From assembly GCF_023221595.1 (NCBI RefSeq), contig NZ_CP096568.1:224400-288399 (forward strand): 64,000 nucleotides of DNA, in the 5' to 3' direction. The notes under the pieces were generated by a model. It saw only the letters and a list, made by a program, of their open reading frames with translations. It had not been told where the DNA came from and made no database searches. Position numbers and translations under genes: made by a program. Below are positions 1 to 64,000 of this stretch, in pieces. Every line of letters starts with the position of its first letter. Position 1 is the first letter of the stretch. The DNA is from Rhodococcus qingshengii JCM 15477. GTDB taxonomy: Bacteria; Actinomycetota; Actinomycetes; Mycobacteriales; Mycobacteriaceae.

Positions 1-1806
1 CGCAGGATATTCCAAGGCGATATTCGTTCCGTCCACGAAGGAAGATTTACGTTGACCCGCAGACCAACCGGATCTTTCTATAGATTCGATAACCTTTGGA
101 TTCGACGATAAATCGGAAATCAGTTTCGAAAATTCGTCGGCGTAGTTCTGTCCATCGAAATTTTTCGCACTGACTTGCCGGCATGTTAGTGACATTACTG
201 CCAGTTCACTAGCTGTAGTTTCAAGCACGCGTATCAGCCCCAAACGTAAATCTTGCGCATTCCTAGACTCGAAAAGCCAGCCAGTTTCTCCATCTGACAC
301 CACTTCCGATACACCAAATACGTCCGCAGCGAGAACTGGAACCCCAAACGTCATTGCTTCGAGGATTGATCTCGGAAGGGATTCGACATCGGATGCACTC
401 ACTAGCACATCCGCGGCACGAAACCAGCGATACGTATTTGAATCGATATCAACGATACGCACTGACGAACTTATCCCAAGATCGTTGACCGCTCGGATGA
501 CTGAATCGCCGTATGGGCTAGGATGGTTGCCGACGATGACCAGTTTTGCATTAGGATAGTTTTCGACGACTGCGGCGAATTCATACACAAGGGCGAACTG
601 CGACTTCCGTTCCTGAACTATTCCCATGCAGAGCAGAATGAAATCCGATTCCTCGAATCCCAATCCCTCTCGAATTGTCGACTTGGAGTGTTCGGCCTCG
701 TAACTTTTAATCACTGGGAGGTCGATACCGTATCGAATGCAGCGGGTACGAAGTTGTGGCAACATGTCGCGAAACATGTTCTCCGTAGCTTCGGCTACGA
801 ATATGTTCACATTAGTATTGAGAAGAGTCGTTCGCAGTCTTCCGACCACATTCTGGTCAGGTTTCTTAAGATGGCCACCCCACAGGTGTGTATTGAAGAC
901 GTCTAACTGAAATGACTCGTGGATGACCCAAGCGACTGGAATTCCAATCTGGATAGCCGCGTCGGCGCCGATGAACTCACCGAGGGTATTAGAAATAACC
1001 ACATCACATTTCCAAGCGAGCAACAACGCGGAAAGCTCAGCGCGGCGGTCGACGTATCTGCGCGCGTCTGACGGGGTTTCCGATCCTATGTGGACCTCGA
1101 TGTCTGCAGATTCGAGCTCCGCTCGCAATACGCCGTCGCGTGGGCAGATCACCAAGAAATCGGCGACCTCGTCGGCCGCCATCCTCAGCAGCAGCTCCTG
1201 CAGATACAGCTCGCCGCCGCCGATGTTCAGGGAGTGGGCAAATACACACACGCGCGGCCTATCCACCGTAAGCTCCGGAGCTGAACGACTCAGATCCCCG
1301 AAACTGGCAGCGGAAGGCAACGCCGGCACGGGTACTTGCGCGGCAACGGTCACGACAACACGATTCGACCGCCACGCGGTACCGTCTGCAGCAACTGCTC
1401 GCACGGAAATCGAGACCTTGTGATCTGCTTTTCCTGCCGGCAATGCAATTGTCTCGCTGAATCCAGCTCCAACGTCAAACATAACGTCTTGGACCTTCGC
1501 AGCAACCACATCGTGGCGAGGCTCGCACCGACGCGCTCGTATCGGTTTCTCGTTGTCAATCTGGATTAGCACAACGTCGGCAGCTCGTTGTCCGATCATC
1601 GCCCACCCTGCAACCCTGACAACATTCTGGCTGACCACGTCCCCCTGGCGAGGAAAGTCAAGGTTACCGCTCACGTTTTCGGTGTTTGCTGAGCGTTGCA
1701 AGATCCGTCTCAGAGAGAAGCTCCGCGCTCCGTTCAACATTCGAGAGGATCTAGCCTTAAACGTACGACGAACTCGCCCATTGAATGCTGTGGTATAGCT
1801 TTTCAT
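1..1806 (-). CDS. GT4-type glycosyltransferase, C-terminus cut by window edge
   Basis: The frame is open from an ATG at 1806 to the window start (about 602 codons), so the C-terminus is missing. Residues about 45-140 form a beta-rich accessory domain (motif PIRARRCEPR). From about residue 165 a GT-B glycosyltransferase begins (VCVFAHSLNIGGGELYL), with the nucleotide-sugar half containing ESLPRSILEAMTFGVPVLAAD, the usual GT4 donor-binding region. It is clearly paralogous to the gene ending at 5106, in both the accessory and the GT4 domain. It probably transfers a sugar during surface polysaccharide or glycolipid synthesis in the cytoplasm; acceptor and sugar cannot be read from sequence. An ATG at 1740 is an alternative start; no good ribosome-binding site precedes either. 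Confidence 0.8.
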   Translation of the reverse strand, partial: MKSYTTAFNGRVRRTFKARSSRMLNGARSFSLRRILQRSANTENVSGNLDFPRQGDVVSQNVVRVAGWAMIGQRAADVVLIQIDNEKPIRARRCEPRHDVVAAKVQDVMFDVGAGFSETIALPAGKADHKVSISVRAVAADGTAWRSNRVVVTVAAQVPVPALPSAASFGDLSRSAPELTVDRPRVCVFAHSLNIGGGELYLQELLLRMAADEVADFLVICPRDGVLRAELESADIEVHIGSETPSDARRYVDRRAELSALLLAWKCDVVISNTLGEFIGADAAIQIGIPVAWVIHESFQLDVFNTHLWGGHLKKPDQNVVGRLRTTLLNTNVNIFVAEATENMFRDMLPQLRTRCIRYGIDLPVIKSYEAEHSKSTIREGLGFEESDFILLCMGIVQERKSQFALVYEFAAVVENYPNAKLVIVGNHPSPYGDSVIRAVNDLGISSSVRIVDIDSNTYRWFRAADVLVSASDVESLPRSILEAMTFGVPVLAADVFGVSEVVSDGETGWLFESRNAQDLRLGLIRVLETTASELAVMSLTCRQVSAKNFDGQNYADEFSKLISDLSSNPKVIESIERSGWSAGQRKSSFVDGTNIALEYPA

Positions 1807-2190
1807 GTCACGTAACATAGCTTAGATTTGGCGTAACTGAACTATCACGTGGTCGGTTATGACGACGCTGAAGGATACTGCGAGGAGATAGCTGAGATCC
1901 CCAGCAGAATCCGTGTGGCCACAGGGTTGGGTCGGCCACAGAGTCGTGCCTCTTGCCATGGGCGATGGTATTTCGTGGCAGAGTCCGGCCGACTGCGCAA
2001 ACACCCCCATCGAACGACTCAGGCGATGTCGGATGCAGCCACTATGCGTTCGGTTCGGTTCATCAGGGGCTGGTAGACGGTCTTGCGGCGCTGGAGGAAC
2101 GCGGGCTGTGAGGCACATTGGTTTTCGTTTGTTACTTCGAGTTCGTTCTCGTAGAGAGTCGTTTCGACCAAATGGACAATATTGCGGCAG
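1807..2190. other. Gene-poor gap, no recognised feature
   Basis: About 380 bases between two minus-strand genes. Short open frames exist on both strands but none has a ribosome-binding site or a recognisable product. It could hold the promoter of the glycosyltransferase starting at 1806. Confidence 0.4.
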
Positions 2191-3339
2191 TCAGACGCTG
2201 GCGCGAAAGCCTGTGACGCCCCGAACCACCCGATCGATATGTGAGTCGTCCATACTCGCCCAGAGTGGCAATCGAATCAGGCGAGACGAGAAGTCCATGC
2301 TTCTGACGCAGGGGGTCGGTGTGCGACCAAATTTATAACCGGCGGGGCTCGTATCGAGTGGAAGGTAGTGGAACGGTGCTGAAATTCCCAGTGCATGGAG
2401 GTGGCTGATCAAGTCATCACGGTCCTGTTCGGTCGCAGTCAGCATGTAGAACAGATGCCCTGTATGTTCACGATCGGCAGGAACCGACATCAATTGCACG
2501 CGGTTCGCAGTAGCCCATTCAGGAAGCGCGCGAGAATATGCATCCCAAACGTAGCGCCTTCTGGATTGGATGATATCGAATTCATCAAGTTGGGAACTGA
2601 GCACCGCCGCATTGAATTCACTTGGAAGGTAGCTCGATCCAAGGTCCTGCCAGGTGTACTTGTCCACCGATCCACGCAGGAATCTGGCTCGGTCGGTGCC
2701 CTTCTCCCGGATCATCTCCGCACGCGACATCAACGCCTGGTCGCTGATCAGAATGGCTCCGCCCTCACCACAATGAATGTTCTTGGTGTCATGGAAGCTC
2801 AGAGTGCCCATCACTCCCAGTGTGCCTAACTTCCTACCTCGCCAAGTGCCTCCAAGTCCGTGCGCATTGTCTTCGACTATAGGAAGTCCGTATTGCTCGG
2901 ACAGGGAGAGTAAAGTCTCCATATCGGCTGCAACACCCCCATAGTGCATGACGTAAATCGCATTGGTTCGAGAAGTGATCGCCGCGACGACCGAGTCGGG
3001 GTCGATATTTCCTGTGGAAGTATCAATGTCCACGAATACACAAGTTGCGCCGCGTAAGGCCACAGAATCTGCTGCGGAGGGAAACGTGAAGCTGGGGATA
3101 ATTACTTCGTCCCCGACGCCGAGGTCAAGTAACAAGCCAGCCAATTCGAGGGCATGTGTGCATGACGTCGTCAACAGCATATGCGGCGCCCCTGTTATCA
3201 ACTTGAGCTTGGCGGTAGCTGCGGCAGTGAAGGGGCCGTCTCCGTGGGCATGATCGGAGAGCAGTACTGCCTCAATGTTCGCCAATGACTCCTTCGTGCG
3301 ATACGGCCTGCTGAACGGAATCGTAGTTTCATACTGCAT
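2191..3339 (-). CDS. DegT/DnrJ/EryC1/StrS-family sugar aminotransferase (WecE-like)
   Basis: A 382-residue PLP-dependent aminotransferase, the usual length for dTDP-4-amino-4,6-dideoxygalactose transaminase (WecE/RffA). The N-terminal IPFSRPYR and HGDGPFT motifs, the PLP-binding VEDNAHG region and the Schiff-base lysine in SFHDTKN (about residue 187) are intact. Such enzymes convert a dTDP-4-keto-6-deoxyhexose to the 4-amino sugar using glutamate. The neighbouring glycosyltransferases suggest that the sugar goes into a surface glycan. The ATG at 3339 is preceded by GGAG about 10 nt upstream. The substrate is inferred from family resemblance; other 4-keto sugars are possible. Confidence 0.88.
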   Translation of the reverse strand: MQYETTIPFSRPYRTKESLANIEAVLLSDHAHGDGPFTAAATAKLKLITGAPHMLLTTSCTHALELAGLLLDLGVGDEVIIPSFTFPSAADSVALRGATCVFVDIDTSTGNIDPDSVVAAITSRTNAIYVMHYGGVAADMETLLSLSEQYGLPIVEDNAHGLGGTWRGRKLGTLGVMGTLSFHDTKNIHCGEGGAILISDQALMSRAEMIREKGTDRARFLRGSVDKYTWQDLGSSYLPSEFNAAVLSSQLDEFDIIQSRRRYVWDAYSRALPEWATANRVQLMSVPADREHTGHLFYMLTATEQDRDDLISHLHALGISAPFHYLPLDTSPAGYKFGRTPTPCVRSMDFSSRLIRLPLWASMDDSHIDRVVRGVTGFRASV

Positions 3340-3700
3340 TCGTCAGCACTCCAATCGGGATGATCAGTACAGGTACACCACAGGACTTCGATGGACTGCC
3401 CGGCGGGGCATCGCGGGTCGAGTTACCTCTGTGACCGAGCATTCGCACGTTGCACCTGTCGCATTGGCACCTAAGGCCGAAAAAACTACATCAACACCCG
3501 GATAACAGTCCCAATTTGACAACACCGGGTAGCCACAGCGATTGCGTGCACGTTATCACTGCGTGTGCGGTGGAGCAGACGCTGGGCCGTTCGATTCCAG
3601 TTCAATCACGAACTAGCTGTTGTGGGTATGGACGTTGCTGACGCGGGATTGAAGTGGACGGGCTGGTCCTCGGTGCGAGAATGGGAATTGCGAAATACCC
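3340..3700. other. Intergenic stretch without recognisable genes
   Basis: Nothing protein-like is supported here. It separates the aminotransferase from IS3-type debris and probably contains the aminotransferase promoter. Confidence 0.35.
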
Positions 3701-4060
3701 GCGCTCGACCAAAAAAGGGGCTCTTCCGGTTTGGATCACTAGTTGCTGCAAGGGAATTCACAGATCGCTTCACTGACTTGTAACCACGAGCATCGGCGTA
3801 CCGGGATCTGCTTGCACACTCCCGCCGATGTTCACTTCGGACTCGCCCCGGAAATGCCGCTGACTGCAGAAGTGTCCTCGTTGCAGCTCGCGAGCAACAC
3901 CCTCACCGTTTGGGCACCACAGCTGCGCCGAAATTTCTTAATCTACCCGACAGCGTCTAAATCTCCGACCGGCCGCCGAATCCAAGTCTGCAGAGGACTC
4001 CGAAACCGCAACCGCTCAACACCTATTGGACTCAACCGCCTTGACAAGTTCCGGTCACCT
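3700..4060 (+). pseudogene. Remnant of an IS3-family transposase C-terminus
   Basis: Translation on the plus strand reads CNHEHRRTGICLHTPADVHFGLA, split here as CNHEHRRTGI then CLHTPADVHFG. This is the well-known C-terminal region of IS3-family integrase-type transposases (WYNHEHRHSGI...TPADVHYG). After a frame change it continues as RLGTTAAPKFLNLPDSV, again typical of the last residues of actinobacterial IS3 transposases. The start, the catalytic core and the element ends are absent. It is a decayed fragment with at least one frameshift and an internal stop, showing past IS activity between the polysaccharide genes. Confidence 0.7.
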
Positions 4061-4268
4061 GATGAGGGTCATGCCAAGCACTTGGAGGCAGGCCTGTAAG
4101 GGGCCACAACCTCGCGACAACGAGGTCGGGCAGGCTTCTAATTAAGCCACCGAAGCAAGACTGGGCCGGCGTCTCCGCCACAACACAGTGGACAACCCGG
4201 CAAGTACATCCCGAAGGAGCAAAGCGATTCATGAGTCACGCGCCGCTGTAGCGACGACACCTACTCTG

Positions 4269-4763
4269 TCAGCCAGCCGCTGGTGGGCCGTCAACAACAC
4301 CTAAATGCGATTCAGGCACGTCACGAAGAATGTCGCATTTCTTCTTGTAACTAGGATTTTCCGGATCATTAAAAGCGGCTTCGTCGTATACGGCCTTAAG
4401 AGCGGTGAGGCCGATGACTTTCAGCGACAAACCAAAGAAATCGAAGCAGTCGAAATGATGTTCGCCAGGGTGATACAACTCGATAGAATCCAATTCTATC
4501 TTCGAACCTCCCTTGAGTAGAATTAGGGAACGCCACTCAGAATCGAAGCTGTGCTCGATTTCCCTGTCGTTGAGTATTGCCAACACACTCCCGAGGCATG
4601 CATCTGGCACAAGAAAATCCAAATCGTTCACAGGAATACTTTCATCCCCGGTGTAATGACGGACGGCAAGACTACCATAGATAATAGGTGTGACACCTAC
4701 CTCGTCGCAGATTGACAGCACCTCTTCACAGAATGATTTGAAACGTAGCAGTGATTTATCCAC
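4269..4763 (-). CDS. Small nucleotidyltransferase-fold protein
   Basis: A 164-residue protein with a minimal nucleotidyltransferase pattern: IIYGSLAVRHY (GS motif, about residue 30) followed by VNDLDFLV (DxD-type motif, about residue 47). A later strand, SKIELDSIELY, could supply the third acidic residue. Such proteins transfer NMP groups to proteins, RNA or antibiotics, or act as toxins, and the real substrate cannot be inferred. The GTG start at 4763 has AAAGGGA about 6 nt upstream. No antitoxin-like partner is adjacent. Its base composition is more AT-rich than its neighbours, suggesting separate acquisition. Confidence 0.6.
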   Translation of the reverse strand: MDKSLLRFKSFCEEVLSICDEVGVTPIIYGSLAVRHYTGDESIPVNDLDFLVPDACLGSVLAILNDREIEHSFDSEWRSLILLKGGSKIELDSIELYHPGEHHFDCFDFFGLSLKVIGLTALKAVYDEAAFNDPENPSYKKKCDILRDVPESHLGVVDGPPAAG

Positions 4764-5105
4764 TAATATCCCTTTGAGAATTGAGGAAGCCAGACACAGG
4801 ATCTATGAACCTTTCTTCGACTTGGACGGAATTCGACTACTGCCAGGCGATGAAAGTGGATGGTGGCCTCGCCACGGTGCAGCCGAGTCCGAAGCTTGTC
4901 ACTACTACATCGCTTTTCCGTCTTGGCACCCATTGAGGCATCTGAACGGGTCAGGCTGGGTTGACTACTGTTTACCTTCACCAGTTTTCGACTATTCCTG
5001 CAGCCTGCACTGTGGATCCTTGAGTTTCTACTCGTGACTGTCGACGGCCTTTTCGACGATCCCCGGCAGCGCCTCTACCTGACAGTGACTGAACACCGGA
5101 CGTCA
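4764..5105. other. Gap without recognised gene
   Basis: About 340 bases between the nucleotidyltransferase-like gene and the second GT4 gene. Only short, unsupported frames are seen. It likely contains the promoter for the GTG start at 4763. Confidence 0.35.
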
Positions 5106-7346
5106 TCAGCGCACGAGTTCCAGAAAAAGATCCTTGTATTCCGCGGCGTAGCCTTGCCCGTCGAAACTGCGTGACGCGCCGCGGCTTTGTGCGGACATTT
5201 CCGAGAGTTCCGTCTCGCTGCACTCCAGCGCACGACGCAGTCCTTCCCTGAGTTGCGATCCGCAACGCGGTTCGAACAGCCAGCCAGTGGAACTGTCCGA
5301 GACAACCTCGGCCGTACCGAAAATGTCGGTGGCAAGTATGGGAAGGCCGAAAGCCATGCCCTCGAGGAATGAGCGTGGAAGCGATTCGCTATCTGATGCA
5401 TTAACCAGAATATCAGCACATGCGTACCACCGGTAGTGATCCGGATCGACGTCGATAACCTGCACGGAATCTTCTATCCCGAGTTCAACGACACGTCGCT
5501 TGACTGCGACACCGTAGGCCGTCGGAACATAGCCCACCAGAACGAGTTTCGCGTTCGGGAATTCGTCGAGAACGGTAGCGAATTCATTCACGAGCGGGAT
5601 TTGGGCTTTACGTTCGGTGAGGGTGCCTATGCAGAGAAGAACACGGTCGGCCGGAGAGAAGCCGAACGCTCGACGAATCGCATCCCGGTCATGTGTCTGC
5701 TCGTATTGCGTAATCTTGTCCAGCTCGATTCCGTAACGGATGCAGCGTGTCCTTGCAGCCGGTTCCATCTGCTGAAGCATCTCACGCGTCGCTTCCGATT
5801 CGAAGATCACAGCATTAGCCGTTGTCAGCGCGACACGAAGTCGTTCCACGACTTCTTCCGGCATCTCTGCTCGGCGATCTCCCCACAAGAGGCGGTTGAA
5901 CACGTCGATGCCGAATGACTCGTGAATCACCCATACGGACGGCAGACCGAGCGCCGACGCGGCCTCGACCCCGATGAACTGCCCCATGGTGTTGACCATA
6001 ACGACGTCACAACGCCACGCCAGCAGCACACTGCTCAGCTCGGCGACGCGATCGACGTATCGGCGCGCATCGGCAGGTGGATCCGAACCAATGTGCACCG
6101 CAATGCCCACTTCCTCCAGAGCGGTCCTCATGACACCGTCCTCGGGGCAGATCACCATGAAGTCCGCGACACCGGCAGCAGTCAGGCGAAGCAGCAGTTC
6201 TTCCAGGTAGAGCTCTGCGCCGCCGATACTCAACGAATGGGTAAAAATGCAGATCCGCGGCCTCACCGAGGGTTCACGTACCGGCACCTCGAAGTCACGG
6301 GCGAAGGCGGCTTTCGGCAACTCCGCCGGCTGTGCCGGTTGTACAACTGTGAAGGTGACCGGCGTCGAGTTCCAGATCCTCCCCGACCGCCCGACCGCGC
6401 GCACTTTCAACGTGATCTGGTCGGTCGCAGCAGTCCTCCGTATCGGCACCAACTCGTAATATCCAGCACCGAAATCCTGAGCCACCACGGCGTCCACGAG
6501 ATCGGGGCGAAGATCGCACCGGCGGGCCCGAATCGGCGGTTGTTCGTCGATACAGATTTCGATGAAGTCGGCGGCCTGTCCGTCGATCACCACCCAGCCG
6601 TTGACCTGAACGACCGGTCCCGCTATCACCGCTCCGGAGCAGGGTTCGTCGACGCTGCCATCCGTTACCGCAACATCCTCGACAACCCCCGATACCAATA
6701 AATCACCGCCATCCACCACAACGACGTCCTCAACGACCGGTCCCGCAATCACCGCTCCGGAGCAGGGTTCGTCGACGCTGCCATGTTCGTCGACGCTGCC
6801 ATCCCTTACCGCAACATCCTCGACAACCCCCGACACCAATAAATCATCACCGTCATCGATTGCAACCATGTCTGATTCACACTGGTCGCCCGAATCCTCT
6901 GTGGATAGAACACGGATTGACCGTCGCCCGAAGGAACGTCGGCAGCTCGCCGTGACTGCGACGACCTCGAGGACCTCACCGGCCCAGGACGGAGACACCT
7001 CCAGATCGAACGACCAACCACTCCTTGCCGCGAAGTCTCCAACAGCCTCAGCTACGTCGGAGCGGTACAAGATCGGGACTGCAAGTGCAAGCAACTTCCC
7101 GCTGAGGCGCACGGCGACGTCTACGCTTTCATCCTCGGAGGCGGCCCAGCCGGAGATACTCAAAATACCCGCGTGCGTCGATATCTCCGACTCCTCGACC
7201 GCATCGAGTTCCCAATACCCCAGAATGGACGCGGACGCCGAGATTTGACGACCGAATCTCCGCGTCCCGGCCCTCAGTCGCTCCATCTCCTGTCCGACAC
7301 GATTGGAAACCCGTCGCAGAATCCTTGCCTCGATATCTTGAGCCAT
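5106..7346 (-). CDS. Large GT4 glycosyltransferase with N-terminal beta domains and acidic repeats
   Basis: This is a 746-residue protein. Residues 1-55 are helical. Two beta-rich modules lie at about 60-150 (SISGWAASEDES) and 245-335 (NGWVVIDGQA, PPIRARRCDLRP). Between them is an acidic low-complexity stretch with repeats of SGVVEDVAV and SVDEPCSGAVIAGPVV, encoded by duplicated DNA. The GT-B enzyme occupies about 365-746 (ICIFTHSLSIGGAELYLEEL, then ESLPRSFLEGMAFGLPILA). It resembles the gene at 1-1806 in domain order, but that gene lacks the first module and the repeats. It probably acts in cell-envelope glycan synthesis. The start at 7346 lacks a clear ribosome-binding site. Confidence 0.82.
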   Translation of the reverse strand: MAQDIEARILRRVSNRVGQEMERLRAGTRRFGRQISASASILGYWELDAVEESEISTHAGILSISGWAASEDESVDVAVRLSGKLLALAVPILYRSDVAEAVGDFAARSGWSFDLEVSPSWAGEVLEVVAVTASCRRSFGRRSIRVLSTEDSGDQCESDMVAIDDGDDLLVSGVVEDVAVRDGSVDEHGSVDEPCSGAVIAGPVVEDVVVVDGGDLLVSGVVEDVAVTDGSVDEPCSGAVIAGPVVQVNGWVVIDGQAADFIEICIDEQPPIRARRCDLRPDLVDAVVAQDFGAGYYELVPIRRTAATDQITLKVRAVGRSGRIWNSTPVTFTVVQPAQPAELPKAAFARDFEVPVREPSVRPRICIFTHSLSIGGAELYLEELLLRLTAAGVADFMVICPEDGVMRTALEEVGIAVHIGSDPPADARRYVDRVAELSSVLLAWRCDVVMVNTMGQFIGVEAASALGLPSVWVIHESFGIDVFNRLLWGDRRAEMPEEVVERLRVALTTANAVIFESEATREMLQQMEPAARTRCIRYGIELDKITQYEQTHDRDAIRRAFGFSPADRVLLCIGTLTERKAQIPLVNEFATVLDEFPNAKLVLVGYVPTAYGVAVKRRVVELGIEDSVQVIDVDPDHYRWYACADILVNASDSESLPRSFLEGMAFGLPILATDIFGTAEVVSDSSTGWLFEPRCGSQLREGLRRALECSETELSEMSAQSRGASRSFDGQGYAAEYKDLFLELVR
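6612..6856. repeat. Imperfect tandem duplication inside the GT4 gene
   Basis: About 100 bases beginning GACCGGTCCCGC at 6612 recur at 6735 with few changes. The second copy also contains an extra short duplication of TTCGTCGACGCTGCCAT. Both copies stay in frame and create the acidic repeats of the encoded protein, a likely site of repeat-number variation. Confidence 0.8.
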
Positions 7347-8332
7347 GTGCGGAACGATAACTTATCGTCCGAGGGGTGCCGTATCGGCAACACAATCAAA
7401 GGTTCGGGCACCGCATATGACCTGCAACGCCTTCGCCGATCTACGAGCACTGATCATGCGGCGCACCTACGGACCCGAACTTCCCTCTTGCGAAATAATT
7501 CGGCTGGCATCCGCGCGATACTATGGCTCTTCGACTTTTGTTCAGGCAACAGTATGAAAACTGATCTGCGGGGACCCGTTGTATGTGGGTGACGTAAGCG
7601 TAACCGCCGAGCCGAATTCTCGCGATAACGAACTCGCGTGCCGCGCATTTCGCGGTTCTTGACCAAACCTGTTGTATCCCTGTCCGCGCACGAACCCGTT
7701 GATCTCCTGCCCAACCACTTATCCACCGTGGTCGCCAACGTCCACACTTCGAGAATGTTCACCCGGCGCACACCACACACCGCGTTCTGGTTAAGTTCTT
7801 GTGTGACAACGCTCCCACCCGTTCAGCAGCCATTCGTGGTTGGCCGGACTCGGGAGTGGCCTTGCCGCCGGCCTGGGTACGCAAGTCACCACAAATGAAC
7901 GAGTACTTCCATTGCTATATCTGCACGGCCCGACCACCAACGACTTCGGACCGGCCCGAGCAGTTCCTCGGATCCGGCGCCGGTCTGTCGGCGGCCTCGA
8001 TCACCCGGTTGACGACGCAGCGGCAGACGGGGCGAAGGCCTTCCAAGAACGCGACCTCTTCGGCGCCGGGGCGACCGAGCCTGCAAGCGCCGGATAGGAG
8101 CTGCTTGAAAACTCACTCCACAGGAATTGACAACATCTCCTTCCGTCTTGCTCGGCTAGACATCGCCGTAAGTCGAGACCACGCTCAAGGTATCGTCGCC
8201 AATAACTCCACTATTGATCACGGCATCACACGTCGAGACGAACACGACTCCTGATCAGTGACGGATACCCCGGAGCCGGCAACACGTGTAGTCGAAGCCG
8301 AATCGATCCGACACTGATCGAACGAGCAACAC
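7347..8332. other. Long gene-poor region between glycosyltransferases
   Basis: Nearly 1 kb without a convincing gene. The minus-strand frames are broken by stops and have no recognisable domains. The region may contain decayed mobile DNA, but I cannot name it. Confidence 0.35.
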
Positions 8333-9442
8333 TCAATCACCGTCGCCCCGGGACATAGCACGCAGAGTTTTCTCATAGGTGGCACATACACCCTCCCAGG
8401 TGTAGGCAGCACCCTGACGCTGCAACACTTTCGCCCGCAGATTCGCCTGGAGCGCCTTGTCGGAAAGCACTATCTCCAATTGTCTTGCAATGGCTGAAGA
8501 CTCGGGCTCGACGAATAGTCCAGCCTCCCCGAGCACCTCACGGTTGAACGCCGTGTCTCGCGCCACTACTGGCGCACCGCAGGCCATCGCCTGAACTAAC
8601 GCGGGGTTGGTCCCACCGACGCTGTGCCCATGGAAGTACACCCCCGCGTGTTCGAACAACGAAAATAGAAACTTATCGTCATTGATATGACCGAGCCAGT
8701 GGATCCGATCAGACCTGGCTGAGAGTGACTCAGCTCGATTGTCGAATTCGCCGCCATATCCGGACGAGCCCACAATGACCACAGTCCAACGATGACTTAG
8801 TAATTCCGCAGCAGCAAAGAACTCCTCGATGGAATTCTCCGGAACAAATCTCGCAACCATCAGTGCATACGACCCTGATTCGAGTTCATTGCGCGGAGCT
8901 GACTTCTCGGGGATTGTACCGCCGTAGGGAATGAACACTCCGTCTCGTTTGAATTCTGCCTGCCATCTCTCCCCGAGCGCTTGAGAATCGTATACTAATT
9001 GATCGCCGAAACGTGCGGTCAATGAAGCACCTGCACGGAATACCGCCTTGGCCTGCCTGCTCCATTTCGCCCGTTCCCATTCGATACCGTCGACATTCAC
9101 CAAAGTTGGAATGCGGCGTGCCTTGAGCAAGGGTAGCCAATATCCGTTTGCCACGTTCATTACGAAAGCTACATCTGGGCGCTTCCACGCGGCATGCGCT
9201 ACCGAACTTAGTCCGTAAGACAGGGTGCTCAATGTCCTGGTCTCGATACCGACCGTTGTGACGGATCGCACCCGCGGATCATGCTCACTCCCAGTCAGAT
9301 CCGTTGTCCCGTCACGTCCGTAGACGGTCACGTCCCAACCACAGTCGGCCAGATAGGGAGAAAGACGCCGAACCAGCGTTTCAAAACCGCCATAATAGCT
9401 CGGATAGCCTCTGCTGCCGATAATCGCCACTGACCTGGTCAT
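8333..9442 (-). CDS. DUF1972/GT4-type glycosyltransferase (rhamnosyltransferase-like)
   Basis: A 369-residue protein if started at the ATG at 9442, which has AGAGGA 7 nt upstream; a longer frame extends upstream without support. The N-terminus VAIIGSRGYPSYYGGFET is the hallmark of the DUF1972 glycosyltransferases, often annotated as rhamnosyltransferases of capsule or exopolysaccharide clusters. The C-terminal half has the GT4 pattern (VGGTNPALVQAMACGAPVVA). It is cytoplasmic and probably adds a sugar to a lipid-linked glycan together with the neighbouring transferases. The sugar specificity is unknown. Confidence 0.87.
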   Translation of the reverse strand: MTRSVAIIGSRGYPSYYGGFETLVRRLSPYLADCGWDVTVYGRDGTTDLTGSEHDPRVRSVTTVGIETRTLSTLSYGLSSVAHAAWKRPDVAFVMNVANGYWLPLLKARRIPTLVNVDGIEWERAKWSRQAKAVFRAGASLTARFGDQLVYDSQALGERWQAEFKRDGVFIPYGGTIPEKSAPRNELESGSYALMVARFVPENSIEEFFAAAELLSHRWTVVIVGSSGYGGEFDNRAESLSARSDRIHWLGHINDDKFLFSLFEHAGVYFHGHSVGGTNPALVQAMACGAPVVARDTAFNREVLGEAGLFVEPESSAIARQLEIVLSDKALQANLRAKVLQRQGAAYTWEGVCATYEKTLRAMSRGDGD

Positions 9443-10857
9443 CCAATTTCCTCTTGATTCCTGAGTATGCGCTCGCGCATGAATTGGCATAGTCGATTGC
9501 TCCTGGATTCGCACGAAAATGCAGATAGCGTGAAATTCCTGATCGCAATTGCATCCGGAACCGAGCCTGCAACTCGCTTGCGAAGACATGATTCAAGCCC
9601 TGAGATGTTGCCGGCCGAGCGCCTGCGTGGTCCCTAGCCCCGTCCAGGCACCAGCCCACAGGCCCTTGTGTTACGACATGACTTCCCTCCGCGGGATCTA
9701 CCCGCCCCGCAGAACCGAGTTCGGGCTTGCCCAGTCCGAAACCAGGCCCTGCACTTCACTCACCGTGTACTTCACTACTCAACTAGCTGATTGATTGCAC
9801 CGATGGACGCTACGTCGTTCCAATTGAAAAAACCAGCGCGAAAATTGTCCGATTTGGAGGTTTAAGATCCGAAAGTGCAGTACTGCCGTGCAGAACCAAC
9901 CGTCACAACTGCTAGAAATAACCACTACCAGCGAATTCATAGGAAACTCGCGCGCAATCCGCACAGCGATCACTTGGCTAAGAACCCTGATTTGACCATG
10001 AAGTGAAAATGTGACTTTCGTCCCTCTTGTGAGAAAATGACGTTTCAGTGCCAACCCCGCTGAGCCGCGACGCCCCTGACACATTGCCTACTGGTGAGTA
10101 AAGATATCCCGATAAGGATCTCCATTCCGGACTACACCGAAGGTCACCCTCCACCGAGCACACCGCAAAGTCTTGCGTATGAACTACCGTGCGGCCGAGG
10201 CCAGTCTCTCGAAGGGCGTTTCAGCAGTTGCTACCAGTACGCTGTCGAGCCGGGTTGATGATATGTAAGCCCACCCTCAATCACATTGGCACCCCAGACA
10301 CCCGAAAATTTGCCCAGACTGCCCGTGCCACAGCCTGACTCAGTGAATGCGCGACTCGATAGAAATAGGCAACATCCCGCGCTCAGTTAAGAACAAAACC
10401 ACTGACGCTTCACGGACGGGCACGTCCGGCTGCACTCTCTCCTCGACTGCCATACTTATTCGACCCACCGTCAACCTTCCACGCGAACTCCGCGATCTGC
10501 GCCACCGGATTCATCACCAAAGGGATCGACGGCGTCCCACTCGACAAACACGGAGTCGTACCAGGCAACCGCGGACAGGTGATCTCCTACGAGACCGGAG
10601 AACCGATCGAAGGACTGTACGTCCACCTTCACGGACGTGGACGTAGACGTAGAAGAACTCGAAGCGATGCGCCGACGGTACGGGTTCACTCTCCGATGAA
10701 CATCGGTAATCAAGGGATTCTATACGCCGAGCGTGTTATGTGGACAGCGTCGAAATCGGCCATACTCGTTTCACACCCCGCAAACCCCACCCTGACGCAT
10801 AGCGCGAGAATGCAGACAATAAACTGGCTGAACAACTCGACACCAGGAGCAGCCAGC
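9443..10857. other. Gene-poor region with possible decayed coding sequence
   Basis: About 1.4 kb. Most of it has no supported frame. Around 10500-10700 a plus-strand frame reads GIDGVPLDKHGVVPGNRG and then ISYETGEPIEGLYV. A second frame nearby ends in VEELEAMRRRYGFTLR at a stop (10699). The pair looks like one frameshifted small gene, product unknown. Confidence 0.3.
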
Positions 10858-11046
10858 ATGACCGACCTAAGTCCCCTCGGACGTGCCCACCTCCTAAAGA
10901 ATGCGCAGATCTACGGAGATGACGTGCTGGTAGACCTCCTCGATGCACTGGAAGCCGCACTCAAAGAACGGGACATGTTGTTAGATTTTGTTAACCGATC
11001 AGTGACTGAACCTGTCCCCAAACCGGCCCCCTGCGCGTCAGTCTGA
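10858..11046 (+). CDS. Small hypothetical protein (62 aa)
   Basis: The ATG at 10858 follows CAGGAG with about 7 nt spacing, so this start is preferred over longer in-frame options. The sequence begins MTDLSPLGRAHLL and is mostly helical and acidic in the middle (DDVLVDLLDALEAALKERD), with a proline-rich end. I recognise no family. It stands alone between debris regions. Confidence 0.5.
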   Translation: MTDLSPLGRAHLLKNAQIYGDDVLVDLLDALEAALKERDMLLDFVNRSVTEPVPKPAPCASV

Positions 11047-11667
11047 GTTGAATCCAGCGGTTAATAGCAACCCCGTGTCTGATGCAGGCCTCGAATTTTT
11101 CACGGTCAGGGACGGCCTCGTATCGTTTTACGGCAGGTGACGGACCCAGATCAGGCGCTCTGGTCTTGGGAGGGACCGCATTTCGTAGTCAAGACATGGC
11201 TCGCACCGCTGGTCCGGCGCCGGTTCCACAGGGACTACCACGCTGAGGTGTCTTCCGCGGCCTTGTTGACGCGAGAAGACAGAACAAACACAGGGAACAG
11301 AATTGTGGCGATCATGGCTGCCCAACGCTGAACATGGCGCGTCGACATCTGCGGTGAGCATGGCGTCGATCACGGCTTTGAACGGATCGAGTTTCGGGGA
11401 GCAGCGCACCGGAAGCTGGTGTTCGGTGGCGCCTACGCCCGGGCAGCTCTCGATCTCGGCCTGACCATTCCCGGCGATGTTTTGATTTCACAAGACCGCG
11501 ACGAACCCGCCCTGCTGACATCGGGTCCTGCGTGGCTTTCGCCGGCGCAGCACCCACAGGTTCACTCGATTCCTCCGACGGCCCCGCACTCACGTGCCCT
11601 GCGACCTCCACCGAGTCCACGGCCAACGGCTGGGGCATCCCGTTCGCCGACGAAAAGAGCCACGTAA
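11047..11667. other. Debris region upstream of the split resolvase
   Basis: No intact gene. On the minus strand, about 11335-11409, the short stretch PKLDPFKAVIDAMLTADVDAP resembles the conserved N-terminal region of IS21-family IstA transposases, suggesting a fragment of a second, older IS21-type element. The rest is unreadable. Confidence 0.4.
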
Positions 11668-11927
11668 TTCCGGGAGTCACAGGGCTATGCGAGGGTCTCG
11701 ACTACCGATCAGACGCTCGATGCGCAGAGCGACGCCCTGAGCGCTGCCGGTTGTTTCAAGGTCTGGACCGAAACCGCGTCCGGTGCAACCACCACCCGCC
11801 CGCAACTAACCGACCTTCTTTCTCATCTTCGCGACGGGGACACCTTGGTGGTGTGGCGCCTGGACCGGTTGGGTCGCTCACTCCCACATCTGCTGCAGAC
11901 AGTGAAGATCTCGCCACCCGCGGTGTC
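11668..11927 (+). pseudogene. 5' part of a serine resolvase/invertase, cut by IS21 insertion
   Basis: Reads YARVSTTDQTLDAQ, then ETASGATTTRPQL, then DTLVVWRLDRLGRSLPHLL: the catalytic N-terminal domain of a DNA resolvase/invertase (nucleophilic Ser in YARVS). The start codon is lost: an in-frame stop at 11665 lies just upstream. A 1-base deletion near 11905 shifts the frame before the insertion point (DLATRGV continues in another frame). The remaining C-terminal part lies beyond the IS at 14508-14801. The gene was therefore damaged in three ways: the missing 5' end, the frameshift and the IS. Confidence 0.88.
11922..11927. repeat. Target-site duplication, left copy
   Basis: GGTGTC directly adjoins the IS21-type left end and is repeated at 14508-14513 after the right end. 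Six bases fits the 4-8 bp duplications of IS21-family elements. Confidence 0.85.
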
Positions 11928-12041
11928 TGTCAATGGCCACGAAGTTCTCCCCGTAGGCGGCCAGTAGTTCTCCCCGCTGGTGGCCACGGGTTCTCCCCGG
12001 TGGCGGCCAGTTGTTTTTCCCCACCCGCTTTCTGATTTGGG

Positions 12042-12833
12042 TTAGCTGAAGGGCTTCACCCCCTTGCCGGTGGTGGCTTCGGTGAGGCGGAAGGAGTCGC
12101 CGTCGGTGACGACGACGTGCGCATGGTGCAGGAGCCGGTCAACGGTGGCGGTGGCCAATGTTTTGGGCATGATCTCGTCGAAGCCGGAGGGGTGCAGGTT
12201 GCTCGAGACGGCAATCGCTCGGCGTTCGTAGGCAGCGTCGACGAGGCGATAGAATCCTTCGGCGGCGTCTTCAGAGACCGGGAGCAGACCGATGTCGTCG
12301 ACGATGATCAGGTCGGAGCGGATGATCCTCGTCAGGGCTCGGGCGATGGAGTCGTCGGCACGGTGCCGGCGGACCAGGGCACCGAGGTCTTCGATGGTGA
12401 ACCAAGACACCGCCAGCCCAGCTTCGACTGCGGCCTGCCCGAGTGCCTCGGTGAAGTGAGACTTGCCAGTTCCCGAAGGCCCACAGACGCAGAAACATTC
12501 ACGCCGCCCGACCCACTCCAGGGTGCGGAGCGCGTCCTGGGTGGCGCGGGGAATCGACGATTTCGTTTCGTCCCAGTCGCCGAAGGTCTTGCCGGTAGGG
12601 AAACCCGCGCGTTTGCGGCGAGTGTGCAGGTTCGCCCGGTCCCGGCCGGCGGCTTCCTCAGCGAGGAGAACCCGCACGACTTCGGCGGGGTCCCAGCGTT
12701 GGGCTTTCGCGGTCGGGATGATATCGCTCAAGGACCTGCGGATATGGGGCAGTTTCAGGCGTTTAGTCAGGTCGATCGCCTCGGCCAACGGGTCGCCGTT
12801 AGCGCTGGTAACAGTGCGCAAAGGGGTGCTCAT
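12042..12833 (-). CDS. istB: IstB, IS21-family helper ATPase
   Basis: A 263-residue AAA+ ATPase of the DnaA/DnaC-like IstB family. The Walker A motif GPSGTGKSH lies at about residue 119 and the Walker B motif LIIVDDIG at about 176. IstB binds DNA and regulates target selection by the IstA transposase. Its ATG (12831-12833) overlaps the istA stop codon by one base, so the two are translationally coupled. The length is normal for the family and no damage is visible. Confidence 0.95.
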   Translation of the reverse strand: MSTPLRTVTSANGDPLAEAIDLTKRLKLPHIRRSLSDIIPTAKAQRWDPAEVVRVLLAEEAAGRDRANLHTRRKRAGFPTGKTFGDWDETKSSIPRATQDALRTLEWVGRRECFCVCGPSGTGKSHFTEALGQAAVEAGLAVSWFTIEDLGALVRRHRADDSIARALTRIIRSDLIIVDDIGLLPVSEDAAEGFYRLVDAAYERRAIAVSSNLHPSGFDEIMPKTLATATVDRLLHHAHVVVTDGDSFRLTEATTGKGVKPFS

Positions 12834-14374
12834 CAGGCGTCATCGCTTTCATCGTCAGTAGTGGCTGGGCTGGCCGGCGCTGGTGTCTGGCCGAAGGTGG
12901 ACCAGGCGGCGGTGCCCGGTTGCAGAGTGTGGTTCTCGCTGCGACGGACCGGATCAGCGTGTTCGTGGGTGACTTGGTAGTCGAGGATCGAGATCAGGTC
13001 CCGATCGGCGAACCGGCCGGTCATCGCCGCCGTCCCCAACGCTCTGTCGACTGCGTCCGGGGAGTGCAGCTTCGAAAGGTCCACGGCCTCGGCCATCTTC
13101 GCCCTGATGCGGCGCGCTCCCGCGGCGGCAGCCTCGACCAGCCAGCTGTTGGCACCCTGGCCCAACTGTAGGAAGGCGAGCTCGGCGGCGGTACGAGGCT
13201 TGGGCACCCGGTCGGCGGCGTCGCGGTCTGGGCGGGGTGGGTAGTGGTCGTTGTCGAGGACCGGTGAACCGGGTTGGCCGCGGCGGTGCCGCGCGACTTC
13301 GACTGCACCGCCATCATTGTCGACGGCGGTCACGATCAGCTCCTCACCATGGAAGCGGGCCCAGACCCGAGTGTCGATCAACGTGTGCGGCACCGAATAC
13401 CGCACCCCTTCCACCGAGATCGTCGACTCCCAGTTCACCCGCCGGGTAGTGCCGAACACCGCGGTGAACGGAGATTTCGGCAGCGGATGCAGCCGCTGCA
13501 ACTCTTCGGCCAGCCGCTCGACCGGCCGCCGCCGAGTAGAGCTGTGGACGCGGGTGTTGACGTCGGTGCAGAACTGCCGGCAAGCCGACTCGAGCTCACC
13601 GAAAGAGTGATACTGCTCGCGCAGGTTCACCTCCTTCGGCAACAGGTCGGCTTTGGCGATCCGCACCGTCGCCTCACTTCCTCCCTTCGACTCCGGATCA
13701 GCAGGTAAACACGTCCGCAGCGTCGTGCCGTAATGCCGTGCCACCTCCACGATCTCCGGATTGCGGACCGCGATCCCGGCCACGTGATCGATCGTCGCGG
13801 TCTTCTCGTTGTCGGTGAGGACATAGACCGGAACCCCGCCCAAGCGGCGGAATGTCGCATCCAAACACGCCGCCACCGTCGGCAATGTCTTGTCCCAGAT
13901 CGGGATCACCACCCGAAATCGCGACCACGCCAACCATGCGCAGAACAACGTCGTCTTCCGGCCGGAAATCGTTGGCCCGTCACCGAAGTCGTACTGTAAC
14001 CACAGCCCAGGTTCGGTTACCCACGGCCGATACACTCGCCGCCGACCAGCCCGAAACTGGGCCTTCGCCTCCGCGACCGTCCGGCGCGTGGTCCGCTCAC
14101 CGCCGGTGAACCCCAGCGCGACGATCCGTTCGTGGATGACATCCGCGCGGACCTTGCCCTGCGAGCGGACCACCAACTCCTCGATCTTCGGCAGAAAGTC
14201 GTCGATCGCCCGCGCTCGATGCCGCCGGCGGTCCGGCGGCTGCCCCGCAGCGCGCATCTGCACATACCGGGCCACCGTGTGGTGATCACACCCAGCCAGC
14301 TCCGCCGCCGCCCGATAACTACCCGTGAGGTCGTACGCCTCCAAAATTTCCATGATCTCCCTGCTCGATTTCAT
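12833..14374 (-). CDS. istA: IstA, IS21-family DDE transposase
   Basis: A 513-residue transposase. The N-terminal helix-turn-helix region (YRAAAELAGCDHHTVARYV) precedes an RNase H-fold integrase core with WLQYDFGDGP (first Asp), VYVLTDNEKTA (second Asp) and PESKGGSEATV (Glu). It cuts and joins the ends of the element. The start at 14374 leaves about 130 bases for the terminal repeats. It belongs with the downstream istB in one transcription unit. Confidence 0.95.
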   Translation of the reverse strand: MKSSREIMEILEAYDLTGSYRAAAELAGCDHHTVARYVQMRAAGQPPDRRRHRARAIDDFLPKIEELVVRSQGKVRADVIHERIVALGFTGGERTTRRTVAEAKAQFRAGRRRVYRPWVTEPGLWLQYDFGDGPTISGRKTTLFCAWLAWSRFRVVIPIWDKTLPTVAACLDATFRRLGGVPVYVLTDNEKTATIDHVAGIAVRNPEIVEVARHYGTTLRTCLPADPESKGGSEATVRIAKADLLPKEVNLREQYHSFGELESACRQFCTDVNTRVHSSTRRRPVERLAEELQRLHPLPKSPFTAVFGTTRRVNWESTISVEGVRYSVPHTLIDTRVWARFHGEELIVTAVDNDGGAVEVARHRRGQPGSPVLDNDHYPPRPDRDAADRVPKPRTAAELAFLQLGQGANSWLVEAAAAGARRIRAKMAEAVDLSKLHSPDAVDRALGTAAMTGRFADRDLISILDYQVTHEHADPVRRSENHTLQPGTAAWSTFGQTPAPASPATTDDESDDA

Positions 14375-14507
14375 CCACCCAGCGTTGCCGGGACCGAATC
14401 TGACTCACAGCAGGTGGGGAACTATCTGGCCGTACGCGGGGAGAAACCATGGCCACAAAATGCGCCATAAATGGCCGCCAGTGGGGAGCTTACGATGGCC
14501 GTCGACA

Positions 14508-14801
14508 GGTGTCGGCTTCAAATCGTTGACCGAATCCATCGACACCACCACCTCCGGCGGAAAACTGATCTTTTCTATCTTCGGCGCCCTCGCAGAATTC
14601 GAACGCAACCTCATCCGCGAACGCACTCAGGTCGGCCTCGCCGCCGCCCGAGCGCACGGCCGCACTGGTGGCCGCCCCTCGAAGATGACGCCGACGAAAC
14701 TCGCACAGGCACAACAGATGCGGGAAAACGGGATGCATCTCACCGACATCGCCGAAATCATCGGCGTCGGACGAACCACCCTCTATCGGCACTTCAAATA
14801 G
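14508..14801 (+). pseudogene. 3' part of the IS21-split serine resolvase
   Basis: Starts with the second GGTGTC copy and continues GVGFKSLTESIDTTT, then FGALAEFERNLIRERT, then a C-terminal helix-turn-helix (LTDIAEIIGVGRTTLYRHF). It joins exactly to the fragment ending at 11927 when the IS and one duplication are removed, giving a resolvase of about 185 residues. Without its catalytic domain it cannot work. A GTG or TTG inside it could still give a bare DNA-binding peptide, which is unproven. Confidence 0.88.
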
Positions 14802-14887
14802 ATACGAGCACCTTCAGGCGGATGGATCATCCGCCGTATCGACCCCTCTTGCGATGAACCTCAAAATAGTGAACTCACGATTCCCGG

Positions 14888-15481
14888 TCATGCACCGTGA
14901 ATGGGGGGAGCCACAGACTGGACGAATTCCATTGTAAGCGCACGACTGACGGAAGACCGGCCGACGCCGAGTGTCGAGGCGATGGCGTCGAGACTCCTCC
15001 CTTGTTCACGCATCGTGCGGGCGAGTTCGGTGCGTTCGGGGGTCATGACGGTGGGCCGGCCGCCGTGTCGGCCTTGGCGGCGAGCAGCTTCGAGGCCGGC
15101 GTGGGTGCGTTCGACAATCATGCGGCGTTCCATTTGAGCGAGGGCGGCCATGATGTGGAAGAGGAATTCGCCGCCTGCGATGGTGGTGTCGAATCCTTCG
15201 GTGAGGGAACGGAACGCGATGCCGCGTTCGCCGAGGTTATGGACGGTGTCGATGACGTGGCGAACGGATCGTCCGAGGCGATCGAGTTTCCAGACAACGA
15301 GGACGTCGCCGTCGTTCTCGCGGAGGTAATTCAGGCATTCGGTGAGCTGGGGGCGCTGCGTTTTGGAGCCGGATTCGTAGTCGGTGAAGATGCGGATCGC
15401 GCCGGCTTGTCGGAGTGCATGTTCTTGCAGTTCGGGGTTTTGCTCGAGGGTGGAGACGCGTGCGTATCCGATGATGCTCAC
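14888..15481 (-). CDS. Serine recombinase (resolvase/invertase family)
   Basis: A 197-residue small serine recombinase: catalytic Ser10 in GYARVSTLEQ, the arginine motif VWKLDRLGRS (about 63-72), the long E-helix region (AALAQMERRMIVERTHAGLEAARR) and a C-terminal helix-turn-helix (LDAIASTLGVGRSSVSRAL). It catalyses site-specific strand exchange via a 5'-phosphoserine link, typically resolving cointegrates or multimers. Its ATG overlaps the end of the fic gene by 4 bases, so it is co-translated with the Fic toxin, an unusual arrangement. No obvious res site was identified. Confidence 0.93.
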   Translation of the reverse strand: MSIIGYARVSTLEQNPELQEHALRQAGAIRIFTDYESGSKTQRPQLTECLNYLRENDGDVLVVWKLDRLGRSVRHVIDTVHNLGERGIAFRSLTEGFDTTIAGGEFLFHIMAALAQMERRMIVERTHAGLEAARRQGRHGGRPTVMTPERTELARTMREQGRSLDAIASTLGVGRSSVSRALTMEFVQSVAPPIHGA

Positions 15482-16386
15482 AGTCTCGGTCCTTCTTCTC
15501 TGCTGCCGTCTTGTGGGATGGTGCGACTGTTCATGAGCTGGTGGTCGACCTCGGGACTCCAGTGGGTGTGAAACTTGGTGGTGTCGAGGTCTGCAAGTTC
15601 CCGTCCCGGAACGGCCGGCTTGCGAGTTGGCCGAATCTCGATCGACTGCGGGTAATCTTGAGGTGCTTCGGATTTGATCTGGCTCGCCCAGGTATAGGTC
15701 TGTTCGGGCATGGTGTCGTAGTGCTCGATCATGGCCTGCCAGTGCTCGGGGAAGGTCATGGCGCTGCCGCGGGGTGCTGTGGCGATCGAATCCGCGGGAA
15801 CTTCGGTGACAGGTTTGATCGCGGGGCGCAAGACGTCGGCGAGGATGGTTCCACCGTCGACGTAGGCGAAGTTTCGGGCAGCTTGGACGGCGTCGACGCT
15901 GAGCTCACGCCACTCGATCACCCATCCGACGTCGCGTGCGAGCTGGTCGAAGAAAACCCTTTGGGTGCGGGAGTTTCCGTCGACAAACGGATGGACGCTG
16001 GTCAGGTCTCCCCAGTGGCCGGCGAGATCCTGGACGAACGCTTCGTGGCTGTGGTGATTGACGTAGACGCCGCTGTTGATGTCGGTGAACACTCGATCGA
16101 GTTCGCCGGGGATGGCGGCGGGTGGGTCGTGGAGGATTCCGAGATCGCCTGGTGCGGTGTCGATGGTGCGGATGTCACCGGCCCATTCGTAGAGGTCACC
16201 GAGTAGGTGGCGGTGGATCGCTTGCAGGTGCGCGAAGTCGAAGTGCCCATCGATCGGGTTCGCTGCCAGCTCGGCCATTCGGGCAGCAGCGATCGCGCCT
16301 TCTACCTCGGCGAGAATCTGAGGGTCTCTGTAGCCGAACCTGTTTCGGAGTACTTGCGTACCCGGGTAGTGGTAAGTATCGGTCAC
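15478..16386 (-). CDS. fic: Fic-family AMP-transferase (toxin)
   Basis: A 302-residue protein with the Fic core at about 45-165. The catalytic motif HPFVDGNSRTQR lies at 132-143 (His 132 is the general base; the usual GNGR is GNSR). Fic enzymes transfer AMP from ATP to Ser/Thr/Tyr hydroxyls of targets such as gyrase. The preceding gene encodes a VbhA-like antitoxin and overlaps it by 4 bases, making a class I Fic toxin-antitoxin pair. The C-terminal 100 residues are not recognised. The pair may stabilise the plasmid. Confidence 0.92.
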   Translation of the reverse strand: MTDTYHYPGTQVLRNRFGYRDPQILAEVEGAIAAARMAELAANPIDGHFDFAHLQAIHRHLLGDLYEWAGDIRTIDTAPGDLGILHDPPAAIPGELDRVFTDINSGVYVNHHSHEAFVQDLAGHWGDLTSVHPFVDGNSRTQRVFFDQLARDVGWVIEWRELSVDAVQAARNFAYVDGGTILADVLRPAIKPVTEVPADSIATAPRGSAMTFPEHWQAMIEHYDTMPEQTYTWASQIKSEAPQDYPQSIEIRPTRKPAVPGRELADLDTTKFHTHWSPEVDHQLMNSRTIPQDGSREEGPRL

Positions 16387-16604
16387 AGTCCGTGCCGCCG
16401 GCGTATCGCGGCATGCGCGAGCTCGATCGCCTCGTCTCCCGTCAGGTCCCCGGCGAGTACCGATCGAGCAGCTGTTTCGGCTTCGGCAGTGAAGGGGACT
16501 CCGCCCATTTCGAGACCGGCCCGGATGCCTGCTACTTCCCGTTCAATCTCGCCCGCGGTCAGGATGCGGGTGGGTTTACGCGGAATCTCGTCTCGTTTCG
16601 TCAT
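16383..16604 (-). CDS. VbhA-like antitoxin of the Fic toxin
   Basis: A 73-residue helical protein ending in VLAGDLTGDEAIELAHAAI, the pattern of the antitoxin VbhA family. Class I antitoxins block ATP binding with an (S/T)xxxE(G/N) helix. Here the closest stretch is IRAGLEMGGVPFT, where the Glu is present but the Ser/Thr is not obvious. It overlaps the fic start by 4 bases, ensuring coupled synthesis. The identification rests on position plus the C-terminal motif. Confidence 0.78.
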   Translation of the reverse strand: MTKRDEIPRKPTRILTAGEIEREVAGIRAGLEMGGVPFTAEAETAARSVLAGDLTGDEAIELAHAAIRRRHGL

Positions 16605-17071
16605 GGTCTGCTCCCCTGGTCCTCGTTGTGCGGCTGTACGCGTTTCTGCGGTTTCGGTGCCGCCGACCCTCTATCGGAGCCACCGGAGGCGTGTTAGTCG
16701 TTCTGCGTTGAGAGTGATGCTATCGAACCGACCGAAAACGGTCCACTCGCCTCTTTCGGTCGATCTAGTTTCGGTCATGAATTTCGGTCGACGTGTTCCG
16801 GCAGATTTCGAGTCGTCAGCATGTGCCCGAATCAAGCATGGAGGCGCGTACTCGGAGCCTCACTGAGGTGCGTGCCATCCACACGCTGATCGTGGGCACT
16901 TGACATTCGTTTGTCTTCTGCCGCACTGCTTGCACAGACCTCGAAGGCGATCCAGGAAGACCGTATGCCTGGTTAGCGAACACCAACGAGGTACCGATGT
17001 GCTGAAATATCGATAATGCACGCGGGTAGCTGAAATCGGTTCAGCGCTCTCGATAGAGGACGGCTGATGCG
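16605..17071. other. Divergent promoter region, Fic module / two-component operon
   Basis: Holds the repeats listed separately (16730-16789) and, closer to 17072, no further structure I can name. The two transcription units start in opposite directions from here. Confidence 0.45.
16730..16789. promoter_or_regulatory. Four TTTCGGTC operator-like repeats upstream of the fic module
   Basis: TTTCGGTC occurs at 16754, 16769 and 16782, and inverted (GACCGAAA) at 16730, where it also forms the palindrome GACCGAAAACGGTC. The 13-15 base spacing of the direct copies suggests cooperative protein binding. It is probably an operator for the toxin-antitoxin promoter or the divergent two-component operon. 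Confidence 0.55.
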
Positions 17072-17731
17072 ATGACAGAGACCGGCATGAAACGGATTGG
17101 TGTGGTCGAAGATCACTCCGCGGTAGTACTGGGAGTCCAAGCGATGCTCTCTGGACAGCCCGATTTGGTAATGGCTGCCTCGGCCGCCACGGTCACAGAC
17201 CTGCTGAATCAGCAGATTCCATTGGATTTCGTTCTGCTCGATCTGAGGTTGGCGGATGGTTCCTCCCCGACTGCGAATGTCGACCGACTGCGGGCGGCAG
17301 GACTGGAAGCGTTGGTGTTCACCGGTGCCGAAAACCCGTATCTGGTCAGGTTGGCAGCGAAGGCAGGTGTGCTGGGTATTGTCCGCAAGTCGGCGCCGAC
17401 CGAGGAGATCATCGAAGCCATCGCCGCTGCCGCCGCCGGCCACTCTGTAGCGACCACCGAATGGGCCGCCGCCATCGACGGCGATCCCGACCTGTCCGAC
17501 GTCGGGCTCAGCCCACGGCAACAAGACGTCCTCACCTTGTACGCCTCCGGAGAGAAAGCCGATCGCGTAGCGCGGATGACCGGACTCACTCCGAATACGG
17601 TCAACGACTACCTCGCACGTATCCGCATCAAATACGCCGACGCCGGACGACCGGCACGAACGAAAACAGACCTCTACAAGCGCGCCCTTGAAGACGGCTG
17701 GCTACCTGTGCCGGAGCATCCGATCCGATGA
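17072..17731 (+). CDS. NarL/LuxR-type response regulator
   Basis: A 219-residue protein. The receiver domain at about 6-125 has the acidic pair in VVEDHS, the phosphoacceptor Asp in FVLLDLRLADG (about residue 55), a Thr in ALVFTGAE and a Lys in GIVRKSA. The C-terminal LuxR-type helix-turn-helix at about 150-205 begins LSPRQQDVLTLYASG. Phosphorylation by the kinase encoded next would control DNA binding. Its TGA overlaps the kinase ATG (ATGA), so they form one operon. Targets are unknown; the adjacent secreted-protein genes are candidates by position only. Confidence 0.93.
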   Translation: MTETGMKRIGVVEDHSAVVLGVQAMLSGQPDLVMAASAATVTDLLNQQIPLDFVLLDLRLADGSSPTANVDRLRAAGLEALVFTGAENPYLVRLAAKAGVLGIVRKSAPTEEIIEAIAAAAAGHSVATTEWAAAIDGDPDLSDVGLSPRQQDVLTLYASGEKADRVARMTGLTPNTVNDYLARIRIKYADAGRPARTKTDLYKRALEDGWLPVPEHPIR

Positions 17732-18930
17732 CCCATCAGTCGCTTCGCCCTGACCAGAAGGCCGTACGGACGGAAGACACTGACCGGATCTTGCGAATGT
17801 TCGCGCGCTTCACAAGCATCGGATACGTCGCATACCTGGTGATCTTGTGGCCATCGATCACCGAGCTCGCTCCCCGTATGGACCCGTGGTGGACGCCGAC
17901 CATGGTCGTTGTCGTGTTCGGGTCCGGACTCATCCCCGGCGCGCTGTCGTTTCGAACCGATACGCAGGCGATGCGCGCCTCCGCTGCCTTAGCGGCGACG
18001 GTGTTTCTTATCGCGGTGGCCACCTGGCCGGCGGCGTGGAACGGACCGGACCTCCCCGCCAGTGATGGCGTGTGGCTCGCCGCGTTCCCCGGTCTGGCAA
18101 GCCTCGCCGCTGTACTTGTCTGGTCGACACCGGTCGCATTCGTTCACCTGGTGATCGGGTGCACGGGTGTACAGCTGATCAACCTCGTAGCCCGCGACGG
18201 CGCGCAATCAGGGATGTTGGTCCCGGAGATCGCCTTCGCGATCATGTTCTGCACCTTGTTCGTCGGCGGCGCCGCGATGGCACTACGCACCGGGCGGGTG
18301 CTCGATGCCACCACCGACGAGACATACGCCGCGGCAGCTGACGCCGCCGCCCAACGTGCTCGTATCGTCGAGCGTGAACGTTTCGACGCGCTCATCCATG
18401 ACAGCGTGCTCTCGACACTTCTGGCTGCCTCACATGGTCAGCCGCATTCTCTTCTCCGCGACCTCTCCGAAACAACGCTGGCGGAACTCGACGATCTCCG
18501 TATCGGAAGCGAACCAGCACAACCGTTCTCACTCGAACACGCACTTGTCCACCTGAGGACCGCGGCCACCGACGCTGACGCCCAGGCCAGATTCGAGGTC
18601 ATCGACACCGCTGCCGCGTCGTTGCCGTTCCTGCCTGCCGATTGTGTTCGCGCACTGGGGTCGGCACTGTCGGAGGCCCTGCGCAACTCTCGCCTGCACG
18701 CCGGATCCGAAGCTCTACGAACGGTCACAGCGGCAGTGACCGGCACCGGCGTCCGAATCGAGGTCGCTGACAACGGGTCCGGCTTCGTCGCCTCCGACGT
18801 CGCACCGCACCGACTCGGCATCACCGTCAGCATTCTCGGCCGCATGCGCGCCGTCCCCGGCGGATCGGCACACGTGGACACCCGCCCCGGCGTCGGCACG
18901 ACAGTACACCTGGGGTGGGAATCCGAATGA
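17728..18930 (+). CDS. Membrane sensor histidine kinase
   Basis: A 400-residue protein with four to six hydrophobic segments in residues 30-190 and little extracellular sequence, then a short coiled linker. The likely phosphoacceptor His is in ERERFDALIHDSVLS (about 217). The ATPase domain has an N-box (SEALRNSRLHA, about 315) and G1 box (VADNGSGF, about 350). This is the pattern of HPK7-like kinases paired with NarL regulators. The signal is unknown, probably membrane-associated. It overlaps its neighbours on both sides by 4 bases. Confidence 0.9.
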   Translation: MTHQSLRPDQKAVRTEDTDRILRMFARFTSIGYVAYLVILWPSITELAPRMDPWWTPTMVVVVFGSGLIPGALSFRTDTQAMRASAALAATVFLIAVATWPAAWNGPDLPASDGVWLAAFPGLASLAAVLVWSTPVAFVHLVIGCTGVQLINLVARDGAQSGMLVPEIAFAIMFCTLFVGGAAMALRTGRVLDATTDETYAAAADAAAQRARIVERERFDALIHDSVLSTLLAASHGQPHSLLRDLSETTLAELDDLRIGSEPAQPFSLEHALVHLRTAATDADAQARFEVIDTAAASLPFLPADCVRALGSALSEALRNSRLHAGSEALRTVTAAVTGTGVRIEVADNGSGFVASDVAPHRLGITVSILGRMRAVPGGSAHVDTRPGVGTTVHLGWESE

Positions 18931-19961
18931 CTCACGACGACAACGATGTTCACGATGTTCGAGAGTTGCTCGGTCTGCGCACCATCGCAGCGAAAACCGT
19001 GGTCACCGCGTACGTGGCGACGTTCGCTCTGGTCGCCTGGTCCACGAATCCCCCCGGAGGTGGATGGTTCGAGTTCGCAGCCTGGATCGTCGTCAGTATC
19101 GGCGCAGTGGGCCTCATCGGGGTTCCGGGCGATCCGCTTGCGGCTCCGGCCGCCGCATACCTGACGCTGTCCGGGCCGATCGCGGTCAATCTGATCTTTG
19201 TCGTCGTCCCCGTCCCGATCGACGGGCTCCTGCAGTTGTGGCCACTGGCCGCATCGACGGCGATCTACACCTACATGTGTGTCCGAGGCCGCACCGTGTG
19301 GGCGTGGATAGGTATGGCTGCCGTCCTGGCCAGCTGCATGCTCTGGGCAGCGCGGACCGGTCAAAGCGCCGCCTACGGGCTGTCGATGTCCGCGATCAAC
19401 CTCGCACCGCTATTGATGGCGACCTTCTTCGCCTGGACCATCCGGCCCGCCGCACGCGAGATCTTCGCCCTCCGCCAGGAGACGACGCTGCGCATCGCCG
19501 CCGAAGCAGCCGACACCGCTGTCCTCGACGAACGCGACGCCCAACTCACACGCCTGGACGACCTCGCCCGACCCCTCCTCGAACGCATCACCGACGCCGA
19601 CCCACTGACCGGCCAGGAACGCCTCGACTGCCAACTCCTCGAAGCTCACCTCCGGGACACGTTACGAGCCCCGACTCTGGCCGTCCCACACATCGCCGCC
19701 GAAGCGCGTTCTGCCCGCACACGCGGCGTCGAGGTCGTCCTGCTCGACGACCACGCCCTCGACACCGCACCCGACGAAATACGCGACCGCGTCATCACCG
19801 CCGCCGTGGACGCACTCACCCGGGCACGATCCGGGACACTCACGATCCGGATCCTCCCACCCGGCCGAGACGTCCTCGCCACCATCGTCCACAGCACCCG
19901 CGACGACATCGTCCGACTCGAATACGACCCGGACGGTCAACCGCTCGCCCCACGTATCTGA
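18927..19961 (+). CDS. Membrane protein of the two-component operon
   Basis: A 344-residue protein. About five hydrophobic segments lie between residues 20 and 175, followed by a hydrophilic, helical cytoplasmic half (EERDAQLTRLDDLARPLLERI). The layout mimics the neighbouring kinase but no ATPase motifs are visible. The ATG at 18927 overlaps the kinase stop (ATGA). A GTG four codons upstream is possible. It may be an accessory sensor or a kinase modulator; this is inferred from context only. Confidence 0.65.
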   Translation: MTHDDNDVHDVRELLGLRTIAAKTVVTAYVATFALVAWSTNPPGGGWFEFAAWIVVSIGAVGLIGVPGDPLAAPAAAYLTLSGPIAVNLIFVVVPVPIDGLLQLWPLAASTAIYTYMCVRGRTVWAWIGMAAVLASCMLWAARTGQSAAYGLSMSAINLAPLLMATFFAWTIRPAAREIFALRQETTLRIAAEAADTAVLDERDAQLTRLDDLARPLLERITDADPLTGQERLDCQLLEAHLRDTLRAPTLAVPHIAAEARSARTRGVEVVLLDDHALDTAPDEIRDRVITAAVDALTRARSGTLTIRILPPGRDVLATIVHSTRDDIVRLEYDPDGQPLAPRI

Positions 19962-20180
19962 TCAGGTCGGCTTGCTTATAGTGGCTGTGCCACCATTTTT
20001 GGGGTCTGTGCGCCATCGATCCATTCGACTACTTTTGACCCGTTCCAGGTGGATCGACTGGTCGGTTTCAGCTGGTACGCACGCGCTGCACACTTCACCT
20101 GAACTCCGCCACATCGCTATGCCACCACATCCATATCAACAACCGCGCTTAGAAAAGCGCACCATGGAAAGGGAAGTGTC

Positions 20181-20789
20181 ATGACACTGCGTACCAAGAT
20201 CGGCCTCGCAGTAAGCGGCGCACTCGCAGCCGGACTGCTCCTCGCCCCGGTTACTGCACACGCCGACCCAACACCGCATTACACCGTGGCCGGCAACTCC
20301 CCCCTCCTGACCGCGACCGTCACCGGACACGAAGCGACCATCACTGCCACAGCTACCGGCGGTGCGATGTGCTCGACTCCGATCGTCACGCGCGGCACCG
20401 TTGATGCTGCTGCGCTGCAGGAGACTCTCGACCAATTCGCTACCAACCCCGGCAGCGCCCCGAGCCTTCCCGGTATCAGTGACCTCTCCAACGTGGTGTA
20501 CCCGACCGTTGTCACCACCACCCCACCGACATTCGACCCCCCGCTCGCTTCCTTCACCACGGCCACCAGCCCATACACCGTCGCGCTGCCGAGCTTGACC
20601 GACGACACATACTCCGTGCTCACCGGCTGCGTCGACCCAGCTGAACCCTACGAATTCGTCTACCACCTCCGCAGCTTCCAAATCGGTGCTACCGTTCCCA
20701 ACCCTGACGACGACAACGACAGTGGTGGTGAGGGGAGCAGTGGAAGCGCTGGCGGCGCAGGAAGTCTCGGCAATATGTTCGGCAGCTGA
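20181..20789 (+). CDS. Small secreted protein with Gly/Ser tail
   Basis: A 202-residue protein with a Sec signal peptide (LAVSGALAAGLLLAPVTAHA, cleavage likely after AHA near residue 28). The mature part is beta-rich with two cysteines (MCSTP and TGCVDP) that could pair. It ends in a Gly/Ser-rich linker and GSLGNMFGS. The ATG has GAAAGGGAAG about 5 nt upstream. The next gene ends in the same FGS tail, so the two probably share location or processing. No function is recognised. Confidence 0.7.
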   Translation: MTLRTKIGLAVSGALAAGLLLAPVTAHADPTPHYTVAGNSPLLTATVTGHEATITATATGGAMCSTPIVTRGTVDAAALQETLDQFATNPGSAPSLPGISDLSNVVYPTVVTTTPPTFDPPLASFTTATSPYTVALPSLTDDTYSVLTGCVDPAEPYEFVYHLRSFQIGATVPNPDDDNDSGGEGSSGSAGGAGSLGNMFGS

Positions 20790-21012
20790 CCTATACCTGT
20801 AATCCACCCGGATTCCGGTTTACCGGTCCCACGCACGCAACTTCCGATACACAACATGTCGGTGGTGTCGTCGCTCAATCAGACTTTCCCCCGAGCGAAT
20901 ACGCTGCCAACTCTCATTCCCGAGGAGAACACGTGACTTCCACAGTGCCCCTACCGATAATGCGTATCGAAGCCGAGATCCCCCTGCTTCTGCGCCTCAT
21001 AGTGGTACTCGG

Positions 21013-23466
21013 ATGAACCTCCCACTCTTCGGGCGTGCCAACAGCAACCAATCCGTGAGCAGATTCCTCCGCCTGTGGACATTGTTGTTTGCGGCTGCCC
21101 TCGTGATGTCGCTTGCACAGGTCCTGACCCTTTCCGCGGGTGCAGCTACCGCGCAACCTGCGGTCGGCCAACCGCAGACCGGCGCGGGCACCATGTCAGC
21201 CGGGGGCTACCACACCTGCCAGATCGTCCAAGACGGCAATGTTCAGTGCTGGGGGATGGTCCTCGGTGTGCCGAATCCTGAAGACGGAAACCAACAAGTC
21301 CACCCCACGGCCGTCAGGATCGACGGCGTGGAGAATGCACGCCAGCTCGCTTCCGGGCTGACATTCACGTGTGCACTCCTGGCCGACCGAACCGTCACGT
21401 GCTGGGGTGAAATGAACTATCTCCCCAACGGAGAACGCCTCGTGTACGAATCGCCGACGACAATCACGGGGTTGGAGGGGATCGTGCAGATCGCAGCCGG
21501 CCCCGCCGGTATCTGCGCAGTCTCGGTCTCCGGCGCGCTCTCCTGCTGGGGTTCGTTTATTTCGGAAGGCAGGAGCTACGGAACCTCAGACGGTTGGTTC
21601 AGCAGCGAACCTGCACCCATGGACCTCGGCTCCGCTGTCAACGTCGCCGTCAACGCCTCCGAAGTGTGCGCACTGCGCAGCGATCGGACCGTCCGCTGCA
21701 GGTTGTGGACCATCTATCCAGACGGCCCCAACCAGGGAATGGGACAACCGAGGGTCAAGGACTACACGCCGTCGGTCTCCGACGTCAGCTCACTCGATCT
21801 CAACGGCGGCGGCAGCCAAGATTGCGCGGTGCTCTTTTCCGGTGCCGTCACATGCTGGTCCCCGAGAAATATCTACGGCAGCGGCACGACCACCCGACTG
21901 AACATCGGCGCCAAAGCCAGCGCTTCCCCTTCGATGGGAGCCCATCAGTGTGCCCTGCTCACCACCGGTGAAGTGACCTGTGTCAGCTCCATGCCCGCTT
22001 TCCGAGGAGACGGCACCACCGACACCCGCTTCTACAACGTCGAGGACATGCGACTTGGTGAATCGAAAGTGATAGGCGTCAGCGACGCCTATGCCATATC
22101 GGCTGGCGTAGCGCACGTGTGCGCCGCCATGCCGAACATGGTGACCAAATGCTGGGGTTGGAACGACTACGGCCAACTCGGAAACGGCACCACCGTGGGC
22201 AGCAACATCCCGGTTGATGTGAAGTTCAGCTTCACCTCGGTGTGGGACCAGTACCTTCCCGCTCTCGGCACCTACGACTGCGGCAAGCCGTTCTTCATCG
22301 GCATCCGTGGATCAGGGGAAAGCCCCCGGTCTTCGAACCGGGAGGACGAGTACGCATATCCGGTCGGTTACACCGACAACGGAATGGGCTGGCCTGTCGA
22401 CTCAGCGTACAAGGCACTCGACGCACGACACCCCGGACAGATAAACCAACTCGGCCTCTCCTACCCAGCCATACCTGTCGAATTGTGGAACTCCGAATAC
22501 AACTTCTACGAGTACCGCGATTCGGTGAATGCGGGCGTCCGGAAACTCGACTTTCTATACACCGTCGTGAGCAGAAAGTGCGAGGGCGCAAATACACCGA
22601 TCATCCTCTCCGGATATTCCCAGGGCGCCAACGTAATCAACAAGTTCCTCGTTCAAACACAGCAGACCGCGCCGGAGCGGTTGAACAATCTGAATGCGGT
22701 CATCCTGTTCGGTGACCCGAACCGAATCCCGAGCACTCCCGGAAACATCGGAAGCGCACTCGACACGGCGCCGGGTGGATCTGTGAACCTCAACCCGGCG
22801 ATGGGCGAAGCTCACGTCGACGTGACGCCATTCGTCAACGCCCATCCCAAGGTCCTGAGTTCGTTCTGCATCGCCGGGGACGCCGTCTGCAACCCCAACC
22901 CGTTGGCTATGGCCGGTAGCCGGAAGTGGGGTGTCGACATTCATACCTCGTACGCACAAGCGAGTGACTACTGCCGGATCACCGGAAAGTCCATACCGGT
23001 GCGCCAGTGTGCAGCCTTGGTCCTCGAGCAACAGCTCGGATGGACCGGGGCCGGCAACTCCCCGACGGCAAACACGACACTCTCACGAGGTCAAGAAGTT
23101 GTCGTCAGCGCGAACTGGATGAAGAAGAACACCGCCGGAAGGGCACTCATGGCGTCCGATCCCGTCCTGGTCGGCGAATTCACCACTGACGATCAAGGTT
23201 CCGCAGTGGTTTCCTTCCATGTTCCATCCGACGCCCACGACGGCGATCATCGGATCATCCTCGAGACGGACGGAGGAGACCACCTCGAGGTCAACGTGCT
23301 CGTGTCCGATACGCAAGCTTCCGGGCCGCAAATAATTGGCATCTCAGCTGCTGAATCCAACAGTGGTGGAGGTGGCGGTGAGGGAAACCCCGGCGATAAC
23401 GACGGCGGCTCGAACACTGCCGGAAGCTCCGGTTCGACCAGCTCGGGAAGTCCCTTCGGAAGCTAA
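21013..23466 (+). CDS. Secreted fusion of RCC1-like repeats and a cutinase domain
   Basis: An 817-residue protein. A signal/anchor segment (LLFAAALVMSLAQVLTL) lies at about 25-45. Residues about 55-400 hold seven RCC1-type blades, each with paired cysteines and a CWG-like motif (QCWGM, TCWGE, SCWGS, KCWGWNDYGQLGNG). A cutinase/acetyl-xylan-esterase-like alpha/beta hydrolase follows from about 410 (GIRGSGES, nucleophile in GYSQGANV near 536, Asp in AGDAVC, His in DIHTSY). A beta domain then precedes a Gly/Ser tail ending GSPFGS. Cutinases cleave polyester or lipid esters. The fusion to a beta-propeller is unusual, and the propeller may bind a substrate or the cell wall. Confidence 0.85.
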   Translation: MNLPLFGRANSNQSVSRFLRLWTLLFAAALVMSLAQVLTLSAGAATAQPAVGQPQTGAGTMSAGGYHTCQIVQDGNVQCWGMVLGVPNPEDGNQQVHPTAVRIDGVENARQLASGLTFTCALLADRTVTCWGEMNYLPNGERLVYESPTTITGLEGIVQIAAGPAGICAVSVSGALSCWGSFISEGRSYGTSDGWFSSEPAPMDLGSAVNVAVNASEVCALRSDRTVRCRLWTIYPDGPNQGMGQPRVKDYTPSVSDVSSLDLNGGGSQDCAVLFSGAVTCWSPRNIYGSGTTTRLNIGAKASASPSMGAHQCALLTTGEVTCVSSMPAFRGDGTTDTRFYNVEDMRLGESKVIGVSDAYAISAGVAHVCAAMPNMVTKCWGWNDYGQLGNGTTVGSNIPVDVKFSFTSVWDQYLPALGTYDCGKPFFIGIRGSGESPRSSNREDEYAYPVGYTDNGMGWPVDSAYKALDARHPGQINQLGLSYPAIPVELWNSEYNFYEYRDSVNAGVRKLDFLYTVVSRKCEGANTPIILSGYSQGANVINKFLVQTQQTAPERLNNLNAVILFGDPNRIPSTPGNIGSALDTAPGGSVNLNPAMGEAHVDVTPFVNAHPKVLSSFCIAGDAVCNPNPLAMAGSRKWGVDIHTSYAQASDYCRITGKSIPVRQCAALVLEQQLGWTGAGNSPTANTTLSRGQEVVVSANWMKKNTAGRALMASDPVLVGEFTTDDQGSAVVSFHVPSDAHDGDHRIILETDGGDHLEVNVLVSDTQASGPQIIGISAAESNSGGGGGEGNPGDNDGGSNTAGSSGSTSSGSPFGS

Positions 23467-23892
23467 CCAGTAGTTGCGCTCTCCGGATCCGTCCAAGCAG
23501 ACCCTTGCTATGGCAGGGGCTGCTTGGACTGCAGTAGTTTTCGGAGGTCAGATGGGCGCGTCTCGACATGTCGCACTGGGATGATTGCGCGGGAGCTGCG
23601 CAGGCTTATCACGGGTGGTTTCGCGGTAGCTCTGAATCGTCATACTGAATGAGATCAGGTCGCCACATGTGACTGACCTGCAAGGGATGCTGCAGGTCAG
23701 GACTTTGGCTTTCGCTTCGGTCTGGTCAATGTGGCGACCTACTTCTCGTCGCATCGTGAAGGTTACTTGGCGGGGCAGACAATTTCGGCACCGCATGCGT
23801 TCATTCACCAGTCGGGCAGATCTTCCAATGAACCGATCCGATGTAGGGGGACAACGAGGACTCTCTTAGTCGTGCGCCTGCATTCGAAGGTC
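23467..23892. other. Region between convergent genes
   Basis: Apart from the stem-loop at 23491-23529 no gene or repeat is supported. The plus- and minus-strand genes on either side converge here. Confidence 0.4.
23491..23529 (+). terminator. Stem-loop after the cutinase gene
   Basis: GTCCAAGCAG (23491-23500) pairs perfectly with CTGCTTGGAC (23520-23529). It lies 25 bases after the stop codon. No strong T run follows, so termination efficiency is uncertain. Confidence 0.65.
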
Positions 23893-24327
23893 TCATCCAT
23901 TATTGAAGACACCAGAAGAATGGGGGCGATTGGTCTCTGTGTCCAGGGCATTCGCGTCGTAGAGCTCATCGTGGGCGTTCAAGAAGTTGTTGATCACTCT
24001 CAGTTCCCCCGCGTTGTGGGGATGAACGGTGATGTTGATCCATCCGGGCTGACTTGCGGAAATCAAGCTGAACGAGTCTCCCGTCTGGGTGATGTATCGA
24101 TAGTTCATCGCCTGTTCGAAGAGGGAGTTGGCGAATCTGGCCTTCCTTTTGATGCGCGTGGCGATGGTCTCGGGATCTGTACCCTGTGCAACTTCTTCGG
24201 TGGCCTGTCGGAATATCGCGGTGAGGTCTGGTAGATGCTTGATCTCCGCGAAGGTCAAGTAGATGGGAAGCCCAGGTATGGGCTCTGTGAGGTGTACTCG
24301 CGTGTCGGTCAAGCGCAGATCCTCCAA
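23893..24327 (-). CDS. Hypothetical protein downstream of the zinc-ribbon gene
   Basis: A 144-residue soluble protein starting with TTG at 24327; AGGA precedes it by about 7 nt and the upstream gene ends only 14 bases before, so the two are probably one operon. The middle has a helical, basic stretch (ATRIKRKARFANSLFEQAMN). No family is recognised. An opposite-strand frame covers part of it but lacks a ribosome-binding site. Confidence 0.5.
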   Translation of the reverse strand: MEDLRLTDTRVHLTEPIPGLPIYLTFAEIKHLPDLTAIFRQATEEVAQGTDPETIATRIKRKARFANSLFEQAMNYRYITQTGDSFSLISASQPGWINITVHPHNAGELRVINNFLNAHDELYDANALDTETNRPHSSGVFNNG

Positions 24328-24341
24328 TGATGTCCTGGCAG

Positions 24342-24995
24342 TCAGTCTTTCAAGTAGAGACGGCTGGCTTCGTCAAGGACGCGCCTGTAGGCGGCGTCGG
24401 TTGCCTTGAGTGCGGTGTCAACGAGGTCGAGCTCGCGGAGTACGGCTTCGCAAGTCTCGGGCCCTGTGGTGGCGTCGCCGAGGGTGTCCGCTTCGAGAGT
24501 TTCAGGGTCGTACAGCTCCCGAACGAAATAGGCTTCGAACAGCGGAAATGCCTGCTCCCACCACTCCACGACCTCGGATCCCCTGCTACAGAACAGCGCA
24601 TACAATGGGCTGTCCTCGAGAACTTTCACCGCGGCAGGACCAGCATCAGCCTGCGCATCGAGGATCAGACGTGCGTGCTCGGTGATCTCACATTTGTCAC
24701 AGGGATGCGCGAGCACACGGAAGAACGCGTTCTTACTGCCCCGAAACTTTCGATGACCACAACTGTTCACCACGCACCCGGGAGCAACGCAATACAGACA
24801 GGCGTAGCGGTCGCCGTTCTTCCACCCCATGTGCGATGTCCGCTGAAACGGTGTCTCCAACCATTCGTGGCCGGCCGGGCACAGCCACCACAACATCGTG
24901 TGGGACGAATTCGTCACCGACCCAGGATCAAGCCCCACATTTCGTGCCGGGTGCAACTGCCGAAACAGTTCCGGATGATTGTCCTTGATACGCAT
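24342..24995 (-). CDS. Protein with a single DUF4379-type zinc ribbon
   Basis: About 217 residues from the ATG at 24995 (an upstream ATG at 25031 would add 12 residues; GGGGGAG sits 1-2 nt before the inner ATG). Residues about 5-75 match the zinc-ribbon repeat found nine times in the protein at 31412-33709: HPELFRQLHPARN, WWLCPAGHEWLETPFQR, then CLYC. Two further Cys pairs follow (PGCVVNSCGH, HPCDKC). The rest is helical and acidic. It may bind nucleic acid through the zinc ribbon. Its role is unknown, but a link with the large repeat protein is plausible. Confidence 0.68.
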   Translation of the reverse strand: MRIKDNHPELFRQLHPARNVGLDPGSVTNSSHTMLWWLCPAGHEWLETPFQRTSHMGWKNGDRYACLYCVAPGCVVNSCGHRKFRGSKNAFFRVLAHPCDKCEITEHARLILDAQADAGPAAVKVLEDSPLYALFCSRGSEVVEWWEQAFPLFEAYFVRELYDPETLEADTLGDATTGPETCEAVLRELDLVDTALKATDAAYRRVLDEASRLYLKD

Positions 24996-25165
24996 ACTCC
25001 CCCTTCGAACCCTCGCACTCTGCCACCGCAACCAACGCCCCTAACCCAATCGCGCGATGAGATGAGATTTCGGGTCATAGCCCCGCACACCTCTTTCACA
25101 GGTCACGACACAGCGAGCAGCGGCGATTACCCGGCTCCTGCTGCGGTCTCAACAGCGATCGCCTG

Positions 25166-26368
25166 TCAAAGCAAAGTCACCTTGTCCGACGTCTTGATCG
25201 GCGCACCTTCCGGCCCCGCGATGTACGTCGAGATCCAAATCGGGTGATGCCGCTGCTCGCTCGGATACCACTGCCGCTTCCAATGGCCTCGAACAGTCCA
25301 CCTGTGCGAGTACACCCGCGACGGGGACCCGTCCTCGCCCGCAGTTGCACGGGATCCCCCACGAGATCGGTACGACAAGTACGTCACCAGCCCCGGCTTG
25401 CGACGTCGCCCACTCAACGACGACTTAGCAGTCCGAATTGTCGACGAATCCACCAGCGCGCTCTGGCGAAGCATGTGTGTGAACGAGAGGAACACTGCCA
25501 GGATCTGCTCGGAAGTCCACCCCTGATAGATCCCCTTACGAGACCAATCCGGCGCATCGTCGGGCATCCCTGGGGTGTACCCGCCGACGTTCTGAAGGGT
25601 TGGCGGAGAATCACTCTCAGGTAGACTCAGCTGCGCCTCGGCAAACGGCATCGGTAGGTACTTGTGCTCGCCAAACCTGTATCCCCACCCAACCTTCTTC
25701 TCCCCCTGGTTGACGATGAAGTCCTGAGCACCCGTAATCGGCACCACTTGAACCGATAGCAGATCGTCGATGGTGTTCCACAGCAGCACCAATCCGCCCA
25801 CCGCTTGCGTCAAATAGGCGACACCGGATGGTGAGGGCAGATCAGCGAGCGTCACACCGACATCCGCTGAACCCTCGCTTCCCGCCAAAATCAGCGCCGT
25901 CATTTCCTCGGACGCAAAATAGGCGTGCCGATCCAAAGTCGCTCGGCTCGTGCACCGATAGCCGCAGTACATGACAATCATGTCCTCCTCATCGGCCGCG
26001 CCGTAGTACGACTTCTGAGTGCCACCCAACATGAAGTACCGCTCGGGATCCGCAGCCAACACAGCGGCTGGTTGACCGTGTAGGTCGGTCCACCACTTCA
26101 ACATCGGACCGACAACTCCCGAGGCGCGGAAACTCCGCAACTCCCACACCACGAGACCCCACGGCTCCAGATACTTCACAACCGGCGTCGCCGCCTCGTC
26201 GAACGCATCCAACAACAACGGCATCTGCGACGGCTTCAACTCACCAGTCGACAACGCCATATCCGCTCGTTGCCGAACTGCAAGTCCATGCCGGAGATCA
26301 TCGCCAGGCGAATGCCTCAGAGGGGCCTGTCGCACAACAGCTTTCCGCTTGCTCTTCGCCTTACCCAT
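25166..26368 (-). CDS. Hypothetical protein with basic C-terminal WIxxYxxGP motif
   Basis: About 400 residues from the ATG at 26368 (MGKAKSKRK), preferred because the upstream extension looks unstructured; a start at 26452 is possible. The C-terminus YSHRWTVRGHWKRQWYP followed by WISTYIAGPEG is a pattern I associate with plasmid- and phage-borne actinobacterial proteins of unknown function. No catalytic motif is seen. It may share a transcript with the two minus-strand genes downstream (170-base gap). Confidence 0.6.
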   Translation of the reverse strand: MGKAKSKRKAVVRQAPLRHSPGDDLRHGLAVRQRADMALSTGELKPSQMPLLLDAFDEAATPVVKYLEPWGLVVWELRSFRASGVVGPMLKWWTDLHGQPAAVLAADPERYFMLGGTQKSYYGAADEEDMIVMYCGYRCTSRATLDRHAYFASEEMTALILAGSEGSADVGVTLADLPSPSGVAYLTQAVGGLVLLWNTIDDLLSVQVVPITGAQDFIVNQGEKKVGWGYRFGEHKYLPMPFAEAQLSLPESDSPPTLQNVGGYTPGMPDDAPDWSRKGIYQGWTSEQILAVFLSFTHMLRQSALVDSSTIRTAKSSLSGRRRKPGLVTYLSYRSRGGSRATAGEDGSPSRVYSHRWTVRGHWKRQWYPSEQRHHPIWISTYIAGPEGAPIKTSDKVTLL

Positions 26369-26464
26369 CACTGCCCCGTCGTTAATTCTTCCTTGAAATC
26401 GAACCCATTCACCGTCGACGACCACCGGCCAGCAGCGTTCGGCGCCACTCACCCGCCGTCCGCC

Positions 26465-26848
26465 TCACGCCAGCGCCTTCACAGCCTTCGTCGACACAAA
26501 GATCCCCAGCCCGAGCGCAACAATCAAGCACACCACAAACAAAAGCGACAACGCCGCATCGAGGATCGACAGCCCCGTATCAACACGATCGAACGCCCGG
26601 AACCCGAAAACCAACGCACCCACCAACGCACCCCCCGACACCACCGCAGGCGCAACGACTGACCCCACCGACACGCCATACCCGCCTCGCCGGTGAATCT
26701 CCTGAGCCACCGCCCGCACACCCAACACCACAACCACGAACGCAAACACCGACGCTAACGCGATGTAACCGAAAGCCTCCTGGGGGCCTCTAGAAGCGGC
26801 ATCCATCTCCTCCACGATCGACTGAGCGGAAACTGTTGCAAAAACCAT
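26465..26848 (-). CDS. Small membrane protein with three hydrophobic segments
   Basis: A 127-residue protein from the ATG at 26848 (GGGGG about 10 nt upstream). The hydrophobic segments are ALASVFAFVVVVLGVRAV, VVAPAVVSGGALVGALVFGF and LLFVVCLIVALGLGIFV. It ends before the gene at 25166-26368 and may be co-transcribed with it. It has no recognised family; the size and topology fit a holin-like or accessory membrane protein, without proof. Confidence 0.55.
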   Translation of the reverse strand: MVFATVSAQSIVEEMDAASRGPQEAFGYIALASVFAFVVVVLGVRAVAQEIHRRGGYGVSVGSVVAPAVVSGGALVGALVFGFRAFDRVDTGLSILDAALSLLFVVCLIVALGLGIFVSTKAVKALA

Positions 26849-27656
26849 GGTGCAAAACCCCCAATTACTGGTCCAAGAATGGACGGAACGAATACCCGAC
26901 AGAGAGAAACAATCGGACAACAAAACCCAGTATGCATGAAGACACCGGAAAGGGGGCCACAGAAACCGCACATCGGATTAACTGCGGTAGAAGCTTCAAT
27001 CTGGTCCAGCTTCCGCTTTCAATCTGGTCCAGCTTCCGCTTTCAATCTGGTCCAGCTTCCGCTACTGACCTGCAACAACATGGCGAAAAACCGACCATGT
27101 AGTCAAAAGCGAGAAAGACCAACAGGTCCGAAATAAATCCAGAAACCGACAGTCCGGAAGAACTTCAACGAATACCGAAAATTCTATCCGCACCCATTCC
27201 ATACGATCACACAAGGCGCCTGCACGACACCGCAGTTCGAACGAAACCAGCCATTTCTCGCTACCGAAAATTATAAGAGACCCGATTCCCTGAAAAGCTC
27301 CGACCAGGAAACGCGCAAAGTTATCCCCAGCGAAACACGGCTATCCACAGATCACGTTGCGGACCACACCACAACCAGATTCACTACTCCCACCAACCCC
27401 AACCGACACGACGAGACACGCGCGACCGCGCGCACACCGTCCTTGCCGCCCCCACAACACCTGCATCACATGTCCCCGCCCAGCGTCGAAGTTCTTCCGC
27501 ACAGGGACGGAACGATCGTCATCCAGCGCGATCCACGCATCCCGATGCACGCTGAGACATTCGGAGCATTCGGGCAGCAAGCCCATTCACCTCAGGAGCA
27601 ACCCATCACAAACACTCACACAGTTGCATCCCACCGACACCAAGTCCCGCACAACA
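26849..27656. other. AT-richer intergenic region with a tandem repeat
   Basis: About 800 bases with no supported gene. It contains three identical 23-base repeats (26995-27063), listed separately, followed by relatively AT-rich DNA (27080-27350). It could hold promoters or a replication or partition site. Confidence 0.4.
26995..27063. repeat. Three perfect tandem 23-bp repeats
   Basis: The unit begins TTCAATCTGGTCC and ends AGCTTCCGCT. Copies lie at 26995-27017, 27018-27040 and 27041-27063 without any mismatch. The arrangement and the AT-rich flank resemble iterons or a variable repeat tract. No gene overlaps it. Confidence 0.9.
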
Positions 27657-28559
27657 CTATCCACCCCACCTACCGGCATCCGGGTCCCAAAACCCGAGGA
27701 CAACCTGATTCGACAAAATCGGATCAAGACAGCGCCCTGCAACCACCAACGCCGAATCCAGAGTCAACACCCCACCAGGCAACCCTGAGACCGTCCGAGC
27801 GATCGCTTCGTAACCGGCAGACCACCCCACCGAAGGCACCGACATAGCGGCCGGCAGCACCAATCCACGACGTTCAGACTCCTGAGATAGACCACGCGCC
27901 AACACATCCGCCGGGAAACGCCACGCAGAAATGATCAGTACCAGATCCACCAGATCGTGATACCGCGTCGACGGACCTCCATCCCGCCCGTACCGCCCAT
28001 ACATTGCACACACCTTGTCGGCGATCTGCGCCGGCAACGGATACAACGCGAACTCCGGCATCGCAGCCAAACCCTCCATGACCACAATCGGTCTCGGGGA
28101 CTGGTAATCGACGTCACCGACCGCAACAAGCTCAGTGGAAAGGTCTATCGGAAAACTGAAGAGGTACAGCGCGTCGTAATAGACCTCAACCTTCAGTTTC
28201 GCGCCATCGACGCCACCAGTCATCGCGACAGGCTCATCGCGTATCACGAAGCTAAGTGGATCAAGTTCACTCAGATCTGCCGCCTCCCGCAGATCTTCGA
28301 CTGCCTCCTTCAGGCCCGCTGCAGTATGCAGAAGGTCGATATCCTGGCTGTACCGTGCATCTGGGAGCCGCACCAACAACGACGCCCCACCTTTGAGCAA
28401 CCAACGCCCCTCCGGCTGCGAGAAGATCCGCGCCAGGAACCGCTGGAGATAGAACTCCCGCCGCAGATGCTCGAACGGGCGACCTCGAATTTGGGACTCC
28501 TTCTTCAGCCGGTCCGTCAGCGACCGCTTGAACGCCGCAGCTCCTCGACTTCGCGTCAC
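27657..28559 (-). CDS. AbiEii-type nucleotidyltransferase toxin
   Basis: 300 residues from a GTG at 28559 that overlaps the upstream AbiEi-like stop (GTGA); the longer frame upstream is unlikely. The nucleotidyltransferase motif is intact: LLKGGASLLV (about 55-63) and YSQDIDLL (Asp73, Asp75). Members of this family (MenT/AbiEii) transfer nucleotides to tRNA or other targets and arrest growth, giving phage resistance by abortive infection. The paired upstream gene is the antitoxin. The length is normal. Confidence 0.88.
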   Translation of the reverse strand: MTRSRGAAAFKRSLTDRLKKESQIRGRPFEHLRREFYLQRFLARIFSQPEGRWLLKGGASLLVRLPDARYSQDIDLLHTAAGLKEAVEDLREAADLSELDPLSFVIRDEPVAMTGGVDGAKLKVEVYYDALYLFSFPIDLSTELVAVGDVDYQSPRPIVVMEGLAAMPEFALYPLPAQIADKVCAMYGRYGRDGGPSTRYHDLVDLVLIISAWRFPADVLARGLSQESERRGLVLPAAMSVPSVGWSAGYEAIARTVSGLPGGVLTLDSALVVAGRCLDPILSNQVVLGFWDPDAGRWGG

Positions 28560-29599
28560 TGCGCGCGCCGCTGGCTGTCGGCGATCTTCCGAGCAGCCTC
28601 CACCACCGGCAGATCCACAGCAGCTGCCGCATCCCGAAGACTCTGCATCGCCGGAGAATTCATCAGAGCCGCCGCATCCCAAATACTTTGCATCGCCTCA
28701 GAATTGACCAGCGCAGCATCCCGAAAGCTCTGCATGACAGGAGAATGGATCCACCCCTCCGCATCCCGAACACTGTGCATCGCCGGAGAATTGACCAGCG
28801 CCAGCGAATCCCGAAAACTTTGCAGCGCCGGAGAATTCATCAGAGCCACCGTATCTCGAAGGCTTTGCAGCGCCGGAAGATCCACGAACGCGGAGTTCGG
28901 GAGATCAAGCACTCCTTGACCAGCCAGACGCTGGCCCAGCGCACGTGTGGACTGAGGAATCCCAGCTTCCTCCAGGAAGCGACTCAGAAGAGCTTCGCCA
29001 TCGCCCAGACGAACCCCGTACATATGCGCAAACGGCCGCAGCGCCTCACTCACACTCTCCGAATCCACACGATTAGCGACAACAGCATCACGAACGATCC
29101 CCGCCAGATGCCCACCATCCAGATGCCCAGAAGCGAGATCGACGATCGTCATCAGCACCGTCGTAACCGGCAGCCCATCCTCGAGTGTCCACTCATCCCT
29201 CTCATAGGACGCAACGCGGTACCGAACATCGGACAGACGAGACTGCCGCCGCTTCGACGTCGCGAACTCCATCACATCCGCATCCACGTCACCAAGCCCG
29301 TGAAGCCACGCAGCAGACCTGTGCGTCACAACAGCCGGAGACCCCTCGCGTAGCCTCTCACCAGCAGTCACACCGGGCTCGATCATCATCCACGCAGCCC
29401 GCAGCCGCTCGGACGGAACACTCGGCGCCCCACCGACCCGATAGACACCATGGCGGATCCGCTCCACCATTCCAGCCTTAGCCATGCGAGCAATCTGCTG
29501 CGCGGAGAAACCCAGGCCCTTTGCTTGCGCCATGGTGAACAGACCCCACTGCTCCGACGACAGGTCAGCAAGGTCGAGGATCCGGGAATCGCTGGACAT
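28556..29599 (-). CDS. AbiEi-type antitoxin/repressor with C-terminal 15-residue repeats
   Basis: 347 residues from the ATG at 29599. The N-terminal winged helix (GLFTMAQAKGLGFSAQQIARM, then RIRHGVYRVGG) and the following domain (AVVTHRSAAWLHGLGD) are those of AbiEi antitoxins, which repress their own promoter. Unusually, the last 100 residues consist of about seven imperfect 15-residue repeats of the type NSPAMQSxRDAAALM. The repeats replace or extend the usual C-terminal antitoxin domain. It overlaps AbiEii by 4 bases. Confidence 0.85.
   Translation of the reverse strand: MSSDSRILDLADLSSEQWGLFTMAQAKGLGFSAQQIARMAKAGMVERIRHGVYRVGGAPSVPSERLRAAWMMIEPGVTAGERLREGSPAVVTHRSAAWLHGLGDVDADVMEFATSKRRQSRLSDVRYRVASYERDEWTLEDGLPVTTVLMTIVDLASGHLDGGHLAGIVRDAVVANRVDSESVSEALRPFAHMYGVRLGDGEALLSRFLEEAGIPQSTRALGQRLAGQGVLDLPNSAFVDLPALQSLRDTVALMNSPALQSFRDSLALVNSPAMHSVRDAEGWIHSPVMQSFRDAALVNSEAMQSIWDAAALMNSPAMQSLRDAAAAVDLPVVEAARKIADSQRRAQ
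28577..28888. repeat. About seven imperfect 45-bp repeats in the AbiEi gene
   Basis: In-frame units encode variants such as NSPALQSFRDSLALV, NSPAMHSVRDAEGWI and NSEAMQSIWDAAALM; one unit is a codon shorter. Repeat copies differ enough to be old rather than a recent slippage. Confidence 0.8.
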
Positions 29600-29840
29600 A
29601 CGCACCACTATATCAGCGTAAATTTCTATTGATCTGCAAAAGTTACTTCTTGGAGTGTAATTTTTGCAGCACACTACGGAGAACTGTCACATCACCAGAA
29701 CCGTACCGAACCACTCACCCAACCCTCGCCCTGGCGAGTCACCGCCACACGACACGCCCGACCGCGTGCAATCCGTCCTTGCCGCCCCCACAACATCCGC
29801 ATTAACTACCCCACACCCCCACACCGGAAGGCACACAACC

Positions 29841-30179
29841 ATGACACGACGAATCGAACACACCGCCGTCCTCAACCCCGACGACCTCGAAGCCCTACAC
29901 ACCATCTACACCAACAAAGGCAACGCCGACCCCATCGTCAACGCCTACCGATAAACACTCCGTGCAACCACACCAACCTGGCTCCCCGCCATCACAACAG
30001 CACTCACCCGCAGTCGCCTCAAAGAACTCATTACCTCGATCACCACCCGCCGCAACCTCATCACCACACTCGACGACAGCGACACCAAAACAACAGCACT
30101 CACCGAACACGACGCACTACACGAAATGCTCACCACCATGCTCACCCACCTCGACCGAACCACCACCCAGCCGAAATGA
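29841..30179 (+). pseudogene. Small gene interrupted by one in-frame stop
   Basis: The ATG at 29841 follows GGAAGG by 10 nt. The frame reads MTRRIEHTAVLNPDDLEALH and stops at TAA (29952-29954). The same frame then stays open for 74 more codons (TWLPAITTALTRSRLKELI ... DALHEMLTTMLTHLDRT) to TGA at 30177-30179. Codon use is the same on both sides. No start codon follows the TAA closely. It looks like a 112-residue helical protein inactivated by a nonsense change. No family is recognised. Confidence 0.6.
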
Positions 30180-30337
30180 CCCCCTACTCCCCATCCACCT
30201 CACGCGCAATCCGCCGCAAAATACTCACGCGAATAACCAGTCCGCCTCACCAAATCCGACTGCCGCACACCACTATCCAACGCAGCACGAATCGCCACAT
30301 ACAAAGCAGAACGCCGGCACCGGCAGCACTGAGCCAT

Positions 30338-30526
30338 TCATTTACCGGCTGCGCGAGCCAGCCTGCGGATTGTTTCGCGCGTGTAGCCAGTTCGGCGGAC
30401 GATCTCGGCCTGAATTACGCCCTCGTTCAAGGCATTAAGGATCGCGGCGTGCAATTCGACCCGCGCTTCTTCCGCCCGTGCCATCGCGGAATCGAAGTCG
30501 GAGACAGCGCGATCTAAACGATCCAT
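30338..30526 (-). CDS. Small helix-turn-helix regulator
   Basis: 62 residues from the ATG at 30526. The N-terminal half is a charged helix (DRLDRAVSDFDSAMARAEEARVEL). The C-terminal half is a helix-turn-helix (VIQAEIVRRTGYTRETIRRLA). No ribosome-binding site is visible, and the TATAGT hexamer lies only about 20 bases upstream, so the message may be leaderless or nearly so. A palindrome over the promoter suggests self-regulation. It resembles small plasmid/phage HTH proteins. Confidence 0.65.
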   Translation of the reverse strand: MDRLDRAVSDFDSAMARAEEARVELHAAILNALNEGVIQAEIVRRTGYTRETIRRLARAAGK

Positions 30527-30532
30527 GTCGCA

Positions 30533-30567
30533 ATAGTAGCCGACTATAGACACTCGGTTGGCCAACC
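30533..30567 (-). promoter_or_regulatory. Promoter with palindromic operator for the small HTH gene
   Basis: On the minus strand TATAGT is a plausible -10. The perfect 12-base palindrome GGTTGGCCAACC (30556-30567) covers the expected -35 position. It is likely the operator of the HTH protein encoded at 30338-30526. Confidence 0.5.
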
Positions 30568-30682
30568 AAGGTTGCTTGCAACCCTACTACTAAGCCACAC
30601 CGCTAGGCCACATTAGTTGCCATGCCACGTCGATAGGCGTACCCTCGAAACTCAATTCCCCACACAGACAAGGCCAACAACG

Positions 30683-31354
30683 ATGTCGCTCACCTCACCC
30701 AGCCTGATCCATGTTGGTCAACACGGAACATCTGCCAGCGGATTCGTCACAATCGCATGGCTGGAAGCTACTCCCGACGACTGGCCCCATGTCGCACAAG
30801 ACTGGGACGCAACTCGCGCACACGTCACCCACCGCCATCGAATTCCGGTCGACACCGAAATCCTTCGATCTGTGCAACCTGAAAGCTCAGTCGTGAAACA
30901 CCGCCGCCAACGCGCACTCTCAAACGCACTCCACACCATCAGCAACCAGAACATCCGCATCGGCAGCGTCTACACCCGAACCACCCCCGAAAGCCACAGA
31001 ACCGAGCAAGACGCACTCCACACCGCACTCCTCCGACAAATCAACACCCGCCTCGAAGGCGACAGCGCGTTCGGGATCCTTTTCACCACAACAGAACTGC
31101 CTCCACCACCAAAATTCGACCTGCACCGAATCATCGAAACCGCCACGCCCCCAGAAATCTCCGCCGGCACTCAAATGGCCAACATCATCGCCTGGGCAGC
31201 GCACCAACACCTCACCCATCACGATGAACCGAACTTTTGCTGGGACCTCTACCACGACCTCCGGCATCTCGACATCTACGGCGAACCGCTGGCGATCGAG
31301 ACCGAAACAGATTGGGTGGAACCGGATTTGGCCATCTCCAACTGCACGAGATAA
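30683..31354 (+). CDS. Hypothetical protein, weakly DUF3800-like
   Basis: 223 residues from the ATG at 30683 (AAGG about 9 nt before). An in-frame ATG at 30617 is less likely. The C-terminal part, SAGTQMANIIAWAAHQHL, recalls the Gln/Ala-Asp region of DUF3800 RNase H-like proteins, but the usual N-terminal DESG is absent, so the assignment is weak. It stands directly before the zinc-ribbon repeat gene (57-base gap) on the same strand and may be co-expressed. Confidence 0.5.
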   Translation: MSLTSPSLIHVGQHGTSASGFVTIAWLEATPDDWPHVAQDWDATRAHVTHRHRIPVDTEILRSVQPESSVVKHRRQRALSNALHTISNQNIRIGSVYTRTTPESHRTEQDALHTALLRQINTRLEGDSAFGILFTTTELPPPPKFDLHRIIETATPPEISAGTQMANIIAWAAHQHLTHHDEPNFCWDLYHDLRHLDIYGEPLAIETETDWVEPDLAISNCTR

Positions 31355-31411
31355 GCAGCACCTGCCCTGACTAAGCCAAATTCTGTCGTACCTCTACGCA
31401 AGGATCCGCAC

Positions 31412-33709
31412 ATGACAGTTCGCGTAGTTCCCGGAGAAACCGATCTCGCCACACTCCGACCGGAGATCGCCGCGCAATGGGATACCGAACGCAATGAGCG
31501 CCGCGCCTCAGAGTTCAGTGTGCACAGTCAGTTTCGAGCGTGGTGGTTATGCGCGCGAAACCATTCTTTCCAAAGCAAAGTCGCGGCGCGAACTGACAAG
31601 GAAGGAACCTGGTGTCCATTCTGCGGGCGATCACGGGCGATACCCGGTGAAACAGATCTAGCGACGAAATATCCGAACATTGCGGATCAGTGGCATCCCA
31701 ACAAGAACTCGAACGAACCGTCTGAAGTCTCGGCCTTCTCAGCGAAGAAGGCGTGGTGGATGTGCACGAAGGGACACGAGTGGGAAGCGACCATTTCAAA
31801 CCGCACGTCCGGAGGGACAGGGTGCCCGTTCTGCAGCGGACGCCGACTCATCCCCGGTGTCAATGACCTCGCGACAGCCAGCCCTGAACTCGTTGCGCAA
31901 TGGGATTCCAGCCGCAATTCACTAGGGCCCGAAGAGGTCACGCGCAGCAGCCACAAGAAGGTGTGGTGGCTATGCGAGCTATCACATTCATGGGAAGCGG
32001 CTGTCTCCAGCAGATCAGGAGGGACTGGGTGCCCTGTATGCACCAACAAAGTAGTTCAGGTAGGGATCAACGACCTCGCTTCTCAAGACCCGCTCCTCGC
32101 AGCCCAGTGGCACCCAACCCTCAACGACACCGCCCCCACCAAGGTAGGAACAGGTAGCAACAAGGCCGCCTGGTGGCTGTGCAAACTCGGACACGAGTGG
32201 AAGGCAACGGTTGAGCGACGCAGCAGGGGATCCAAATGCCCCGTTTGTGGCGGATGGCAAGTGCTCGCCGGCTTCAACGACCTAGCCGCACGAAGCCCGC
32301 TGATCGCGTCCCAATGGCACCCTACGAAAAACACCACGACCCCCTCACAAGTCGGCAACGGAACCCCCCAGCAAGCCTGGTGGCAGTGCGAAATCGGACA
32401 CGAATGGCGCGCGGCCGTCAACAGCAGAACGAAGAAGGGCACGGGCTGCCCATTCTGCGCAGGGAAAGCCGTACTCCCTAGATTCAACGACCTACAAACA
32501 ACACGTCCCGACCTCGCCCGAGAATGGCATTCCACCCGAAACCCACTCACCCCAACCGACTTCACATCCGGCAGCGGCAAAAAGGTTTGGTGGGCCTGCA
32601 GTTCCGGCCATGAATGGCAATCAACAATTATCAATCGCAGCGGCGGCGGCTATGGATGCCCCGTCTGTACTAACCGAACAGTGCTCACAGGATACAACGA
32701 CCTCGCAACAGTGATGCCACAGCTGGCCAGCCAATGGCATCCGACCCGAAACACCGTGAAACCGACAGAAGTAACGATCGGAAGCAAAAAGAAAATCTGG
32801 TGGCAATGCAACGAAGGCCACGAATGGCAAGCACCCCCGGAGTCACGATCTATCGGTCAAGACTGCCCGTACTGCTCGAATCGTCGAGTACTTCAGGGAT
32901 TCAACGACCTCGCTACCACCCACCCACACCTGATTCCTGAATGGCACCCCGACAACACACGCTCACCAGAATCTGTGACCTTCGGAAGCGACCACGAAGC
33001 ATTATGGTCATGCACTGCCCACCAACATCTGTGGAAAGCAGCTGTTCAGTGGCGTAGCTCGGGGAGCTCATGCCCCATCTGCTCCGGCTACAAAGTTCTT
33101 GCCGGATTCAACGACCTCACAACAACAAGACCGGTCCTCGCGGCGGAATGGCACCCCACCCGAAACACCGCTCCCCCAACGGAATATTCAGCGGGAAGCG
33201 GAACGAAAGCGTGGTGGACATGCGACAAGAACCACGCATGGAAAGCGACAATCTCCAACCGCGCTTACGGAGGAGCTGGATGCCCCCGATGCAACGCAGG
33301 AACCTCCCGACGCGAAAGCGAAGTCTGCACACAAATCGCCGCACTACTTAAGGTCTACGACTACGACGGACCACGTCGCGTGGACGGCTGCCCGATACCG
33401 ATCGACTTTGTCGCACCCGAACTGGGCCTCGTCGTCGAGTACGACGGCTGGTACTGGCACAAAGAAAAGTTCGACAGCGACACGAGAAAATCCCGCCTAC
33501 TCGAAGATATGGGGTGGACCGTTGTGCGAATCCGTGAACGCGGTTCCCGACAGGAAAGACTTCCGCTGCTTGATGTCCCATTCATCGAGTGTGGACCCAA
33601 CGAGCCCGCTCACGTCGTCGCCGAACGGATCTGCGTCCTACTCCGATCCCTCATTCCGACTGCTTTCAAGGAAATCGACCACGCGCACAGCGCGTTGTCC
33701 GACAAGTAA
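31412..33709 (+). CDS. Nine-repeat zinc-ribbon (DUF4379) protein with nuclease-like C-terminus
   Basis: A 765-residue protein. Residues about 10-625 contain nine consecutive units of 65-70 residues, each with (T/N)DLATxxPxLAxQWHPTxN, then WWxCxxGHEWxA and a closing CPxC, i.e. one zinc ribbon per unit (e.g. QWHPTKN, WWQCEIGHEWRA). The C-terminal 130 residues resemble a Vsr/DUF559-like PD-(D/E)xK nuclease: Glu in SRRESEVC, the PIDFVAPELGLVVEYDG strand pair, Lys in HKEK and WTVVRIRERG. The likely role is nucleic-acid recognition by the ribbon array and cleavage by the C-terminus, possibly in defence. ATG 31412 has AAGGA 9 nt upstream; a strong terminator follows. Confidence 0.85.
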   Translation: MTVRVVPGETDLATLRPEIAAQWDTERNERRASEFSVHSQFRAWWLCARNHSFQSKVAARTDKEGTWCPFCGRSRAIPGETDLATKYPNIADQWHPNKNSNEPSEVSAFSAKKAWWMCTKGHEWEATISNRTSGGTGCPFCSGRRLIPGVNDLATASPELVAQWDSSRNSLGPEEVTRSSHKKVWWLCELSHSWEAAVSSRSGGTGCPVCTNKVVQVGINDLASQDPLLAAQWHPTLNDTAPTKVGTGSNKAAWWLCKLGHEWKATVERRSRGSKCPVCGGWQVLAGFNDLAARSPLIASQWHPTKNTTTPSQVGNGTPQQAWWQCEIGHEWRAAVNSRTKKGTGCPFCAGKAVLPRFNDLQTTRPDLAREWHSTRNPLTPTDFTSGSGKKVWWACSSGHEWQSTIINRSGGGYGCPVCTNRTVLTGYNDLATVMPQLASQWHPTRNTVKPTEVTIGSKKKIWWQCNEGHEWQAPPESRSIGQDCPYCSNRRVLQGFNDLATTHPHLIPEWHPDNTRSPESVTFGSDHEALWSCTAHQHLWKAAVQWRSSGSSCPICSGYKVLAGFNDLTTTRPVLAAEWHPTRNTAPPTEYSAGSGTKAWWTCDKNHAWKATISNRAYGGAGCPRCNAGTSRRESEVCTQIAALLKVYDYDGPRRVDGCPIPIDFVAPELGLVVEYDGWYWHKEKFDSDTRKSRLLEDMGWTVVRIRERGSRQERLPLLDVPFIECGPNEPAHVVAERICVLLRSLIPTAFKEIDHAHSALSDK

Positions 33710-33743
33710 TTCCCCTGCGGCAGTCCTTCATCCGCGCAAAAGG

Positions 33744-33785
33744 AAGCTCCCTGAACGAACCCGATCGGGTTCGTTCAGGGAGCTT
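33744..33785. terminator. Perfect 42-bp palindromic bidirectional terminator
   Basis: AAGCTCCCTGAACGAACCCG followed by its exact complement, ending GGGAGCTT. It lies between the stop of the zinc-ribbon gene (33709) and the convergent secreted-protein gene (33821) and can serve both strands. Confidence 0.88.
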
Positions 33786-33820
33786 TCAAGCCTTGCTCGC
33801 GGAGACTCAGTTCGAACCTG

Positions 33821-34756
33821 TCACTTTGTGATCAACACCTGCATTTCTCCAACACGAACCTCAGTGGTAGCGGTCGGAGTGATCGGAATAGTTCCGCCGA
33901 AGCTCGCCGTAGGGGTAATCGCCGACCACGACACCACCCAAATCGAGCTGACCGACGGACGGAAAACCCCACCGGGCTGGCCCTGAGAAGACTTGCCTAA
34001 GAAGTGATTACAGGTCGGACTCGGCAGATCCATCGCCACATCGGTATACGGAATTGAATTGACCGGGCACACCGGCGGGATAGTCGGTAACCCATCTCCG
34101 TAATTGACTGCAAGTCCTGTGTTCACCGCATTCAGGTTGACTGTAATAACTCCAGTAGTAACCGTACGGTTAATCGGGCCGGTGGTCCGCTCCGAAGGGT
34201 TGTTCACCCATAGCCAGCTATTGAAACCAACCAAACCGACTTTTTCTCCCGTGTTTGTCGGCTCAGGCGTGATTCCGATGTCGATCGGCTCAACCTGCAA
34301 CGCCGAGACCGCAGATGAGACGACGTTCATCACCTCCGCAAGAGACACCGGGGTCGGAGGGAGATCAATTCCTGGTGCAGCAGGCGCTGGGGCGCAGTTG
34401 TTTCGGAGGTTGCTGCAGCTGTTGCGTTGCAGTACGGGAGGGCCGCTATTTGCGGGAGCGGCACCGCCGCCACTCGCTCCTGCTCCACCACCACCGCCTC
34501 CTCCGCCAGCGCCGCCGCCACCCGCTCCGCCACCACCTGTTTGCATCCCGGGGGACGCTCCTGAAACACCTCCACCTGAGGGGACCGAGATGTAGCCAGC
34601 ACCTGCGGTAACCGTGTTACCTCCAACCCCGCCACCGCCCCACGAATCACCTGGAGCCGCATAGGCCGATGACTGAGTTACGAGCATCATGCTCATGCAA
34701 GCAGCGATACTGAACATCGCCGCTGAGGAGCGACGGAAAGCTCTTGATATGCTCAA
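33821..34756 (-). CDS. Secreted Gly-rich protein, last gene of the Tad-like operon
   Basis: 311 residues from a TTG at 34756, chosen because a perfect AGGAGG lies 7 nt upstream. The signal peptide ends QSSAYA near residue 34. A glycine-rich tract (about 40-95) precedes a folded region with two to four cysteines (RNSCSNLRNNCA, PVCPVNS, PTCNHF). The C-terminus is beta-rich (TASFGGTIPITPTATTEV). It closes a long co-directional run of pilus/secretion genes and may be a surface-exposed or exported component. No family is recognised. Confidence 0.65.
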   Translation of the reverse strand: MSISRAFRRSSAAMFSIAACMSMMLVTQSSAYAAPGDSWGGGGVGGNTVTAGAGYISVPSGGGVSGASPGMQTGGGGAGGGGAGGGGGGGGAGASGGGAAPANSGPPVLQRNSCSNLRNNCAPAPAAPGIDLPPTPVSLAEVMNVVSSAVSALQVEPIDIGITPEPTNTGEKVGLVGFNSWLWVNNPSERTTGPINRTVTTGVITVNLNAVNTGLAVNYGDGLPTIPPVCPVNSIPYTDVAMDLPSPTCNHFLGKSSQGQPGGVFRPSVSSIWVVSWSAITPTASFGGTIPITPTATTEVRVGEMQVLITK

Positions 34757-34811
34757 CTGAACACCTCCTAATTCGGCTGAAAGTTCGAGATTCGTAGAGT
34801 GTTTCGTGAAT

Positions 34812-35435
34812 TTACGGCGAGTCACAGGACGTACCTGGCTTCGTTGGTTGACTTGCAATGCGCCAACCACTCGCGTCCGGCCATGCTGCGTTTCTGACGG
34901 TGAACTTCGCGAGTTCCGGAGCGCGATTCGGACTTAACGCGCTCGTCCCATCAGGCAGAGTCGAACTCAATGCCGAGATATCTACGCATGTTCGCATCTC
35001 CACGAAAGCCTCACCAGCAATGGGGTTACCCTCTGCATCCTTTGGTGCTTCCTGTCTCGTCACCGAAGTATCTAGGACTGTGATCGCACCCGAACTCACG
35101 ACACCCTTCGATCGCTGTGTCGTGATATCCCCTTTGATGCCCGCCAACACCGGGTCGACCGCGACTCCATCCAGTCTATTGATATCAACTGCTGGATCAT
35201 TCTGGATGCTTGCGAGAACTGCGTAGAACTCGTTGATCTTCGCTGTCGCGGCTTCTGTTGCCTGTTGTTCTGGTGACTTGAGCGAACCCTCCGGGCCCGT
35301 CAGGACCGGCTGTTGTGTTGACGTGGGAGCGGGATCGTAAGTGTCGCCGTCCGTTCCGCATGCGGCGACAATGGCGGTGGCTGTGACGAGTCCAAACGTC
35401 AAAGCTGCCGTCTTACGGAAGATGTTGTGGGTCAT
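34812..35435 (-). CDS. Lipoprotein of the Tad-like operon
   Basis: A 207-residue protein with a lipobox (TATAIVAAC, Cys at about 26), so it should be anchored in the outer leaflet of the plasma membrane. The rest is a single soluble domain with a second Cys pair (RTCVDIS, GTSCDSP) and a fold of the size of Mce-associated/VirB8-like lipoproteins, though no motif proves that. GGGGGAACC precedes the ATG. It follows the LysM-BTAD gene and precedes the Gly-rich secreted protein in the same transcription direction. Confidence 0.7.
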   Translation of the reverse strand: MTHNIFRKTAALTFGLVTATAIVAACGTDGDTYDPAPTSTQQPVLTGPEGSLKSPEQQATEAATAKINEFYAVLASIQNDPAVDINRLDGVAVDPVLAGIKGDITTQRSKGVVSSGAITVLDTSVTRQEAPKDAEGNPIAGEAFVEMRTCVDISALSSTLPDGTSALSPNRAPELAKFTVRNAAWPDASGWRIASQPTKPGTSCDSP

Positions 35436-35553
35436 GGTTCCCCCTTCGGGGCTTCCGGTTCGGGAGCCCTATCGGTGTTGTTCGGAGCGTATCGGCTGGA
35501 GGTCACACTCTCGCATGTCAAGTTATTGGGCTCCCTGGGTCTGTTGGTTCGCA

Positions 35554-38500
35554 TCAGGATGCTCTCTGGGCGATTCGGTACGGGCGTTCGCCGGCGGTGT
35601 CGTGGAAGTCGTCGAGTATCTGGAGTAGTTCAGATGTCTGCTCGTTGGGGTCGACGTCGAGTTCTGCGAGTTTGGTGAGCAGTGCGTCGATGAGGCCCTG
35701 TGTAGCTGTGATGTCGTCGCTGCCGTGGGTTGCGATGATCGCGAGTCGCCAGAGTCCCTCGTGGTATTCGTCGACGTCGAGGCCTTTCTGGGCGAGTTCG
35801 AGTGCGATGCGCGTGTCGCCTTCTTGTAGGTGACGTGCTGAGAGTTCTTCAATGGCGTCGGTGAGTTCGGAGATCATGTTCTGGCGCAGTTCTTCTGCCC
35901 AGCCGTATCGTGCGGGCGCTTTTTTCGTGGTGAATGGGGTTCCTTCCACGAGGGCGACGGCTGTGGTCAGTTCGTTGTGGTCGGCGGTGGCGGGGTGGCC
36001 TCCGATGAGGTTGTTCCAGATGTCCCAGTCGGTGTGGACGGTGTCGTCGAGGCGGTATGGGGTGTTTCCGGTGTTGTCGAAGACCTTGGGGAATGCGAGG
36101 TCTCCGGTGGCGGTTTCGCCGAGGAAGTTGCGGAGTCTGGTGAAGGCGGTGTTTCGGCGGGCGGTGCGTTTTGTGGTTTGTTCGGAGAGGCTGAGGTTTG
36201 CGTATGTCTGTTTGGGCCAGATCTTTTCGTCTACTTGGGGTCCGCGGATTCCGGGGTGTGGGTGGGTGGCGATGAGGGCTGCGAGTTCGGTGAGGTGAGG
36301 TCGTCGGCCGACGTCGGATCCTTCGTTGAGTGCTGTCACGCGTGGGGTCCCGAGGATGTGGATCCAGATGTGTTCGTCGACGGAGAGTGCGTTGTCTGGT
36401 GTCGGCGCGATCGCCATCGCGAAGGGTGGTGTGTTCTCTGCGGTGGCTGGTGTGTTGTTGATCGATGATTCGTCGGCGGGGTTGAGGTAGGTGAGGGGTT
36501 CGGTGTCGGCTTCGTCGTCGTCGAATTCGGTTGTTGCGGTGTCGAAGTTCGGTTCTGTTGCGAGGAAATGGACGGTCGGTGCCTGGTGGGGTAGGAGGTC
36601 GTCGACCGATGTTGCTTCTGCGATGCGGTCGTCGAAGGTTTCTGCTGTCCATGGGTCGTTCTGGGAAGCGGCGTCGGCGATGGGGTCGGCGTCTGCTGTT
36701 TCGAGGACGTCGATGATTGCGTCGAATTCTGCTTCGGAGATGCGTGCGGGTGTGAGGTCGAAGGCGGGTCTGCCTGGGCGGCGCAGTGTGGCGGATCCGT
36801 CGGTTCTGGTGGTCAGTGTCCAGTCTGCTGTGGGGTCGTCTGCAGCGGTGACCGCGGCGAACGCGACTCGTGGCGCGTTGGCGAGGATGTTGTCGAAGAT
36901 TTCGCGTTGTGCGGGTGTCAGCGGCTCGGAGAGCAGGATGATTTCGGGATTGGTGATAGCGCTGTCTGTGTATTCGATGCGTGCCTGCGCGATGTCGTCG
37001 ATTCCGTTGTCCGAGAGGGCTTGTGCGTCGGTCCGTGTGTGTCGGGCGAGCCGTTCGAGGACTGCGTCGGCGGTTGAGGCGTATTCGATCAGTGCTGATC
37101 CGTCGGTGTTCGGGCGCGCGAGAGCTTCGCCTGTGCCAACAAGGGTGAGTTTGAGGTTGTCGCCGAGCGGGGAGAAAGCGAGGAACACTGCGAGCGCTCG
37201 GATGATGTCGCGGGCCTCTGCTGTGGGGGCTGCGATTCCGAGGTGGGAAAGCTGTTCGAGGTTGAGGAGGAGTCTGGATCCGCCTTCGATTTCGCCGATT
37301 TCCACCAGGGCCGGGTAGGGGCTGACGGTGGTGAGTGGGGGGTCGAGTTCGTCGTCGGCGGTGATGGTCCAGGCCGATGTCTCGGTGTCGCGTTGCCATG
37401 GGGCGGGTAGTTCAATGTCGTCTACGAGCGCGAGTTCGATGCTGCGGTCGTGAAGGAAGACTCCGAGAAGTGCGGGTAGCGGGATGGAGTTGGTACGGCA
37501 GATGTCAGCGACGTCGCGGAGTGCGTTGTCGAGGAGTGCGAGGAGGGAAGGGTCCGCGTTCTCACGAATCTGCTGCTCGACGAGTGCTGTCGACTCCTTG
37601 GGCATTGGAATGCGTTCACCACGGCGCCTGCGATTCTGCTGGCGTCGACGGAAGAGCCCAACGCCGGCGAGAAGAGCGATGCCGGCGAGTGCGGACAGTC
37701 CCATGACGGTTTTGCTGTCCTGGGCGTTGTCGGTCGAGGTGAGGGCCGTGGTTGCTGCTGCGTTTTCCGGCAGTTGTGTGGCGGTGGTATTTAGAGGGAC
37801 GAGCGTTTCAGAGTCTTGGGTGTCTGCGGGTGTGGCCTGTTGTGCGCCAGTCTCTGGTGTTGGTTCTGGCGTAGGTTCTGGTGCGATTTCCGGTGTGTTG
37901 AGCTGCTCGGATTGAGAAATGGTCGAGTCGGGGGCACCCGGAGCGATGGGGGCTGAGGCGAGGGCTGAGTTCTCGTCGAGGGCCGGTGCTGGCGCTGGGG
38001 CGGCAGCAGGAGCCTCGCTGGGGGCGGGTACCTCAACAGATACCGGCGGAGCAGGTTGGGGGGCAGGCTCTGTCGCCGGCGCTTCAGCCACCGAAGGCTC
38101 CGCCGCCTCTGCAGCGGGAGCACCTGGGATCTCGATACCGAAGATCCGCGCGGCAGCTTCCTCCGCAGCGCGCGCTTCAGCCTGAGCCATCTCATCGCCA
38201 CCGGGCACCATTTCCTGCAACTCCGGAACATCCGGAACCACCAACGGCGACTGCTCCCCCGCTACCTCGGACGGAGCAGACGAAACGGGCACCTCCGGAG
38301 TTTCCGGAGCTGCCTCAGTAGGAGCCTCCGGAGCCGCGGCAGTGGGAGACACCGCGACGTCCGGCACCAACTCGGGTGCTGGTTGTGGTGCGGGCTCAGG
38401 GACAGGTTCGGGTGCAATCTCTGGAGCGGGTGCGGATGATTCCGCCGCTGGCGTTTCTGCAGCAGAGTTGGGCGATGGTGCGGGTGGAGCTACTTCTGCA

Positions 38501-39351
38501 CCGGTGGCGGCGGGCGTCAGAAAGAGCTGTTGGCCGATTTGGATCACGTCGGTGGTCAGTGGTCCGGTGGCGCCGTGAATTTGGGGGTAGCGGGAGCCGT
38601 CACCCAGATACGTTTCGGCGAGGTCCCACAGTGTGTCCCCTGCCCTGACCGTGTAGGCGCCGTGGAGTTGCTTCTCGGGGGCGGCGGGCAATGTCAGTGT
38701 GATGCCTGCGTCGATCCAGGCTTCGTCTGGGATTGCGTTCTGGTTGAGTGACTGTATTTCCGGATAGCGTGTTCCGTCTCCGAGATGACGCTCGGCGAGG
38801 CCCCATAGTGTGTCGCCGGATTCGGTGACGATGGTTGTCCCGGCTGGTGTCTGCGCTGGGGTTTTCGTCCAGGAAGGGGCGCTCTGTTGCGGGGACTGGG
38901 TTTGAGCGTCGTCGAAGAACGCGGGTGCGCTGATCGAGGTCGGTGAAGCGTGGTTGGGGCCAAGGATGTCGGCCGCGGGGGTGGCTGTTGCTGTGCCAGC
39001 GGTGATCAGTAGGAGTGCGCCACTGACGAGTATCGCTGCCGAGTGCTGTTGGAATTGAAGTCCTTTGATGCGTCTGACTTTGACACCGCGAAGCGCTGCA
39101 GCGAGTTCGATGATGATCGAGTAGGCGAAGGTGGCCCAGGCGATCCAACCGATGATTGTCAGTGCAGAGAGGAAGAGCGTTCCGTCGTCTTGGGTGGTGA
39201 GTGCTTCTTTGATTGCGTCGAAGGTCAGGCTGGTAACGCCGGCGAGGGGGTTTCCGGCGAATGTGTAGAGCGCGAACGGGATTCCGGCAGTGAGCGCGAG
39301 GAGGGCGATGAGGTAGAGCAGGCCTTTGAGGCGGGCTGCGGCGACATTCAC
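35554..39351 (-). CDS. LysM and BTAD domain membrane protein of the Tad-like system
   Basis: 1265 residues. Three hydrophobic segments lie at about 10-30, 60-85 and 104-122. Two LysM domains at about 173-221 and 233-279 (TESGDTLWGLAERHLGDG, then RAGDTLWDLAETYLGDG) would bind peptidoglycan. A Pro/Ala-rich span runs to about 545, followed by one more hydrophobic segment near 550-572. The cytoplasmic half ends in a SARP-like winged-helix region (VTALNEGSDVGRRPHLTELA) and a BTAD helical domain (WAEELRQNMISELTDAIEEL). It may couple cell-wall state to control of the apparatus. The GTG start at 39351 has AGAGGA 8 nt upstream. Confidence 0.85.
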   Translation of the reverse strand: MNVAAARLKGLLYLIALLALTAGIPFALYTFAGNPLAGVTSLTFDAIKEALTTQDDGTLFLSALTIIGWIAWATFAYSIIIELAAALRGVKVRRIKGLQFQQHSAAILVSGALLLITAGTATATPAADILGPNHASPTSISAPAFFDDAQTQSPQQSAPSWTKTPAQTPAGTTIVTESGDTLWGLAERHLGDGTRYPEIQSLNQNAIPDEAWIDAGITLTLPAAPEKQLHGAYTVRAGDTLWDLAETYLGDGSRYPQIHGATGPLTTDVIQIGQQLFLTPAATGAEVAPPAPSPNSAAETPAAESSAPAPEIAPEPVPEPAPQPAPELVPDVAVSPTAAAPEAPTEAAPETPEVPVSSAPSEVAGEQSPLVVPDVPELQEMVPGGDEMAQAEARAAEEAAARIFGIEIPGAPAAEAAEPSVAEAPATEPAPQPAPPVSVEVPAPSEAPAAAPAPAPALDENSALASAPIAPGAPDSTISQSEQLNTPEIAPEPTPEPTPETGAQQATPADTQDSETLVPLNTTATQLPENAAATTALTSTDNAQDSKTVMGLSALAGIALLAGVGLFRRRQQNRRRRGERIPMPKESTALVEQQIRENADPSLLALLDNALRDVADICRTNSIPLPALLGVFLHDRSIELALVDDIELPAPWQRDTETSAWTITADDELDPPLTTVSPYPALVEIGEIEGGSRLLLNLEQLSHLGIAAPTAEARDIIRALAVFLAFSPLGDNLKLTLVGTGEALARPNTDGSALIEYASTADAVLERLARHTRTDAQALSDNGIDDIAQARIEYTDSAITNPEIILLSEPLTPAQREIFDNILANAPRVAFAAVTAADDPTADWTLTTRTDGSATLRRPGRPAFDLTPARISEAEFDAIIDVLETADADPIADAASQNDPWTAETFDDRIAEATSVDDLLPHQAPTVHFLATEPNFDTATTEFDDDEADTEPLTYLNPADESSINNTPATAENTPPFAMAIAPTPDNALSVDEHIWIHILGTPRVTALNEGSDVGRRPHLTELAALIATHPHPGIRGPQVDEKIWPKQTYANLSLSEQTTKRTARRNTAFTRLRNFLGETATGDLAFPKVFDNTGNTPYRLDDTVHTDWDIWNNLIGGHPATADHNELTTAVALVEGTPFTTKKAPARYGWAEELRQNMISELTDAIEELSARHLQEGDTRIALELAQKGLDVDEYHEGLWRLAIIATHGSDDITATQGLIDALLTKLAELDVDPNEQTSELLQILDDFHDTAGERPYRIAQRAS

Positions 39352-39445
39352 GTCGGGGTCCTCTCGCTCGTACGGAAAATAATTGAAGAAGTTGCACCTT
39401 CGAGGCTCTGATGAGCGGTGTTGTGGGTCCGGATCCCGAGTTCGC

Positions 39446-39901
39446 TCATGGGGCGCCGATCGCTCCGGCGCCCGTGTTGGTGCGGTTGAGGTTCACGTGC
39501 GCTGTTCCGACGACCGTTTGTTCGCCTATACCTATGAGCCCGAGGACTTTCGGCGTGTAGTGAGCTGTTGTGGTGATCAGGAGGGTGTTGGGCCCGGTTG
39601 GGACGACTACACCCTTGATGTCGGTTGCGGCCAAGTACTTTTGTGCTTCGCTCATGGCAGTTGCAGGGTTGACGATCACAGCCGTACCGCGGGCGGCGAG
39701 GGGGGTGATGACAGCTTGGCCAGCAGCGCGTGCGGCTTCTTCTGCTACCAGCTGGGCTTGTTGTTTGGCATGGAGTTTTCCACCTCCGTCGACGACGAGG
39801 CCGAGGCAAAGCAGCAGCCCGAAGGCAATAATCACTGTCCAGAGCACGATCGATCCTCGATCGTCTTCCGGCTTGCGGAGCTTCGCGATGAGGTTGTTCA
39901 T
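39446..39901 (-). CDS. TadG/TadE-like pseudopilin
   Basis: 151 residues. A short basic N-terminus ends in DDRGSIVLWTVIIAFGLLLCLGLVVD, a hydrophobic segment of prepilin/TadE type (quoted here in pieces: DDRGSIVLW, then TVIIAFGLLLCLGLVVD). A soluble domain follows (AEEAARAAGQAV...TTTAHYTPKVLGLIGIG), as in TadG/TadE pseudopilins that sit in the membrane with a periplasmic domain. Its ATG overlaps the stop of the preceding TadE gene by 4 bases. Confidence 0.78.
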   Translation of the reverse strand: MNNLIAKLRKPEDDRGSIVLWTVIIAFGLLLCLGLVVDGGGKLHAKQQAQLVAEEAARAAGQAVITPLAARGTAVIVNPATAMSEAQKYLAATDIKGVVVPTGPNTLLITTTAHYTPKVLGLIGIGEQTVVGTAHVNLNRTNTGAGAIGAP

Positions 39902-40353
39902 CGGACTCTCTCTCGGTAGGTGTCAATCGGCGAGGAGCTTGTGTGCTGGATGGTGCGTACTCCACTGATCCCGAAGAGTCCGAGGGAGTCGAGGGAGACG
40001 TCGCACGTCACGGTGGTTCGCACTGTCGCTGTCACGCCGGGGCGGGTACGAAATCCGCTGGTGTCTGTGCTGATCGAGAGGTTGACGCAGTCGAGTCCCT
40101 TCGCCGCGAGATCTGAGGTCGCCGCTTCCTTCGCGCTGGTTGAAGCTTGAGAGATGGTCCTGGCGAGGGAAGCTGATCGAGATGCTTCGGCTGCGGCGTG
40201 TTCCACTTTTTGGTGGGCCATGGTGACCATCCCGCCAACGATGATGACCGCGATCAGCAGCAGGACTACGGGCGTCATGATGACGAGCTCGAGGGTTTCG
40301 GCGCCGCGGTCGTTGGCGTGTATTCGTCTGCGCAGGTTGGTCAGTGCGCTCAA
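39898..40353 (-). CDS. TadE-like pseudopilin
   Basis: 151 residues from a TTG at 40353 that overlaps the TGA of the tiny upstream gene (TTGA), implying coupled translation. The N-terminal motif NDRGAETLELVIMTPVV leads into a hydrophobic helix; the remainder is an exported domain with two Cys (LDCVNLS, TTCDVS). This is the TadE pattern: a pseudopilin needed for Flp pilus assembly. A longer frame from an ATG at 40509 exists, but its extra N-terminus looks like out-of-frame translation of the short gene at 40350-40475. Confidence 0.75.
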   Translation of the reverse strand: MSALTNLRRRIHANDRGAETLELVIMTPVVLLLIAVIIVGGMVTMAHQKVEHAAAEASRSASLARTISQASTSAKEAATSDLAAKGLDCVNLSISTDTSGFRTRPGVTATVRTTVTCDVSLDSLGLFGISGVRTIQHTSSSPIDTYRERVR

Positions 40354-40475
40354 TACGGTATGGGTCGGTAGAGGAAGAGGATGTCGGGGTCGAATCCGGT
40401 CGTTACCCCAAGGACTAGGAGAAAGAGCGCGAGGGCCGCGGCCGTGAGGAGCCGGTTTCTGCGTGTTCTCGTCAT
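40350..40475 (-). CDS. Very small membrane protein (41 aa) in the Tad-like operon
   Basis: ATG at 40475 with GGAGA about 7 nt upstream. It encodes a basic start (MTRTRRNRLL) and one transmembrane helix (TAAALALFLLVLGVTTG), then ends YRPIPY. Its stop overlaps the TTG start of the TadE-like gene. The size is far below usual gene-finder cut-offs. The RBS, the helix and the coupling support it; its role is unknown, perhaps a small pilus-assembly factor. Confidence 0.6.
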   Translation of the reverse strand: MTRTRRNRLLTAAALALFLLVLGVTTGFDPDILFLYRPIPY

Positions 40476-40505
40476 AGGTTTCTCCGCTCGTCGGAGATGT
40501 CGTGT

Positions 40506-40676
40506 TCATGGGATCAACGGGCTTCCGAATTGCAAAATGATCGTTGGGTCTTGGATGAAGAAGTAGAAGGCAGCCGTGCCGGCTATGGCAAACAGGACCA
40601 CAACGGTTGCTTCTATAAGGTTCACGTGACTTCGGTCGGTCGTCTTTCCGTTCCCGGATCGCTCTGAGTCCGTCAT
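40506..40676 (-). CDS. Small single-pass membrane protein (56 aa)
   Basis: ATG at 40676, with GGAGAGG about 8 nt upstream; longer in-frame starts are less likely. After a polar N-terminus (MTDSERSGNGKTTDRSHVN) comes LIEATVVVLFAIAGTAAFYFF, a hydrophobic helix preceded by a Glu two residues in, as in prepilins. It lies between two TadE-type genes. Confidence 0.6.
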   Translation of the reverse strand: MTDSERSGNGKTTDRSHVNLIEATVVVLFAIAGTAAFYFFIQDPTIILQFGSPLIP

Positions 40677-40744
40677 TGCGGTGACCTCTCCTCCACGGGG
40701 TCTGATGGATTCCGTTGCCCGGTCTGTTTCCGGACGGTGGCCGC

Positions 40745-41170
40745 TCACCAGGGGTCTCCCGGGTTGGTAACGCGTTCGACCGGAGCGCTCTGATCGATGT
40801 TGACGGTCAGGTTCAGGAATGGGATGAGTGAAATCGGCTGTCCGACAATTCGGATGGTGGCCTCGCGCTGGTTGCGTGTCACGGAGACGGCAGGACCACG
40901 AAGTACCGTCGCTCCTGTCTGCGTGATGAATCCGTACGCGGCCGCTGTGCCGGCCGCCGATGTGCCGAACTGGGATCGCGCTTGGCGAAGACCTTCCTCA
41001 CCAGCTTTCATCGCGACGTTGCGCGCATGAAAATAGAGGGCTCCTTGGACGGCACCGAAGAACAGTAGGAGCACGACCGGCCAGATGATGACAGTTTCAA
41101 GGACGCCACCACGGTCGCTGCTGAGCTGAGATCGCAAGCGCGCGAGTGGGGTTGCCGTGGATGGCTGCAT
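40745..41170 (-). CDS. TadE-like pseudopilin
   Basis: 141 residues. SDRGGVLETVIIWPVVLLLF is the TadE-like N-terminal helix, with Glu at the prepilin +5-like position. The helix is followed by an exported domain with a coiled start (HARNVAMKAGEEGLRQARSQ), typical of TadE. It probably forms a minor pilus subunit or assembly platform with the neighbouring TadE/TadG-like proteins. Confidence 0.8.
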   Translation of the reverse strand: MQPSTATPLARLRSQLSSDRGGVLETVIIWPVVLLLFFGAVQGALYFHARNVAMKAGEEGLRQARSQFGTSAAGTAAAYGFITQTGATVLRGPAVSVTRNQREATIRIVGQPISLIPFLNLTVNIDQSAPVERVTNPGDPW

Positions 41171-41195
41171 AGTGCCCTCCTTCTGTGGTGCGTTG

Positions 41196-41342
41196 TCAGA
41201 CGATGGTCGCGAGGTATTTCTGCACCGTCGGGCCGAGTTGTATCAAGACGAATAGGGCAAAGAGACATACTGCGGCGGAGACGATCCAGAAGCGAAGGAT
41301 GTTGCCTCCGTCGTTGTGCCGGTGGCGGTTCGTGAGAGTCAT
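41196..41342 (-). CDS. Very small prepilin-like membrane protein (48 aa)
   Basis: ATG at 41342, TGA at 41196. It begins MTLTNRHRHNDGGNILRFW and continues with a hydrophobic helix (IVSAAVCLFALFVLIQLG) and a short tail (PTVQKYLATIV). The NDGG before the helix echoes the DRGG motif of the neighbouring pseudopilins. AAGGG lies about 11 nt upstream of the start. It lies in frame with the operon's order and direction. Confidence 0.6.
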   Translation of the reverse strand: MTLTNRHRHNDGGNILRFWIVSAAVCLFALFVLIQLGPTVQKYLATIV

Positions 41343-41449
41343 CGCAGCGCACCCTTCTATATCGCTTGATCAGGAGATTCGAGTTTCGTTGTCGAGGGGT
41401 GGATCGTCATGTCAGGAGGCTGTCGACGATCCACCCCTGTACGCCTCGT

Positions 41450-41683
41450 TTACTGAATTTGGTTGAGGTAGCGCATGACAACGGGACCGATGTAGGCGAT
41501 TGCCGCGATTGCGAGGGCTGCGACGCCAGCCCAGATGATGACCTGTTCGAGCGTTCCACCACGATCCGAACGTCGTTTGGCGGTTCCACCTGCTCGATCG
41601 AGGAAGCCTGTGATCATCGCGATGCCGGCAAGTGTTGTGACGGTGGTTGCGCGCTGAGCACGGTGGGCGAAATTGGTGATCAT
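41450..41683 (-). CDS. Candidate major pilin (Flp-like, 77 aa)
   Basis: The ATG at 41683 has the best ribosome-binding site of the operon (AGGAGG, 7 nt). The N-terminal half is a basic leader-like region. SDRGGTLEQVIIWAGVAALA then starts a hydrophobic helix with Glu close to the putative processing Gly, followed by only a short tail (PVVMRYLNQIQ). Size and layout fit Flp-type pilins. A 227-base untranslated gap upstream sets it apart from the tadC gene and could carry its own promoter. Confidence 0.62.
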   Translation of the reverse strand: MITNFAHRAQRATTVTTLAGIAMITGFLDRAGGTAKRRSDRGGTLEQVIIWAGVAALAIAAIAYIGPVVMRYLNQIQ

Positions 41684-41910
41684 TTTTGGTCCTCCTGTTT
41701 GTTTTTGCCCTCTACTGGAGAAGAGGTGCGGTTCGTGTGCCGCTGTGACCGTCCGAGTAAAACTTTTTTCAGAAGGACAGAAACTTGGCGTTTGCAGGTT
41801 ATCTCGGGGGTGATGGCAGGTACTGCTCGTAGAGTGGGTATGTGCTGGTGGAGCGTTTGCGTTCTGGTCGCGGTTACGGCCTTCAGTAGGTAATTGAAGA
41901 GTTGCCATGG

Positions 41911-42813
41911 CTATGAACCGAGAACAATGTTGGACAAGGCAGGGATAAATAGCATTGCCATGAAAATGATTCCGAGGACGGCAAGCGGTGCTTGGATCTT
42001 CTCCGTTGCCGATCCGGCCTTGCCGAGTTCATCGGAGAGTTGAGCGTTGCGAAGCGCAGATGCTCGGGCGCTGAGTGTGACTGCGACTGACGCTCCCTGT
42101 TCGCCTGTCAGAGTCATGATGTCCGCAAGGTCGGCGAGGTCGGGCAATTCGAGTTCACCGGAAATGCGGGTGAGGGTATCCCACGGAGCCTGACCAGAAC
42201 GTTGAGCCCGCATGAGCTCTTCGTCGAGCCGTCGGAAGACCCAGGAATCTCCAACGGCAGCTGCACGTTCGAGGCTCTGCACAGCACCGACGCCTCCTGT
42301 GCGGTTGAGGGCCACGAACTCGATGTAGGCGCCGAGAGAGCGGCTGAACTCCTCGCGGGCGGCGGCTGCCTTTTTGCGGACATCGATATCGGGGGTGATG
42401 AAGAGAACTCCGGCGACGGCGATCGAAAGGATCGTCGGAATTCCCCAGGGAAGCCCGTGTCCGAGGGCTGTGAGCATCAGGTTCAGTGCAGGGAAGAACA
42501 ACAATCCGACGAGCGCAGAGAGGACCTTGTCGCCGAGGAAGTACGGAATCCCGATCTTGAGTATCGCCAGATCCGATCGCGGGATTCTGAGGATCGTGGA
42601 GTCTGTGGTGTACGGCAAAAGTCGCGTTCCGACCTTCCCACGGATGGAGTCGTCGTCGAAGGCTTCGTCGGGGGCCTCGTTCGATCGGTGCGCGCCAAGG
42701 TTGTCGAGGACATCGGAGAGCGACGCCTGCGCCGGGGCGAATCGGAGAAAAAGGCAGATCAGTCCGACGCTAAGAACGATCGCCAGCAGGGCCGCTTGAA
42801 TTTGGAACGTCAT
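41911..42813 (-). CDS. tadC: TadC-like pilus assembly membrane protein
   Basis: 300 residues from the ATG at 42813, which overlaps the tadB stop (ATGA); the longer upstream frame is not used. It is a T2SS GspF-type protein: several membrane helices and the cytoplasmic helical domain (FSRSLGAYIEFVALNRTGG, then LSARASALRNAQLSDELGKAG). It ends in a hydrophobic segment (LAVLGIIFMAMLFIPAL). With TadB it forms the inner-membrane platform on which the TadA ATPase acts. Confidence 0.88.
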   Translation of the reverse strand: MTFQIQAALLAIVLSVGLICLFLRFAPAQASLSDVLDNLGAHRSNEAPDEAFDDDSIRGKVGTRLLPYTTDSTILRIPRSDLAILKIGIPYFLGDKVLSALVGLLFFPALNLMLTALGHGLPWGIPTILSIAVAGVLFITPDIDVRKKAAAAREEFSRSLGAYIEFVALNRTGGVGAVQSLERAAAVGDSWVFRRLDEELMRAQRSGQAPWDTLTRISGELELPDLADLADIMTLTGEQGASVAVTLSARASALRNAQLSDELGKAGSATEKIQAPLAVLGIIFMAMLFIPALSNIVLGS

Positions 42814-43697
42814 GACAGGACTCCTTCGATGAAGCTCTCGCTTTTCGCGCTCGAGTTCTGCCGGGTTGTTCCGAGGAATCTCGACAGTTTCGGCGGTTGG
42901 ATGAGCTTCTTCATCCACAACAGGCACGCGATGAAACCTGCGATTTGAACGAGGAAAATGAGCTGTCCCGCAGGAGTTTTGTAGAAGGTCATGTAGTCGG
43001 TGAAAAGGAACAGGCCGACGGTGAATCCGATGGTGATGATGGTGACCCACCGAGCAGTAGTCCGACTGCCTTTTCGTGCTGCTTCGACGGCTCGTCTGTT
43101 CCGGACATCTTCGGCCACCGACCTCGAGAGTCGATCGAGCACTGCTGTCAGACCGGATCCTCGGATGGCGGCGCTTTGAATGAGTGATCCGACGATCAGG
43201 TCTCCTGTGGCGTCGTCCAGATCGTCAGCGAAACCGCGAAGCGCGTCGATGATCGGGGTGTTGGTGCGTAGGCGTTGGATGAGTCGACTGATTTCGGTGG
43301 TGAGCGCTTCGGGCATTGCCTTGTGCGTCGCGATGATCGCCTGTTCTATTCCAGTTCCCACGGCCAGCACACCGCTCAGGTTGCGCACCCACTCTTCCAT
43401 TGCATTCAGGCGCGCGATTTCCCCTTCGGCGGCTGGTTTCCCGAGTAGGAACGGCAGGCCCACGAAGATCACGGGTCCGAGCGGCAGCGCGATGAACCAA
43501 CCACTGACCATCCAGGTCAAACCGCCGACGAGTACCCCGGCGACGAGCAGGATCTTGTTTCTCCTGCTGATCTTTATCGGGGATCGGCGATGTCGCTGTG
43601 GGGCGGTGGGGTCCCTCCTGTCTTTCCATCCGTTGTAGATGAGCGCGATTCCTCCGAGGAGGACCAGAACGAGAAGGATTGCGAGCAATGTGTACAT
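42810..43697 (-). CDS. tadB: TadB-like pilus assembly membrane protein
   Basis: 295 residues with the GspF-type domain (LNAMEEWVRNLSGVLAVGTG, then LIQSAAIRGSGLTAVLDRLS). N-terminal helices (LLAILLVLVLLGGIALIY and VLVGGLTWMVSGWFIALPLG) and C-terminal helices are typical of TadB. It overlaps tadA (1 base) and tadC (4 bases), showing a tightly packed operon. Confidence 0.88.
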   Translation of the reverse strand: MYTLLAILLVLVLLGGIALIYNGWKDRRDPTAPQRHRRSPIKISRRNKILLVAGVLVGGLTWMVSGWFIALPLGPVIFVGLPFLLGKPAAEGEIARLNAMEEWVRNLSGVLAVGTGIEQAIIATHKAMPEALTTEISRLIQRLRTNTPIIDALRGFADDLDDATGDLIVGSLIQSAAIRGSGLTAVLDRLSRSVAEDVRNRRAVEAARKGSRTTARWVTIITIGFTVGLFLFTDYMTFYKTPAGQLIFLVQIAGFIACLLWMKKLIQPPKLSRFLGTTRQNSSAKSESFIEGVLS

Positions 43698-45388
43698 CAG
43701 TACCCTTCCTCGAATCTGAGTGAGTGGCGCGGGATGCTCTGTTCAGGGAATCCGCCCTCGATGACTTTGCGACGAAGTTTCGGCGGCAATGTCCCGTATT
43801 CGCCTGTGCCGCCAGGGATTCCTTCGTAGATTGTCGAGACCGCGGGCATTCCGTCCTCACCTGGCTCGATCCAGATGATTTCGCTGATGTAGCGGGTGTG
43901 CACGCGCTCGCCGGCGTCGTTGGTGGAATAGGCAGTGTCGAGCTGGACGATCAGGTTGATATGGGCAGCCACCTGGCGAATGGCGTAGCGCTCGGTCACG
44001 CCGGCTTCGAGTGCGACGGTAACCAATCGGTTGATCGCACCCTTGGCATCGTCAGCGTGTGTGGTGGACAGCGAGCCTTTCGCCATCTGCATCGCTTTGA
44101 ACATGGCGATGATCTCCTTGCCGGCGACCTCGCCGACGATGACTCGTTCGAGTTGCATGCGCACGAATGCATAGAGGATGGCGGACAGGTCGGTGGCGCC
44201 CTTGAATTCGTTGGTCGTCGAGTCGCGTTCACCGCCACCTGTGATCACCTCGGCCGGCACGATGAAGTCTTCTCGTCCGGGCATCTCGTGGAGGAAGAGC
44301 TCTCGTTCGGTTTCGGCTGTGCCGATACGGGTTTCGAGCGGCAAGGCGTTCGCGAGCGCTCTGGTGAGGGTTGTCTTTCCGGAGCCCATGGGACCTGAAG
44401 TCACGATCGATGCACCGCCGATGACCATCGCTGCCAGCAGGTTCGCGAGGAGGTCTGGCATCACTTTGTATCCGACGAGAGTGTCGAGAGTGATGTCCTT
44501 GAGGCGGTGCAGGCGGATCGCCACGTGCGGTTCGGGGACTGTCCACGCCATCGCGGAGAGGCGAATATTGCCTGGGAGGTTCAATCTCAAATGCGGGTTG
44601 TTGACGGCGAAGGTGCGTCCGCCGCCCTCAGATCGCTGTCCGAGGTTGATCAACCAGTCGATGAGTTCCTCGTCGGAATCGAAAATCTTTGGACGCTTCT
44701 GAAGCCGCCCATCCGGATACATGACCACGACCCTCGTGCCGGTCAGAAGGATATTTTCGATCGTCGGGTCGTCGACGAGGACTTGCAACGGACCCAGACC
44801 GAAGATCGTGTTGTAGACGTCTTGCGCGAGCTGCTTCTCAGCGCCGGCATCGATCGCCCCGGATCCGCTTTCGATTCCGAACGTGATGTACCGCTTGACC
44901 TTGTCGGCGATGATCTCCCGACCCTTGTGTTGCTCTTCTTCCTGCGTATAGGGCAGGAGGGTATCGGCGGTCTCGTCTGACTCGACGTCGTGCTTGCGGG
45001 CAGCGACGACCTGACTGAGTTCCTGCGAGGCTTCGTCTACGAGCTTGCGTACGAGGCGTCGGTACGCAACTGCGCTACCTGCGGAGTCAATAGATTTGAC
45101 GATCTCGCTAGTGGCGGGAGGCGGCGTCCATGCCGGCTCGGACATTGTTGCCGTGTGTACGGCATTGCCATGCCCTGCTGCGCTGAGGAGGCTGGCGGCC
45201 GCGCTGTTACTTCGATGCTGCGTGTGAAGCGCGCCGGTTGAGTCGAGATGGTGGGACTCACCGCTGTCCACGCCACGCACGTCCGACGCGCTTTGATGGT
45301 CGATAGCCAAGGCATCGGATTCGTCGACCTCGTTGAGGACTAGCCACAGCGGTATACGTGCAGGGTCCTGTTCGTTCCGATCGGTCAT
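43697..45388 (-). CDS. tadA: TadA-like secretion ATPase (VirB11/CpaF family)
   Basis: 563 residues from the ATG at 45388, overlapping the upstream ATPase stop (ATGA). About 130 N-terminal residues are disordered. The CpaF core then follows: VDDPTIENILLTGTR, the RLHRLKDITLDTLV linker, Walker A TSGPMGSGKTTLT, the Asp box (RIGTAETERELFL), Walker B (RVIVGEVAGKE) and the His box (GSLSTTHADDAKGAI). It is a hexameric ATPase powering pilus assembly or secretion, here the motor of the Tad-like system. Confidence 0.95.
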   Translation of the reverse strand: MTDRNEQDPARIPLWLVLNEVDESDALAIDHQSASDVRGVDSGESHHLDSTGALHTQHRSNSAAASLLSAAGHGNAVHTATMSEPAWTPPPATSEIVKSIDSAGSAVAYRRLVRKLVDEASQELSQVVAARKHDVESDETADTLLPYTQEEEQHKGREIIADKVKRYITFGIESGSGAIDAGAEKQLAQDVYNTIFGLGPLQVLVDDPTIENILLTGTRVVVMYPDGRLQKRPKIFDSDEELIDWLINLGQRSEGGGRTFAVNNPHLRLNLPGNIRLSAMAWTVPEPHVAIRLHRLKDITLDTLVGYKVMPDLLANLLAAMVIGGASIVTSGPMGSGKTTLTRALANALPLETRIGTAETERELFLHEMPGREDFIVPAEVITGGGERDSTTNEFKGATDLSAILYAFVRMQLERVIVGEVAGKEIIAMFKAMQMAKGSLSTTHADDAKGAINRLVTVALEAGVTERYAIRQVAAHINLIVQLDTAYSTNDAGERVHTRYISEIIWIEPGEDGMPAVSTIYEGIPGGTGEYGTLPPKLRRKVIEGGFPEQSIPRHSLRFEEGY

Positions 45389-46221
45389 GAGGGATCTCCA
45401 ATGGATGCGGGAGCAGGCTGACTGCCAGGAAGGGGCTGATTCCGGGAAGGATTCACCCATTCGGGACGGTGTTCTTCGATGTATGCCTGCATCTTTGGCC
45501 ATGCGCTTTCGAGGTTCCGGAGATAACGGGACTGGGTTCGCTGAAACTTTGTGAGCTCGTGCCCCTCCGAGAAGATTTTCGCGTGTTTGGGTGAATCAGG
45601 CAGAGTAAAGGCGACGTCGACTCCAAGCGCCTTGCCGATTTCCGAAGCGCTGTAGTACTTGTCTTCGATCACCACCAGCCCGATAGCAGCCGGTGACCGG
45701 ACGGCGCGCAGCTGCGCACGCAGCTGGTCGAGCACGCCTTTGAGTGATCCCAAAGCCGTTGGACTCGTACGAGTTACCACAAGAATCAGATCGGATTGTG
45801 TTATCAAATCGTGCGGTCCTGATCGATGCCCGAGACGTCCGCCATCGACAACTACTGTGGCGCCGCGCCTGTCGATTGCACGAAGGTGAGCACCGAGAGG
45901 TCCCCAGGTAGTTGCCATGGAATCAGCTTGAGACGCGGTACGTAGACCCGGTACGGCCCACACATTGGTTTCTGGGATGTTCAGCGACTGGGCACTGAAC
46001 GATTCGCCAATTTTTCCATGGCGCGCAGGCTCTACGAGGTTGATCAGGGAGCGGGGTCCTCGGCGCATTGCTCCTTTGAAATATCCACTGTGGAGCGGTG
46101 ATCCGCCGACGGGATCCGCTTCGACGTAAAGTACGCCGCTGTTTTCGCAGCTGAGAGCGAGTCCAAGAGCGGTCGTCGAGACACCGGGAGCGCCGGTTGC
46201 CGAGGCGAGTACGACGAACAT
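45385..46221 (-). CDS. Degenerate ParA/TadZ-like ATPase
   Basis: 278 residues from the ATG at 46221. The N-terminus MFVVLASATGAPGVSTTALG has the shape of a deviant Walker A (KGGxGKT) but with both lysines replaced. YVEADPVGG and VVVDGGRLGH replace the usual Asp motifs. In Tad loci, TadZ/CpaE proteins with weak Walker boxes localise the machine at the pole. ATP hydrolysis is doubtful here. It overlaps tadA. Confidence 0.78.
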   Translation of the reverse strand: MFVVLASATGAPGVSTTALGLALSCENSGVLYVEADPVGGSPLHSGYFKGAMRRGPRSLINLVEPARHGKIGESFSAQSLNIPETNVWAVPGLRTASQADSMATTWGPLGAHLRAIDRRGATVVVDGGRLGHRSGPHDLITQSDLILVVTRTSPTALGSLKGVLDQLRAQLRAVRSPAAIGLVVIEDKYYSASEIGKALGVDVAFTLPDSPKHAKIFSEGHELTKFQRTQSRYLRNLESAWPKMQAYIEEHRPEWVNPSRNQPLPGSQPAPASIGDPS

Positions 46222-46225
46222 CTGA

Positions 46226-46933
46226 CTACTTCTCTCTGGTGTCGAGCACGATCGCGACACGTCGTGTCGCTGCGCGAGCTGATACCCATGACGCCTCGTC
46301 CGCCTGCACCAGCACGTCCACAGTGGTTTCCTGTGTCGCTTCGATGAGAGTTGTGGAAACAACCTGCGCTTTGCTGGTGATGGGGCCTTGGACTGGGGAG
46401 TCATCTTGGTCGCGGGGTGTGTCGACGATGCGCACCATGTCGCCGGCGCGGAGCGGCTCGGCGGGCAGTTTCGCGTAGCTGACGGTGACACCGACCAATG
46501 TCAGGCCCTTGGTGGGGATAACGGCGGAAGTGATCGCGTTGGGGTTAAGAACGGTTCCGCTCGGAATTGGCACGGCTGCAACCTGTCCGACCACGGTGGC
46601 TTTGTCTTCTACTGCGACGGAGGCGATTCCAGCATCGGCGTTGACTTGTTTGGTCGTGAGGTCTTGTGAGGTGATCTGTTGCCCTTGTGCGATGTCCTGT
46701 GACACCACCAGCACATTCGTCACTTGACGCATTCCGTTAACCAGAGCTACAGCGCCGATGACGAACACGACTACCAGTGCGATCCCGGCCGCGAGGAATA
46801 CCGGTCGACGACGAACTTTGGTCCTCGAAGTCGCGGTGAAGTCGGAAGTCCGTCGGACAGTCGGGTTGTCCGGATCAGCCTCTTCCCCGATGGCTTTGGA
46901 CTTTGCTGTGGTGCGGATTTTTTCGAAAACCAT
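46226..46933 (-). CDS. CpaB/RcpC-like SAF-domain protein
   Basis: 235 residues with one N-terminal hydrophobic helix (VFLAAGIALVVVFVIGAVAL, about 45-65). A SAF domain follows (VSQDIAQGQQITSQDLTTKQ ... AVPIPSGTVLNPNAI), then a beta domain with LRAGDMVRIVDTP. CpaB/RcpC proteins work with Tad pili in the cell envelope. It lies 5 bases before the TadZ-like gene start and belongs to the same operon. Confidence 0.82.
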   Translation of the reverse strand: MVFEKIRTTAKSKAIGEEADPDNPTVRRTSDFTATSRTKVRRRPVFLAAGIALVVVFVIGAVALVNGMRQVTNVLVVSQDIAQGQQITSQDLTTKQVNADAGIASVAVEDKATVVGQVAAVPIPSGTVLNPNAITSAVIPTKGLTLVGVTVSYAKLPAEPLRAGDMVRIVDTPRDQDDSPVQGPITSKAQVVSTTLIEATQETTVDVLVQADEASWVSARAATRRVAIVLDTREK

Positions 46934-46938
46934 GGGTT

Positions 46939-47439
46939 TCAGTCCTTTTCGTTCTCAAGCTGGAAGTGCGCAGTGAGTGCCGCAGTGATGAGTTGGCTTC
47001 TGGATCGAGCGGCAAAATCCTTCTTCAGCTCATCGAGCACTTCGAAGTCGGAAGCGCGAAGGGAGTAGGCAACAGGCGTGGTCGGAACTTTGGACGGCGA
47101 TGTCGATCCCACTCCCCTGGCCTTGAAAAGTCGGCCACCCACTACACCCCCCGGGTGGATGAAGTCGTTGAGCCGGTCGTGGGTCGCTTCGATCGCTGCG
47201 ATGATGAACTCGCCGTTGGTCAGACGACGTACGGTTCGTGCTTCTGCTAGCTGCGTCGCAATTGCAGTGGGCAGATGGACATTCGACGAAACGACAGGAT
47301 CGACGAGATCGTCGTCCTCGGGTGCCGGATCAGTAGCGCTCGCTGGTGCTGCGAAATCGGCTTCGAGAGATTCGTGCCGGCGTCGCACCATAGAGACGCC
47401 CTGGGCGAGTGTCTGCTCAGGTACCCGTGGAGCGCTCAT
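46939..47439 (-). CDS. Double-RHH-like protein, first gene of the Tad-like operon
   Basis: 166 residues. Two similar strand-helix-helix modules are visible: NVHLPTAIATQLAEARTVRR (about 53-90) and VAYSLRASDFEVLDELKKDF (about 123-160), the second ending SRSQLITAALTAHFQ. The ParA-partner protein at 50844-51650 ends in the same type of pair (SRSVVVAVALQIHLG). Such ribbon-helix-helix proteins bind operators or centromeres. It may autoregulate the operon or act as a second partition adaptor for the degenerate ATPase. Confidence 0.62.
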   Translation of the reverse strand: MSAPRVPEQTLAQGVSMVRRRHESLEADFAAPASATDPAPEDDDLVDPVVSSNVHLPTAIATQLAEARTVRRLTNGEFIIAAIEATHDRLNDFIHPGGVVGGRLFKARGVGSTSPSKVPTTPVAYSLRASDFEVLDELKKDFAARSRSQLITAALTAHFQLENEKD

Positions 47440-48333
47440 CGCACTCCCCCTCGACTGATTCCCTGGGCGGGCAATGAAAGACGCTCAGGCTGCCCCTGAG
47501 GCGCGTGAACACATCCTGATCGCACAATCATCTTTATCCGCCTATCGCTTCGGCCGTGTGTCGCGCGGCTCCGACCTTGTGCCGCACGACTAGGTATAGC
47601 GGCGGGCAGTTACATCACGAACACGTCAGTCACCCACCGAACACAGGGAAATGGCGCAAAGCGGGTAAACCTTCGCAAGGACACTAATCTGACCTGCGGT
47701 TATCCGACAGTGATAATAAACCGCGCGGTTCGTAGCAGAACACAAACTGCTGGCAAGTCGGTGGTAGGACGGGGTTTTATTACCTGTGTAATGTCCGTCA
47801 CAACTACTGCGATTTGACCCTGCACGAACCCCTCTCGCCGAACTTTGAGCCCTCAATATCGCGACATAGACGCACCCCGGCCCCACGGAATGCTGTTGAA
47901 AGTTCTATAACCGCATACGAATTCACGCAGATGGGACTTCGGTCCCTATTCGGTCGGTATCGGGTTCTCCTACAGCCGCAGCCAAGAAGGCGACTGCTCT
48001 CGTGTCGCGGAACGACGACCCTGCCATTCGCGCTCGCCTCTTGCCCCCACTCGGCCTCATGAGGCCCCCATGAGGCCGCCGGGTGCCCCATATGCGTCTC
48101 ATATCATTGCAAACGGGAGCCTCGCCACAGAGCCACCAAGCGCCCACCATCTATTCACCAGACGCCCACTACTACTCGACCACATTGGCCTCATCTGAGC
48201 GACATCTCACTTTCACTGCCCCGCCGGTTGCCTTCTGCAATCCATCTTGTAGGCCACCGACCGTCGATTGACTGTGTGTCGACTGTGTGTCGACTGGTCA
48301 CCCATAGCCGACTCCTCCCCACCTAGACTCCTC
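47440..48333. other. Divergent control region upstream of the Tad-like operon
   Basis: Nearly 900 bases without a supported gene. It must contain the operon promoter (towards the left) and the promoter of the gene at 48334 (towards the right). Near the right end lie tandem copies of GACTGTGTGTC (48273-48295). CATGAGGCC occurs twice near 48058-48076. No known site is recognised. Confidence 0.4.
48273..48299. repeat. Tandem 11-bp repeats before the gene at 48334
   Basis: GACTGTGTGTC occurs twice in tandem and a third GACTG follows, ending about 35-40 bases before the likely GTG start. It could be an operator for that gene. Confidence 0.45.
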
Positions 48334-49062
48334 GTGACAGAGGCCCATAATGCTGCGATCATTGACGGCATGCCCCTGCCGCTAGGTTCGACGCGCATGG
48401 AACCTGCGCACTGGATCGATGATCTGGCATGGCATCGGCAGGTATACAAGCAATCCAAGTTCCGCTGGGACGGCACCGAAGCCCTGCTGGTTGCTACCGA
48501 ATTCACCGGAGGACGTCAAGACTTCCGAACGGTGGCCGATCTGCGTGAACTTGAGGTATATCGCCTCACCCTTTCCGAGTACACAACGACGTGTCAACGG
48601 GCTCTCGGCCTTGCCCTCCAGGAGGCAAGAAACGGCTTAGGAACGAGCGATTGCGAAGGCATCGCCGCACTGCTAGATCTAAGCGCTGTGGACTGCTCCA
48701 CCAGCTCGTACTTTGCACGTTGGGGCGACCCTCGTATTGCAGGCCAATTCAGTAATCCTCAAGTGCGCAGGATCCGGAAGATGTGTGCTGGATTCTTCTT
48801 CGCCAGCCCCCTACTTCTCGCGTGGGAACTATCCCAGCTGTGGAAGCTCTATCGAGCTGCTGAAGAGCTCCTTGAGGACACACTCGTCGACCTTGTCGTC
48901 GAGCTACAGCCGCACGTCCACATATCAGATCTGCTTCACGCGTTGCATACGACGACCGAGGTCGGACTCAGCAATCGGATCAACAGTCAGAGGCACGATC
49001 GCGGTCCAGCCGGGGATCCGCGTCGCGCACCACGCCAGCAGTTCTCCCCATTGAGTATCTAG
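48334..49062 (+). CDS. Hypothetical protein before the partition genes
   Basis: 242 residues if started at the GTG at 48334; a start 66 bases upstream is possible. TAGACT lies 4-5 bases before the GTG, which could be a -10 for a leaderless message. The protein is helical and soluble, with no recognised motif (segments such as YKQSKFRWDGTEALLVATEF). The last 20 residues run into a repeat (49044-49093), so the 3' end may have been altered by an insertion. Confidence 0.5.
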   Translation: MTEAHNAAIIDGMPLPLGSTRMEPAHWIDDLAWHRQVYKQSKFRWDGTEALLVATEFTGGRQDFRTVADLRELEVYRLTLSEYTTTCQRALGLALQEARNGLGTSDCEGIAALLDLSAVDCSTSSYFARWGDPRIAGQFSNPQVRRIRKMCAGFFFASPLLLAWELSQLWKLYRAAEELLEDTLVDLVVELQPHVHISDLLHALHTTTEVGLSNRINSQRHDRGPAGDPRRAPRQQFSPLSI

Positions 49063-49093
49063 GACAAACTCCCCATTGAGTATCTAGGACAAA
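49044..49093. repeat. Two perfect tandem 25-bp repeats
   Basis: The unit starts CTCCCCATTGAG and ends TCTAGGACAAA; copies at 49044-49068 and 49069-49093 are identical. Read on the minus strand the unit contains TTTGTCCTAG, resembling the TGTCCTAGT box found before three genes at 60-62.7 kb. The CTCCCC element also recalls IS21-type ends. Confidence 0.8.
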
Positions 49094-49884
49094 ACTGCCG
49101 TTCAAGCGGATTTATACCGCCGTTTATGGCACCAATTCCGTTGTTCAGGGAAAAGGCGAATTCGTGCCCGCGTTGGACGACGGCGGCCTGTCTGCGAGAT
49201 ATGGGGGGTCGATTTGGGTGGAATTCGGCCTGACTACGGCTGTGACGTCTTCGGATCTTTCTCCCGCAGTATCCGCTCCCGATTACGGCACGACGTCCGT
49301 CACGCGTTCCGTTGCAGCTTCTGCCTCGGGTTCCTCTGTGGATTCTCCTGTCGCCTCCGCCCTCAAATCTGGCCCGGCTTCCAGCACGTCTTCCACTGAG
49401 ATTTGAGGCGTTTCGACTACTGCGGTTTCCGGCAGTTGTTCTCCTGGCCTCTCTGGCCTCAACTCCACTGTCGTTTCACGTGCGATTTCCTCCGATGTTT
49501 CCGGTAGTGGTTCCCTCGCTCCTTCCGCCGGAGGTTCTGGCGAGGCTTCCGGCACAGTTCCAGGCATCGGTTCTTACGGCAACACACGCCCACTTTCCCG
49601 CCATAATTCCGGCATGGTTTCTGGCGTGATTTCCACCGTGTTTACCTGCGTGTTTTCACGTATGACTTGCAAGTAGTTTTCACCCGTGATTCACTACCTG
49701 TATGCAGGCAGCGAATCACGTAGGGAATGCAGCACACTTACGGGCAACAATTCCTGCGTGCACTGCAGCGTGAATACACCCCGTAATGACCGCCATCAAT
49801 CACACGCGATGTCCTACGCGTTGTGGGGCGTGAAAATCGGCAGACACCTTTCATCCGGAACCTAACCAACGTCGGAGTGACCAA
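49063..49884. other. Region upstream of parA, candidate centromere
   Basis: Contains the inverted repeat 49685-49720 and many loose copies of CGTGAA/TTCACG and CGTGAT-like words between about 49480 and 49860. The GC-rich stretch 49230-49570 has an open frame of 94 Pro/Glu-rich residues on the minus strand, which I do not accept as a gene without better support. Confidence 0.45.
49685..49720. promoter_or_regulatory. Nested inverted repeat, possible parS/centromere
   Basis: CGTGATTC (49685-49692) and GAATCACG (49713-49720) enclose CCTG TATG CAGG. It lies 164 bases before the parA start, where centromeres of type I partition loci are often placed. The binding partner would be the product of 50844-51650. 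Confidence 0.5.
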
Positions 49885-50847
49885 ATGGCACAGAACATCG
49901 CACCAGCCGTTTCCGAAACTGCATTCAACAAGCAGATTCCCAACACCATTGCCTTCGCGAACGGCAAAGGCGGGGTAGGGAAAACCTCATTGAGCGCCAA
50001 CTGTGGCGGGCTTGCAGCCGCTGGTGGGTGGCGAGTCCTCATCCTCGACCTTGACCCTCAGGGGAACCTCGCCCGCGACCTCGGGTACGACGTAGCCGAC
50101 GGCCAAGACCTGCTCAATGCGCTCATCACCGGCACTGAGCCCCCGCTGCTCAAGGATGTCCGGCCAGGTCTCGACGTAGTTCCCGGTGGCCCCACGCTCG
50201 CCGATATCCAGGGCCTGATGTTTTCACGTGCCAACAGGTCGCATAGCGACGACGACGGTGAGCCCGAAACATTAGGTGACCTGCTGTTTCGTTCCCTTTC
50301 CGGTATCGCGGCGAACTACGATCTGATCTTGTTCGACACCCCTCCGGGCGACGTCATGATCCTCGATGCCGTTCTGGCGTGCTGCCAAGGCGTGGTAATC
50401 CCCACTCGGGCAGATGAAGGCAGCCTTGACGGTCTCACTCGTATTGCGAAGCGTTTCAAACGAGCTCGACGCGTCAATCCGGACCTCCGCCTCGCCGGCG
50501 TCGTCCTCTTCGGCATCGGGTCCCGATCATCTCGGCTCGAAGATGCAGTTCGAGACTCTGTCTACGAGATTATCGGGGAATCAGCTCCCGTCTTCGATAC
50601 CTACATCCGCTACCTGGAAACGGCCGGCTTCGACCTACGTCGCCACGGCATCCTCGCCCACGAGCTCGAAACTCAAGCTGCTGCCGCGCAGAAGAGCCGC
50701 CTCAAGGCACTTCGAGCAGGAACTAAGCCTGAAGAAGACTTTTTGGCGCGCAACGCAACTGGGCTCGCAGAAGACTACGAAAAGCTCACGATGGAAATCA
50801 TCGGCAAACTGACCGAGATCAATCAGGAAGTCGAGGCAGTGTCGTGA
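49885..50847 (+). CDS. parA: ParA partition ATPase
   Basis: 320 residues with canonical motifs: deviant Walker A FANGKGGVGKTS (about 24-35), LILDLDPQGN (Walker A') and LILFDTPPGD (Walker B). The N-terminal extension is short, as in type Ib-like ParA, though the length is closer to chromosomal ParA. It moves plasmid copies apart by ATP-driven gradients on the nucleoid. The stop overlaps the next gene (GTGA), so parA and its partner are co-translated. Confidence 0.93.
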   Translation: MAQNIAPAVSETAFNKQIPNTIAFANGKGGVGKTSLSANCGGLAAAGGWRVLILDLDPQGNLARDLGYDVADGQDLLNALITGTEPPLLKDVRPGLDVVPGGPTLADIQGLMFSRANRSHSDDDGEPETLGDLLFRSLSGIAANYDLILFDTPPGDVMILDAVLACCQGVVIPTRADEGSLDGLTRIAKRFKRARRVNPDLRLAGVVLFGIGSRSSRLEDAVRDSVYEIIGESAPVFDTYIRYLETAGFDLRRHGILAHELETQAAAAQKSRLKALRAGTKPEEDFLARNATGLAEDYEKLTMEIIGKLTEINQEVEAVS

Positions 50848-51650
50848 GCGCACGAAAAGTCGCGCGTGAAAGCCTCGAGGACGCATTTTCCGCGCCGAGT
50901 GGGCCCGGGCGCAGGGGAGCGGGGCTGGCTCGAATGCTTCCGCCGACGCGAGCGCCGCGGCCACCAGTTCCCGTGGACCCTGTCGATACCGCTGAGCAGA
51001 CGTCGCCCGCGGTTGATTCCACAGCACCAGACATGCCGATGCCGGAAGAGCCAGAGCGTTCCGAAACCCCGCCAGATCCGAAGGTCTCGTCGAACACGCA
51101 GGCACCGAGTAGTTCGGACAGCGCCTCTCAAACGCATCCTGTCGAAGCCCTTCAGCCGGCGAAGTCACCGATGTCCTCGTTGGCCGCGCCGTCGGCCGAT
51201 CCGGAGGGCGCAGGTGATGTGAAACCCGCCGAGCAGGCCGCATCATCCACTCCGGTGACGAATGTCGATGACGCGCCGGATGATGTCGACGCGGTCGAGA
51301 ACATGCCGATTTACATCGATAGCGCCACTCTTACGGCGCTCAAGGCTGAGAAGGGGCGGATCGGGGGGACGTACGCCGAGGTCGCCGAAGTCGCTTTGGA
51401 CGAACAGATCGGCGAAGTAGGGGAGATCCTGAGGCAGAGGTCGGCGAAGAGCCAACAAGCTGGTGCATTCAGTTCGTTGCCCAAGCGACGGAAGTCGCCT
51501 CAGATTCGAGGTGGAATCCAGGTTCAGTTGCGGTTTACAAAAGCGCAGCGAGACTGGCTCGATGAGAAAGTCGCGGAGTTCGGCGCACCGTCGCGCAGTG
51601 TCGTCGTAGCGGTTGCATTGCAAATCCATCTCGGTACCAGGCCGAAGTAG
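50844..51650 (+). CDS. ParA partner, RHH-type centromere-binding protein
   Basis: 268 residues from a GTG at 50844 overlapping parA. The first 145 residues are Pro/Ala-rich and probably disordered. Two strand-helix-helix modules follow: MPIYIDSATLTALKAEKGRI (about 153-185) and VQLRFTKAQRDWLDEKVAEF (about 228-265, ending SRSVVVAVALQIHL). It is not a classical ParB with an HTH and CTPase domain. The position suggests the ParB role. The double module resembles the protein at 46939-47439. Confidence 0.75.
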   Translation: MSARKVARESLEDAFSAPSGPGRRGAGLARMLPPTRAPRPPVPVDPVDTAEQTSPAVDSTAPDMPMPEEPERSETPPDPKVSSNTQAPSSSDSASQTHPVEALQPAKSPMSSLAAPSADPEGAGDVKPAEQAASSTPVTNVDDAPDDVDAVENMPIYIDSATLTALKAEKGRIGGTYAEVAEVALDEQIGEVGEILRQRSAKSQQAGAFSSLPKRRKSPQIRGGIQVQLRFTKAQRDWLDEKVAEFGAPSRSVVVAVALQIHLGTRPK

Positions 51651-52100
51651 GACTGTGCGGGAGTAGTTCCTTCTCCAATATTGGTTTGAACTTACGTCTT
51701 TCTCCTCGTTCCCCACTTCGCTCCCCACTATGCTCCCCACTCGTGTGGGGAGCATTTTAGGTGCATTGACCTGCAACTTCGTCTCGCTCCCCATGCTCCC
51801 CACACTTTTGCGCCCAGGTTCGCGCGTAGAGGGATTCGGGTTTCGTTTGGCTACATCTGTCGTGTCATCTCCTGACTGTGAGTGCGGAGATGTGATGAGC
51901 CCGGAGCAGACTCACGAAAAATCCTTCGACGGGATCGGTCACAGGAGTGATCTCCAAGGACCTCCTCTCTTTTGAGGACGGGATACCTGGCGATCAAAGG
52001 AAGGCGAGTGAGCTGTCACCATGGTTTCGACACCAGCACGCGACACACCCGGAAATGGGGGTAATCGCTATCAGATACGAATTGGATCTAAGGTTGCGCT
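51651..52100. other. Intergenic region after the partition genes
   Basis: Contains the terminator at 51730-51755 and then about 340 bases without a supported gene, probably holding the promoter of the gene at 52101. Confidence 0.45.
51730..51758 (+). terminator. Rho-independent terminator after the partition genes
   Basis: ATGCTCCCCAC (51730-51740), loop TCGT, GTGGGGAGCAT (51745-51755), then TTT. It is a strong perfect stem 80 bases after the parA-partner stop. Partial copies of CTCCCCAC precede and follow it. Confidence 0.85.
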
Positions 52101-52403
52101 ATGGCACGTCCACACAAGGGGCCGCGCGGGTTCATTGCAACTCGGGCGCCTGAATGTCAACACAACGTCTACGAGCAACGCGCCCGGGAGATCGGTCTCC
52201 CGTCTGGCGACTACGCAGTACTCGTCCTTGCTCTCGTTCATGGCTTCGACGTGCCCGACTACATCATCGTTCAGCTTGATCCGGAGTCGTTGCACCGCCT
52301 CGATCCCGGCCAGTACGCATCTAGCAATGTCCAAGTCGACCGTTTGGTTGCAGCTGTGGAACGACGGTCTCGACCCCAGCAACTACGGATGGTGGGGACA
52401 TGA
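52101..52403 (+). CDS. Small RHH-like hypothetical protein (100 aa)
   Basis: Starts MARPHKGPRGFIATRAPE, a beginning I know from small actinobacterial plasmid/phage proteins of ribbon-helix-helix type. A helix (NVYEQRAREIGLPSGDYAVL) fits the RHH core. It is followed directly by a terminator, so it is probably the last or only gene of its unit. Possible roles are copy-number control or an antitoxin; unproven. The ATG context ('gctATGGCACG') has no strong ribosome-binding site. Confidence 0.62.
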   Translation: MARPHKGPRGFIATRAPECQHNVYEQRAREIGLPSGDYAVLVLALVHGFDVPDYIIVQLDPESLHRLDPGQYASSNVQVDRLVAAVERRSRPQQLRMVGT

Positions 52404-52421
52404 TCTTTACCTAAACAGCGA

Positions 52422-52458
52422 AAAACCCCCCGTGCTTGGCGGCAGGAGGGGGGCTTTT
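52422..52458 (+). terminator. Terminator between the small RHH gene and the primase-helicase
   Basis: AAAACCCCCCG pairs with GGGGGGCTTTT across a GC-rich loop (GTGCTTGGCGGCAGGA), followed by CTCG. The GC stem with flanking A and T runs works on either strand. Confidence 0.8.
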
Positions 52459-52581
52459 CTCGAATTTTCCGTCCGCTCGATCCGTGAAAGGAGCGGTGCG
52501 TCTTCATGGTAGCTCAACCCCGCTTGGGGAGGCCACCTTTGTGGGCCGTGTCGTTGTGACATACGCACCCGTCGGTACCAG

Positions 52582-55500
52582 ATGATGACCTTGCCCGCGC
52601 GCCGCGGCCATATGTGGTCGATGGAGAACATTCGAGGACTACTTGAGTCCTCGGGTGGAATGAAGGTGCGCAGCTCCACGCAGCTCTCAGCGCGGTGCCC
52701 AGTTCATCCGGACGTCAACGCGTCCCTGTCGGTGACGTGGACGGATGATGGTGCAGGCGGAAAGATCCTGCTCAAGTGCCATGGTTGCTCCGCTAGCGCG
52801 CAGGACATAGTCGACGCTCTGGGAATCTCGACGTCAGACCTCTTCGATACACCCCTTCCTCCTGGGAGTTCCACCGCAGTCCTCGCCGGGCGGTCGGCAC
52901 GTCAGCGGACTGCCGGCCGACGCCGAGGGAAGCTGGGCGCCCTCCCCAAGCCGATTGCGACGAAATCTGCAGCTCGTGAACTTGATCACGAATGGGTGCA
53001 TGTCACTGCGTACCCGTACGTCAATGAAGAAGGCAAGCTCGTCCAGGAAGTGATTCGGGAAGAGTGCACCAGCTGCGAGCTGGGTCGGCACAAGCAGTTT
53101 CGGCAAGTTTTCATTTCTCCTCTCGGTCGGCGCGTCAAGCAGAAACCCCACGAATTCCGCGCGGTGCTCTATCGATTGCCTCAAATCCTTGAGGCAATCG
53201 ATACTGGGCAAACTGTCTGGCTCCTCGAAGGCGAGAAGGATGTCGACACCGCTGAACAGTTGGGTCTTGTCGCTACGACCAATGCGCAAGGTGGGCGCAG
53301 TTTTCCTCCTGAGTGTGCAGAGATCTTTCACGGGGTCACCGTTCGAATCGTTCTCGATCGCGACGATGCCGGTTGGAATCGGGGCATCGATCTTGCGTCC
53401 TTGCTCGGGGGAGTGGGGGCGCACGTACAACTGCTGTTACCGGCGACGCTTGAGCCCAAGAGCGATTTCTCTGATCACGTACTGGCAGGGCAGTGGAGTG
53501 GGCACGACGAATTCGGCGGATTCATCCCCGTCAATGCCGGCGAGGTCGCGGCGCACGCGTACGCGGGTGCGGTGCGCGGGAAGCACCTACTTGTCGAAAA
53601 GGCGGCAGCGGAGGCTCATGCTCACGTCGCATTGATCACTGATGCAAGTGATTCACAGCTCTCGTTCAAGCGCGCCAAGCGTTGGGCCCTGGAATCGGAA
53701 CTTCGCTTCGAAAGTTTGAGTGAAGCTGTTGATCGTTGCCGTCTCCAGGCCGCAACGGAGGGCAGTGAGTGGGCAGGTCAGGCGGCCGACGAGGCAGTGG
53801 CCGCCTGGCGTCTGGCGCGCAATGCAGCTCGTGGGGCACATGAAATCGCTCAGGTTCCGGTACCGCCGTTGCTGCAGGATCCTGATCCCGATGAAGTGCC
53901 AGCAACTCAAGAGCAGGCCGCTAGTCCGCCGTCTGGATCTGCGCGTGTCCTCGAAACCGGCGTGTCTGCCGCGTCTGGAGGATCCACGGTTCAGCGCGGT
54001 TCGGCGATTTCAGCGCCGACGTATCGGATCGTCGATATGCAGTTGGTCGAGATCACAACGACCAAAGATGGTGAAGAGAGCGCCAAACTCGTCTTGGGTT
54101 TGGATGCCCGCATCGTCGAAATGGAATACCTGGAGGCTCAGGACGAGTCGTTCGACATCGACCTGCCCAAACTGATGGGGCGAGAGGGAATTGTCGGACA
54201 GAAGGAGGCGAATCCTCCTGCGCCCAAGCAACTTTCAGCGGTAATAATCGGTTACACGCATCCAGACACCGGGGAATTCATGCGGCTGCGAATCGCTGCG
54301 CTCGACTACCGCGACTGTGGTTGGGTCGAATCGTTGCCTGGTCCGCCCGCTTACGACTCACGCCCTTCCGGAATAGCAAAGTTGCGTGATGCACTCAAGG
54401 TCGCCGGTGGGACGATCGCGCGAACCGTTCGGTTCAGATCCACGGGATGGCGGCAGACCCCGGAAGGGGAGTGGTTCTTTGTGCATGCCGGAGGTGCGAT
54501 CAGTGGTGAGGGAGCACGTGTGGCTCCGGTATTGCTGAGTGGGCCTTTGGCTCGTTACGACCTGCCTGCACCGATTCGAGATGCAGCGCGGATCCGAGAA
54601 TCGTTCTTGGCGCATTCGGGCTCGATGTTGACGCAGTTTCCCTCGCGTGTGTCCGCGACGTTGCTCGGGCACGTCTATCGATCTGCTCTCGGTCCGAACC
54701 CGTGGGTGCTGTTGATCGTGGGCTCACCGGGCTCGTACAAGACGTCTTTGACATCCATCGCGATGCATCATTGGGGGGAGTTGTGGGATCGGCGGCGGCC
54801 AGCGTCGTCCATGTCGGGTAATGGAGACACTCTCAACGCCCTTCGGATTAAACTGAATTCGGCGAAGGATGCGCTCTACTGGGCTGATGACGTGGCTCCA
54901 ACTCGGGATTGGGGTGCCGCTCAGAAGTCCCTCGAGGAATTCGCGCGCATGGTGCATAACGGAGAATCTCGATCGCGTTCCACTCGTGATGGTTTGGGCA
55001 TTCTCGATGGCACACCCCCTCGCGCGTCAGCTGTTGTCACGTCCGAGGTGATGCCTCGTCCCGGATCGGGAGCGCAGCGCATGCTTGCAGTACCGCTGCA
55101 AGCGGATGAGATCGAGTTGGACAAGCTCATCACTCTCGACCGGGACGAGAGTCGGCATGGCCGCGCATTGTTGATGGCCAGCTTCCTGCAGTATCTGGCC
55201 AGTCATTTGGACGAGACTCGCGAAATAGCGTCTCGAGCGGCTGCACATTATGCCGAGTCTCTGCGCTCGAGTGGAGAGAGTGTGCGCCAAGCCGAAGCCG
55301 TGGGCGCGATCTGGGGCGGTTGGGTTGCTATGACCCGTTTCCTACTCGACGTGGGCGCATTGACAGAGGAAGAAGTCGATCAGACCCTCGAGATTGTCCA
55401 TGTCGGGCTCCGCGACGCGATCACCGCGGCCGCCGATCCTGATTTGCCTTCTCGCACTGGCGCCCGGGTTCGCGAGCTGATCGCCCATGCCCTACGTACC

Positions 55501-57954
55501 GGGTTGGCGTATGTCGACGATGTTCGGACCGGCGAGGCTCCTATGTTTCCGCTGGCTAACAGGTTGGGATGGCGACGGACACTTGTGGGCGAATTTCAGG
55601 ACGTGAAGAAATATCGCGAGGATGCGCGTGGAATCCGCCTCGGCTACGTGCTCACTGATCCGACGCCACGCGATGGGGAAGCGCAGTTGCTCGTGGAATC
55701 GACTGCTCTCGAGCAGGTTCTCAAGGCAGCAGCACAGTCGATGTCGGATGCTCCGCAGATCGACCGAGGCACGGCACTGCGAGCCTTGTACGACGAAGGG
55801 ATCCTGATCGGCGAAGAACGCGCGGGAAAAACGCCTAGGTACACGGTCCAGCGCACTATCCATTGTGAAGATCGGCGTCAGCGATTGACCGCGTTGAGGT
55901 TGTGGAAGGTACTTGGCGATGACGATTCCGACGGAACAGGTCCCTCCGATTCCGACGGAACCGGCCCTTCAGGATCGGATGACACAAGAAATCCTGGCAG
56001 CAGCGGCAGACCTGTAGACGAAAGCCCCATACCCCGCCCCTCTCAGGTACACCATCTCTCGCACCTTTCAGACATTTTGTCAGCGAAATCCAGTCGGGGT
56101 CATGACCTACAGTCCTCCCTGCCCGATCACACGCAGAACTTGAACGAATCTGTTATCGCCGAGGAGGAGCAGGTGGCCAGCTATCACGACTCGGAAGGCT
56201 GCAGAGGGGTCGCCGAACCGATCTTCCCGGCCGCACCGTGCTCGATGTGTGGACTCACCTCACCCTTCGCGTTCGAAAAGCGCCCGATGCACATCGAGTG
56301 CTGGCTCGACAGCACGGTCAAAACTCGTGCGGTGCTGTCTGTTTCATCTCCGAATAGCGATGACATGGTGGAAAACATGTCGCCGCTGTCCGGAATATCC
56401 CTACCTTCAGACGGAAACTCAGGGAGAACTTCGACGCTCGCCAACGAAAGTCGCGCAGTAAGATTCCACCCGAAGACAACAGGCAGTGCGGCGGATCGAC
56501 GGCACTTCGCCGGGCCGGCGGGGGTACTCGACGTCGATGGATTATGGCTACCTAGCGGTGAGGTTATCGACCCCGGCCCGATCCTTCATGTGGGGCACAT
56601 TGCTGAAGTGATCCGGGCACAGAACTTCGGTACCGCAGTGAATGATCGGTGGAGCGAACCCGGGCAGATCTGGGTGACCGATACCATGGCGCGGCGGTTC
56701 GGGATCGAGACAGGGGCTCTCGGAGATGACCCGCGTAAACGTGCTGAAGAAATGCGCACGTTGACTACAGGAATCCCTTTCGTGACTGAGGCTTTGAAGG
56801 AAGGCTGGTCTCTGGGCGGAAAATTCGGTGATCGTCTGGGTACGTGGACTCGAGTGTGGCATGGCGACGAGCGCGGTGTCTGGGTAGCGTTCGTCTCGGC
56901 AATGGGTCAGGACGAATTGGACATGCCGATCCTCGCCGATGCGCCGACGCCGGCAGTGTTGGCGGCACGCTTAGCGACGTTCGCCGATGCGTTGAAGTTT
57001 CCATGGGCAATGTCTGCGTCTACTACGGGGTTCGATCTGATGATCAGCACTCGTTCGCGGGAACGAGACACGGTTTTCGCACCGTCAGAACCGGTTCCGC
57101 CGTCTCAGATGAGTAACACCGAAACTGATATCGACTGGTCACGGCCCCTGACTGCAGATGAGGCCGAGCATCTCTTTATTCACGCGTATGACCGAGGCGG
57201 ATCCCACGCCGCGGGCATCGCCAGTCTCGAACTCGGAATTGGAGATCCGCAGCATCATGAAGCCGGTGCCGTTTTCGACAAGTCTCTGCCCGGTTACTGG
57301 AAGATCGAGATTCCGGAATCCTCGGACTGGCGGTACCCGAATCCTTTGAACCCGAGAGGGCTTTCGATTAACGAGCCCAAATGGGTGACAACGCCGACCA
57401 TGCAGTATGCGCTCGAACTCGGATATGAGCCGGAAGTTCTCGAGGCGTATGTGTGGAACGAGCACGGGAGAGTTCTCGATCCTTGGTACAAGCGGATCCG
57501 GGATGCGCGTTCGGCGTTGGACCTCGATGATCCTGATGCTCAGCTCGCCCGCGATCAGCTCAAGGTTGTCTACACGCGCACTCTGGGCATGCTCGGCAGT
57601 AGCGATTTCATGAAGGGTCGGCCAGGTTATGCGCCGGAGCGGCGCCATCACATCATCGCGAAGGCCAGGGCGAATATCCTCCGTCGGGTGGTGAAGATCG
57701 GTAAGGCCAGTGGCCGTTGGCCAGTTGCCATCTCGAACGACACCGTTCTGTACGTCTCCGACAATCCTGATCCGATCGCTTCCTGGCCTGGAGAGAAAGA
57801 GACGTTAGGTCGCGGGTTCGGACAGTACAAATGGGAAGGCTCAGCCTTGCTTGCCGATCAGGTCGAGTTCTTGACTGGCAAGGGCTACCGAGGAAAAGAC
57901 CAACTCCATTTGGATTGGAATGCCGCGGACTACGCCGTCGGCGGTGATCAGTGA
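52582..57954 (+). CDS. Giant primase-helicase replication protein
   Basis: 1790 residues. An N-terminal DnaG-type zinc finger (CPVH at 39-42, KCHGC at 65-69) is followed by a TOPRIM-like region (WLLEGEKDVDTAE at about 212; IVLDRDDAG at about 256). A central ATPase has Walker A GSPGSYKTS (about 714) and an acidic pair in LYWADDV (about 764), resembling DUF927-type plasmid helicases. After a disordered, Ser/Pro-rich linker (about 1110-1330) comes a large unknown C-terminal domain. It probably primes and unwinds DNA for plasmid replication. The stop overlaps the Tpg-like gene. The start is uncertain (ATGs at 52582, 52585, 52612 and 52621). Confidence 0.82.
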   Translation: MMTLPARRGHMWSMENIRGLLESSGGMKVRSSTQLSARCPVHPDVNASLSVTWTDDGAGGKILLKCHGCSASAQDIVDALGISTSDLFDTPLPPGSSTAVLAGRSARQRTAGRRRGKLGALPKPIATKSAARELDHEWVHVTAYPYVNEEGKLVQEVIREECTSCELGRHKQFRQVFISPLGRRVKQKPHEFRAVLYRLPQILEAIDTGQTVWLLEGEKDVDTAEQLGLVATTNAQGGRSFPPECAEIFHGVTVRIVLDRDDAGWNRGIDLASLLGGVGAHVQLLLPATLEPKSDFSDHVLAGQWSGHDEFGGFIPVNAGEVAAHAYAGAVRGKHLLVEKAAAEAHAHVALITDASDSQLSFKRAKRWALESELRFESLSEAVDRCRLQAATEGSEWAGQAADEAVAAWRLARNAARGAHEIAQVPVPPLLQDPDPDEVPATQEQAASPPSGSARVLETGVSAASGGSTVQRGSAISAPTYRIVDMQLVEITTTKDGEESAKLVLGLDARIVEMEYLEAQDESFDIDLPKLMGREGIVGQKEANPPAPKQLSAVIIGYTHPDTGEFMRLRIAALDYRDCGWVESLPGPPAYDSRPSGIAKLRDALKVAGGTIARTVRFRSTGWRQTPEGEWFFVHAGGAISGEGARVAPVLLSGPLARYDLPAPIRDAARIRESFLAHSGSMLTQFPSRVSATLLGHVYRSALGPNPWVLLIVGSPGSYKTSLTSIAMHHWGELWDRRRPASSMSGNGDTLNALRIKLNSAKDALYWADDVAPTRDWGAAQKSLEEFARMVHNGESRSRSTRDGLGILDGTPPRASAVVTSEVMPRPGSGAQRMLAVPLQADEIELDKLITLDRDESRHGRALLMASFLQYLASHLDETREIASRAAAHYAESLRSSGESVRQAEAVGAIWGGWVAMTRFLLDVGALTEEEVDQTLEIVHVGLRDAITAAADPDLPSRTGARVRELIAHALRTGLAYVDDVRTGEAPMFPLANRLGWRRTLVGEFQDVKKYREDARGIRLGYVLTDPTPRDGEAQLLVESTALEQVLKAAAQSMSDAPQIDRGTALRALYDEGILIGEERAGKTPRYTVQRTIHCEDRRQRLTALRLWKVLGDDDSDGTGPSDSDGTGPSGSDDTRNPGSSGRPVDESPIPRPSQVHHLSHLSDILSAKSSRGHDLQSSLPDHTQNLNESVIAEEEQVASYHDSEGCRGVAEPIFPAAPCSMCGLTSPFAFEKRPMHIECWLDSTVKTRAVLSVSSPNSDDMVENMSPLSGISLPSDGNSGRTSTLANESRAVRFHPKTTGSAADRRHFAGPAGVLDVDGLWLPSGEVIDPGPILHVGHIAEVIRAQNFGTAVNDRWSEPGQIWVTDTMARRFGIETGALGDDPRKRAEEMRTLTTGIPFVTEALKEGWSLGGKFGDRLGTWTRVWHGDERGVWVAFVSAMGQDELDMPILADAPTPAVLAARLATFADALKFPWAMSASTTGFDLMISTRSRERDTVFAPSEPVPPSQMSNTETDIDWSRPLTADEAEHLFIHAYDRGGSHAAGIASLELGIGDPQHHEAGAVFDKSLPGYWKIEIPESSDWRYPNPLNPRGLSINEPKWVTTPTMQYALELGYEPEVLEAYVWNEHGRVLDPWYKRIRDARSALDLDDPDAQLARDQLKVVYTRTLGMLGSSDFMKGRPGYAPERRHHIIAKARANILRRVVKIGKASGRWPVAISNDTVLYVSDNPDPIASWPGEKETLGRGFGQYKWEGSALLADQVEFLTGKGYRGKDQLHLDWNAADYAVGGDQ

Positions 57955-58565
57955 TGGCACGTAAGAACACGAACAAAGATCCTGGCCGCCGCTCGACGAT
58001 CTTCGGTGCCCTCACCGGAAGGAGCGGTGCGTCGGTGTCGCCGGGACGAGGAGCTCCGGACGTTCGAGGACTGTTGCTCGCTGCGTACGGATTCAACAAG
58101 CGAGGTGGGCTCAACACTGCAGATGCAGCCAAAGACCTTGGGGTAACACAACGTACGGTTCAGCGGTGGGTAGCGACAGAGGGACACCAACGGATCGGTA
58201 AACCCAGAGCCGACACGTTGCAGAAACTGGCAAAGAAATCACGGCAAGCGGCCACGACGCAGCGCGGACGCAAAGCTGCGCTGGCATCTTTTCGAGCGAC
58301 GTCGAAAGGCAAGGCACTCGCAAATCGGGGTGGTCACCTTCGCGTACGTGGTCATCAAGGTCCGAGCGCCGCCGGTAAGACCTACAAGCGGGGCCGCCAG
58401 ATCCAACTCGAACTCACCCCCGCCGATGTCGAAGCAATGTGGTCTGCGTTCGAGCAGAACGGTGATGAAGGTGTGTCCAAGTGGATGACGAACCATGCCG
58501 ATGAGCAGTATGTCGCCGGCTGGGAATTCGAACGCATCGACGAGATGGGGATCGATCGCCCGTGA
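57954..58565 (+). CDS. Terminal-protein (Tpg)-like DNA-binding protein
   Basis: 203 residues from an ATG that shares one base with the preceding stop (TGATG). A helix-turn-helix lies at about 55-75 (TADAAKDLGVTQRTVQRWV). A basic middle region (LQKLAKKSRQAATTQRGRKA) and a C-terminal LTPADVEAMWSAFEQNGDEG ... ADEQYVAGWEFERIDEM follow. The length, order and ending recall Tpg, the protein covalently bound to the 5' ends of Streptomyces linear replicons. That would fit the telomere-like end of the window. The homology is my reading, without an alignment. Confidence 0.68.
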   Translation: MARKNTNKDPGRRSTIFGALTGRSGASVSPGRGAPDVRGLLLAAYGFNKRGGLNTADAAKDLGVTQRTVQRWVATEGHQRIGKPRADTLQKLAKKSRQAATTQRGRKAALASFRATSKGKALANRGGHLRVRGHQGPSAAGKTYKRGRQIQLELTPADVEAMWSAFEQNGDEGVSKWMTNHADEQYVAGWEFERIDEMGIDRP

Positions 58566-59194
58566 TGGCTCCTGCGGCCCCTCGTTGGACGCGCAAGCGC
58601 CTCGAAGCGATGTTGGGGACCTGCTACGGGCGTACCTCCACCGGACACGTCGATACGGCTGCCGTCGCAAATGCGGCCGGCGTCAGTGTTCGCACCGTCC
58701 AGCGATGGATGGCGGGCAGTAATCGCCAGAATGCGGCGATTCCGCACACCAGACTTCTGCAGTTGTGTCGCCCGCCGGCCGACACCCAGGAACGATCACA
58801 ACAGGCTGCTGATTATGCGAGTGAAGCGATCATGAAGATCTCTCTGCCCAAGGGGCGAGGGATCCTTTCCGCATGGCGCGAACAAGGTTGGCTGGAACCG
58901 CACGTCGTTGGAGTACTCGCATTACGCGGTCTTCCGCTTCGGCAAGTGGTGATCAGTAACGGCACTGCTCGATCGACAGCCGATTTGCGGCGGCGAGGTG
59001 AGTTGCTCGACGTCACTACTGTGCCGACACGGTTCCACGCCACTGTTCTCGTTCATGAGGTGCTCTCGCGTGTCGAACCGTGGTGTGTGCTGCCTTCTCG
59101 CGAAATCCTGACAGTCGGTAGGACTCAGGTCTGGGCTGAAGACGGTCCAGTAGTGGATCTTTCGCAGCTCGCTGTCGCCGCGGCTTTGCGCTGA
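58565..59194 (+). CDS. Second HTH protein of the replication operon
   Basis: 209 residues, with its ATG overlapping the Tpg-like stop (TGATG). An N-terminal helix-turn-helix (VDTAAVANAAGVSVRTVQRWM) is nearly the same as that of the preceding protein. The C-terminal part is unlike it (HATVLVHEVLSRVEPWCVLP). It may bind the same DNA, e.g. as a telomere-associated partner. The operon order primase-Tpg-HTH supports a replication or telomere role. Confidence 0.6.
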   Translation: MAPAAPRWTRKRLEAMLGTCYGRTSTGHVDTAAVANAAGVSVRTVQRWMAGSNRQNAAIPHTRLLQLCRPPADTQERSQQAADYASEAIMKISLPKGRGILSAWREQGWLEPHVVGVLALRGLPLRQVVISNGTARSTADLRRRGELLDVTTVPTRFHATVLVHEVLSRVEPWCVLPSREILTVGRTQVWAEDGPVVDLSQLAVAAALR

Positions 59195-59265
59195 CACCAC
59201 CCACCGTCGCGATACCGACGTATTGGAGAATCCGCCACAGTGCGAAGGCCGCGATCAATGAGAGG

Positions 59266-59784
59266 TCAGCGTGCGTCCGGGTCCAGTCCCACGCGTCTGA
59301 GTACTCGCCAGAGTTTTTCGTTGTCCAAAGTCTTGCGGTGTTCCGCGATCGCTTGGACGAGCTTTTCTATGACCTCGCGTGATCGCGGGTTGAACTGTGC
59401 TGCCCGCTCGCCTATCCAGGCCAGAGGCGCATCCTCTGCCTTGTCGATTCGGTCGAGCGCCATGACCGATTTGTCGATGAATTTCCTGGCGCGGCCTTGT
59501 TGTTTGTCATCCAACTCTCCTGCGTCGAGAGCTGCTTTAGCTTGATCCACGAAGTCTTCGAGGATGGCCGTCGCCCGATCCGCCAATTCATCGTCGAAAG
59601 CCAGCACATTCCAAAAGTTTCGCCAGTGCGCGTTGTACTTTCGCTCTGAGGATCGAGGAATCAGGTGGTCACGAAGGATGCATTCGAAAACCTCTGCATC
59701 AAGCACTCGCAGGTCGGCGGCACCGCTAAAGGCCGGCAAATCAACAGGGTTGGAGATCCTGCGCCACGGCTCTTGCTGCGTCAT
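59266..59784 (-). CDS. Hypothetical helical protein
   Basis: 172 residues, ATG at 59784. Mostly alpha-helical and acidic (DELADRATAILEDFVDQAKAAL). No domain is recognised. It converges with the replication operon and is divergent from the DUF3560 gene. Confidence 0.55.
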   Translation of the reverse strand: MTQQEPWRRISNPVDLPAFSGAADLRVLDAEVFECILRDHLIPRSSERKYNAHWRNFWNVLAFDDELADRATAILEDFVDQAKAALDAGELDDKQQGRARKFIDKSVMALDRIDKAEDAPLAWIGERAAQFNPRSREVIEKLVQAIAEHRKTLDNEKLWRVLRRVGLDPDAR

Positions 59785-59894
59785 CGGTGCGGATCCTCAT
59801 CCTCTGTACTACTGCCGTTTCAATACCCTCATCCACTTCAACACACACATGTCGGCTAGGGGCCGAAACTGCGGGGTTCCGAACACAACCTACC

Positions 59895-59955
59895 GCCCGC
59901 TGCCCCTGACCCTCACGCTGCCCCCGGCACCGTGAGGGTCAGGGGCATCTTCATC
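59895..59955. repeat. GC-rich hairpin repeat, copy 1
   Basis: GCCCCTGACCCTCACG and CGTGAGGGTCAGGGGC form a 16-bp stem around GCCCCCGGCAC. The right arm recurs (…GGCACGGCGAGGGTCAGGG) before the genes at 61650 and 62786, each time 70-110 bases ahead of the start codon. It may be a terminator shared by copied units. Confidence 0.75.
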
Positions 59956-59999
59956 GAAAGTTTCCCATATATTAGCAGGTCAGGCAGTATAATGATCAG

Positions 60000-60036
60000 T
60001 GTCCTAGTGAAGTGTGGGCGGACTGACCATCCTCCC
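60000..60036 (+). promoter_or_regulatory. Leader element 1: TGTCCTAGT box plus hairpin
   Basis: TGTCCTAGT (60000-60008), then the stem GGGCGGA / TCCTCCC (60016-60022, 60030-60036; one C-T mismatch) with loop CTGACCA. It ends 24 nt before the ATG at 60061. The same layout is found before the DprA-like and DUF4192 genes. Confidence 0.6.
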
Positions 60037-60060
60037 TCTACCGGTTATTTTGGAGTTGGC

Positions 60061-61065
60061 ATGTTGACGATTTCGCACAGCGCGGTTGATGGCACGTTGA
60101 TCGATGGAACCTCCCGCGGTGACGGTTCCGGCGAGGTACTACGGGCGCACGGGTGGCGGTGGTTTCGCAGCATTGCGATGTGGGGAATGCGGGGGAGTCG
60201 CGATCGAGCGCCACGTGTTCGCTTGATCGACATGACGGCAGATGCCTTACGGGCGCAGGGTTTCGAGGTCGAGATTTCAATCGATGCCACAGCTAGGCCG
60301 GCGGTCGAGGTTGAAGCCGATCGCATCGATCGGCAGGCGGAGCGCGTCGCTGCACTCGAACTGAAGGCGGAACGCCGCTCGGATAGAGCGGAACAGGCGT
60401 GGAAGGCGGAACATCGCGCGGTCGAAGCGCTGCCTCCCGGGGGAGAGCCGATCAAGATCGGTCATCATTCCGAACAGCGCCATCGCCGAGCACTCGATAC
60501 GGCGCACAGGCGGCTAGGTCAGGCAGTTTCCGCCCAGAATGATGCACGGCAAACGCAACGACGTGCAGAGTCCGCAGCTGCGACTACAGAGGCTCGCTAC
60601 AGCCCTGTGACGGTGAAGAACCGCATCGACAAGTTGCACGCCGATCAGCGGGCGGACCAGCGCGAGCGCGACGGACATGAACGGACGTTGTTTGTCCTGG
60701 GCGACACCAAGCAGGTCGAGCAGTTCCCACCTGCGCAAGGTGCTTACCGGGAACTGCTAGAAGGCAGGATCGCCAAGCGCGAGGACCAGATCAGTTACTG
60801 GGAAGCGGTCCGGGCTCAGCAAATCGAGTCCGGGAAGGCGACGAACTACGGTCCTGACACGATCTCGAAGGGCGATCTCGTCCAGTGGTCCGGAGGTTGG
60901 TACCCGGTTGTCCGGGTCAACAAAAAGTCTGTGACGATTCCTTCCATAGTCGGGGGGAGTTGGACTGACACCATGCCGTATCACAAGCTCAGCGGGCATA
61001 AACGTCGCGATGAAGGTGCGCAGACCGCGGCGGCCGGAACCGTCTCAGAGGAGACCTGCTCATGA
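60061..61065 (+). CDS. DUF3560-domain protein
   Basis: 334 residues from the ATG at 60061 with GGAG 6-7 nt upstream. The N-terminus is short. A charged coiled region (ERVAALELKAERRSDRAEQA) contains the DUF3560 signature PIKIGHHSEQRHRR. A C-terminal beta domain follows (ISKGDLVQWSGGWYPVVRVN). DUF3560 proteins are common on actinobacterial plasmids and phages; their function is unknown. It overlaps the next gene by 4 bases (ATGA). Confidence 0.82.
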   Translation: MLTISHSAVDGTLIDGTSRGDGSGEVLRAHGWRWFRSIAMWGMRGSRDRAPRVRLIDMTADALRAQGFEVEISIDATARPAVEVEADRIDRQAERVAALELKAERRSDRAEQAWKAEHRAVEALPPGGEPIKIGHHSEQRHRRALDTAHRRLGQAVSAQNDARQTQRRAESAAATTEARYSPVTVKNRIDKLHADQRADQRERDGHERTLFVLGDTKQVEQFPPAQGAYRELLEGRIAKREDQISYWEAVRAQQIESGKATNYGPDTISKGDLVQWSGGWYPVVRVNKKSVTIPSIVGGSWTDTMPYHKLSGHKRRDEGAQTAAAGTVSEETCS

Positions 61066-61418
61066 GTGATCATCGAACAGAAATCCACAGCGGAGAGTTT
61101 CGGCAGTCTCGGCACTACCCGGTTGCTGCGGCAGTGGAGAACGTTGCAGCGCAGTCCTTTTCGAGGTTGCACCCAGATGCGCAGTGGCCTCCGGTCAATG
61201 CACAGTTCGCCGATGTTTATCGTTTAGCCGCTTGGAGGCTTCTCACACCAATCACGGTTGTTGCAGCACTCGACTGCGCAGTGTTGACGTCGCGAGAATG
61301 GTTGTCACTCAATGAGAGTGAACAGTCAGAGTGGATCGCACAGGCACAGCGAACCAATTCGCTACTAGCGCGCACTGCGGTCGGAGCCATGACAGCGGAG
61401 AGCGTCGCTGCGATATAG
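61062..61418 (+). CDS. Hypothetical protein downstream of DUF3560
   Basis: 118 residues; its ATG overlaps the DUF3560 stop, so the two are co-translated. It is a soluble helical protein without recognised motifs (RLAAWRLLTPITVVAALDCA). Terminator-like sequence follows at 61466. Confidence 0.6.
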   Translation: MSDHRTEIHSGEFRQSRHYPVAAAVENVAAQSFSRLHPDAQWPPVNAQFADVYRLAAWRLLTPITVVAALDCAVLTSREWLSLNESEQSEWIAQAQRTNSLLARTAVGAMTAESVAAI

Positions 61419-61465
61419 CGGAGCCTGCGCCATCCCGAGGATTCGCCGGCCACCACCCATGGATC

Positions 61466-61500
61466 AGGCCTGGTCGCGCAACCGCGCGACCAGGCCTTCT
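61466..61500 (+). terminator. Terminator after the DUF3560 unit
   Basis: AGGCCTGGTCGCGC (61466-61479) and GCGCGACCAGGCCT (61484-61497) form a perfect 14-bp stem with loop AACC, followed by TCTTC. Confidence 0.88.
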
Positions 61501-61504
61501 TCCA

Positions 61505-61552
61505 TGTCTCGCCCCGCCCCCGGCACGGCGAGGGTCAGGGGCATTTCGGACC
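61505..61552. repeat. GC-rich repeat, copy 2
   Basis: CTCGCCCCGCCCCCGGCACG, continuing GCGAGGGTCAGGGGCATTTC, matches copies at 59895 and 62639. It keeps an inverted repeat (CTCGCC / GGCGAG). Confidence 0.75.
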
Positions 61553-61585
61553 AATTCCGTCGGTGCTGTCGGTTAGTGTTTGTGC

Positions 61586-61623
61586 TGTCCTAGTTCGTTT
61601 TCGGTGAGCGTGACCAGCTCACC
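61586..61623 (+). promoter_or_regulatory. Leader element 2: TGTCCTAGT box plus hairpin
   Basis: TGTCCTAGT (61586-61594), then the perfect 7-bp stem GGTGAGC / GCTCACC (61603-61609, 61617-61623) with loop GTGACCA, ending 26 nt before the GTG at 61650. AAAGGGG follows as ribosome-binding site. Confidence 0.65.
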
Positions 61624-61649
61624 TTGTTCCCACTCAAAGGGGATCTGTC

Positions 61650-62573
61650 GTGGTGTTTGTTTCAGTACCGAGTGTCGATAGTGCAATTTTCGATAGCAGG
61701 CGTGAGGCGTGGGCATTTTTGTCCGTGGTCTCGGACGGGCCATCCGCGGCGTTGGTCGCTTTGGTCGAGGAGCTCGGAGTCGAAGAGGCTGCAGCAGCTG
61801 TTAGGGACCGAGTGCCCGTCGAGGGATTGCCTCTGGGATCTGAGGATCTACGGCGAGGCGATCGGGCCGCGCAGTTCCTCGAGGTCACCGAGCATCTCGG
61901 CGGGCGGTTCGTCACTCCCGACGACGCGGAGTGGCCACGCGAACGATTTAGCGCCCTCACCGGCGCAGACGGGGATGATGTGAGCCCTCTTGGGCTCTGG
62001 GTCCTCGGCACTGGTTCCCTGCACTCCGATCGGGGCATGATCGCGATCGCGGGAAGCCGGGCGTCGACGGCATACGGCGAACATGTGACCTCCGAGATTG
62101 CCGGTGACCTGTCCGCTACGGGTTGGACTGTCGTTTCGACAGGATCCTTCGGAATTGCTTCTGCCGCACATCGTGCTGCCTTGGCAGTGGGCGGTGCGAC
62201 GATCGCAGTCACAGCAGCAAGCATCGACCGGGCTCATCCCGCTGCACATGAGCGAATGTTCCGAGACATCTCGGAGCATGGCGGCCTTGTGGTCAGTGAG
62301 TACCCGCCCACACACTCAGTCCCCTCTCGGCATCGTTCGCTCGCGCTGAATCGCTTGATCGCCGCCCTGTCTCAGGCGTCGGTGGTTGTAGAGACCGGTT
62401 GGCGCGGCGGTTCTCGTGACATTTTGACGTGGGCGTCCAAGCTCGGCCGACCCGCGCTGGCGGTACCGGGTCCGGTGACCTCGGCCGCCTCCGAAGGGTG
62501 TCACCGAGCGATCAGGGAGGGTCACGCTGCCTTGGTGACGAATAGTGCGGACGTCGTCGCCGCGATCGCCTAA
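61650..62573 (+). CDS. dprA: DprA/Smf-like DNA-processing protein
   Basis: 307 residues from a GTG with AAAGGGG 7-8 nt upstream. The Rossmann-fold DprA pattern is present: MIAIAGSRASTAYG (about 129-142), SFGIASAAHRAAL (about 168), GGLVVSEYPPTHSVPSRHR (about 210) and RPALAVPGPV (about 270). The Arg-Asn of RNR motifs is LALNRLIA here. DprA protects incoming single-stranded DNA and loads RecA; plasmid copies may help establishment after transfer or act in defence. Start and length are normal for the core domain. Confidence 0.88.
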   Translation: MVFVSVPSVDSAIFDSRREAWAFLSVVSDGPSAALVALVEELGVEEAAAAVRDRVPVEGLPLGSEDLRRGDRAAQFLEVTEHLGGRFVTPDDAEWPRERFSALTGADGDDVSPLGLWVLGTGSLHSDRGMIAIAGSRASTAYGEHVTSEIAGDLSATGWTVVSTGSFGIASAAHRAALAVGGATIAVTAASIDRAHPAAHERMFRDISEHGGLVVSEYPPTHSVPSRHRSLALNRLIAALSQASVVVETGWRGGSRDILTWASKLGRPALAVPGPVTSAASEGCHRAIREGHAALVTNSADVVAAIA

Positions 62574-62595
62574 ACCCCTCCCCGCAGACGCGGGG

Positions 62596-62634
62596 AAGGC
62601 CCTGGTCCGCACCCTCTGGACCAGGGCCTTTCTC
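62596..62634 (+). terminator. Terminator after the DprA-like gene
   Basis: AAGGCCCTGGTCC (62596-62608) pairs with GGACCAGGGCCTT (62618-62630), perfect 13 bp, loop of 9 bases, followed by TCTC. Confidence 0.88.
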
Positions 62635-62638
62635 GCGT

Positions 62639-62680
62639 CTCGCCCTGCCCCCGGCACGGCGAGGGCAAGCGGCATTTCAC
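62639..62680. repeat. GC-rich repeat, copy 3
   Basis: CTCGCCCTGCCCCCGGCACG followed by GCGAGGGCAAGCGGCATTTC: the third, more diverged copy of the repeat at 59895 and 61505. Confidence 0.75.
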
Positions 62681-62730
62681 CGCCGTTCATGGCTCTTTCT
62701 GTCGGAGGCATGTGGCAGTGTCATCGGTGT

Positions 62731-62762
62731 TGTCCTAGTCCGGTGCGCCTCACCAGCGCACC
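62731..62762 (+). promoter_or_regulatory. Leader element 3: TGTCCTAGT box plus hairpin
   Basis: TGTCCTAGT (62731-62739), then the perfect stem GGTGCGC / GCGCACC (62742-62748, 62756-62762) with loop CTCACCA, ending 23 nt before the GTG at 62786. Compared with element 2 an A-T pair is replaced by C-G, so pairing is conserved. AAAGGGG follows. Confidence 0.65.
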
Positions 62763-62785
62763 CCCACGACCCAAAGGGGTTACCT

Positions 62786-63766
62786 GTGAGTACTTTTCGT
62801 TTGTCTTCGCCGTCCGATTGCGTTGCCGGTGCTGTTGCGCTCGGCGGTCATATTCCTGTCGATGAGGTGGTTGTGATCGCCCTCGATCTCGAGCCGATGC
62901 CGGTTGCGATGATCAAGCTGACTGATGTCGAGTCGGGGCGAGTTCTGGCGAATCTGGAGGGCGCCACTCCGTTCGCCCAGTGCCGCGAAATGTTGGTAGT
63001 GGTGTTCGGGCCGGTTGAGCGTGGCGATGCTGTGGGTGAGGTGTTCGAGCAGTTCCGACCGGATGCGGTTACACCGGTGTACGTCTTCACCGAGGGTGTC
63101 GTTCGCCGGTGGCACGGCGTCGGATCGCTCGCGTTGCAGGCCGGTGACCAGATGGATTTGCGGTCGCATCCGATCGTGTTGGAGGCGCAGTCACTCGGCG
63201 TGGCCACGCTGCAGACTCGTGCGCAGATGCGCGCAGCTTTCGAACCGGCTCAGTTCGGCGCAGAGCGCGCCGCAACGGTCGCGCAAGGTTTCGATCAGCA
63301 GCGAGTGAAATTGGCGGCCATGGATCCACGCGGGGCAGCCGAACTCGCGTTCACCAGTGGATTAGCGCCGTATATCGGTCGAGCGAAGAATGACGGGGGA
63401 ATCGTCGTCACGGACGAACATGCAGCGCTTATCGCGGCCGCGATGCACGATGCGACTGTCCGTGATCTGTTGTTCGTACATGTGACGGACAAGAACGCCG
63501 ATGCCGCCGCTGAGATGTTGCGGCAAGTAGGGGCACTACTGCCCGCCAACCTTGCCGGTCCGGTGATCATCATCGGCGCGATATTCCATTGGGTGGCGCG
63601 TCATGCGGCGCTTTCTCGCGAGGCCCTCATCGTCGGGCGCACCCTCGATCCGGCTCATTCCTTCGGGCAGTTGTTCGAGCGCGCACTCGACTTCGGAATG
63701 AATCCGGCGCTCTGGGACCAACTGCGCACGGCGGCGGTAACAGCGAGCACTCGAACCGGAAGATAA
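62786..63766 (+). CDS. DUF4192-domain protein
   Basis: 326 residues from a GTG with AAAGGGG 7 nt upstream. The DUF4192 beginning is clear (DCVAGAVALGGHIPVDEVVV), followed by conserved blocks such as VVVFGPV and the C-terminal helical part (LIAAAMHDATVRDLLFVHV). DUF4192 is a widespread actinobacterial family of unknown function, frequent on plasmids. It stands alone and is followed by two terminators. Confidence 0.85.
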   Translation: MSTFRLSSPSDCVAGAVALGGHIPVDEVVVIALDLEPMPVAMIKLTDVESGRVLANLEGATPFAQCREMLVVVFGPVERGDAVGEVFEQFRPDAVTPVYVFTEGVVRRWHGVGSLALQAGDQMDLRSHPIVLEAQSLGVATLQTRAQMRAAFEPAQFGAERAATVAQGFDQQRVKLAAMDPRGAAELAFTSGLAPYIGRAKNDGGIVVTDEHAALIAAAMHDATVRDLLFVHVTDKNADAAAEMLRQVGALLPANLAGPVIIIGAIFHWVARHAALSREALIVGRTLDPAHSFGQLFERALDFGMNPALWDQLRTAAVTASTRTGR

Positions 63767-63773
63767 CGATTCG

Positions 63774-63822
63774 GTGGTGCCGTCCCGATCAGCCAAAGGA
63801 TGGCACCACCACTTTCGATTGC
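63774..63822 (+). terminator. Stem-loop after the DUF4192 gene
   Basis: GGTGGTGCC pairs with GGCACCACC across about 20 bases and is followed by ACTTTC. Confidence 0.65.
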
Positions 63823-63837
63823 GGCGCAACCAAAAAC

Positions 63838-63864
63838 GGCGCGCACATTTTTTGTGCGCGCCTT
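63838..63864. terminator. Strong terminator-like hairpin near the window end
   Basis: GGCGCGCACA (63838-63847), loop TTTTT, TGTGCGCGCC (63853-63862), then TTCT. Perfect 10-bp GC-rich stem. Confidence 0.82.
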
Positions 63865-63905
63865 CTCTTGGAATCTTTTTTGCCACAACGAAAAGCAGCC
63901 ACGAG

Positions 63906-64000
63906 TCCGGCGCGCAGCGAGTAGGACTTCCGTCATCAGGGCGGCTTGCCGCCCGCGCCCTTCCGGTTCCGGGCGCAGCCCGGAACTACGGCCCCGAAGG
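63906..64000. other. Telomere-like palindrome cluster (right end of a linear replicon?)
   Basis: Successive hairpins: CGC-GCA-GCG inside GTCC...GGAC (63906-63928); GGGCGGC-TT-GCCGCCC (63939-63954); GTTCCGGGC-GCA-GCCCGGAAC (63966-63986); and an outer CCTTC...GAAGG (63959-64000). Two loops show GCGCAGC, the heptamer that forms tight GCA loops at the 3' ends of Streptomyces linear DNA; the orientation is that expected for a right end. The Tpg-like gene 6 kb away supports this. The true end would lie just past the window. Confidence 0.6.

Follow-up and report, generated by a model that had tools for sequence, protein, structure and literature searches.

Phage coat-protein translational operators such as that of MS2 are small hairpins near the ribosome-binding site, with a conserved loop and a freer stem. 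In single-stranded DNA promoters of the Frpo type, folding of the template strand encloses the promoter in a stable duplex. At the level of transcription, PafBC is described as the regulator of RecA-independent DNA-damage promoters of mycobacteria (PMC5656591), with single-stranded DNA as its reported trigger (PMC11804915); in earlier work, disruption of pafB or pafC hampered conjugation recipients (reported in PMC5656591). Here, three leaders with a common hairpin were analysed at the right-hand end of a linear plasmid from Rhodococcus, within a window of 64,000 nt, the whole stretch of DNA under study. The box and hairpin of each leader are best read as the 5' leader of an mRNA; the features of the region are listed below.

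59902..59946, unstranded: GC-rich palindrome with 15-bp arms before leader 1, read from the sequence and part of the GC-rich repeat family; terminator-like, with a putative role as such
59988..59993, plus strand: -10-like TATAAT of leader 1, with no good PafBC upstream motif
60000..60008, plus strand: box 1, TGTCCTAGT, 6 nt past the -10
60016..60036, plus strand: hairpin 1, GGGCGGA-CTGACCA-TCCTCCC, 6/7 pairs
60061..61065, plus strand: DUF3560 gene (Pfam PF12083, 2.1e-18)
61062..61418, plus strand: ORF of 118 aa, overlapping the DUF3560 gene at the latter's end, with no match in Pfam, NCBIfam or PADLOC
61508..61532, unstranded: GC-rich repeat with a short inverted repeat before leader 2
61557..61579, plus strand: PafBC-type promoter match CCGTCGGTG-N8-TAGTGT of leader 2, 10/12 positions (consensus from PMC5656591)
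61586..61594, plus strand: box 2, TGTCCTAGT, 6 nt past the -10, where the transcript is predicted to begin
61603..61623, plus strand: hairpin 2, GGTGAGC-GTGACCA-GCTCACC, 7/7 pairs
61626..61644, plus strand: second hairpin of leader 2 predicted by RNA folding, taking in part of the ribosome-binding sequence AAAGGGG
61650..62573, plus strand: DprA-like gene (Pfam PF02481, 2.8e-48), scoring under the NCBIfam dprA cut-off
62647..62665, unstranded: GC-rich repeat before leader 3
62699..62721, plus strand: PafBC-type promoter match CTGTCGGAG-N8-CAGTGT of leader 3, 9/12 positions
62731..62739, plus strand: box 3, TGTCCTAGT, 9 nt past the -10-like CAGTGT
62742..62762, plus strand: hairpin 3, GGTGCGC-CTCACCA-GCGCACC, 7/7 pairs
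62769..62780, plus strand: hairpin ACCC-AAAG-GGGT over the ribosome-binding sequence of leader 3, predicted by RNA folding
62786..63766, plus strand: DUF4192 gene (Pfam PF13830, 1.9e-19)
63767..64000, unstranded: terminal part of the linear replicon, where window and contig end together (G000:C6:224400-288399 of 288399); the best relatives are about 200 bp from record ends

The common order of box and hairpin before the three starts, on which the original prediction was built, was confirmed. There are exactly three copies of the box TGTCCTAGT in the window (60000, 61586 and 62731), each within a leader; with at most one mismatch, 15 matches were counted (3 of them exact) against 6.9 expected, a number equalled by 1 of 100 shuffles. 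It is limited to this plasmid type, and other replicons carry TGTCCCAGTTGAT, TGTCCTGTTGA or TGTTCGTAAGTCC. The GC-rich repeat said to precede each leader was also recovered (GCCCCCGGCACSGYGAGGG with at most 3 mismatches, three in the window and one for each leader, against 0.21 expected). The 7-bp hairpins proved perfect in leaders 2 and 3 but imperfect in leader 1, where a central C.T mismatch leaves 6 of 7 pairs. The loops had been read correctly as CTGACCA, GTGACCA and CTCACCA in hairpins 1, 2 and 3, and elements 2 and 3 do differ by a compensating change from A-T to C-G. The supposedly fixed distance between hairpin and start is 24, 26 and 23 nt in the window, but about 19-50 nt among relatives (measured on the 12 of 13 checked elements that have an open frame).

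Conservation of the stem in related plasmids had been set beforehand as a test, and it was present as covariation. In an alignment of 15 leaders found through homology of their genes (A1), covariation reached 0.565 against 0.211 in shuffled alignments (0/500); both sides changed at 5 of 8 pairs, a count also reached by 143 of 500 shuffles. In a second alignment (A3) of 20 leaders from Rhodococcus and Rhodococcoides replicons, all 7 of 7 pairs changed compensatorily (2/500 shuffles) and covariation was 0.792 against 0.206 (0/500; slid controls at most 0.18), with shuffles that leave the relatedness of the leaders in place and with 7 of the 20 rows taken from a search with model R1, of which the hairpin is part. 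The 47 distinct rows of a third alignment (A4), fitted to the model, gave 0.721 against 0.197. On the gene-sense strand, G.T or T.G wobbles outnumbered A.C by 21 to 4 in A3, by 21 to 4 on 23 representative hairpins of less than 75% identity and by 47 to 8 on the 47 rows. This excess indicates that it is probably the sense strand that folds. Of the 46 distinct hairpins, 40 keep the loop core UGACC, as do 20 of the 23 representatives, and the stem columns vary.

These patterns also bear on a DNA-level explanation, in which the inverted repeat, lying directly downstream of the promoter, would be an operator bound by a repressor of the plasmid, and the RNA hairpin a by-product. A repeat common to several genes of one plasmid and located at roughly +10 to +40 of the predicted promoter, a classic repressor position, would suit such an operator. 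Its half-sites, however, vary compensatorily around the nearly fixed asymmetric spacer TGACC, wobble pairs favour one strand, and stem length ranges from about 6 to 14 bp across copies; we consider an operator unlikely.

When whole leaders were folded as RNA, the minimum-energy structure included the conserved hairpin, by inspection, in 11 of 16 cases (z-scores of the leaders between -1.9 and +1.6). A second hairpin at the ribosome site is not general among leaders. The box could pair with the ribosome-binding site or with the loop over 3-4 bp; no covariation was seen by eye, and the idea was dropped. Directly 3' of the stem, a U run as in intrinsic terminators or attenuators is absent at all three window hairpins. 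A search of Rfam with window positions 57000-64000 returned seven weak matches, all under gathering scores and none on the hairpins; no family fits.

A match to the mycobacterial PafBC promoter, TTGTCRGTG-N8-TAnnnT, precedes most leaders, a finding that is new here and had not been foreseen. At least 9 of 12 positions matched in 28 of 31 distinct full-length heads (12 positions in 3 heads, 11 in 13, 10 in 8, 9 in 4, 8 in 1 and 6 in 2; shuffled mean 4.1); of the initial 53 rows, 10 gapped or partial ones, including leader 1, and 12 repeats had been dropped. The two heads with 6/12 are L040 and L109. Within the plasmid itself, leader 1 and the fourth copy (G000:C6:80742) are devoid of the motif, and leaders 2 and 3 have the weaker matches given above. 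Since search model R2 contains the promoter columns and R1 the hairpin, later matches are enriched for both. A scan of the genome collection for promoter plus box, leaving the hairpin out, is a less circular test: it yielded 20 stretches, 11 from Rhodococcus or Rhodococcoides and 9 others. All 14 matches in the former lead into a UGACC hairpin (about 5 distinct types), which is absent in the 9 others.

By its position, the -10 predicts a transcript start at the box. Of four exact promoter copies on the host chromosome, three are followed by an ATG 7 nt past the -10 and the fourth by one 6 nt past it, which fits a start at the box. The -10 position and the proximity of the gene together predict that the leader is part of the gene transcript. 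The host carries pafA (PafA, TIGR03686) followed by two WYL-domain genes, by gene order presumably those of PafB and PafC. With a PafBC-type promoter before most copies and the box at the expected transcript start, the genes are probably coordinated at transcription too.

The element might alternatively be a promoter or priming site on single-stranded DNA, of the Frpo/ssi type, that serves a plasmid entering in single-stranded form. The genes are co-oriented, a plasmid can carry several copies, and the targets include a DUF932 (TIGR03299) gene, all of which would agree with this. We rate it as quite improbable: all four predicted template-strand DNA folds lacked a stable duplex over both promoter motifs (z-scores -2.2 to +0.4), most copies have a double-strand promoter of the PafBC type, and the wobbles favour the non-template strand. 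Short pairings of promoter motifs were seen in the template-strand folds of L002 and L016.

Relatives were found on other Rhodococcus and Rhodococcoides replicons, and many copies lie about 0.3-5 kb from contig ends. This location would be expected of a telomere-associated repeat serving end replication of linear plasmids and unrelated to gene expression. Such a role is highly improbable, as it is disfavoured by copies far from ends (G000:C6:80742 of 288399; four between 58.8 and 64.2 kb on the 85.7-kb G287:C104; and at 48-50 kb on the 283-kb G275:C23) and by an open frame of 118-366 aa within about 50 nt after 12 of 13 elements checked. Comparison of the plasmid's first 6 kb with its last 6 kb revealed no terminal inverted repeat.

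The target genes include DUF3560, DUF4192, DprA-like and DUF932 genes. Among plasmid loci with DUF3560 genes, seven others (L009, L011-L015, L017) lack the element, with no R2 match better than E 0.17. Leader L017 from a mycobacterial plasmid, first taken as a relative because of its TGACC hairpin, was ruled out by a fold of about 370 nt with a different architecture. A loose pattern matched in 65 of 397 order-level genomes, where the matches listed look like chance; among 80 loci taken from at least 120 stretches of a loose viral scan, one pairs at 6/7 positions and was taken as chance, and a stricter pattern had no matches in viral contigs. Also rejected were R2 matches in G157 and G914 (apparently within coding sequence, with no start site), R2 matches near E 0.002 in the genus search (UGACC hairpin absent in those read) and an R1 match in G300 (L030; promoter present, UGACC hairpin absent). 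A protein partner was not found.

The original prediction of an RNA element, or of a site read by one regulator, is partly supported, in that the element is structured, covarying, common to DUF3560, DprA-like and DUF4192 genes here and in related plasmids, and probably folded on the gene-sense strand, but it lacked the promoter. We favour, with some confidence, PafBC-activated transcription combined with a post-transcriptional layer read through the loop. Each leader would comprise the promoter and 5' untranslated region of one gene, with a transcript beginning at or beside the TGTCC box and, for most copies, driven by the PafBC-type promoter. The PafBC of the host, for which single-stranded DNA is the reported activator, would redirect sigma-A RNA polymerase. 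At its 5' end the mRNA would then have the box, followed by a hairpin with a stem of at least about 7 bp. A trans-acting factor could recognise the UGACC loop of this hairpin and adjust ribosome loading or mRNA stability just upstream of the ribosome-binding site. The genes under this control would make up a small regulon of the plasmid, serving DNA processing and probably establishment. The sequences themselves show the hairpin with its covariation and conserved loop, the bias towards the sense strand, the match to the promoter, the spacing and the set of genes; the use of PafBC, the start of the transcript, binding of a factor to the loop, which way regulation acts and a part in plasmid entry are inferred, as is control of translation by the hairpin.

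A hairpin near the predicted 5' end with much of its stem sequence free could also merely stabilise the mRNA, with no specific factor involved; this has a low probability in our view, given that the nearly invariant UGACC loop and the conserved box would be needless. The two-layered reading of promoter and loop could be extended to a tentative establishment switch of actinobacterial plasmids, in which incoming single-stranded DNA activates host PafBC, plasmid DNA-processing genes fire, and the UGACC-loop RNA element, read by a putative factor, curbs the burst after establishment of the plasmid.

A hairpin common to three genes here, and elsewhere mostly behind an apparently DNA-damage-inducible promoter, suggests a shared switch for genes that a plasmid might require on DNA damage or on the arrival of new DNA. 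If so, a structured-leader family would be added to Rhodococcus-type plasmids, their DUF3560, DUF4192 and DUF932 genes would be joined in one regulon, and the plasmids would exploit a host damage regulator that senses single-stranded DNA. The leader is usable as a marker for establishment-type genes on such plasmids. Within the portion of the open-licence PMC literature surveyed, no published counterpart of the element or regulon was recognised.

With MS2-type operators the element shares the small hairpin, the conserved loop and the freer stem sequence, homology not being implied; unlike them, the plasmid hairpin lies upstream of the ribosome-binding site and its reader is putative. Like the Frpo-type promoters of leading regions (PMC11541004), it is repeated before co-oriented plasmid genes, but its promoter is not enclosed in a hairpin duplex in the predicted folds of four leaders, and it is probably the sense strand that folds. 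EGeRS1 of the pLS20-family establishment genes is similarly a conserved, inverted-repeat-rich sequence before several plasmid operons thought to be active on entry; according to PMC8708921 it spans 400-600 bp on Bacillus plasmids, whereas the present element measures about 70 nt and combines a compact, covarying hairpin with a promoter that can be recognised. There is also a likeness to the PafBC-dependent promoters of mycobacteria (P1 or RecA-NDp), with the same motif, the same 8-nt spacer and a host that carries pafA and then two WYL genes; three of four exact chromosomal copies have their ATG 7 nt past the -10, whereas the plasmid copies appear to carry a structured leader.

The 288,399-bp contig C6, whose final 64 kb form the window, carries three leader-preceded genes that are all directed toward the end of the replicon and were assigned by Pfam as follows:

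60061, gene start, DUF3560
61650 to 62570, DprA-like gene (DNA_processg_A)
62786, gene start, DUF4192

The order of box, hairpin and spacing described in the note held for all three leaders, with the reservation that hairpin 1 is imperfect and contains a C.T mismatch. Window positions 59800-63800 (4,001 bases compared) are identical to a stretch of the R. qingshengii plasmid record NZ_CP054209.1 (288,048 bp), at a distance of about 200 bp from the end of that record, and the linear plasmids pBD2 and pRHL2 are among the relatives. The PADLOC models ShosA and PsyrA matched the DprA-like protein (4.8e-35 and 7.3e-23), which may reflect the shared DprA domain only.

The same order with different stems, among them GGGTGAGT/GCTCACCC, GGGTGAAT/GTTCGCCC and GGGCGGA/TCTGCCC, was present in homologous end-proximal leaders of eight fetched plasmid loci (L001-L006, L008, L016); a ninth, L007, lacks one loop base. 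The loop core TGACC occurred in 40 of 46 distinct hairpins, the exceptions being TCACC (2), TGACT, TGACG and CGACC (1 each) and one deletion. No copy was present in seven further plasmid loci that carry DUF3560 genes (L009, L011-L015, L017; best match E 0.17 with R2, the search model that includes promoter columns), so the element is not tied to every DUF3560 gene. On pROB01, L006:50-183 holds a second, degenerate copy with additional bases between box and hairpin, overlapping the annotated tnpB end. Intergenic GC-rich palindromes, probably terminators, recur before the leaders (window 59920, 61516 and 62647; also upstream in L002, L016 and L040), on relatives as GTCCCCGGCACCGGGTGTGCCGGGGAC and variants.

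Stem covariation, noted between the window hairpins, was borne out in relatives. Among 15 leaders located via their genes (alignment A1), 91.7% of cells were paired and covariation was 0.565 versus 0.211 in shuffled alignments (0/500); both-side changes affected 5/8 pairs, a count reached by 143/500 shuffles. Twenty more diverse leaders (A3), aligned with MAFFT without use of structure, gave 95.7% pairing, both-side changes in 7/7 pairs (2/500 shuffles) and a covariation of 0.792 versus 0.206 (0/500; best slid control 0.176), although kinship of the sequences inflates such counts and 7 of the 20 were retrieved with R1, a model containing the hairpin. The covariation is not a single event, since quite different stems exist: GGCGCGA/TCGCGCC (L092), GCCGCGA/TTGCGGG (L119) and, with a shifted loop, CTGCCGA/CCGGCGG (L042). 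Wobble pairs were more frequent on the sense than on the other strand in A3 (21 vs 4), in 23 representative hairpins (21 vs 4) and in the 47 distinct rows of alignment A4 (47 vs 8). This bias favours folding of the mRNA-like strand, and thus an RNA element. Minimum-energy folds of whole leaders, by reading, contained the hairpin in 11 of 16 cases with weak z-scores, which counts against the structure. A second predicted hairpin over part of the ribosome-binding sequence is limited to some leaders (window 2 and 3, L002 at 4560 and 5747, L016 at 4659, L092) and is not general.

Most boxes are preceded by a match to TTGTCRGTG-N8-TAnnnT; PMC5656591 gives the P1 consensus as tTGTCRgtg - 8 nt - TannnT. 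After removal of 10 gapped or partial rows and 12 repeated heads from the 53 rows of A4, the remaining 31 heads matched 12 (3 heads), 11 (13), 10 (8), 9 (4), 8 (1) or 6 (2) of 12 positions, the shuffled mean being 4.1. Window elements 2 and 3 scored 10 and 9; element 1 has no PafBC-type motif and instead shows TATAAT 6 nt 5' of the box. Counted from the -10, most boxes start 5-6 nt further on and that of element 3 after 9 nt, in the position where transcription should start. In the host chromosome, an ATG that begins a frame lies 7 nt past the -10 in three of four exact motif copies and 6 nt past it in the fourth. Given both spacings, the box is best read as the predicted 5' end of the mRNA. 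Host pafA (TIGR03686, 786.6 bits, cut-off 551.3) is followed by two WYL-domain genes, by position presumably pafB and pafC. At L030:1501-1629 a PafBC-type promoter (12/12 positions) is followed by a LexA-box-like sequence and by another hairpin, which lacks the UGACC loop.

As a less circular test, the promoter and box pattern was scanned over the species-genome collection with the hairpin excluded. In the 11 Rhodococcus/Rhodococcoides stretches, every one of the 14 matches, of about five distinct types, led into the UGACC hairpin. The remaining 9 of the 20 stretches (Gordonia, Nonomuraea, Pedobacter, Clostridia and others) had no such hairpin after the match, and their number is about what a rough estimate gives for chance.

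R1 matched 10/301 family genomes (E 0.01); its match in G300 was rejected, with the promoter present and the UGACC hairpin absent. R2 matched 17/401 family genomes in four genera (5e-4), one of which, G157, is apparently a chance match within coding sequence; in the genus it matched 10/28 genomes (0.01), 7 with E below 1e-4. At 1e-4 it matched 2/397 genomes of the order and 3/296 of the class, and beyond the own genome these were G157 again and G914, apparently both by chance. Large searches apply stricter filters, by which weak matches are lost. Rhodococcus and Rhodococcoides are the named carriers, and a convincing copy also occurs in one further genus of the family (G045; L123). This narrow and patchy distribution is as expected for a plasmid trait.

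Twelve of 13 checked elements precede an open frame of 118-366 aa. The thirteenth, L127 (G230:C2:425897), has a short frame only; the gene behind it appears to be a disrupted member of a nameless family of about 220-250 aa that, by reading, follows the leader in L036, L119, L122 and L123; three tested members had no Pfam match. Other targets are DUF932/TIGR03299, a clamp-domain protein (DNA_pol3_beta_2, 29.1 bits, cut-off 27), DUF4192 again in the four-copy cluster L119, and an ATPase-like gene, represented in L040 by a relative with a sub-threshold AAA_3/AAA_5 match. The fourth copy on the plasmid (L125, G000:C6:80742) stands before an ATPase-like gene that looks broken: its frame has 159 aa, that of the L121 relative 366 aa.

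The sequences themselves show the hairpin with its loop, the bias towards one strand, the match to the promoter, the spacing and the set of genes. We infer that PafBC would drive the leader promoters, while a trans factor would read the loop and regulation would act at translation or mRNA stability. Plasmid entry is a plausible trigger, because ssDNA activates PafBC (PMC11804915) and recipients in conjugation were reported to be hampered when pafB or pafC is disrupted (earlier work cited in PMC5656591).

Rfam held no matching family at curated thresholds, and among the open-licence papers listed in literature searches no description of the leader was recognised. An M. intracellulare subsp. chimaera plasmid carries, upstream of mobF, eight copies in one orientation of a different leader of about 370 nt (L017:11930-21511, NZ_CP015273.1); seven stand immediately in front of annotated gene starts, DUF4192 and DUF932 among them, and the eighth in front of an ATG that lies upstream of an annotated start. 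The two copies that were folded each gave a single large hairpin with interruptions (z -5.0 and -5.4), making this leader a candidate ssDNA-promoter or EGeRS1-like element, after the repeated leaders of pLS20-family establishment genes. The Rhodococcus element is in kind a structured 5' leader downstream of a known promoter type; what is new is the combination and its plasmid setting.
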